Shown here in pieces: positions 1 through 25,342 of a stretch of 25,342 bases of DNA. The stretch covers positions 1 to 25,342 of IMG/VR virus record IMGVR_UViG_3300033182_000356. One strand, given 5' to 3'. Under the pieces are notes generated by a model. It made no database searches and was not told the DNA's origin. It saw only the letters and a program-made list of their open reading frames with translations. This DNA is from a virus. Numbering within the stretch: position 1 is the stretch's first letter; each line of letters begins with the position of its first letter. The position numbers and the translations under genes are program-made.

Positions 1-210
1 AGCTACAACACGGTAGGCGGCGCGCATCCGAATAACACCCCATTCCGCAAGAACTACGCTGGTATCGGCTTCAAGTATGACGCTGATCGTGATGCGTTCA
101 TTCCACCAAGGCCATACAACTCATGGCTGCTGGATGAAGATACATGCCTATGGAGGCGGGGGTGGCAAGGCGTCTCCGGGATCGAGCGGCAGCAGCTCAG
201 GCGGCGGTGA
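1..210 (+). CDS. Phage structural/tail protein C-terminal fragment (5' end outside window)
   Basis: Frame 1 is open from the window edge to TGA 208-210. Residues 1-51 read NTVGG..., then KNYAGIGFKYDADRDAFIPP and SWLLDEDTCLW. This resembles the C-terminal segment seen at the end of many marine phage structural proteins (KNYAGIGY-YD...DAFIPPKP...SW-L-E-TC-W, recalled from memory). Relatives carry on after CLW with a short Pro-rich tail. Here the frame turns into low-complexity Arg/Gln after about base 150, and the plausible continuation (Gly-rich) lies in frame 2. The frame 1 stop is therefore probably not the natural end. It may be the 5' half of a frameshifted or fused tail-fibre gene, a gene cut by recombination, or a sequencing or assembly error in the G-rich stretch 149-162. 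I am confident that frame 1 is coding up to about base 148, and unsure how the gene ends. Confidence 0.6.
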   Translation, partial: SYNTVGGAHPNNTPFRKNYAGIGFKYDADRDAFIPPRPYNSWLLDEDTCLWRRGWQGVSGIERQQLRRR

Positions 211-466
211 CGGCGGCGACGGGATTAACTGGAAGTCTTTAGGAACCTACTATGCAGGTGGTGGTGGCGGGGGAGCTTCTATAAGCAACGGCTCGAATGT
301 TTATGGAATTGGCGGTGCCGGAGGCGGTGGAAATGGATCTTATGGAGGCACCCCGTCAACCGCTGGGTCTGCTAATACTGGGGGCGGCGGCGGTGGTCGT
401 GGAAATGGCACCGTTGGAGGTGCCGCAGGTGGCTCCGGCATCGTCATCATCCGCTACGCGATTTAA
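77..466 (+). CDS. Glycine-rich tail-fibre-like C-terminal domain, +1 frame relative to the upstream fragment
   Basis: Frame 2 is open from ATG 77 to TAA 464-466 (129 aa), but residues 1-22 are only the shadow of the conserved frame 1 segment. The believable part starts near base 145 with AYGGGGGKASPG. It continues as a Gly/Ser/Asn-rich collagen-like stretch and ends GGSGIVIIRYAI. Gly-rich domains with this terminal I-V-I-I-R-Y motif are common at the tips of phage tail fibres and adhesins. There is no convincing ribosome binding site for the ATGs at 77, 92 or 134. I read this as the distal half of the gene entering from the left edge, reached through a frameshift or gene fusion around 145-155, rather than as a separate gene. 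The next gene starts 12 bases downstream. Confidence 0.5.
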   Translation: MTLIVMRSFHQGHTTHGCWMKIHAYGGGGGKASPGSSGSSSGGGDGGDGINWKSLGTYYAGGGGGGASISNGSNVYGIGGAGGGGNGSYGGTPSTAGSANTGGGGGGRGNGTVGGAAGGSGIVIIRYAI

Positions 467-478
467 GGGGCAAGGTGA

Positions 479-586
479 ATGGAACCCCAAACCCTTATCA
501 ACATTGGCTTCGCGTGCGCAGGCGTTTTTGGCGGCTGGTGGATGAAGATTATCTGGGACTCGATTCAGGGCTTGAAGGCTGATTGA
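479..586 (+). CDS. 35-residue single-TM protein
   Basis: A short ORF, ATG 479 to TGA 584-586, with a Shine-Dalgarno-like AAGG at 472-475 just upstream. The product MEPQTLINIGFACAGVFGGW... has one hydrophobic segment (about residues 5-21) followed by a basic/amphipathic tail ending KAD. Small membrane proteins starting ME-x-x-TL-N-GF and followed by a W-x-x-V/I-K-x-LK segment are frequent after tail genes in podoviruses. Their function is unknown; a holin or membrane-anchor role is possible. Its stop overlaps the next start (TGATG at 584-588), so the two are probably translationally coupled. Relatives I recall are longer, with a coiled-coil tail, so this may be a shortened form. Confidence 0.6.
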   Translation: MEPQTLINIGFACAGVFGGWWMKIIWDSIQGLKAD

Positions 587-864
587 TGGCGACTAAACCT
601 GTATCCAAAAAGAATATGGCTTGCAATAAGCCTAAGCGTACTCCCTCTCACCCTAAGAAATCTCACGTAGTGAAAGCCTGTGAGTTAGGTAAGGAAAAGG
701 TAATCCGCTTCGGTGAGCAGGGTGCTAAGACGGCAGGCAAGCCTAAGAAGGGTGAGTCTGAAGCTATGAAGAAGAAGCGTAAGAGCTTCAAATCCCGCCA
801 CGCTAAGAACATTAAGAAAGGCAAGATGTCTGCTGCATATTGGTCAGATAAGGTGAAATGGTAA
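586..864 (+). CDS. Small basic Lys-rich phage protein (DUF6321-like)
   Basis: 92 residues from ATG 586, which overlaps the previous stop by one base. GAAGG about 10 bases upstream can serve as ribosome binding site. The protein is very basic, with HPKKSHVVKAC, GGKEK-like/IRFGEQGAKTAGKPK, KRKSFKSRHAKNI and MSAAYWSDKVKW blocks. These match a small family found across marine T4-like and T7-like phages (DUF6321, by recall). The biochemical role is unknown. The high Lys/Arg content and the absence of membrane segments suggest binding to DNA or to an acidic virion component. Position in the late arm suggests a virion or packaging-related role, but this is inference. Confidence 0.75.
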   Translation: MATKPVSKKNMACNKPKRTPSHPKKSHVVKACELGKEKVIRFGEQGAKTAGKPKKGESEAMKKKRKSFKSRHAKNIKKGKMSAAYWSDKVKW

Positions 865-870
865 CCAGCC

Positions 871-1506
871 ATGCGCCGTGTAGCGGAGTCGATTGGCTGG
901 CTAATTATCGGATTGTTGATGGGTGGCCTTATGGCCGTATCTGTAGATGCCCTAGCTGAAACAGATCCTATCGTCACCAACAATACGAATACCAACTACA
1001 ACACGTCTCACACGACCAGTGACAGCACGGTAACGACCTTTAGTGATACGAAGAGCTCCGTCCGTACGGATGGCTCTATGACCACTACCATTAAGAGTCC
1101 TCCACCCTCTGCTATCGCTCCTCAATTCTCAGCAGGTCACGGTAATGATCTCTGTACGGTAGGAGCCTCCGGTGCAGTCCAAACACAGATCCTTGGTATC
1201 TCCGTAGGATCTACCTTCACTGAAGAGAATTGTTTGAGACTGAAGAATGCTAAGACCCTCTACGACATGGGGATGAAAGTAGCTGCAGTCTCTGTGATGT
1301 GCCAAGACCAAAAGGTCTTCACTGCAATGAAGATGGCAGGTACTCCTTGTCCGTACAATGGTCTCATAGGGGAAGAAGCTAGACTAGCGTGGGAAGCCCA
1401 TACTGCTGATGAACCTGAAGTACAAGAATCTGACAACGTCGAAGAGAAGCGCCTTAAAGCTCTCGGTATTATTGGTGGCGTGGTCGGCAGCTTCCTACTC
1501 TTTTGA
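871..1506 (+). CDS. Exported/membrane protein with N-terminal signal and C-terminal TM
   Basis: 211 residues. Residues 1-29 form a signal sequence or TM (hydrophobic 8-26, possible cleavage DALA|ET). A Thr/Asn/Ser-rich linker follows (30-75). A conserved-looking domain holds the TQILGISVGSTF, ENCLRLKNAKTLYDMG and GMKVAAVSVMCQD motifs with several cysteines. A second hydrophobic segment, ALGIIGGVVGSFLLF, forms the very C-terminus. Similar proteins sit in the same place in other marine podoviruses (recall). Topology would put the middle domain in the periplasm, tethered at one or both ends. The C-terminal TM is encoded by DNA that also encodes the signal peptide of the next gene in another frame. 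It is the first of five consecutive exported-type genes. Function unknown. Confidence 0.75.
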   Translation: MRRVAESIGWLIIGLLMGGLMAVSVDALAETDPIVTNNTNTNYNTSHTTSDSTVTTFSDTKSSVRTDGSMTTTIKSPPPSAIAPQFSAGHGNDLCTVGASGAVQTQILGISVGSTFTEENCLRLKNAKTLYDMGMKVAAVSVMCQDQKVFTAMKMAGTPCPYNGLIGEEARLAWEAHTADEPEVQESDNVEEKRLKALGIIGGVVGSFLLF

Positions 1507-2353
1507 TCAGTACACCTATGGCTACTCTAATAACGCTGCTGCTGGGGGCAGTACTTGGGGCATGTCTAGTTCTCTTTTTGCTGTACCTTCAGTTCAAGGA
1601 ATGGGCATTAACGGTGTCATCTATCGATACACTGCCACCAAAGACCCAGCAGACCCTTTCACAGTCAGCGTCCAGAATGAAGACGCCCTCAATGGGGGCT
1701 ACGTATTCCGTGAGACCGATGACTGGTCAGGAAGGCCGGGGGCCACAATCAACAAGCTTGTACCCCTCCCGTCCTACATACCTATTGACCGCTGGGGAAC
1801 GGGCTCCATCGAAACGACTGGAGTGGGTAGCGTAGAAGACCCCTCAGTCGTCTACACATACAAGATCGATCATTGTTTCGATCCTCAAAATGACCCGTCC
1901 TGCCCCGGCTATGAGGAGCCCTATATCCCGGCCCCTGTCGTGGTAGAGGTAGAGGAGATTGCTCTCCCAGAAGAGCCAGAGCCTTCTATAGACCTGTATG
2001 ACGCCTACCGTGATGAATTAATCCAGCAGGCCATGCAGAGAACCGATCCTAGCCTGTATGAGAGGGACGAGGAGCCCTCCAAAGACAAAGAAGGTGGGGA
2101 TGATGAGGGTGATCTAGAAACGGCTCTAGCGGCCTCTGAGAGCGCCTTAGAGATGGCTGTAGGACAGCTTGCCACGCTCAAGGCTATGAATACGGTCTCC
2201 CTCGGAGGCTACTATTCCAAGAGCATCCCGGGAGGGGTTTATCCGGATAGTTTAGTTCTTGTAGACGCTAAGATATCAGATAACCGCAGAGCCTTCCGAT
2301 CACTAGCAAATGACAGACTACACAGCCAAATGGTTGGGGAGCAATACAAATGA
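1409..2353 (+). CDS. Exported beta-rich protein with acidic and helical C-terminal region
   Basis: 314 residues. I chose ATG 1409 because it supplies a classical signal peptide: basic n-region (KYKNLTTSKRS), hydrophobic core LKLSVLLVAW, then SAASYS|FDQYTY. This puts 98 bases of overlap on the upstream gene; the SD candidate is GGGAAG at 1391-1396. The mature part starts FDQYTYGYSN and holds IYRYTATKDP, FRETDDWSG, PLPSYIPIDRWG and VVYTYKIDHCFDPQNDPSCPG, with two cysteines likely to form a disulfide. A proline/acidic stretch (about 170-235) follows, then an Ala-rich helix and a Tyr/Gly tail (YYSKSIPGGVYPDS). I recall homologues in marine phages with the same signal peptide, mature start and C-terminus. 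Function unknown; likely periplasmic, surface or virion-associated. Confidence 0.75.
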   Translation: MNLKYKNLTTSKRSALKLSVLLVAWSAASYSFDQYTYGYSNNAAAGGSTWGMSSSLFAVPSVQGMGINGVIYRYTATKDPADPFTVSVQNEDALNGGYVFRETDDWSGRPGATINKLVPLPSYIPIDRWGTGSIETTGVGSVEDPSVVYTYKIDHCFDPQNDPSCPGYEEPYIPAPVVVEVEEIALPEEPEPSIDLYDAYRDELIQQAMQRTDPSLYERDEEPSKDKEGGDDEGDLETALAASESALEMAVGQLATLKAMNTVSLGGYYSKSIPGGVYPDSLVLVDAKISDNRRAFRSLANDRLHSQMVGEQYK

Positions 2354-2838
2354 AGAAGATCGCATTGGCCCTGCTGATTGCCGGTACGGCACAGGCTGCT
2401 GAGATCCCGATTACGGGTAATGTCCAGTCTAAGTGCGTGATCAATACGGATGTCCCCGGGGTCTACGGGAACCCGTCTGCTGATGTTTTAAGCACGACTC
2501 CTGCCGATGGTGGTGTCCAGCCCGTGATCCGTTACGACGTATCTCTAGGCAATGCCTACACGGCTAAGATCACTACTCCTACCAGTTTCTCTACCAGCCC
2601 AGCTTTGGATGATACGGTAGTCTGGACAGGAGCTACTGAGGTATCTGAGGTATCAGATGCTGCCATGTCTGGTTATGAGGCAGCTAAGGTCACCTATGAT
2701 GCCACTACTGAATTTGATATGACGGAGACGGGCTCTACGTGGTTCAAGGTCTCCTCTACTGCTACGTACGGCTACGGTACGGCATTTCCGGGTGGCTCTT
2801 ATCGAGCCTTGGTAGTCGCTGAGTGCATCGCAAGGTAA
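2350..2838 (+). CDS. Secreted pilin/spore-coat-U-like protein
   Basis: 162 residues; ATG overlaps the previous stop (ATGA, 2350-2353), with GGGGAG upstream at about 2336-2341. Signal peptide MKKIALALLIAGTAQA|AE. The mature protein starts with a GNVQSKCVI strand, continues with a YGNP...PVIRYDVSLGNAYTAKIT region, and ends FPGGSYRALVVAECIA. A Cys near the N-terminus, a Cys near the C-terminus and a final G-x-Y-x-x-x-V-x-x-x-C strand give the outline of an Ig-like pilin or SCPU (spore coat U) domain with a disulfide. This is inferred from pattern, not a search. Close relatives appear in marine phages. It precedes a chaperone-like exported gene (2823), as a fimbrial subunit would. No donor-strand motif can be proved by eye. 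Confidence 0.72.
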   Translation: MKKIALALLIAGTAQAAEIPITGNVQSKCVINTDVPGVYGNPSADVLSTTPADGGVQPVIRYDVSLGNAYTAKITTPTSFSTSPALDDTVVWTGATEVSEVSDAAMSGYEAAKVTYDATTEFDMTETGSTWFKVSSTATYGYGTAFPGGSYRALVVAECIAR

Positions 2839-3209
2839 CACTTTTCTGCGCATTGTTTTGCGTTATTACGCACTTATCTGCGCATGAGATGACGCCAACC
2901 TATCCGTCGTTCTCACCGTCCTTTGTGGATGGTGTAGTGAAGGCGGAGATGAAGATCTTTAATAAGAGATCAGACGTCCAGTATTACTCGATAGGAGTGT
3001 TTGATAGTGAATGGGAGCCTATCCCGTTCGTATCCTCCTATAAGCTCATGAAGATTAACTATCTGGGGCACGTTAAGTTTGATGTGTATGTCCGGAAACA
3101 GGATGTTCAGAGAGCTACCTACATCTGCTCCATGTCTAAGCTACGGGGTGGTAATGATAAGAGGCCAATGGTTGCTACGAGAATATGCTCAAAGTTTCAG
3201 CAACCGTAG
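2823..3209 (+). CDS. Secreted small Ig-like protein, possibly chaperone-like
   Basis: 128 residues from GTG 2823, inside the end of the previous gene (16-base overlap). That start gives a full signal peptide (VTLFCALFCVITHLSA|HEM). The mature protein begins HEMTPTYPSF, then holds VVKAEMKIFNKRSDVQYYSI, GVFDSEWEPIPF, YLGHVKFDVYVRKQD and RATYICSMSK. The series of alternating hydrophobic strands with an early F-N-K-R turn resembles the first Ig domain of periplasmic pilus chaperones (PapD/FimC type), but it is a single domain of about 110 residues. I recall similar HEMTPTYP proteins in other marine phages, none with known function. The neighbours are all exported. The chaperone idea is tentative. 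Confidence 0.7.
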   Translation: MHRKVTLFCALFCVITHLSAHEMTPTYPSFSPSFVDGVVKAEMKIFNKRSDVQYYSIGVFDSEWEPIPFVSSYKLMKINYLGHVKFDVYVRKQDVQRATYICSMSKLRGGNDKRPMVATRICSKFQQP

Positions 3210-3595
3210 CCGTAGCAATGTTAGGGAGTTTAGCCTACGCCGATAACTCTTCACTTAACTTGCAGCTCCCTAGTGGGCCGACCAGTTACCAGTCCGATAA
3301 GTTTAGGGCAGGGGATCTGGACTGCTCCAATGCAATTGGGGGTGCTACTAACTTTGAATTAGGTGTTACGGGGATTGTGAACAATGCCGTTAGCCCATTC
3401 AAGAGTACAGACCCGGACAATCCTACATCCAAAGACATAGGGATGTACGCCCGTATCGTCATTCCACTCGATGCTCCTAGAGAGCGTATCAATTGCAATA
3501 CGCTTTATCAGCTAGAGCTTCAGAAGAAACGCCTTGAGGTGCTGAAGCTAGAGCAGGAGTTGAGGAACCTACAAGAATTAAGGTTTGAGAAATGA
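3185..3595 (+). CDS. Exported protein with C-terminal coiled coil
   Basis: 136 residues from ATG 3185, overlapping the previous gene by 25 bases. Signal peptide MLKVSATVAVAMLGSLAYA|DN. The mature N-terminal part (SLNLQLPSGPTSYQSDKFRA, DLDCSNAIGGATNFELGV) looks globular and beta-rich. YARIVIPL leads into a heptad-like helix rich in Glu/Leu/Lys (about residues 105-136: YQLELQKKRLEVLKLEQEL...). The arrangement resembles outer-membrane or periplasmic trimeric proteins with a helical stalk. Its stop overlaps the next start by ATGA (3592-3595). Part of the 871-3595 exported cassette. Function unknown; I recall relatives in marine podoviruses. Confidence 0.72.
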   Translation: MLKVSATVAVAMLGSLAYADNSSLNLQLPSGPTSYQSDKFRAGDLDCSNAIGGATNFELGVTGIVNNAVSPFKSTDPDNPTSKDIGMYARIVIPLDAPRERINCNTLYQLELQKKRLEVLKLEQELRNLQELRFEK

Positions 3596-4038
3596 GCGAT
3601 CTAGAGAGTGATCTCGATAAGCTAGAAGAGGCCAAAGATGCATTGGCGAAAAAGACGGTATCCATCCTTGGCTACAGGATTTCTTATACTGGGCTGGTGG
3701 TTGCTGGCGGTGTGGTTAGTAGCGCAATCGGTGCTCTCTATGCAGGGTTTCTGATGTATCAAAAAGTTGAGGGAATAGCGAACCTCGACGTCGGTGGATT
3801 TGAGCAGCGTATGGAGCTCATCGACCAGAAAATTGATAACCAAGACAAACTACTCACTTCGATTGAGACGAACCTCAGAGACGTCAAACAATTTACGTAT
3901 GACATTGAGAAGAGAGTGAATGACAAGCTCATCTACTTTGAAGGCAAGCTAGCCAAATCAGAGCTGAAGATGGAGATGGAACTGGAGAAGATGGAAGAGC
4001 GTATCCAGAAAGCCTTAGACAATCCGCTGGCTAATTAA
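3592..4038 (+). CDS. Membrane-anchored coiled-coil protein
   Basis: 148 residues; AAGG lies 8 bases before ATG 3592. A charged N-terminal helix (1-25) precedes one TM segment (about 32-55: SYTGLVVAGGVVSSAIGALY...). A long coiled coil follows (about 70-142, heptads of Leu/Ile with Glu/Lys), and the protein ends QKALDNPLAN, an end I recall from relatives in marine phages. With no signal peptide and a short charged N-terminus, it is probably an inner-membrane protein with a long soluble helix. It bridges the exported cassette and the holin/spanin-like genes. Function unknown; lysis or structural roles are both possible. Confidence 0.72.
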   Translation: MSDLESDLDKLEEAKDALAKKTVSILGYRISYTGLVVAGGVVSSAIGALYAGFLMYQKVEGIANLDVGGFEQRMELIDQKIDNQDKLLTSIETNLRDVKQFTYDIEKRVNDKLIYFEGKLAKSELKMEMELEKMEERIQKALDNPLAN

Positions 4039-4081
4039 TCGTAAATGAATTTGAGAAAGCTGACCTGAAAGGAGAAAGAAG

Positions 4082-4519
4082 ATGTTTGATCTTCCAGCAG
4101 AGGCAATTTCCATGATTGGATCTACCGCTCTCGGCGGTGTGATGAAGATGTGGGGCCAAGCTCAGGCAGATAGAGCTGAGCAGCAGAAGATGCTGCTGCA
4201 GCGCAATGACCAGATTGAGCGACAGGTTGAATCGGCCCGCCAGATGCAGAACCCTAACGCCGCATGGATACGTCGCTTTATCGTAGTCATGTCTCTCCTA
4301 GGCGGTTTGGGTATCGTATTTGCAGCACCTCTGCTCGGCCTCCCTACCAATATCCCGGTAGAAGTTACGGAAGGATTTAAGTTCCTATTTTTAGACTTCA
4401 CCAGCACAAACACAGTTTATGAGCAATTAAGTGGGTTTGTGACTCCAGAATGGCTTCCAGTAGCGATCATGAATATTATTGGTTTCTACTTTGGATCGGC
4501 TGCAATGCAGCGTAAGTGA
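4082..4519 (+). CDS. Two-TM membrane protein, holin candidate
   Basis: 145 residues with a strong ribosome binding site (AAAGGAG about 8 bases before ATG 4082). An amphipathic N-terminal region with AAMK-like/GGVMKMWGQ and Gln-rich helices (1-55) is followed by TM1 (about 66-86, FIVVMSLLGGLGIVFAAPLL), a loop with aromatic residues, and TM2 (about 123-141, EWLPVAIMNIIGFYFGSAAM). The W-x-R-R-F motif before TM1 and the G-x-Y-F-G-x-x motif in the last TM are typical of a phage membrane protein family placed near lysis genes. The following gene is a probable spanin, so a holin role is reasonable but unproven. Relatives have also been called structural proteins. Confidence 0.72.
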   Translation: MFDLPAEAISMIGSTALGGVMKMWGQAQADRAEQQKMLLQRNDQIERQVESARQMQNPNAAWIRRFIVVMSLLGGLGIVFAAPLLGLPTNIPVEVTEGFKFLFLDFTSTNTVYEQLSGFVTPEWLPVAIMNIIGFYFGSAAMQRK

Positions 4520-4869
4520 TGCGGTATATTGGAATACTCATATTAAGTATTGGCCTGTCTGGGTGTTCTGCACTCAATGCAGTCGGGAGCTTACTTCCCG
4601 GTAACGATGGAAGTGACATCAACACGAACGCCCAAGCAGGGGCTGAGAATACGCAGGCCGTAGTGTCTACGGAGCGTAAGGTAGAAGCCAAAGACAATGC
4701 CGTTGTAGAGACTGTAGAGGCTACCAAGTCCTACAAAGTTACGGGTACTCAGATCATTAATGAGGAAATACCCCCGTATGTCTGGCTCCTAATGATCCTA
4801 GGGTGGCTACTACCTAGCCCCGTAGAGATCTATAACGGGTTCCTACGGCTGTTGAGAGGGAAGGCATGA
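4519..4869 (+). CDS. Probable unimolecular spanin (u-spanin): lipoprotein with C-terminal TM
   Basis: 116 residues. ATG 4519 overlaps the previous stop (TGATG); GTG 4516 is an alternative start. The N-terminus MRYIGILILSIGLSGC is a lipoprotein signal with lipobox L-S-G-C, giving lipidation at Cys16. A polar, Asn/Ala/Glu/Val-rich linker (17-80) spans to one C-terminal TM (about 85-99, PPYVWLLMILGWLLP) and a basic tail ending RLLRGKA. Outer-membrane lipid anchor plus inner-membrane TM in one chain is the diagnostic layout of u-spanins (T1 gp11 type), which fuse the two membranes in the last step of Gram-negative lysis. No separate Rz/Rz1 pair is seen. The ATGA overlap with the next gene suggests coupling. 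Confidence 0.75.
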   Translation: MRYIGILILSIGLSGCSALNAVGSLLPGNDGSDINTNAQAGAENTQAVVSTERKVEAKDNAVVETVEATKSYKVTGTQIINEEIPPYVWLLMILGWLLPSPVEIYNGFLRLLRGKA

Positions 4870-5129
4870 GATTAGTCCTGATCAAGTGGAGAGACATCAC
4901 CTCTTGGTCTGGCTGGCACGATGAACTGGTCAAGGAAGGCAAGGATGAGCCAGAAGTCTTCTACACGGTAGGCTTCTTGGTTCGGAAGACAAAGGACAAG
5001 GTCACAATCTGTGACAGCAACCCGGGGATAGGCAATGTGTGCGTATTCCCTATCGGCTGCATAGATTCAATAGACTACTTGAATGTTGATCTGCCGCCAG
5101 AAGTACGGAAGTACAAGACACCTAAGTAA
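4866..5129 (+). CDS. Small conserved phage protein, unknown function
   Basis: 87 residues, start overlapping the previous stop (ATGA at 4866-4869). Motifs: IKWRDITSWSGWHDE near the N-terminus, EPEVFYTVGFLVRKTKDKV and SNPGIGNVCVFPIGCIDSID. Proteins with this pattern (x-W-R-D-I-x-S-W-x-G-W, then IGNVTVFPRGCI) are widespread in marine and enteric phages and are uncharacterised. They look like compact beta-barrel proteins. It is the last gene before the promoter at 5142 and so closes the first late transcription block. Confidence 0.7.
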   Translation: MRLVLIKWRDITSWSGWHDELVKEGKDEPEVFYTVGFLVRKTKDKVTICDSNPGIGNVCVFPIGCIDSIDYLNVDLPPEVRKYKTPK

Positions 5130-5141
5130 TCGCGTATTTAC

Positions 5142-5171
5142 TTGAAAGCTAGTGCCTTTTTCCGGTATAAT
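5142..5171 (+). promoter_or_regulatory. Sigma70-type promoter for the second late block
   Basis: TTGAAA (5142-5147) and a perfect TATAAT (5166-5171) are separated by 18 bases in the only sizeable gap (5130-5206) of the late arm. The predicted start is near 5178. It would drive the genes from the acyltransferase at 5207 to 16357. An inverted repeat flanks the -10: GCTAGTG at 5148-5154 and CACTAGC at 5177-5183, an operator-like arrangement. The host-type consensus suggests transcription by host RNA polymerase. Confidence 0.7.
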
Positions 5172-5183
5172 AGGTACACTAGC
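5148..5183. repeat. Inverted repeat around promoter -10 (operator-like)
   Basis: GCTAGTG (5148-5154) and its reverse complement CACTAGC (5177-5183) sit inside the spacer and at the predicted start site of the 5142-5171 promoter. The right half is part of GTACACTAGC (5174-5183), found again exactly at 24108-24117 beside another promoter-like region. No repressor gene can be linked to it here. Confidence 0.4.
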
Positions 5184-5195
5184 AGAGAGGTGGAA

Positions 5196-5210
5196 ATGCT
5201 TCATTCATGA
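5196..5210 (+). CDS. Four-codon leader ORF (MLHS) coupled to the acyltransferase
   Basis: ATG 5196 follows GAGAGG (5185-5190) by 5 bases, the best SD in this leader. It reads four codons to TGA 5208-5210, overlapping the acyltransferase ATG at 5207. This spacing suggests the acyltransferase is started by re-initiation. It may equally be chance, with the SD serving ATG 5207 at longer range. Confidence 0.3.
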   Translation: MLHS

Positions 5211-5638
5211 GGCTTTTCCCTATGAAAAAAGTCAATAATAGAACAGTCTTAGACGGACTGTTTCTTTTCAACGTTTCCGAAGAGCACCGGCTGTACTCCA
5301 TTTGGGAGTTTATGCACTACTTCGTGTATCCGCTCATGTACGACAAAGTGCGGATCTACTACGAAGATGAAAAGCCCGTGGCCCTCTTCACTTATGTCTT
5401 TCTCAGTCACGAGAGAGCTGAAGAATTCCTAAACGGTGACATTGTTCTGGATGAACAGGATTATGCTGCCGATGATGGGGATGAACTGTGGGGAATCGAA
5501 TTTATCGCTCCCTATGGGCACATTCGCAAAGTCTTTGCGGATATCAAACAGGAGTATTCGGAGAAGTACGGGAAACCCCGTCCCTTCTATTACCGGAGAC
5601 TCCATAAACCTTTCAACAAACGACGAGGTAAATTGTAA
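5207..5638 (+). CDS. HlyC-type toxin-activating lysine acyltransferase family protein
   Basis: 143 residues. HlyC/ApxC-family enzymes move a fatty acyl chain from acyl-ACP to lysines of RTX toxins in the cytoplasm. Matching features: SEEHR (His27 in the place of the catalytic His of HlyC/ApxC), then W33 and a conserved P42, KPVALFTYVFLS (the GEPVAYC-W-x-x-LS region), and DGDELWGIEFIAPYGH (residues 90-105). Glu98 stands where the family's catalytic Asp would be. A basic tail, FYYRRLHKPF, ends the protein. Length is close to the family's usual 140-175. ATG 5207 was chosen because a four-codon leader ORF (5196-5210) with a good SD overlaps it by ATGA; ATG 5222 is the alternative. No RTX toxin is present, so the substrate may be a phage protein, such as the adjacent virion protein (5638), whose start overlaps this stop. 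Confidence 0.75.
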   Translation: MRLFPMKKVNNRTVLDGLFLFNVSEEHRLYSIWEFMHYFVYPLMYDKVRIYYEDEKPVALFTYVFLSHERAEEFLNGDIVLDEQDYAADDGDELWGIEFIAPYGHIRKVFADIKQEYSEKYGKPRPFYYRRLHKPFNKRRGKL

Positions 5639-7035
5639 TGGGTGGTTCTCCTCCTTCTCCGCCGCCGCCACCTCCTTCCAAGGATTATTCGGCCAACTTT
5701 GCCGCGCTGGCGTCTGGTCAGGGTACCATCCGTCAGGATATCAGTGGCGTTAATACCAACATCTCACGTGAAGCGAATAACATTAATAACAATGTTCTTC
5801 AGGGTTTCCGTGATCAAGAAGGTAATTTCCGTGACATCAACACTGGGATCTCCAATCTCGACAGAGATCTGAGCTCCGGTTTTGCTGACGTAGGTAATCA
5901 GATCTCTGGTCTGGGCACTGACGTAGGCAATCAGCTTGATGCATTCGGTCAGAACCTTAACACTGGCATGTCCAATTTGGGTAACCAAGTAGGCACCGGT
6001 TTCAACAACCTCAGTGGTCAGGTCGATACTCGTTTTGGTGAGCTCGGTAATAACATGAATACCGGTTTCGCTACTGTTATGACGGATATGGGCACTGGCT
6101 TCAATAACCTTGGTAACGCTGTTACTTCAGGTAATGAGGCTCTGATGAATAACCAGAACACTGGCTTCGCTAACGTGAACCAGAATGTGAGCAATGTCGG
6201 TACCAATCTGGGCAATCAGATGACCGAGATGAGCACGAATGTTCTGGGTGGTCAGGATACGATCCGTAACCTCGTTGAGCAGTACGGTGGTAATCTGGAT
6301 AACTACTACGCAGCATTAGCTCAAGGTCAGTCTGAAGCAGCAGCTCGTCAGGGCGCTATGCAGACCGGCTTGGATTCTTTCCGTAACACCTACGATAAGC
6401 AGACTACTCTTGCTAACCAGCAGCGTGGTCGTATTCAGGATGCGGTTGCTGGTGGTGTATCTCAGATCCAAGAAGATCTCGGTAATAGCCTGTCTGCTAC
6501 TCAGCAGGGTCTGTCTAATGTTCAGCAGCGTGTTGGTGACGTTAATTCCGCCGTGCAGCAGAACGCTACGAACATGGAGAAAGACTTCGCTACTGTAGCT
6601 AAGCAGATTACTGTAGGCTTCGATGATGGTACTCAAACCTCAGCGTCTATGCGTAATGAGTTTGTAGATCGTCTGAACACTATTCGTGGTGTTCTATCTG
6701 ATCAGAATGCAAACATTGACGCAAACATCCGTAGCTCTTACGCACAGCTTGCTAACTCTTTTGATCAGACCGGTTCTCTCATTCAGAGCAGCGTTGATCA
6801 GAGTGGTAACAAGATCAGTCGTGCAATTGATGGTCAGGGTAACCTGTTGTTGGCAACCTTCAACAACACCGGTGCAATGGTCGATCAGAACGCTTTGAAC
6901 ATCAACAACATGATGGATCAGCTTGATCGTCTCGGTTACCGCCCGGGTACCAACTCAGGCATGATGGCTATGACGGGTACTCAGACTGCTGCTGTGTATT
7001 CAGGTCGAGCAGCACCGTACGCACAGACCATGTAA
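5638..7035 (+). CDS. Repeat-rich virion structural protein
   Basis: 465 residues; ATG overlaps the previous stop (TAATG) and GAGG lies about 9 bases upstream. The N-terminus is proline-rich (GGSPPSPPPPPPSKDYSANF). From about residue 30 to 205 it has imperfect repeats built on N-T-G-F-x-N-L-G-N / G-x-x-V-G-N-Q, and the rest is helical with Gln/Asn-rich heptads. No membrane segment. The short Pro-rich start followed by D-Y-S-A is common in marine podovirus structural proteins. The periodic N-x-G-F/N-L-G pattern suggests an extended trimeric rod or a long helical bundle, as in internal or tail proteins. It is a candidate partner or substrate of the acyltransferase encoded just upstream. Function not known. 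Confidence 0.72.
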   Translation: MGGSPPSPPPPPPSKDYSANFAALASGQGTIRQDISGVNTNISREANNINNNVLQGFRDQEGNFRDINTGISNLDRDLSSGFADVGNQISGLGTDVGNQLDAFGQNLNTGMSNLGNQVGTGFNNLSGQVDTRFGELGNNMNTGFATVMTDMGTGFNNLGNAVTSGNEALMNNQNTGFANVNQNVSNVGTNLGNQMTEMSTNVLGGQDTIRNLVEQYGGNLDNYYAALAQGQSEAAARQGAMQTGLDSFRNTYDKQTTLANQQRGRIQDAVAGGVSQIQEDLGNSLSATQQGLSNVQQRVGDVNSAVQQNATNMEKDFATVAKQITVGFDDGTQTSASMRNEFVDRLNTIRGVLSDQNANIDANIRSSYAQLANSFDQTGSLIQSSVDQSGNKISRAIDGQGNLLLATFNNTGAMVDQNALNINNMMDQLDRLGYRPGTNSGMMAMTGTQTAAVYSGRAAPYAQTM

Positions 7036-7059
7036 GAGATGAGCAGGGGCACTACACCA

Positions 7060-7326
7060 ATGACAGATGATCGACTTGGTCGAATTGAAGACAAGCTAGA
7101 TAAACTCAGTGAGGCTGTAGTGTCCTTAGCTCGTATGGAAGAGAGAATGATTACTCTCTTCAAAAGGATGGATAACTACGAAGGGCGTCAGACAGAAGTA
7201 GAGGGGCGTGTTGATCGCGTGGAAGACGATCTAACAGCCAGCAAGGCTTCAATGAAGTTTTGGGAACGGTTGTTCTGGATTGTTGTAACAGCAGCAGTCA
7301 GCACAGGATTTTGGTATCTCAAATGA
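7060..7326 (+). CDS. Coiled-coil protein with C-terminal TM (XhlA/holin-like)
   Basis: 88 residues from ATG 7060; ATG 7039 would add seven residues, but family members I recall start MTDD-x-L-x-R-I-E-x-K-L, and CAGGGG lies about 10 bases before 7060. Residues 5-60 are heptads (RLGRIEDKLDKL, RMEERMITLFKRM, VEGRVDRVEDDL). Residues 68-87 form a TM segment (ERLFWIVVTAAVSTGFWYL). The soluble coiled coil on the cytoplasmic side with one C-terminal TM resembles XhlA/haemolysin-type holin accessories. Its stop overlaps the lysozyme start (ATGA 7323-7326), which supports a lysis role. Confidence 0.68.
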   Translation: MTDDRLGRIEDKLDKLSEAVVSLARMEERMITLFKRMDNYEGRQTEVEGRVDRVEDDLTASKASMKFWERLFWIVVTAAVSTGFWYLK

Positions 7327-8051
7327 CCTCTCAAAATGTTTCTAGTTCAGGCATCAATCTAGTTAAGAAATTCGAGGGCCTTCACAAGGTTCAAGAAGAT
7401 GGTACGGTATCCGCTTATCGCTGCCCAGCAGGGAAGTGGACTATCGGCTACGGCCATACCAAGGGCGTTAAGTCCGGGGCTAAGGCCACACAACAAGAGT
7501 GTGAAGACTTCCTTAAAGAGGATTTAGAAGAAGTAGGAAACGTTGTTCGTCGTTACGTCAAAGTCCCATTGACTCAGACCCAATACGACGCACTCGTTTC
7601 CTTTATTTTTAACCTCGGCGGGGAGAACTTCCGTAAGTCTACTCTGCTTAAGAAGCTCAATGTCGGTAAATATGAAGAAGTACCGTCAGAGATCCTGAAG
7701 TGGAATAAGGCTCGTGTTGATGGAGAGCTTCGTGCTCTTCCCGGCCTCACACGCCGTAGAACGGCTGAGGCTGCTTTATTCTCTATGGATGCCCCCCTGT
7801 CCGCAGATGGTGGGGATCTAATGCCTCAGAGGCCCGTACAGGAGGCCCTGAAGCCATTATCAAAGTCCAAGACTATGGCAGGTGCTAGCCTAGCCGGAGC
7901 CGGGACTATCCTGTCAGAGACCGCCTCACAGCTTGAGGGATTGGTGGGCTACTCAGGTGTAGCAGAGACATTGTTCCTGCTCGTAGCAGTAGCTGGTATT
8001 GGCCTCGTGGCTTACTCCCGGTTCAACGACCACAAAGAGGGTGTGCACTAG
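7323..8051 (+). CDS. Endolysin: GH24 lysozyme with C-terminal TM segment
   Basis: 242 residues from ATG 7323, overlapping the previous stop. Residues 8-150 are a T4/P22-type lysozyme: KKFEGLH (catalytic Glu18), AYRCPAGKWTIGYGHT (Cys34 and Thr40 in the E-(C/D)-T triad), and later QTQYDALVSFIFNLGGENFRKS and LPGLTRRRTAEAALF. It cuts the glycan strands of peptidoglycan for lysis. Residues 170-242 are not part of the lysozyme fold: a polar linker, an Ala/Gly-rich amphipathic stretch, then a hydrophobic segment (about 213-229, AETLFLLVAVAGIGLVAY) and a charged tail RFNDHKEG. Similar tails occur on some proteobacterial phage lysozymes. The C-terminal TM would anchor the enzyme to the inner membrane, so release may need membrane collapse. 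Confidence 0.88.
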   Translation: MTSQNVSSSGINLVKKFEGLHKVQEDGTVSAYRCPAGKWTIGYGHTKGVKSGAKATQQECEDFLKEDLEEVGNVVRRYVKVPLTQTQYDALVSFIFNLGGENFRKSTLLKKLNVGKYEEVPSEILKWNKARVDGELRALPGLTRRRTAEAALFSMDAPLSADGGDLMPQRPVQEALKPLSKSKTMAGASLAGAGTILSETASQLEGLVGYSGVAETLFLLVAVAGIGLVAYSRFNDHKEGVH

Positions 8052-8075
8052 CACCCAGAATAATGAGATACGACA

Positions 8076-9755
8076 ATGGCAGTAGCTGACCCAACAACTA
8101 TTGGTGGCTTAGTAGGTGATCCTGCGGCTGCATCCGCTGCAACTGGCTGGAGTGGCTTTAGTGGTGATACCTTAAATGGTATCTCTACGCTTCAAGCTGC
8201 TCAGCTCAGTGGTGCCGGTGACTACGTAGGTGGTACGAATGTAGCCCAGACTTCTGCAAATATCGTTGCAGACCCTACTTCCTACCTCCAGAACAACGGT
8301 ATGAATCTGTCTAATCAGGTTCAGGTCATTGATGCAAATACTGCAGGTACGACTATTGATCCTAGCATTGCTAGCATGGATGTTGATGCCCTCAATATCA
8401 ACGCTGCCCAGAGTGGTGTAGCACAGGCCGCAGGGGCTACCCAGCCTACCTCAGCTCAGACGGGTAGTGCCGTATCTACCTACGGTCAGGTAAGTAATGC
8501 ATCCAATACAATGGGTGCTGCTACTACTGCCACTAACCAGCAGGCTATCATCGATGCTGCTGCCGTAGATATGCAGGGCATGGCTACTGGTACCAATGAG
8601 GATGGCTCAGTCAATGAGACTGGTAAGGCTCTCAATACTTTTGCTAGTCAGGACATCTCTAACGTAATCGATACCAGCACCGTATCAGGTAAGCTTCTGG
8701 CACAGTCTCTCGGGGAAGGTAACTACCTCGATGCTAAGGCTACGGTCATGGGGCAGCTTGAGAAGATCTCTGCTGACTTCGTAGACCCTGTCACTGGTCA
8801 GACTAAGATTCCTACATGGGCTGCAGGTCAGGCTCGTGCTGTATCCCGTATCATTAGCTTCAAGGGCGTAAGCGGTACTGCAGCGATTGCTGCTACTGCA
8901 CAGGCTATGATGGAAGCTACCCTGCCGATTGCTCAGCAGGAAGCTCAGTTCTATCAGTCTGTCACCCTTAAGAATCTCGATAATAAGCAGCAGAAGATTA
9001 TCAACACTGCCAACATCTTGTCTAAGATGGAGCAGGTTAATCTAGACAACCGTATGACGGCTGCTGTGAATAACTCTAAGACCTTCATGGCCTACGACTT
9101 GGCTAACTTAGAGAATGAGCAACAGGCTAACCTGATCAATACTCAAGCTCGCGTCCAGTCTATCTTAGAGGATGCTAAGCAAGAGAATGTGATGCGTCAG
9201 TTCAATGCAACTGAGCAGAACACGATGGATAAGTTCTACGCTAATCTGGATAATCAAATCTCCATGTTCAATGCAGAGCAGAAGAACGTAATGGAGAAGT
9301 TCAATACAGGTGAGCTGAACGATACCTACCAATTCAATGCTACTCTCCAGAATAACCGTGAGCAGTGGTATAAGGAAATGTCATACGACATTGAGCAGTT
9401 TAATGCTCAGTGGCGTCAGGACGTTACTCTCCAAAACAATGAGAATGCATTCAATGCAGCGGCTACGGACGTTAAGAATGCAATAGACCTCACCTCAGAG
9501 CAGCTCTCCCATATGTGGGATCGTGCTGATGCAGCGTTAGACTACGCTTGGAAGGAAGGTGAGAACGCCAAGGATCGTGAGAATAAGATTGCCCTCGCTA
9601 AGATTGAGCTTGAGAAGGCTCAGATTGCTGCCAATGCCAAGAAGGGTGGTGGTATCTGGGGTGCTGTAGGCCAGATCGGTGGTGCAATGCTAGGTGCCTA
9701 TACCGGCAACCTCACCGGTGAAGGTGGCAAGCTCGCTAGCTGGGCTATGGCGTAA
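8076..9755 (+). CDS. Helical virion structural/ejection protein
   Basis: 559 residues; starts 24 bases after the lysozyme with only a weak SD. The N-terminal 150 residues are Ala/Thr/Gln/Gly-rich and low in charge. Residues 150-290 include a compact region with GKLLAQSLGEGNYLDAKATV and QEAQFYQSVTLKNLDNKQQ. Residues 300-520 are a long helical region with repeating F-N-A/T-x-x-Q-N units (MRQFNATEQN, MFNAEQKN, QFNATLQN, QFNAQWRQ, AFNAAATD). The C-terminus is Gly/Ala-rich. This matches structural proteins of marine podoviruses found before the large internal virion proteins. It is likely part of the tail/ejection apparatus, but the exact role is unknown. Confidence 0.72.
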   Translation: MAVADPTTIGGLVGDPAAASAATGWSGFSGDTLNGISTLQAAQLSGAGDYVGGTNVAQTSANIVADPTSYLQNNGMNLSNQVQVIDANTAGTTIDPSIASMDVDALNINAAQSGVAQAAGATQPTSAQTGSAVSTYGQVSNASNTMGAATTATNQQAIIDAAAVDMQGMATGTNEDGSVNETGKALNTFASQDISNVIDTSTVSGKLLAQSLGEGNYLDAKATVMGQLEKISADFVDPVTGQTKIPTWAAGQARAVSRIISFKGVSGTAAIAATAQAMMEATLPIAQQEAQFYQSVTLKNLDNKQQKIINTANILSKMEQVNLDNRMTAAVNNSKTFMAYDLANLENEQQANLINTQARVQSILEDAKQENVMRQFNATEQNTMDKFYANLDNQISMFNAEQKNVMEKFNTGELNDTYQFNATLQNNREQWYKEMSYDIEQFNAQWRQDVTLQNNENAFNAAATDVKNAIDLTSEQLSHMWDRADAALDYAWKEGENAKDRENKIALAKIELEKAQIAANAKKGGGIWGAVGQIGGAMLGAYTGNLTGEGGKLASWAMA

Positions 9756-9767
9756 GGAAATAACACC

Positions 9768-9971
9768 ATGACATTTGAAGAAGCGATCCGCAAATCAATT
9801 GCCAAGTACTTCAAGGGGCATTCATTTGATGCCCTTCAGGAAGCTACTGGCAAGGAAATGAAATACACTCTTGAGTACTTCGACCAGCTCGAAAAGGACA
9901 TGCTTGAGGGCACTGACGTTGAGCCAGAGGAAATGGCTGTAGAGGAGGACGATACTGATGTCCCTGCTTGA
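9768..9971 (+). CDS. Small acidic structural-region protein
   Basis: 67 residues; TAAGGAAAT 8 bases before ATG 9768 is a good ribosome binding site. The N-terminal half is a helical region (FEEAIRKSIAKYFKGHSF) and the C-terminus is very acidic (EPEEMAVEEDDTDVPA). I do not recognise a named family. Small proteins of this sort often sit before the ejection-protein genes in related phages. Its end overlaps the next gene by 14 bases, so translation is coupled. Confidence 0.65.
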   Translation: MTFEEAIRKSIAKYFKGHSFDALQEATGKEMKYTLEYFDQLEKDMLEGTDVEPEEMAVEEDDTDVPA

Positions 9972-10539
9972 TCCTAATAAACTCAGCGGCCCTATCCCGG
10001 GCGAGAACATTACGTCAGATACCCGTAACTATCCGTGGCATAGACCTCCGGATATCACTGATCTAGATGAAGCTATTGAATACGTACTCGACGACCTGAC
10101 CGAAACTAACCTCGGTCTTCGTTCTATGGCGATGCTGAAAACGGATGTCAGTGTAGCTACCGTAACAGACATCATCGTAACTACGGGTATTGGTCGTGGT
10201 AAGTGGACTCCAGACTTTGCCATCCTCATGGCAGGGCCTGTAGCACGTCTACTCACGATCATGGCTAAGCAGTACGGTATCGATTACACGATGGGGCTGG
10301 ATTCTGGTGAGGGCAGTGAGCAGGCTATGCTAGCTGAGATTATCAATGCCTCCCCACAGAAGATGCAGGAAGTAGCAATGGCTGTAGAGGCTGAAGCTGC
10401 TCAGATGCAAGCTGAAGAGGGCGGTGCAGAAGAAGGTGGCCTGATGGCTCCAGCACCAGCAGATGAACAGGCAGTAATGCTTGGTTACGGCGCTGAAGAA
10501 GAAGCAGCTCCTGAAGATATGCCCGAGGAAGAAATCTAA
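9958..10539 (+). CDS. Conserved phage structural-region protein
   Basis: 193 residues from ATG 9958. The N-terminus DPNKLSGPIPGENITSDTRN followed by YPWHRPPD is a hallmark I recall from many marine phages. Residues 30-115 are predicted helical with DEAIEYVLDDL and DFAILMAGPVARLLTIMAKQ. The tail from about 120 is Glu/Ala-rich and acidic, ending PEDMPEEEI. Function unknown; the strong conservation of the PWHRPPD block and the position suggest a virion or assembly role. The next gene starts on its stop (TAATG). Confidence 0.72.
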   Translation: MSLLDPNKLSGPIPGENITSDTRNYPWHRPPDITDLDEAIEYVLDDLTETNLGLRSMAMLKTDVSVATVTDIIVTTGIGRGKWTPDFAILMAGPVARLLTIMAKQYGIDYTMGLDSGEGSEQAMLAEIINASPQKMQEVAMAVEAEAAQMQAEEGGAEEGGLMAPAPADEQAVMLGYGAEEEAAPEDMPEEEI

Positions 10540-12794
10540 TGAGTGGCTTTGAAGATTTTGCTACCGGCTTCGCAGGAGGCTTTGCCCCGTCTTTTACCAA
10601 AGCGTTTGAGACGTCTCAGCTCAATTCCCGTGACAAGTTTAAGTTTAAGCTAGAGCAAGCGAAGACTGAATACGAGAATGGCCTAGAGAAGGCTAAGAAC
10701 CGTAAGACTGCTAGTCAGCTTGCTGAAGAATTCCAACAGCCAAAAGAGACTGCTGAGGTTATTGCTCAGTGGTTAGATTCTGGTCGTACTATCGATAAGA
10801 TCCGTGAAGATCTTGCTCGTCCTAATGTGTTTAAGCTGAACCCAGCTTGGCAGGATTGGGATACGAAGCGTAAGGCTAAGTCTGCTGAGGGTGCTCCTGT
10901 TGCAGCTACTGCAGAAGTATCTGTAGGGGCTCCTACTGTAGAGGGTGTAGAGCCCGTTAATCCTGTAGATGCTCAGATGTCACAACTTACTGCTGAGGCT
11001 CCTGTAGCGAAGACTCCAGAGCGTGAGACGATGGATGCTGAGAATATGACAGAGACTCAGGCAGACTTTGATCGCATCAATGCTCGTACTGCAGAAGAAG
11101 CTAAGCCTACCGAAGAACAGCCTAAGTTCCGTGGTGCGCTGGGTAATGTAGATCCAAAGGAACGTGATCGTATCTTCAATATCATGGGTATTACTGAATC
11201 TGAGTACCTCGATGTTATCGGTTACGGTAAGGGTTCTGATGAGCCTACTAAGTACATCTATACCCCGTCCGCTAAGAACAGCTTCCCATCTAACTGGAAT
11301 GAGGCTGTGATTGCTGAGGTAATGGCTTCTGACGAATACCGCTCTCTGCCAGATGAAAAGGCTCGTACTGCATACTTGATCAAGGTCAAGAACTCTATGG
11401 ACTCTGGCAAGGCTCCTACTAACGCAGAGACGCAGTCCTTCCAGAACCTGATTGTAAGTGATGCGTATGTTAACGCTGATCCTGCTACTCAAGAACAGAT
11501 GCTCATGGATCACAAGGATAAGTGGGCTAAGCTAGGTAAAACCAGTAGTGGTAATGAGACTGCTGAACAGCTCTCTCTCAACCTACTAACTAGCTCTGCT
11601 TCTTATATTAATGCTGCTCCTGAAGTTCAGCAGGAAATGCTACTTAGCCATAAGCAGAAGTTCTCTGGTACCGGCTCTAGCAAAGACACCCTGACTCAGA
11701 GTAGTTTTGCTGCACAACTTGCACAGGCTCGTCTAAACCTACTCTCCCCGGATCAGGCTACTCGTGAGAAAGCACGGGCTTGGTTGGAAGTAGAGAAACC
11801 TGTTCTACAGGCGGCATTGACTGAAGCTGCCGCTGCTACCAATAAGAATGAGCCTGCCATCTTCAACATCCGCTACCAAGGCTCAGACGGCAAAATCAAT
11901 GTCGTAGAAGCTACGAAGGGTGAGGATGGGTCTTGGATTCGTCTAGATGGGCAAGCACCGATCACTAAGGATCAGGTGAAAAGTGTCATGACACCGGAGT
12001 CTATGAGCGAACAGACTAAGACGCTACAGGCAGCAAGCACAGTCTACTCGGGTGTAACTGATAAGCAGTCTGCAGTCTCTGTTGCGGCTGCTGGTGCGTA
12101 TGAGCTAGATCGTATTGCAGCACGTACGCAGGGTGTACTGACCATTGCAGGCCCTACAGCAAGCTTCTTCACTGGTGCCAAGAACAACGTTAACGCCATC
12201 ATGGCTCTCATCCAAGAAGAGGGCCAAAAGGGCACGGATATGGAGACTGTTCTCCAGCTCATGCAAAATAAAATTGGTGAGCTGCAGTCTTCTAGTGACC
12301 TTACCACCGAGACTGCTAGTGCCTATCAAGAATTCTCTGCTGCCGTAATTCGTTACGTGTTCGCTGCTGGTAAGGCTCTAGGCCAGTCTGGTAACGGCTT
12401 CTCTAACAGCGACTACGAGAACGTATTCAAGTCCATCCAGAACTCTACCAGCTATGAGACCTTCTCTAACAACCTCCGTAACTTCACTAAGTCACAGATA
12501 CAGAGCCTAGATCAGGAAGTGAATACTGCTTCCGCTAACCCGCTTGTTGTATCAGCAATGGAGAAGAATAATCGAGAGTACCTAGAAGGTCTTCTGATCG
12601 ACTCCCGTACTCTGTTTGAACGTGACGGTCTCGCTAAACAGTATCAGTGGTCTCAGGGCCGAGCTAAGGCTATCCTTAAGGTCTTCCGCCCTGAAGACAT
12701 TACCGATGAAATCGTATCTCAAATGCCGGCTTTGGGTAACTTCCGTGAGTCAGGCGCTATTATCTTTACTGACGGATCAGGTGAGGCACTCTAA
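10539..12794 (+). CDS. Internal virion/ejection protein with triplicated helical repeat
   Basis: 751 residues, start overlapping the previous stop, with GAGGAAG about 8 bases upstream. The N-terminus (FEDFATGFAGGFAPSFTKAF) is a Gly/Phe-rich helix seen in related phage proteins. Residues 115-195 are a disordered Ala/Glu/Pro linker. Residues about 255-287, 298-330 and 344-376 are three copies of one ~33-residue helical repeat (SDEYRSLPDEKARTAYL, SDAYVNADPATQEQMLM, SASYINAAPEVQQEMLL). The last 350 residues are helical with a small Ala/Gly-rich region and no TM. The size and place before the largest late gene match T7 gp15-like ejection proteins. One copy of the repeat also appears in the next gene product. 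Confidence 0.72.
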   Translation: MSGFEDFATGFAGGFAPSFTKAFETSQLNSRDKFKFKLEQAKTEYENGLEKAKNRKTASQLAEEFQQPKETAEVIAQWLDSGRTIDKIREDLARPNVFKLNPAWQDWDTKRKAKSAEGAPVAATAEVSVGAPTVEGVEPVNPVDAQMSQLTAEAPVAKTPERETMDAENMTETQADFDRINARTAEEAKPTEEQPKFRGALGNVDPKERDRIFNIMGITESEYLDVIGYGKGSDEPTKYIYTPSAKNSFPSNWNEAVIAEVMASDEYRSLPDEKARTAYLIKVKNSMDSGKAPTNAETQSFQNLIVSDAYVNADPATQEQMLMDHKDKWAKLGKTSSGNETAEQLSLNLLTSSASYINAAPEVQQEMLLSHKQKFSGTGSSKDTLTQSSFAAQLAQARLNLLSPDQATREKARAWLEVEKPVLQAALTEAAAATNKNEPAIFNIRYQGSDGKINVVEATKGEDGSWIRLDGQAPITKDQVKSVMTPESMSEQTKTLQAASTVYSGVTDKQSAVSVAAAGAYELDRIAARTQGVLTIAGPTASFFTGAKNNVNAIMALIQEEGQKGTDMETVLQLMQNKIGELQSSSDLTTETASAYQEFSAAVIRYVFAAGKALGQSGNGFSNSDYENVFKSIQNSTSYETFSNNLRNFTKSQIQSLDQEVNTASANPLVVSAMEKNNREYLEGLLIDSRTLFERDGLAKQYQWSQGRAKAILKVFRPEDITDEIVSQMPALGNFRESGAIIFTDGSGEAL

Positions 12795-15700
12795 TGGCAG
12801 ATTCTTCTTTCAGCTTTCAGCTTGATCCAGATGCTCTGAATGCTCTTCTAACTCAGGTAGAGAAGGAGCAGAAGGAAGCTCGTGAAAACAAGCCATTCAC
12901 AGGTGCAGAGGACTACACTCAGGGGGGGTACTACAACGACCCTGACTGGGTTATGGATCGTATGGAGACTCCGATCACTGAGGATGAGAGAAAGAATCCT
13001 CTGATTGCTGAGATCACTAGCTCCCCGGAATACAAGGCCCTTAAGACGTCTCAAGAGCGTAATGCATTCCTGCAAAAGGCAGTTACCGAACGCAATATGC
13101 AGATGTTTGAAGAGCGTCCGGGTGAGATGCTCACTACGCTTGGTGATGGCATCAAGACAAAGCAATATAACGTTAAGCTAGAAAGCGACAACCCAGACTA
13201 CGATAAGAGTCAGCCTACCGGCCCTAATAATCAGCCTAAGCTGACTGAAGAAGTTAAGCGTACCTACATCGTACCTAAGCCGGGTGCAGAAAGCACTGGC
13301 TTCCAGCGTGTTGTTGGTGGGGGTGCTTTGGACGCTGTTCAGTCTATAGGCAATGTCGTAGAGGGTGCTACAGACTGGCTCGGTATTACTGATCCAGAAA
13401 CTGATTACGTGAAGGAAAACTTCCCTACCTATGCTCCTGCAAGTGAGATGGAGAAAGTAGGTCAGGAAATCGTATCTGTAATTGCTGGCTCTGTAGGTGG
13501 TGCTGCCCTGGCTAGCAAATTAGAGAAGACATATAAGTTCTCCTCTAAGATGGCTAACTACATCTCCAAGTTCTGGGATGATGCCAAGAAAGTAGATCCT
13601 AAGCAAGCTAAAGCGAAGCTAGAATTATTCCTTAAAGGCCTTGCTATTGAACGTGGGGCTAACATCGGTGGTGCTTTAACCATTAGTGATGAAGCCCAAC
13701 CTCTCGTTGGTGATAACGTAGCGGAAGCACTTGGCCTTGATCCGGACGACAACCGTCGTATCGGGCATTATATCGACAACGAAGTATTCTCCGTTGGTCT
13801 AAATGTCCTTGCTCGTGGTGTAGGTTTCACTTGGGATAAGCTTAAGGGCTTAGGCCGAGGTACCGGCTCAGTAGAAAAGGGTGCTATCGATAAGCGAGCC
13901 ATTGAAGCGGGTTTGCTTATCCTGAAAGAGATTGATCCTAACATCACCTCTGAACTGCCGGGTACGATCCTAGCAGAGCGTGCTCGTATCATGGGCCAAG
14001 TGATGATCGACAATAAGGACTTCCGTCTAGGTGTCCTTGGTCAGAAGCAGATGCCAGATGGCTCTGTAGTCGATCTCGTACCGGGTGGTTCTATTGACCT
14101 CGATAGTGCTACGGCTTTGATGCTAGGCGCTAAGGAGTATGCAGAGAAGGCCTATGGCTGGCGTAAGTCTGTCATGAGCCCTGAAGAATACAACAAGATG
14201 ATCAATGAGGTCGCTACTAAGATCTCTGAGAACATCGTAGGTCTGAAGCAAGGCCGTCGTGGTAGTGAGATTGTCCGTACGGGTGAGAGTGCTATCAATG
14301 CCCAAGGTGAGCGTGTACTAACCGAAGCTGCAGATGCAGCTATTCCGGGTGGTCAGCAGGCAGCAGAAGCCGGTGCTCAGCGTATGGCTCAGGACGTAGC
14401 TGACCCTGTCATTGAAGCTCGTCGTGCCGTTAATCAGGCAGAGGCCAATGTAGAAGCAGCCACTCGTATGAGTGAAGCTACGATGGATAAAGATGTCGTA
14501 GTGAAGATGCTTGAAGATGCTCGGGCTAAGAGCGCTCTAGGCGATACTGCAGCAGAGAAGCAGACATTCCATCAGCTAACCGGTGAAGACCTCTATCGTG
14601 GTTGGTCTCATTCTCGTGCAGCCTATAAGGAAGCCTTTGATAAGCTACCTGATGATATCCCTGTAGATATTGAAGACTTTGTTAGCCAGATCCAGACCCT
14701 TGCCCAGCGCACTAATTTCTTTGATGACATTACTCCAAATGTAATGCGGTCAGATCCGTTTGCTCGTACCCTCAGTGAATTCCGCCCCAAGAAAGTGGGC
14801 GAAGAAATCGTTGAGATCGAGGGTAAGGAAGTAACTCAGCCCATCATGGAGACGATGGAAGAAGTTGTGGCCCGTATGGAGTCACAGGGCTTTGACCTCA
14901 AGGCTCTCTACGCCAACCTACGCCCACAAATCTCCCGTAAGATCCAGCAGCTCACTGACCTTGGTGAAGATCCTTCTGCTCTGATTAGATTGAAGGGTGT
15001 CATCGATGAATATGCAGAGAGCTCAGGGCATCCTGAATTCCGTGCTGCAATGGATCTCTACGAAGACTACGCTAGCACCTATCTACGTACGGAACCTCTC
15101 CGTCAGTACGATGCCGCTGCTAAGAATATCGTAGAGTCTGTGAAGGTAGCTCCGGGTGTCGTTAAGGGCCAAGAAGACGCCTACGAGATCGGTATGCGAG
15201 CTCTGCATATGTCAGAGCAGGCAGCTACTCCGGGCTATATGGAGGCCTTCCTGAACGCCCTCACTAAGTCTCGTGGCGGTAACGTAACCGATGAGATGGC
15301 ACAAGCCTACGTCAGCATGGCTGTGAAGGGCATTACTCGTATGTCTAGCTCTGGTGTTCCTGTGAATGCAGAAACGGTTAAGGCAGCAGTACAGCCGTTC
15401 CTAGATCAAATCCGTGCTACTCGCCCAGATGCAGTCAAGATGTTTGAGGACACTGTCCGTAATCTAGAGATGGTGGAATCCGGTCTGGCAGACGCTAAGG
15501 TAGCCTTTAAGGAGGCTGAAGCTAACTATCAGGTTGTTCTGAAAGAAGCTCAGGAAGACGCTGCTAGTAAGTTCGTACGTGGTCTTGAGGGCCCAGCGCC
15601 TAAGCCGTTCGAGGATACGAGCACTGTCTGGAAGAGTATCTTTGATGCTAAGGATGCCCCTGAGCAGATTGATGAGCTCATGCGTCGTGCAGTCTACGCC

Positions 15701-16357
15701 AATGACCAGCTTGCAGTAGACGGTATCAAGTCTAAGTACATGAGCTATATCCGTGACAAGATCTTCACGTATAAGCGTACTGGCTTTGATGCTGCTAGCG
15801 GTGAAGGTAGGGCAGTAGGTGTAGCTCGTGAGGTTAGTCCTAAGCAGCTAGACGATGCCCTTTCAAGAGATTTTGATAATACTCTAAATACCTTGAATAA
15901 GGTCTTTGCTGACGAGCCTGAGAAAGCACAATCCATCATTCGCTTGATGGAGATGCTGAATATGTCCGTTAATAACCGGGCTATTCGTGGCAATAACTTC
16001 GGTTCTACTACCGTCTATGATGAGAGCCTCAAGAAGACCGTAGATCGTCTGATCGTACTGACCTTGGGTGTCTTGAATCCGATGGCTACCAAGGCTCGTA
16101 ACCTCAGTGGATTGATCATTGAAGGTAAGCAGAAAGCTATCAAGGAAGCTATTGAGTTCAACCTCGATATGATGCTGACTGATCCTTCCTACTTCAATAC
16201 TTTGATGGAAGCAGTGGCTAAGAATGCTACGGATAAGAACATCCTAGAGATTATGACTCCGTACATGGCGCGAGCAGGCTTCTCAGCTAGCAAGGATGAG
16301 GACAGCAAGATCATAGGCTATGAAGCTGTCGATGATCTAGAGGCAGCTCAGCCATAA
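12794..16357 (+). CDS. Large internal virion/ejection protein
   Basis: 1187 residues; TAATG overlap with the previous gene and GAGG 7 bases upstream. Residues 69-101 (IAEITSSPEYKALKTSQE...) match the helical repeat of the upstream protein. A weakly hydrophobic helix with Gly/Ala follows (about 220-245, EIVSVIAGSVGGAALASKL). Long helical stretches occupy the middle (about 500-950). The last 250 residues contain GNNFGSTTVYDESLKKTVDR and LGVLNPMATKARNLSGL. No transglycosylase or peptidase motif was recognised. Size and final position in the late operon match T7 gp16-type proteins that are ejected into the cell. It ends directly at the paired terminators. Confidence 0.72.
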   Translation: MADSSFSFQLDPDALNALLTQVEKEQKEARENKPFTGAEDYTQGGYYNDPDWVMDRMETPITEDERKNPLIAEITSSPEYKALKTSQERNAFLQKAVTERNMQMFEERPGEMLTTLGDGIKTKQYNVKLESDNPDYDKSQPTGPNNQPKLTEEVKRTYIVPKPGAESTGFQRVVGGGALDAVQSIGNVVEGATDWLGITDPETDYVKENFPTYAPASEMEKVGQEIVSVIAGSVGGAALASKLEKTYKFSSKMANYISKFWDDAKKVDPKQAKAKLELFLKGLAIERGANIGGALTISDEAQPLVGDNVAEALGLDPDDNRRIGHYIDNEVFSVGLNVLARGVGFTWDKLKGLGRGTGSVEKGAIDKRAIEAGLLILKEIDPNITSELPGTILAERARIMGQVMIDNKDFRLGVLGQKQMPDGSVVDLVPGGSIDLDSATALMLGAKEYAEKAYGWRKSVMSPEEYNKMINEVATKISENIVGLKQGRRGSEIVRTGESAINAQGERVLTEAADAAIPGGQQAAEAGAQRMAQDVADPVIEARRAVNQAEANVEAATRMSEATMDKDVVVKMLEDARAKSALGDTAAEKQTFHQLTGEDLYRGWSHSRAAYKEAFDKLPDDIPVDIEDFVSQIQTLAQRTNFFDDITPNVMRSDPFARTLSEFRPKKVGEEIVEIEGKEVTQPIMETMEEVVARMESQGFDLKALYANLRPQISRKIQQLTDLGEDPSALIRLKGVIDEYAESSGHPEFRAAMDLYEDYASTYLRTEPLRQYDAAAKNIVESVKVAPGVVKGQEDAYEIGMRALHMSEQAATPGYMEAFLNALTKSRGGNVTDEMAQAYVSMAVKGITRMSSSGVPVNAETVKAAVQPFLDQIRATRPDAVKMFEDTVRNLEMVESGLADAKVAFKEAEANYQVVLKEAQEDAASKFVRGLEGPAPKPFEDTSTVWKSIFDAKDAPEQIDELMRRAVYANDQLAVDGIKSKYMSYIRDKIFTYKRTGFDAASGEGRAVGVAREVSPKQLDDALSRDFDNTLNTLNKVFADEPEKAQSIIRLMEMLNMSVNNRAIRGNNFGSTTVYDESLKKTVDRLIVLTLGVLNPMATKARNLSGLIIEGKQKAIKEAIEFNLDMMLTDPSYFNTLMEAVAKNATDKNILEIMTPYMARAGFSASKDEDSKIIGYEAVDDLEAAQP

Positions 16358-16379
16358 AAAAACCGACACTAGGCCGGTT
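16355..16379 (-). terminator. Rho-independent terminator of the left-pointing arm
   Basis: On the minus strand AACCGG...CGGTT (16379-16374 and 16365-16361) is followed by a run of seven T (16362-16356). It stops transcripts of the small-gene operon and lies back to back with the late-arm terminator. Its T-run overlaps the stop codon of the 1187-residue gene. Confidence 0.78.
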
Positions 16380-16387
16380 ATTAGAAG

Positions 16388-16412
16388 ACCCAGCTTCGGC
16401 TGGGTTTTTTAT
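16388..16412 (+). terminator. Rho-independent terminator of the late arm
   Basis: ACCCAGC (16388-16394), TTCG loop, GCTGGGT (16399-16405), then a run of six T. It is a textbook hairpin 30 bases after the last late gene. Confidence 0.92.
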
Positions 16413-16421
16413 TGGGCGATG

Positions 16422-16610
16422 CTAAATGCCATCCTTATACAGTTGCTCAACCTTCTCCAGCACAACAGTAAGTTCTTGCATGTCCTTTGAGGTCATGATG
16501 CTGCTGATCTCAACGCTCAGAGACTCCTTATCAAACCCTTTGATCTTACCCATCAACAAGTCAGGCATCTCTTCATCATAGATTTCAAATTCAGTTGGAA
16601 TGATCTTCAT
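16422..16610 (-). CDS. Small acidic phage protein, unknown
   Basis: 62 residues; AAGGAA about 9 bases before the ATG at 16610. Mixed charge with FEIYDEEMPDLLMGKIKGFD and a C-terminal helix (QELTVVLEKVEQLYKDGI). No family recognised. It is the last gene of a left-pointing run of short, tightly spaced genes (17740 to 16422) that probably modify the host early in infection. Confidence 0.6.
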   Translation of the reverse strand: MKIIPTEFEIYDEEMPDLLMGKIKGFDKESLSVEISSIMTSKDMQELTVVLEKVEQLYKDGI

Positions 16611-16632
16611 TCAAATAATTCCTTGAGTGTTC

Positions 16633-16821
16633 TTATGGCGGATTAATCTCATCTCTATCAAATATAAACCATTCGTGGATTTCACTCATCACAGCAGAGC
16701 TGATCTTCTCGTAGATCTCAGCCTCAGTAGGCTCCTCTGTATGCTTGAATGCCCTAGCGATGCCCATACGGACACCCGTCTCTACACACATTTCCATGAG
16801 CGGTATGACTTTAGGCTTCAT
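16633..16821 (-). CDS. Small conserved phage protein (EMC-ETG-R-G type)
   Basis: 62 residues, start overlapping the previous stop (ATGA at 16821-16818). Motifs: IPLMEMCVETGVRMGIARAF, KHTEEPTEAEIYEKI and SEIHEWFIFD. I recall similar 60-70 residue proteins (LLEMCV-x-G-x-R-x-G-x-x-RA-x-KHTD-x-P, then E-I-x-EWF-x-F) in many phages of Gram-negative hosts. Predicted to be two helices; function unknown. Confidence 0.68.
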   Translation of the reverse strand: MKPKVIPLMEMCVETGVRMGIARAFKHTEEPTEAEIYEKISSAVMSEIHEWFIFDRDEINPP

Positions 16822-17036
16822 AGTCTGGTAGTACCCCCAAAATAATTAACAACTACTTCTATGGCAGCAGCCAGCCTTCTATCGTCAGCTAGATCCTGCT
16901 CAGAGTAGGCGGGCAGGGGCTGTGGCCGTGACTCCAATATCTTGATGTCACCCAGTACGTAGTTAAGATGGAGGCAAAGGTGCTCAACCATCTCCCGTTC
17001 AAAGTCATCTACATCGACAGTCAGTTGAATAGTCAT
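16818..17036 (-). CDS. Small hypothetical protein
   Basis: 72 residues from ATG 17036, four bases after the upstream stop. A longer form from ATG 17060 would overlap the upstream gene by 20 bases. A short strand (TIQLTVDVDDF), a helix (EREMVEHLCLHLNYVL), a Pro-rich link and a second helix (DLADDRRLAAAIEVVVNYF). No family recognised. The overlap with the next gene (ATGA) supports it as a coupled operon member. Confidence 0.6.
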   Translation of the reverse strand: MTIQLTVDVDDFEREMVEHLCLHLNYVLGDIKILESRPQPLPAYSEQDLADDRRLAAAIEVVVNYFGGTTRL

Positions 17037-17040
17037 ACGC

Positions 17041-17280
17041 TTACCAGTGAGTGACGCCATAAATGGTATCGGAGGGTTCTTCCTCTTCCTCTTCACATTC
17101 GTTCTTACGCTCTAGCGGCTCATACCAACGGCAATTAAGCTGGAAGTCCGTATAAGCCACTCCTAAGCCTACCCTGCGTACGTCTTCCCAATTGATGGCG
17201 TAGTTCGCATTGCGGTGGCAATCCTCTACAGCGCAGTCTGGGGCGGCACAGAACGACATGTCTTTGTAGCAAAGCATCAT
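17041..17280 (-). CDS. Cys-rich small protein, possible zinc binder
   Basis: 79 residues from ATG 17280, overlapping the upstream stop (ATGA); an internal ATG at 17259 (MSFCAAPDC) is possible. The cysteines/histidine in C-x4-C-x4-CH (FCAAPDCAVEDCHRN) plus a later Cys (FQLNCRWYEP) look like a metal site. A conserved-looking DVRRVGLGVAYTDFQ and a Glu-run tail follow. I recall short phage proteins with a similar C-x4-C-x4-C...DF core. Function unknown. Confidence 0.62.
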   Translation of the reverse strand: MMLCYKDMSFCAAPDCAVEDCHRNANYAINWEDVRRVGLGVAYTDFQLNCRWYEPLERKNECEEEEEEPSDTIYGVTHW

Positions 17281-17477
17281 GCAGCCTTTTCTTCAGGTGC
17301 CTCTGCTTGTGTAGCAGCCAGTACCTTCTGCTCGTGGATATTAAGCTCAAAGATAGCTCGATTCAGAAGCCAGTGGGCAATGGCCGTATTGTTGAAGCTA
17401 GTAACGATTGAAAGAGTACCGTTAGGGTTCAGTTCAACGGTGATTGCTGTAGCTTTGTCTTGAGTATCTGCTGTCAT
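17277..17477 (-). CDS. Small hypothetical protein
   Basis: 66 residues from ATG 17477, chosen because GAGGAA lies 7 bases upstream. The frame is open further (ATG 17564) but that start has no SD. Beta strand pattern (AITVELNPNGTLSIVTSFN) followed by a helix (AIAHWLLNRAIFELNIHEQK) and an Ala/Glu tail. Not recognised. Confidence 0.6.
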   Translation of the reverse strand: MTADTQDKATAITVELNPNGTLSIVTSFNNTAIAHWLLNRAIFELNIHEQKVLAATQAEAPEEKAA

Positions 17478-17578
17478 TTCTTGTTCCTCTGGTTGGTCGT
17501 AATGAAGTCCATCGTTACCATTCTGGCCGATGATGTCTATTCTACTATAAACGCAGTCATCCACAACTATTGCTCCAA

Positions 17579-17740
17579 TTAGCTTGTTGTTAGGTTGCTA
17601 AAGTAGGCCGTATCAAAGCCCCTTTGCCATTCTTTGTTCAGGACACTGGCCTTCTTGTAGGGGCTGAATAGGATACCTCGGTAAAAGGCCTTTTTCCCCA
17701 TATCATATGCGGTTTTTAGCTTCGTCTCTTGCTTTGCCAT
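17579..17740 (-). CDS. RMF-like small protein
   Basis: 53 residues, MAKQETKLKTAYDMGKKAFY..., with an excellent SD (AGGAG, 6 bases before ATG 17740). The pattern A-Y-x-x-G-x-x-A, a central P-Y, and then W-x-R-G-F-x-x-A-Y recalls ribosome modulation factor (RMF), a 55-residue stationary-phase protein that dimerises 70S ribosomes. Phages often carry such short proteins. This is similarity of spacing, not proof. It is the first gene of the left-pointing small-gene operon and would be made early. Confidence 0.6.
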   Translation of the reverse strand: MAKQETKLKTAYDMGKKAFYRGILFSPYKKASVLNKEWQRGFDTAYFSNLTTS

Positions 17741-17763
17741 CACTATCTCCTATGGGATATATT

Positions 17764-17788
17764 AGTATTTGCTTAAATACTTTATAAT
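17764..17788 (+). promoter_or_regulatory. Candidate promoter -10 with adjacent inverted repeat for the exported Gly-rich gene
   Basis: TATAAT (17783-17788) precedes the gene at 17833. No clear -35 is seen at the right distance. Just upstream, AGTATTT (17764-17770) and AAATACT (17775-17781) form a perfect 7-base inverted repeat around GCTT. It lies at the -10/start of the minus-strand promoter too, so one bound protein could control both directions. Confidence 0.4.
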
Positions 17789-17809
17789 TACTCCTATCAC
17801 GTCGTTAAA
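17781..17809 (-). promoter_or_regulatory. Candidate promoter for the left-pointing small-gene operon
   Basis: On the minus strand TTTAAC (17809-17804) and TATAAA (17786-17781) are spaced by 17 bases, ahead of the RMF-like gene. The -35 is weak (3 of 6), the -10 good (5 of 6). Confidence 0.42.
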
Positions 17810-17832
17810 GACGCATTTTTTAGGAGACTTTT

Positions 17833-18159
17833 ATGAAAACTATTGTTGCATTTATTCTTGGCGCTACCATTGTGGGCGTCTCTTCGGGTGTCATGGCGAA
17901 TGATCGCTTCGATGGCTACACTCAGAACCAAGCTGCTGGCGATGCCCGTGGCTCTGCTACCGGCAAGTTCAATATGTCGTTTGGTTTCGAGGGCTCTGCC
18001 GATATGAAGGGCAACGGCTCTGCTGAAGGCACTGGCCGTGGTGATGGCTCTCATTATTACGGTCTGAAGCATCCTCGTTACATCCAAACTAGCTGTGCTG
18101 CTCCATCTACGGACTCTGATGTAGAGACCTACAACGAAGAAAACGGTTACTGGTCGTAA
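17833..18159 (+). CDS. Exported Gly/Asp/Ser-rich small protein (moron candidate)
   Basis: 108 residues, with a strong SD (AGGAG 7 bases before ATG 17833). Signal peptide MKTIVAFILGATIVGVSSGVMA|ND. The mature 86 residues are Gly/Asp/Ser-rich with GDARGSATGKFNMSFGFEGS and GNGSAEGTGRGDGSHYYG, then one Cys and an acidic tail. The alternation of G-x-G with a central FNMSF block faintly recalls small sulfur-globule envelope proteins of sulfur oxidisers, but this is a composition match only. It points opposite to all surrounding genes and has its own promoter-like region and downstream terminator: the layout of a moron. It is probably expressed apart from the lytic programme and acts in the periplasm or at the cell surface. 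Confidence 0.72.
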   Translation: MKTIVAFILGATIVGVSSGVMANDRFDGYTQNQAAGDARGSATGKFNMSFGFEGSADMKGNGSAEGTGRGDGSHYYGLKHPRYIQTSCAAPSTDSDVETYNEENGYWS

Positions 18160-18617
18160 TTATAGTTCGCACTATAATCGTGTATAATTAAGTTGCTGGT
18201 GCGGTAGCCCGCAGGGAAGTCATGACCCCAAAAGCGCCTGTGTAGCGACAGGGACAGCACTGTACCGCCTTGGATAGTATCCTTGGCCCCGAACCCCTGC
18301 TGGGCTTTTCCCGGTGGGGGTTCTCTTTTTGTACTGAATTTAGGCAAATTATCCTTGAAGGATAAACCGCAGTAACTTTGCTCAAATTGGGTACAATCAG
18401 CCCCAATTTGGGTGCGGAGATTACACCGTCTATTCTCCGCATTTCGTTGCACAATTCGTTGCGTGTTTGTCAGAAACTCATTGATTTTTCTGGCATATTG
18501 CTCTGAGTTTCGTTGCATCATATCCTCAAGTTTCCGTATCCGATAAATAAACCCCGAACGGGAAGATTCTGAGCTAAATCCTTCAAATACGAAAGATTTA
18601 TTCCCGAACGGGGTCAT
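18147..18617 (-). CDS. Hypothetical protein just after nrdJ, likely chimeric C-terminus
   Basis: 156 residues. ATG 18617 is four bases past the nrdJ stop, and GGAGG inside the end of nrdJ is 7 bases upstream, so initiation signals are excellent. Residues 1-94 look like a real soluble protein (SGFIYRIRKLEDMMQRNSEQ, ARKINEFLTNTQRIV, with Cys at CNLR, DCTQ and YCGL). Residues from about 95 on are the antisense of the plus-strand terminator and candidate RNA and read as arbitrary sequence (REPPPGKAQQGFGAKD...). It converges on and overlaps the exported-protein gene by 13 bases. I infer that an older gene lost its end when the island inserted. No family recognised. Confidence 0.42.
   Translation of the reverse strand: MTPFGNKSFVFEGFSSESSRSGFIYRIRKLEDMMQRNSEQYARKINEFLTNTQRIVQRNAENRRCNLRTQIGADCTQFEQSYCGLSFKDNLPKFSTKREPPPGKAQQGFGAKDTIQGGTVLSLSLHRRFWGHDFPAGYRTSNLIIHDYSANYNYDQ
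18173..18188 (+). promoter_or_regulatory. Tandem -10-like hexamers before the candidate small RNA
   Basis: Two perfect TATAAT hexamers, 18173-18178 and 18183-18188, ten bases apart, lie just after the stop of the 17833 gene. No good -35 is visible for either. They could start the structured transcript ending at about 18329, or be chance AT-rich sequence. Confidence 0.3.
18192..18332 (+). ncRNA. Candidate structured small RNA or structured 3' UTR
   Basis: About 140 bases between the tandem TATAAT sites and a strong terminator fold into a series of hairpins: TGCGG-TAGC-CCGCA (about 18199-18212), CCTGT-GTAGCG-ACAGG (about 18237-18252), a short GGATA/TATCC stem, then the terminator. GCGGTA and TACCGC can also pair across the middle. 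No known class was recognised; it does not match 6S, tmRNA or a cobalamin riboswitch by eye. It may simply be the 3' UTR of the exported protein gene. It is antisense to the last third of the minus-strand ORF 18147-18617. Confidence 0.35.
18287..18332 (+). terminator. Strong Rho-independent terminator
   Basis: GAACCCC...GGGGGTTC with an inner CTGGG-CTTTT-CCCGG stem, followed by TCTTTTT. Only the plus strand has the T-run, so it ends right-pointing transcription from the 17755-18335 island. Confidence 0.82.
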
Positions 18618-18622
18618 TTATC
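18542..18622. repeat. Long imperfect inverted repeat at the nrdJ/downstream-ORF junction
   Basis: Left arm (about 18542-18562) and right arm (about 18601-18622) pair as GATAAAT/ATTTATC, CCCCG/CGGGG and CGGGAA/TTCCCG with a small bulge and a 2-base mismatch, about 18 pairs in all. Each arm also contains the small self-complementary CCCGAACGGG. On the minus-strand mRNA the ATG at 18617 lies inside the stem, while the SD lies just outside it. There is no T-run, so a simple terminator is unlikely. Confidence 0.6.
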
Positions 18623-20546
18623 AGCCTCCGATATCTACGACTTCACAGGCATTCCCTGAGCAGGCCAGAGTCTGGCTACCCTTGGTGTTATCCTCTTTTT
18701 CGTAGTCACTGAGCTTCGACCAATCGATCTTAGCAGGCATGGTAGCCAGCAGAGCATCGTATTCTTCCTTAGAGCAGTCCTGATAGGGGGCCTGATCGTA
18801 GGTATGATCAGAGAACGGTAGGAAGCTGATACCACTAATCTCATCAAAGTGCTTGTAGACCCAAGAGCCTACTTCCATCCACTCATGATCTTTCACAGAG
18901 ATGGTCACAGACGGCTTATGCTCACACCAGTGACGCTGGTACAGCAGCCATAGCTTGAGCTGGTCAATAGCACTCAGATCCTTACGACATACAGCATTCT
19001 CAGGAGCCTTCTTCGGGAAGGAGAAGACTACCGTCGTATCTGGGCTGTTAATTTCATCTTCACACGGGATACCCTGATCAATCATGAACTGAGTCAGAGG
19101 ATCCTTCTTATCACCACGTACCGTACGGATGTAGTACGGATTATGGCGGGTGTGGATGCCGCTAGCAGCGTCTACAAGCTGAGATACCGTACCAGAGGGC
19201 TTCACACAGGTGATTGCAGCAGACTGCTGGATACGCAGGGTAGCAGACATCTCCTGATTGACGGTTACGGCATGCTGACGGAGCTCTTCTAACCAACGCT
19301 CTGAGTCACAGCACTTGCTGAGCAGGTGGTGATCCATGATACCGGTCATAGAGACGCCTAGGAGGCGTTCCTCTTCCGTATTCTTCTGCCAGATCTTACG
19401 CAGGTACGGGAAGTGGGTCAGGGTAGACTGTATGGTGCCTAAAATAGTGGCAATCTCTACCTTATCCTTCAGAGAGGCCAGATTGTCATCTGCTCGGATC
19501 ACAACCTCAGTCAGGTTACAGAACTGGTAGGGACGCAGGATGATCTCAGAGCATGGATTCGTACCAAACTCAAAATGAGGATCACGACGCTCATTCTTAG
19601 CTGCCTGTACCTGTGAGGCGGAGCGACTGAAGATACCACGCTCACCCGACTTAGACTCTACCAGAGCCAGCCACTCACGCATGAAGGTTTCCATGTCTGG
19701 TTTCTCTTCGTAGGCTACGGAGTTGTTGGCAAGAGAGCGCTGGGCATTGTCATACCACCACGTACCGCTCTTAGCGTGACGCATACGGTCATCACCAAGG
19801 TCAGACAGGGAGATCATGGCAGAGCGGCGTACGCCCCCTACAACAACGATCTGACCTACCTTACACATGATGTCGTGGCACTCTAGGCTAGTCAGCTTAC
19901 GGCCAGTAGCCTGACGGAAGGTCTCAATGGTGAAGCGGAAAAGGCTTACCAGAGGCTCTGGGCCAGAGGCACGTCCACCAAAGGTCTTTAGACGGGCACC
20001 TGCAGGGCGTACTTTAGAGACGTCCCATTTCGGTACTTCACCAGACCACAACAGGGCCAGTAACTGGCGGAAGGATTTAGCCCAACCTTCCTTGCTGTCC
20101 TTGACCACGATAGTCGTATCGGAATCAAACATTTCATCCGGTATTTCAGGGAGCTTCTTCACGTACTTCTCTTCCACAGAGAAGCCTACGCCCGTACCAC
20201 ACAGCAAGATGAACATGGCTTCATCAAATGCTTTAGGGTCATCTACAGGCAGGTAGGAGCAGTTGTACCCTGCAGTATTGTCACGCTCTAGTGCCTTACC
20301 GGCAGTCATGAGAGCTCGCATAGAAGGCATCACATTAAACTCTAAGATCGCCTGACGAATGCGTTCCACCAATTCCTCATTCAGGGTCAGTCCCATGTTC
20401 TCAAGGACGGACGTCATCATGAAGTTGACGTACCGATCTACAGTCTCAGGCCAGTCTTCACGACGATCCTCACTCGACAACCAGCGGCTATAGCGAGACT
20501 TATAGATGAATTCCTCGTAATCACTTGGGAAGTATTGTTTGTTCAT
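18621..20546 (-). CDS. nrdJ: Adenosylcobalamin-dependent (class II) monomeric ribonucleotide reductase
   Basis: 641 residues from ATG 20546 (GGAAG about 9 bases upstream; the longer open frame has no better start). Reduces ribonucleotides to deoxyribonucleotides for phage DNA synthesis, using a radical from coenzyme B12. Visible motifs: YNCSYLPVDDP (Cys96, radical-pair thiol), CGTGVGFSVEEKYVKKLPEI, GQIVVVGGVRRSAMISLSD, TNPCSEIILRPYQFCNLTE (Asn330, Cys332, Glu334, Cys343) and KPSGTVSQLVDAASGIHTRH. The C-terminal redox pair is Cys629/Cys634 (ACSGNACEVVD). Spacing (408/410/419 and 731/736 in the Lactobacillus enzyme) fits the monomeric triphosphate-reductase type, somewhat shorter than the 739-residue model. 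No thioredoxin/NrdH-like gene is adjacent. The host must supply or import B12. Confidence 0.93.
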   Translation of the reverse strand: MNKQYFPSDYEEFIYKSRYSRWLSSEDRREDWPETVDRYVNFMMTSVLENMGLTLNEELVERIRQAILEFNVMPSMRALMTAGKALERDNTAGYNCSYLPVDDPKAFDEAMFILLCGTGVGFSVEEKYVKKLPEIPDEMFDSDTTIVVKDSKEGWAKSFRQLLALLWSGEVPKWDVSKVRPAGARLKTFGGRASGPEPLVSLFRFTIETFRQATGRKLTSLECHDIMCKVGQIVVVGGVRRSAMISLSDLGDDRMRHAKSGTWWYDNAQRSLANNSVAYEEKPDMETFMREWLALVESKSGERGIFSRSASQVQAAKNERRDPHFEFGTNPCSEIILRPYQFCNLTEVVIRADDNLASLKDKVEIATILGTIQSTLTHFPYLRKIWQKNTEEERLLGVSMTGIMDHHLLSKCCDSERWLEELRQHAVTVNQEMSATLRIQQSAAITCVKPSGTVSQLVDAASGIHTRHNPYYIRTVRGDKKDPLTQFMIDQGIPCEDEINSPDTTVVFSFPKKAPENAVCRKDLSAIDQLKLWLLYQRHWCEHKPSVTISVKDHEWMEVGSWVYKHFDEISGISFLPFSDHTYDQAPYQDCSKEEYDALLATMPAKIDWSKLSDYEKEDNTKGSQTLACSGNACEVVDIGG

Positions 20547-20602
20547 TGTTTGTTCTTCCAAAAAATAAAAAAAAAATAAACGACTATCGCTAACCTCAGC
20601 GA
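20547..20602 (-). promoter_or_regulatory. Leader of nrdJ: small hairpin and long T-tract
   Basis: On the minus strand a 5-base-pair hairpin TCGCT-GAGGTT-AGCGA (20602-20587) covers the stop of the 2OG-oxygenase gene. A T-rich tract follows (20580-20561, including ten T in a row at 20576-20567) before the nrdJ SD. It looks like a weak, leaky terminator or attenuator. No cobalamin-riboswitch elements are visible. Confidence 0.4.
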
Positions 20603-21171
20603 AGAGGGGCCTTACCATGAAACCATGCAACCACTGCTCGTCTGGTGCCCCAAAGTACAGGCCAAGCAAAGTGTGGGAGATGGGAAGGGAATACCGTCAT
20701 TACTCCTAGCTGACGGCTCATACAGCGGCGGTTTCCTTCCAGACCACCACGGCTATTCGTGTACACACTTGTACATCCACCTACGTAGTCCGTAGGCTTA
20801 GAGAGTTGGATCACTGCAGTCAGTTTCCGGGTAGCTACGCTATCATCCCCATTGTCTACGTGAGTGGCATAGAAATGACCCATCTTGTAGGTCAGGAATT
20901 GTAGGGGCTCTTCGTAGCCATCAAGTTGAAACTGGAACGTCTTATCGTTCACGTCTCGTACGGCTTTGCTGATGATGCTGTGTAGCCAATTGTTGTGAGG
21001 GGCAGGGTACATCCAGCGTACCTCACAGTTGCGTGATTTCCGCATTTTAGAGCTTTTGCCTGAAATGAGCACAGTTCCATCGATCATATCCTCTTCAAGA
21101 GACTGCTTAACCGCTCGGCTACACTCATGCTCATTGAGCAGAGGTACAGTGAAGAATTGCTGTATATGCAT
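20596..21171 (-). CDS. 2-oxoglutarate/Fe(II)-dependent oxygenase (PiuC/prolyl-4-hydroxylase-like)
   Basis: 191 residues from ATG 21171, overlapping the DUF3310 stop, with GGGAGG 6 bases upstream. Double-stranded beta-helix features: GHFYATHVDNGD (iron ligands His104 and Asp106), KLTAVIQLSKPTDYVGG (core strands), VFPSHLPHFAWPV (distal His, probably 167) and GTRRAVVAWFHG (Arg177, 2-oxoglutarate binding). These are the HxD...H and R signatures of the 2OG-Fe(II) oxygenase superfamily (PF13640 type). The N-terminal portion LLNEHECSRAV is typical of that group. Phage members are common; substrates are unknown, and hydroxylation of a protein or nucleotide is possible. It sits between DUF3310 and NrdJ in the nucleotide-metabolism block. 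Confidence 0.82.
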   Translation of the reverse strand: MHIQQFFTVPLLNEHECSRAVKQSLEEDMIDGTVLISGKSSKMRKSRNCEVRWMYPAPHNNWLHSIISKAVRDVNDKTFQFQLDGYEEPLQFLTYKMGHFYATHVDNGDDSVATRKLTAVIQLSKPTDYVGGCTSVYTNSRGGLEGNRRCMSRQLGVMTVFPSHLPHFAWPVLWGTRRAVVAWFHGKAPLR

Positions 21172-21473
21172 CACTTACCTCCCAGACGCTCGATTTCCCA
21201 TGTCAGGTATTTGATCGCCTTCTGCAGATCTTCCGTAGGATCTTCTGTCTTCAGCCCAGCTCTCCAGATATATTTGACTGCATTGCCTAGGCAGAAAGAC
21301 ATGTGCTTGGTGATTTCGATGCACTCTACCCCACTCGGGTGCTGACGGTAGTGAGAGGGAGCATTGACCACATCTTCATTCATATCTGAAAACGAATAGG
21401 TTACGTCTGTTTTCTCAGTCACGGTATGTGGATCTACGTCATTAAATGGGTAGGTGTGTGCACGGATTGTCAT
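21171..21473 (-). CDS. DUF3310 family protein
   Basis: 100 residues; ATG 21473 overlaps the upstream stop (ATGA) and has AGGAG 6 bases before. The core (residues 36-75: VNAPSHYRQHPSGVECIEIT then CLGNAVKYIWRAGLK) is the DUF3310 signature (PF11753), found in many phages and sometimes labelled as a nucleotide-kinase-like protein. Residues 77-97 form a closing helix (PTEDLQKAIKYLTWEIERL). The first 35 residues are a variable extension. The exact function is unknown. Its place beside NrdJ and the oxygenase fits a nucleotide-metabolism role. Confidence 0.85.
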   Translation of the reverse strand: MTIRAHTYPFNDVDPHTVTEKTDVTYSFSDMNEDVVNAPSHYRQHPSGVECIEITKHMSFCLGNAVKYIWRAGLKTEDPTEDLQKAIKYLTWEIERLGGK

Positions 21474-21898
21474 CAGTGGCTCCTGTCTTTCTTAGGATTA
21501 AACTTCGCTCTCTTAAAATCGATAACCTTGTCATCTTCTGGATCGTTGACCCCATCCAAGAGCCCTTCTTCAGGCTCAAATACGATGTCATCACCGGGCA
21601 GATCACCGAAGGTAATCTCATCAAAATCACTGACGCTACGGACAACCTGTCCTAACTGCATCACCTGCTGGATCTGACCCGACAGGAGACCGAAGAGACC
21701 GGCAGCACAATCGAGAAGGACATGGGCCCCCTCCTCTGAGATATCAGGGCCAAAATTAGCTCCTACGCTGAATGCCAAATCACCGTCCTCATCCGGAAAC
21801 AATTCAATCAGAACACCGTTGATTTCGTCACTCACGAAGCACGTCTCCATGTATTGATTAAGGTCATGGATCGTCTCTTGGAGGACTCTCCGATCCAC
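21473..21898 (-). CDS. Acidic phage protein, unknown function
   Basis: 141 residues from GTG 21898, overlapping endonuclease I by 67 bases; ATG 21850 is the alternative with a smaller overlap, but neither has a convincing SD. The stretch LNQYMETCFVSDEINGVLIE with DEDGDLAFSVGANFGPDISE resembles proteins I recall in other marine podoviruses, so the longer form is kept. A hydrophobic helix (AHVLLDCAAGLFGLL) and a strongly acidic C-terminal half (DEITFGDLPGDDIVFEPEEG) follow. It may bind nuclease or polymerase partners; this is inference from position. Confidence 0.6.
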   Translation of the reverse strand: MDRRVLQETIHDLNQYMETCFVSDEINGVLIELFPDEDGDLAFSVGANFGPDISEEGAHVLLDCAAGLFGLLSGQIQQVMQLGQVVRSVSDFDEITFGDLPGDDIVFEPEEGLLDGVNDPEDDKVIDFKRAKFNPKKDRSH

Positions 21899-22281
21899 TC
21901 TTCAGGTATCTGTTTATCGGCGTAGAGGAAGCCGTGCTTATCACACCAATCAGCGTAGGTAGTCTTACTGCCCTTACGGAGCTTTCCTCGGCAGTTAGAG
22001 AACACGAAGCGTAGATCGAGATGCGGATACTGCTCTTTCAAATACAGGTGCTTCTTTCGGTCTTCGACGGTGAAGCGACCCTTGCTCTCAATGACGATCC
22101 CATTCGGTAGGACGTAATCGGGCGTGTATTTATGATAGCTCTCTGGAACAGTATACGGGATACGGAAGGGTTCATAGTCTGCCTTTATCCCTAGCTGCTT
22201 CAGTTGTTTTGCTATGTCTCTCTCTATTCCGGATCGGTACCCTGCTGTGATTGCTCTACGACAGACGTTTGCATAAGCCAT
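21832..22281 (-). CDS. T7 gp3-type endonuclease I (Holliday junction resolvase)
   Basis: 149 residues. Cuts branched DNA and, in T7, degrades host DNA and resolves replication junctions. The match with T7 endonuclease I is residue for residue at the active site: Glu20 (YRSGIE), Asp55 (HKYTPDYVLP), Glu65 and Lys67 (IVIESKG). Family blocks DRKKHLYLKEQYPHLDLRFV and RKGSKTTYADWCDKHGFLYA are intact. Length equals the T7 enzyme (149). It follows the exonuclease gene after a 6-base gap, so the two nucleases are made together. Confidence 0.95.
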   Translation of the reverse strand: MAYANVCRRAITAGYRSGIERDIAKQLKQLGIKADYEPFRIPYTVPESYHKYTPDYVLPNGIVIESKGRFTVEDRKKHLYLKEQYPHLDLRFVFSNCRGKLRKGSKTTYADWCDKHGFLYADKQIPEEWIGESSKRRSMTLINTWRRAS

Positions 22282-22287
22282 AGGCTA

Positions 22288-23160
22288 TTAGGTTTCCTCG
22301 GTGGTTTTATATTCCGTGTACCAGTAGTACTTCGGATTCTTTGCTTGACTCATTGCCTGCGGTTTATGCACGGCATTAGGCCAACACTCTGCAACGTAGG
22401 AGCAGAAGGAGCAGTTAGAGCCTAGACGCTTATTCCCTGTGGGCTTACCACGGAAGTATTCATCGACAGGCTCATAACAGCGCTCAAACGGAGCATCGCT
22501 TGTAATCTTATTAATGGTATTGGTGACATTAGCAGTGATGCTATCCACCTCAGACTGGGAGGGGTTAGCTTCTACAACACGGACTTCACCCGTACTCTTG
22601 TTCACTACAATCCAGCCACCGGGCTGCTTACCTAAGCCCTTAGCGTAGCCTAGGAGCTGAGCGGTGTAGCCAAAGGCATCATCCTTAACCAGACCATGCC
22701 ACCCTTCAGACCACTTGTTATCGTAGGCCCACGGGGAGGCAGACTTAGTGTCGTAGACTTTGTCATCAATCTCAATATCGTCTTCACCGTTGATGGTGGT
22801 ACCTGCGACATGGAATTCAGCCTGTGATTTACCGCCCGTAATGTTCGCCCCACTCACACGGAGGATGACTTCCATGATGCACTCTACGGCATCACCTAGC
22901 ATCATTCTCAGAACATGATTGTAGGGCATCCGTGACCGTTCAGCCCCCGCCTTCTCCATCTGAAGTTGGCACAGGGGACGACCGATGTTGGACATACGCA
23001 GACGGAATTCATTCTCACGTCCAGAGAGCTGCTTACGCAAGGCATCCTTGAACATCTCTCCTGCATCTTCAATCCACTGGTCGTTAAATTCGACCGCTCC
23101 CCCATTGGACAATTGATCAAGGGTTCTGCGAATCTGCAATTCAAGGACTGATAATGACAT
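22288..23160 (-). CDS. RecB/Cas4-like PD-(D/E)XK exonuclease with Fe-S cysteines
   Basis: 290 residues. Expected to degrade DNA from ends, the T7 gp6 role. Motifs: early Cys64 (RPLCQLQ), helical region with GDAVECIMEVIL, core EFHVAGTTINGEDDIEID with Asp127/128, DTKSA (Asp137-x-Lys139, the catalytic E/D-x-K), Q168 motif (YTAQLLGYAK). The C-terminal cluster is Cys250, Cys253 and Cys259 (NCSFCSYVAECW), which with Cys64 makes the four-Cys iron-sulfur site of the Cas4/AddB-type nucleases. Length fits phage versions. The start ATG 23160 has GGA about 8 bases upstream and follows a strong terminator by 26 bases. Confidence 0.85.
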   Translation of the reverse strand: MSLSVLELQIRRTLDQLSNGGAVEFNDQWIEDAGEMFKDALRKQLSGRENEFRLRMSNIGRPLCQLQMEKAGAERSRMPYNHVLRMMLGDAVECIMEVILRVSGANITGGKSQAEFHVAGTTINGEDDIEIDDKVYDTKSASPWAYDNKWSEGWHGLVKDDAFGYTAQLLGYAKGLGKQPGGWIVVNKSTGEVRVVEANPSQSEVDSITANVTNTINKITSDAPFERCYEPVDEYFRGKPTGNKRLGSNCSFCSYVAECWPNAVHKPQAMSQAKNPKYYWYTEYKTTEET

Positions 23161-23185
23161 GAGCTATTCCGTCTACGCATCTGTG

Positions 23186-23214
23186 TTAAAAAGGGGGGGC
23201 ACTAAGGCCCCCCA
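23186..23214 (-). terminator. Rho-independent terminator between SSB-like gene and exonuclease
   Basis: On the minus strand GGGGGGC (23213-23207), loop, GCCCCCC (23200-23194), then CTTTTT. A strong G:C stem with a short T-run, about 20 bases after the stop at 23234. It should lower transcription of the exonuclease and later genes relative to the SSB-like gene. Confidence 0.85.
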
Positions 23215-23233
23215 AGCCATCGCTGGGAGGAGG

Positions 23234-24079
23234 TTACGCAGCGTCTTCGAGATCGGCTTCTAGGTCAGCTTCAAGAGCTTCGATTGCATCTTCATCGATG
23301 TATCGTTCACGCATTGCTTTCTGATAAGCGTTGTCGATCATCTTGTTCTCTTCTTTGATCATCTTCGCCATATGGATCATGGTATCGAAAGTAGTCTGAT
23401 CGAGCGGTACAGCATCAGAGAGCAGGGGCGTGTAGTGCCATACGTAGTAATTTACCGAGCCCTTACGCTTCTTCTCGGCCGTCACTTCAGCCCAATAGTC
23501 AAACAAGTTCTTACCTTGCGGTAGAGCCTTCACGTACTCATCTTCAAAGCCGTTGTAATTGGAGCCCTTAGCCATGATGATGACAGGCATATTTTCAATG
23601 CTGCCCTTCTCACCTTCAGCCGTAGTACCTTCGAGAGTTACCAATGCACGGATCTGACGGAAGCAGGTGATATCGCTGTACTTCTTCTGCTCAGCTTCAT
23701 CCATCTCACGGTAGACCTTAGAGGTAGGCTTACCACAGCGCAGGGTTCCCTTCATGTCACGAGCTTCTTGTTTGAAGTCCGTGATCATCAGAGTCTTATT
23801 CGCTACCTTGTTCTCTTTTGCATCCCACTGAAGGTACTGAAAGAGCTGGCTCAGCGGACGGATCTTCACGCTCTTAGCGTAGATCGGTTCCTGACCCGTA
23901 CCGTGTACGTAGAATTGGCCGGGCTTAATCTCACGGCCCTGTGCATCTTCATCTAAAGAAATCTTCAGTTGCGGTAAGCGGTTAGAAGAAGCACCACCAC
24001 TAGATTTTTCTTGTGATGCGCCCAAAACGGCAGCAAGCTGATTCACTTGTGCCTGATCAACAGTAGCTAAATCGCCCAT
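23234..24079 (-). CDS. Probable single-stranded-DNA-binding protein
   Basis: 281 residues from ATG 24079, with AAGGAG 7 bases upstream. A disordered Ser/Gly start (1-35) is followed by LPQLKISLDEDAQG, GQFYVHGTGQEPIYAKSVKI, KGTLRCGKPTSK and ITCFRQIRALVTLEG, a beta-rich OB-type pattern recalled from marine phage SSBs. KRKGSVNYYVWHYTP leads to a helix and a strongly acidic tail (EDAIEALEADLEADLEDAA). A beta core plus acidic tail is the usual SSB plan (T7 gp2.5). It lies between the polymerase and nuclease genes and is followed by a strong terminator, as fits a highly made protein. Assignment is by pattern, not search. Confidence 0.62.
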   Translation of the reverse strand: MGDLATVDQAQVNQLAAVLGASQEKSSGGASSNRLPQLKISLDEDAQGREIKPGQFYVHGTGQEPIYAKSVKIRPLSQLFQYLQWDAKENKVANKTLMITDFKQEARDMKGTLRCGKPTSKVYREMDEAEQKKYSDITCFRQIRALVTLEGTTAEGEKGSIENMPVIIMAKGSNYNGFEDEYVKALPQGKNLFDYWAEVTAEKKRKGSVNYYVWHYTPLLSDAVPLDQTTFDTMIHMAKMIKEENKMIDNAYQKAMRERYIDEDAIEALEADLEADLEDAA

Positions 24080-24104
24080 AAGTATCTCCTTTGTTGGAGG
24101 TTAA

Positions 24105-24133
24105 AAAGTACACTAGCTATGACACTAAGTCAA
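24105..24133 (-). promoter_or_regulatory. Candidate promoter for the SSB-like gene
   Basis: On the minus strand TTGACT (24133-24128) and TACTTT (24110-24105) are 17 bases apart, 26 bases ahead of the start codon. The -35 is good (5 of 6) and the -10 poor (3 of 6). GCTAGTG/CACTAGC copies flank it: 24136-24142 just before the -35, and 24111-24117 directly before the -10. Confidence 0.42.
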
Positions 24134-24142
24134 TCGCTAGTG
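24108..24142. repeat. Inverted repeat CACTAGC...GCTAGTG (operator-like)
   Basis: CACTAGC (24111-24117) and GCTAGTG (24136-24142) flank the spacer of the candidate SSB promoter. The first belongs to GTACACTAGC (24108-24117), identical to 5174-5183 at the late promoter. Confidence 0.38.
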
Positions 24143-24152
24143 CGTCTAGAAA

Positions 24153-24251
24153 TCATGCAGATAAAAGGTTAAGCATTGTGTGCACCACCATGATTGACGT
24201 GGTGAAAATGACACCTATCATGAAGATCTCGAACCATTCATCAAAGTCCAT
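24153..24251 (-). CDS. 32-residue single-TM peptide
   Basis: ATG 24251 lies inside the end of the upstream gene (stop 24243-24241), TGA at 24155-24153. The product MDFDEWFEIFMIGVIFTTSI... has an acidic, aromatic N-terminus and one hydrophobic helix (about 9-27). It fills a gap of 160 bases between two genes with no other coding signal. The SD is weak, so it may be translated only by coupling. Tiny membrane proteins of this style are frequent in phage early regions; some inhibit host functions. Function unknown and reality only moderately supported. Confidence 0.42.
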   Translation of the reverse strand: MDFDEWFEIFMIGVIFTTSIMVVHTMLNLLSA

Positions 24252-24510
24252 TGTTAGCGTACCCCTTTTGAAGAAGATGTTCGTAGGTCTGGAACAGCTT
24301 ATTGAACTTGAGCTCATAGAGAGCGGCTACACCCAGCAGGACATTCTGCATTGAGTTGGCATCGATGCTATCGGAGGCTGAATAAATCAGCTCTACGTCA
24401 TCTACGACCTGCCAACACTTGAAGATCTCCTGCTCCAGATCAAATCGATCCGGTGGATCTAGGGTACTGATCAATCCACTATCAAACGCACCTTTCATTG
24501 TTTCAGACAT
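24241..24510 (-). CDS. Small conserved phage protein after DNA polymerase
   Basis: 89 residues from ATG 24510, chosen for AAGGAG 8 bases upstream; an in-frame start at 24555 lies inside polymerase and has no SD. MSETMKGAFDSGLISTLDPP, DRFDLEQEIFKCWQVVDDVE and ALYELKFNKLFQTYEHLL define a helical protein I recall next to replication genes of other marine phages (F-D-x-G-L-x...RF-x-LE-x-x-I-x-x-CW-x-x-VDD). Function unknown. It overlaps the end of the polymerase gene by 16 bases, so it is translated with it. Confidence 0.72.
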   Translation of the reverse strand: MSETMKGAFDSGLISTLDPPDRFDLEQEIFKCWQVVDDVELIYSASDSIDANSMQNVLLGVAALYELKFNKLFQTYEHLLQKGYANNGL

Positions 24511-25342
24511 TTCGGTAGCTCCTTTGGTACGGGGACAGCAGAGGTTTCCATCCAATTGCTGCCAGCCTCCATTTCAATATCGAGGGGAAGTACTGCAGTG
24601 TAATCAAAGCGAGCCTTAAGCTCCTCTGACACACCTCTCATGGCCCAAGTCAGCCCGTTCACGACATCCGTTTTCTCCCCGGGAAATACATCCACGACGA
24701 TGGAGTCATGCACGGTTAGGATCAGCTTAGATTTTAGCTTATTTTCACGGAAAAATTGGAGGGCACGGATACAGCTCAGCGGGACAATGTCTGCCGTAGC
24801 AAAAGACTGTACCGGATAATTCACGACAGCCGTAGCATTTGTGATCCGCCCATTACGGAGCCTCTTAGCCTCGGGGAAGAAGAACTGACGCCCAGAGGGG
24901 ATCTGAACAATGCCATTCCGGAGCACTCCATCCATGAGGGTCTTATGCCAACGGGCCAGCCCCCGGTAGATGTTGAAATACTCCTTGAAATAGGTCTGAA
25001 CGTGGGGTGGCTCAGACGCCCCCAGACCGCCGTAGAGCGGCGCAAATGTGTAGGCCTTAGCCGACTGCCTCTCCTCTTTAGAAATCGTCTCTACGGGCTT
25101 CTGGGAGATGATAGAGGCCGTTTGCTTGTGGACGTCTTTCCCAGATAGGATGTCATCGATGATTTGAGGGTCTCGGGAGAGCTCTCCAGCCACCCTGAAT
25201 TCCAGACCAGAGAAGTCAGCTTCTAGGATCTGACCACCCTCAAAACGGGATACGACACACTTCCGGATCGGGAATTTCCCACCCTTCGGCTGGTTCTGGA
25301 AGTTGGGGTTAGAGGAGCTCAGACGACCTGTCCGGGTTGTAG
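24495..25342 (-). CDS. Family A DNA polymerase, C-terminal part (5' end outside window)
   Basis: The frame is open from the right edge (first full codon 25340-25338) to TGA 24497-24495, about 282 residues of the polymerase domain. Motifs in order: TTRTGRLSSSNPNFQNQP (thumb/palm), motif A ILEADFSGLEFRVAGE (first catalytic Asp), motif B (O-helix) RQSAKAYTFAPLYGG, and motif C ILTVHDSIVVDV (second catalytic Asp). In motif B the Phe at the E. coli Pol I 762 position is kept (R-x3-K-x3-F-x3-YG). The chain ends EAGSNWMETSAVPVP. It copies the phage genome, as T7 gp5 does. The 3'-5' exonuclease domain would lie outside the window. Confidence 0.95.
   Translation of the reverse strand, partial: TTRTGRLSSSNPNFQNQPKGGKFPIRKCVVSRFEGGQILEADFSGLEFRVAGELSRDPQIIDDILSGKDVHKQTASIISQKPVETISKEERQSAKAYTFAPLYGGLGASEPPHVQTYFKEYFNIYRGLARWHKTLMDGVLRNGIVQIPSGRQFFFPEAKRLRNGRITNATAVVNYPVQSFATADIVPLSCIRALQFFRENKLKSKLILTVHDSIVVDVFPGEKTDVVNGLTWAMRGVSEELKARFDYTAVLPLDIEMEAGSNWMETSAVPVPKELPKCLKQ

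Follow-up and report, generated by a model that had tools for sequence, protein, structure and literature searches.

A mobile, optional cassette of tailed-phage genes with a PapD-like domain and signs of export, and its possible action on the host envelope

Phage-borne curli (type VIII) modules with CsgG/CsgF are known from pelagiphages (PMC9599517, PMC7029224, PMC9004378). Superinfection defence and sibling capture have been proposed as roles of these curli secretion modules (PMC9599517, PMC7029224). The locus described here lies in the 25.3 kb (25,342 nt) IMG/VR virus fragment IMGVR_UViG_3300033182_000356, called the window below. It carries a cassette of six genes, numbered g1 to g6, with the following features and neighbours.

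583..864, + strand: g0, Lys-rich small protein, a frequent neighbour of the cassette (context only)
871..1506, + strand: g1, signal or anchor sequence, T/S/N-rich linker, conserved Cys domain and weak C-terminal TM
1409..2353, + strand: g2, probable signal peptide, beta-rich N-terminal part, acidic linker and conserved C-terminal segment
2350..2838, + strand: g3, putatively exported Ig-like, pilin-like subunit (from model, Foldseek and motif counts)
2823..3209 (GTG start), + strand: g4, putatively exported single-domain PapD-like (Ig) protein
3185..3595, + strand: g5, putatively exported, with Cys, two amphipathic strand-like segments, Cys and a helix-like C-terminal tail
3592..4038, + strand: g6, N-terminal TM anchor and coiled coil with near-invariant C-terminus
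4082..4519, + strand: holin-like membrane protein, downstream context outside the cassette
4516..4869, + strand: lipoprotein with C-terminal hydrophobic segment, u-spanin-like, context outside the cassette

An ORF check of the window places all six genes on the + strand with every neighbouring pair overlapping, g1 and g2 by 98 bases. Neither promoter-like nor + strand terminator-like sites were found within 871-3595. The preliminary description had reported overlapping ORFs at 871, 1409, 2350, 2823 and 3185, which are present as described, and had treated the gene at 3592 as a membrane-anchored coiled coil next to them. One TM and a coiled coil bear out that reading, and g6 belongs to the cassette, making six genes. 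The likeness to phage curli consists in a multi-gene exported module that occurs across unrelated marine phages, is absent from some relatives and has a proposed envelope role. The folds of g3 and g4 differ from those of phage curli, and no Pfam match to CsgG, CsgF or curlin repeats was found at E<=1 in g1-g5 and their neighbours. A second point of comparison is Llp of phage T5, a receptor-blocking lipoprotein that confers superinfection exclusion. Like Llp, the proteins in question are exported phage products whose genes adjoin the receptor-binding region of a T5-like phage. Unlike Llp, the cassette has no lipobox and comprises three to six proteins instead of one.

All five of g1-g5 in the window fit a crude signal rule that asks for a charged n-region, a hydrophobic core and a small-x-small site, with g2 at 1409 the weakest. 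Across 136 distinct full cassettes the rule holds for 94% of g1, 97% of g3, 92% of g4 and 99% of g5 sequences but for only 37% of g2, against a background of 16% among 1,198 flanking genes. Because of these rates there is little doubt from the signal sequences that g1, g3, g4 and g5 are exported, and g2 is probably exported as well. The claim of five exported genes thus holds very strongly for four and as a probability for g2. Among the other + strand late ORFs checked in the window, only the holin-like and lipoprotein genes are predicted to have an N-terminal membrane or signal segment. The products had also been described as small and beta-rich or coiled-coil, which is right for g3 and g4, judged by their predicted models, and for g6.

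Metagenomic viral contigs carry the cassette very often, and its core triplet, g3-g4-g5, occurs in about 200 phage records. Scans by gene recovered at least 594 relatives of g1, 591 of g5, 543 of g4 and 521 of g3 in viral contigs. The loci analysed came from the g1, g4 and g5 scans, isolates and binned contigs; the best 80 relatives per scan were retained, so the sample is tilted to close kin of the query. Within it, 173 loci show g1 to g6 in constant order and strand, 67 are interrupted by a contig or locus end and 17 are real variants. A different gene order was not found among the analysed loci, and the earlier expectation that the set recurs linked and ordered in marine phages was confirmed by this survey. 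Many loci repeat one contig, which leaves the 136 distinct full cassettes. The five junctions from g1/g2 to g5/g6 overlap in 99, 48, 72, 79 and 57 percent of loci, values that are upper bounds because the first possible starts were taken. The 1,441 genes flanking the 136 cassettes fall into 594 families, 362 of which occur in a single locus. Tail fibres are the commonest upstream neighbour (42 loci), and the commonest downstream neighbours belong to several unrelated holin-like and endolysin families, the holin-like gene at 4082..4519 representing one of them. Distance correlations reach 0.37-0.67 among g1, g2, g3, g5 and g6, and are looser between g4 and the other cassette genes (0.07-0.58). 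Correlations of cassette gene distances are 0.23-0.33 with tail fibres and 0.01-0.16 with g0, which stands beside the cassette in 19/136 loci and has no phylogenetic tie to it. Some holin and endolysin neighbours correlate with cassette genes about as well as these do with each other. At the matching position the cassette is missing from Roseobacter phage CRP-212, the closest isolate relative of the window, with 63% identity in the lysozyme and 30% in the internal virion protein. The cassette is mobile and, since it is missing in CRP-212, optional among virulent phages. A genome-contig scan gave 15 g1 matches, on contigs that were binned to mixed taxa and are phage-like in appearance.

The cassette is a composite of two modules, g1-g2-g6 and g3-g4-g5, each of which is also found alone. 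Pelagibacter phages HTVC115P, HTVC023P, HTVC202P and Mosig carry g1 with g2-like and g6-like genes in the absence of g3-g5, as do Roseobacter phages CRP-207 and CRP-810 and two uncultured podoviruses. In these phages the g2-like exported gene is larger than or different from the cassette g2, whose C-terminus can be made out weakly in HTVC115P (E 6e-4). Their g6 counterpart is a membrane coiled coil ending in the NPL mark of g6; the g6 profile detects it in HTVC115P, CRP-207, CRP-810 and MW202481 only, and in the remaining phages it was assigned by topology and the NPL end. Conversely, g3-g4-g5 occurs without g1, g2 and g6 in about 180 Vibrio phage records. Order and kind of overlaps are unchanged in these phages, which include T5-like pVp-1 and Thalassavirus as well as further ones of about 58-84 kb. 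Profile comparison links the marine cassette to the Vibrio set at 96% for g3 and 81% for g4. In pVp-1 and Achelous the triplet directly follows two large tail-region genes. Permuted look-alikes in the order g4-g5-g3 were found in Erwinia phage pEp_SNUABM_01, Klebsiella jumbo phages YC1, Miami and FBKp24, and Vibrio 2.275.O, where g5 lies between a small exported two-Cys protein and an exported protein of 157-167 aa. The jumbo g5 is matched by g5 (HHalign 98.9%, E 2e-17); only synteny, size, signal and cysteines underlie the assignment of the jumbo g3 and g4, and profile comparison with the Vibrio set detected no link for them. Several relatives of cassette genes bear doubtful annotations such as lysozyme, OmpA or TonB.

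The most informative fold prediction concerns g4. Its AlphaFold model is a seven-stranded Ig-like domain (pLDDT 89.9), and chaperones from chaperone-usher pili take the first six places among its Foldseek matches (E 1.5e-4 to 3.1e-4), with DraB, FaeE and FimC at the top (E 1.5e-4, prob 1.0). VIA-align gives Z 10-11 to Caf1M, FimC and SafB over about 100 aligned residues at an rmsd of about 3-4.5 A; MSP and ASH domains, also of the PapD-like superfamily, tie at Z about 10. Past the signal the protein consists of one domain, about 108 residues long, which in the model aligns with residues 1-116 of FimC-type chains. We conclude from the model that g4 holds one PapD-like domain, nearest to the N-terminal domain of chaperone-usher chaperones. 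Its putative chaperone role rests on fold and context, since MSP and ASH domains are equal in Z. The last two strands contain two invariant Cys, whose spacing is 18-21 residues in 136/136 cassettes. FGL chaperones have an F1-G1 disulfide, and the Cys pair of g4 resembles it in placement. A search of a viral structure library with g4 gave best matches without names.

The likeness of g3 to pilins is weaker. The AlphaFold model is Ig-like (pLDDT 90.4) and its top Foldseek match is the PapGII pilin domain (E 3.3e-3), the first matches including PapG, FimG, CsuA/B and CfaB pilins at E 3e-3 to 2e-2. VIA-align does not single out pilins: the matches listed include no pilin family, and the best Z among them, 7.7, belongs to a staphylococcal adhesin. 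With such E-values and such a Z, the predicted model ranks g3 weakly nearest to chaperone-usher pilins, and we treat this as a lead. A Gly at -14 is found in 136/136 cassettes and a Cys at -4 is invariant; FimA, FimI, FimF, FimG and FimH, as read from E. coli K-12, also have Gly at -14. Ahead of the first Cys, g3 shows the pattern hyd-x-hyd-x-G-x-hyd...C, with IPITGNVQSKC compared to TITIRGYVRDNGC in FimF, and 83/136 cassettes have its strict form.

Together with the adjacency of the g3 and g4 genes, these traits resemble chaperone-usher pili. Two defining features of such systems were not found. No usher (PF00577) was found at E<=1 in 11 phage records (including 8 contigs of 75-174 kb, Achelous and D93), in a search that detected the E. 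coli control, with some records possibly fragments and a host usher possible; nor was another known exporter found in these records. The second chaperone domain is lacking in g4. Neither g4 nor the 11 phage records match the PapD_N family PF00345, profile comparisons gave no match of g4 to FimC or of g3 to K-12 pilins, and the penultimate residue of g3 is Ala in place of Tyr. A chaperone-usher system was therefore rejected on the basis of these 11 records and the single domain of g4. The earlier suggestion of an appendage is supported in part, by the PapD-like domain of g4 and a weakly pilin-like g3, but no usher was found in the records searched.

An appendage could still form if g3 polymerised by donor-strand exchange and oligomers of g5 replaced the usher, with aggregation or sibling capture as the outcome. 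The g3 motif with its Gly at -14 and the PapD-like g4 point in this direction. So does the amphipathic strand pair of g5, with an alternation of 3.7 and 4.4 in the two segments, where random 8-mers drawn from these proteins give 2.5; this is a weak test because the segments were chosen by sequence pattern. A hairpin pore formed by g5 is a conjecture from its sequence. We consider such an appendage quite unlikely, with a single pilin-like gene and no usher found.

The remaining proteins offer fewer comparisons. A highly conserved Cys-containing domain spans about residues 78-175 of g1, which corresponds to phrog_20531, a PHROG of unknown function. The conserved C-terminal segment of g2 ends in HExMVxMQY, and the protein has no Pfam or PHROG match. 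The single TM of g6 lies at about residues 33-51 and its C-terminus reads ...QRALDNPLAN, with NPL near the C-terminus in 128/136 cassettes. Sequence searches found no convincing Pfam match for g1-g5 and the jumbo and Vibrio relatives, and no convincing PDB match for g1-g4 and relatives. Comparisons of g1 with g5 and of g3 with g4 led us to reject distant relationship in both pairs. No cassette gene has an assigned function or belongs to a Pfam family.

The position ahead of lysis genes raises an accessory role in lysis, in which an envelope-spanning module would help to break the outer membrane or time its opening, as an alternative to spanins or their regulator. Several unrelated families of holin-like and endolysin genes follow the cassettes downstream, Vibrio triplets stand ahead of a holin and an M15 endolysin, and a lysozyme or M15 peptidase is found near g1-g2-g6 in several isolates. 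CRP-212, which has no cassette, carries an Rz/Rz1-like pair that the window does not have, and a lipoprotein follows within 4 kb downstream in only 10/74 loci. The N-terminal TM and coiled coil of g6 and the late position near holin and endolysin genes are reminiscent of an i-spanin. Unlike spanins (Rz/Rz1, u-spanin), g1-g6 have no lipobox, and separate spanin-like genes coexist with them in the window and other cassette phages. The lipoprotein at 4516..4869 matches the Rz-like spanin family phrog_1804 (E 1.9e-10) with lipobox LSGC, and 3/6 long cassette phages have o-spanin-like lipoproteins elsewhere. Such genes weaken a plain replacement of spanins by the cassette. In the Klebsiella jumbo phages the triplet stands apart from lysis genes as an operon by itself, with an annotated terminator after the triplet in Miami and an annotated promoter ahead of the region in FBKp24. 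A lysis accessory is unlikely on balance, and a direct lysis role is so far not supported, in view of the jumbo operon and the separate o-spanin-like genes.

The proteins might instead decorate virions, added to released particles or bound to tails at the cell surface. The cassette lies next to tail-fibre genes, and Ig-like folds are common on virions in general. Sec-type signal peptides would divert the proteins from cytoplasmic virion assembly, and for this reason we disfavour a virion part. The cassette is also missing in a close relative and, as a weak point, the paper on the FBKp24 virion structure does not mention gp270-272 by name in its main text. Virion decoration appears very unlikely. 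In our view the cassette probably acts by altering the infected cell's envelope and not as a component of the virus particle.

The explanation we tentatively favour, at a little short of an even chance, is a late, Sec-exported and optional envelope module of virulent phages that alters the surface of the infected cell late in infection, most likely for superinfection or readsorption control. By analogy with the roles proposed for phage curli, such control would be the likeliest use. An envelope or surface change is favoured over lysis on account of the u-spanin-like gene in the window, the separate o-spanin-like genes and the isolated jumbo operon; the position of the cassette after tail-fibre genes in many loci is a further observation in its support. 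That an unbroken exported set acts on the envelope, as suggested early on, remains the most likely outcome given the export signals and conserved linkage. In the periplasm, g4 would cap the pilin-like g3 or complement it with a donor strand. The strand pair and helix of g5, together with inner-membrane g6 and g1/g2, might form a scaffold or outer-membrane seat displaying g3. The assembled structure would change the cell surface late in infection, most likely to keep competing or progeny phages from adsorbing; sibling capture comes second after such a block. A bolder version, which we regard as unlikely, is a phage-specific machine without usher. Here g4 would load g3 by donor-strand complementation, oligomers of g5 would act as exit or seat in the outer membrane, and g6 together with g1/g2 would couple to the inner membrane; the resulting system would build a surface structure on infected cells and spread as a unit among unrelated phages.

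A literature search recovered curli modules and nothing on a PapD-like or pilin-like pair in phages. If the reading of a chaperone with a pilin-like partner is true, tailed phages would carry a surface-structure system that is absent from the literature searched and independent of phage curli. Late-infection effects of phages on the host envelope would then be testable in culturable Vibrio phages, for example with genes 0077-0079 of pVp-1.

Some genes related to the cassette carry doubtful labels in phage isolates, and one is missing from the annotation. The genes of the g1-g2-g6 module carry the labels OmpA family, TonB or lysozyme in the isolate loci L084, L086 and L092, and the module sequences read from these three loci offered no support for any of the labels. 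Vibrio phage 1.205.O (MG592575.1) encodes a g4 gene at approximately 46960-47316 that is not annotated in the record, as shown by tblastn and the reading frame.

Downstream of the cassette, the window encodes an HlyC-type lysine acyltransferase (5207-5638; PF02794, E 1e-16), accompanied by a sigma-70-like promoter match (11/12) at 5142-5171. Pelagibacter phage HTVC115P has a gene annotated as toxin-activating acyltransferase approximately 2.3 kb downstream of its g6-like gene.

The tail-fibre-like end at 1-466 is divided over two frames, an ORF at 1-210 and a Gly-rich ORF at 77-466, which could reflect a sequencing error, a frameshift or a real junction. To the right of approximately 16.4 kb gene strand is reversed, and a large ribonucleotide-reductase-like gene lies on the minus strand at 18621-20669. 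The Roseobacter phage CRP-212 likewise has a reductase gene, located near its g18 homologue.

The product of the plus-strand gene at 4516-4869 is a lipoprotein with a hydrophobic segment at its C-terminal side and matches an Rz-like spanin PHROG, and judging from these sequence features it is probably a u-spanin. CRP-212 encodes a lipoprotein at 12788-13099 of locus L257 (minus strand), directly after the lysozyme and overlapping gp24, in a gene absent from the annotation. This lipoprotein is likely an Rz1 partner overlooked in the record.
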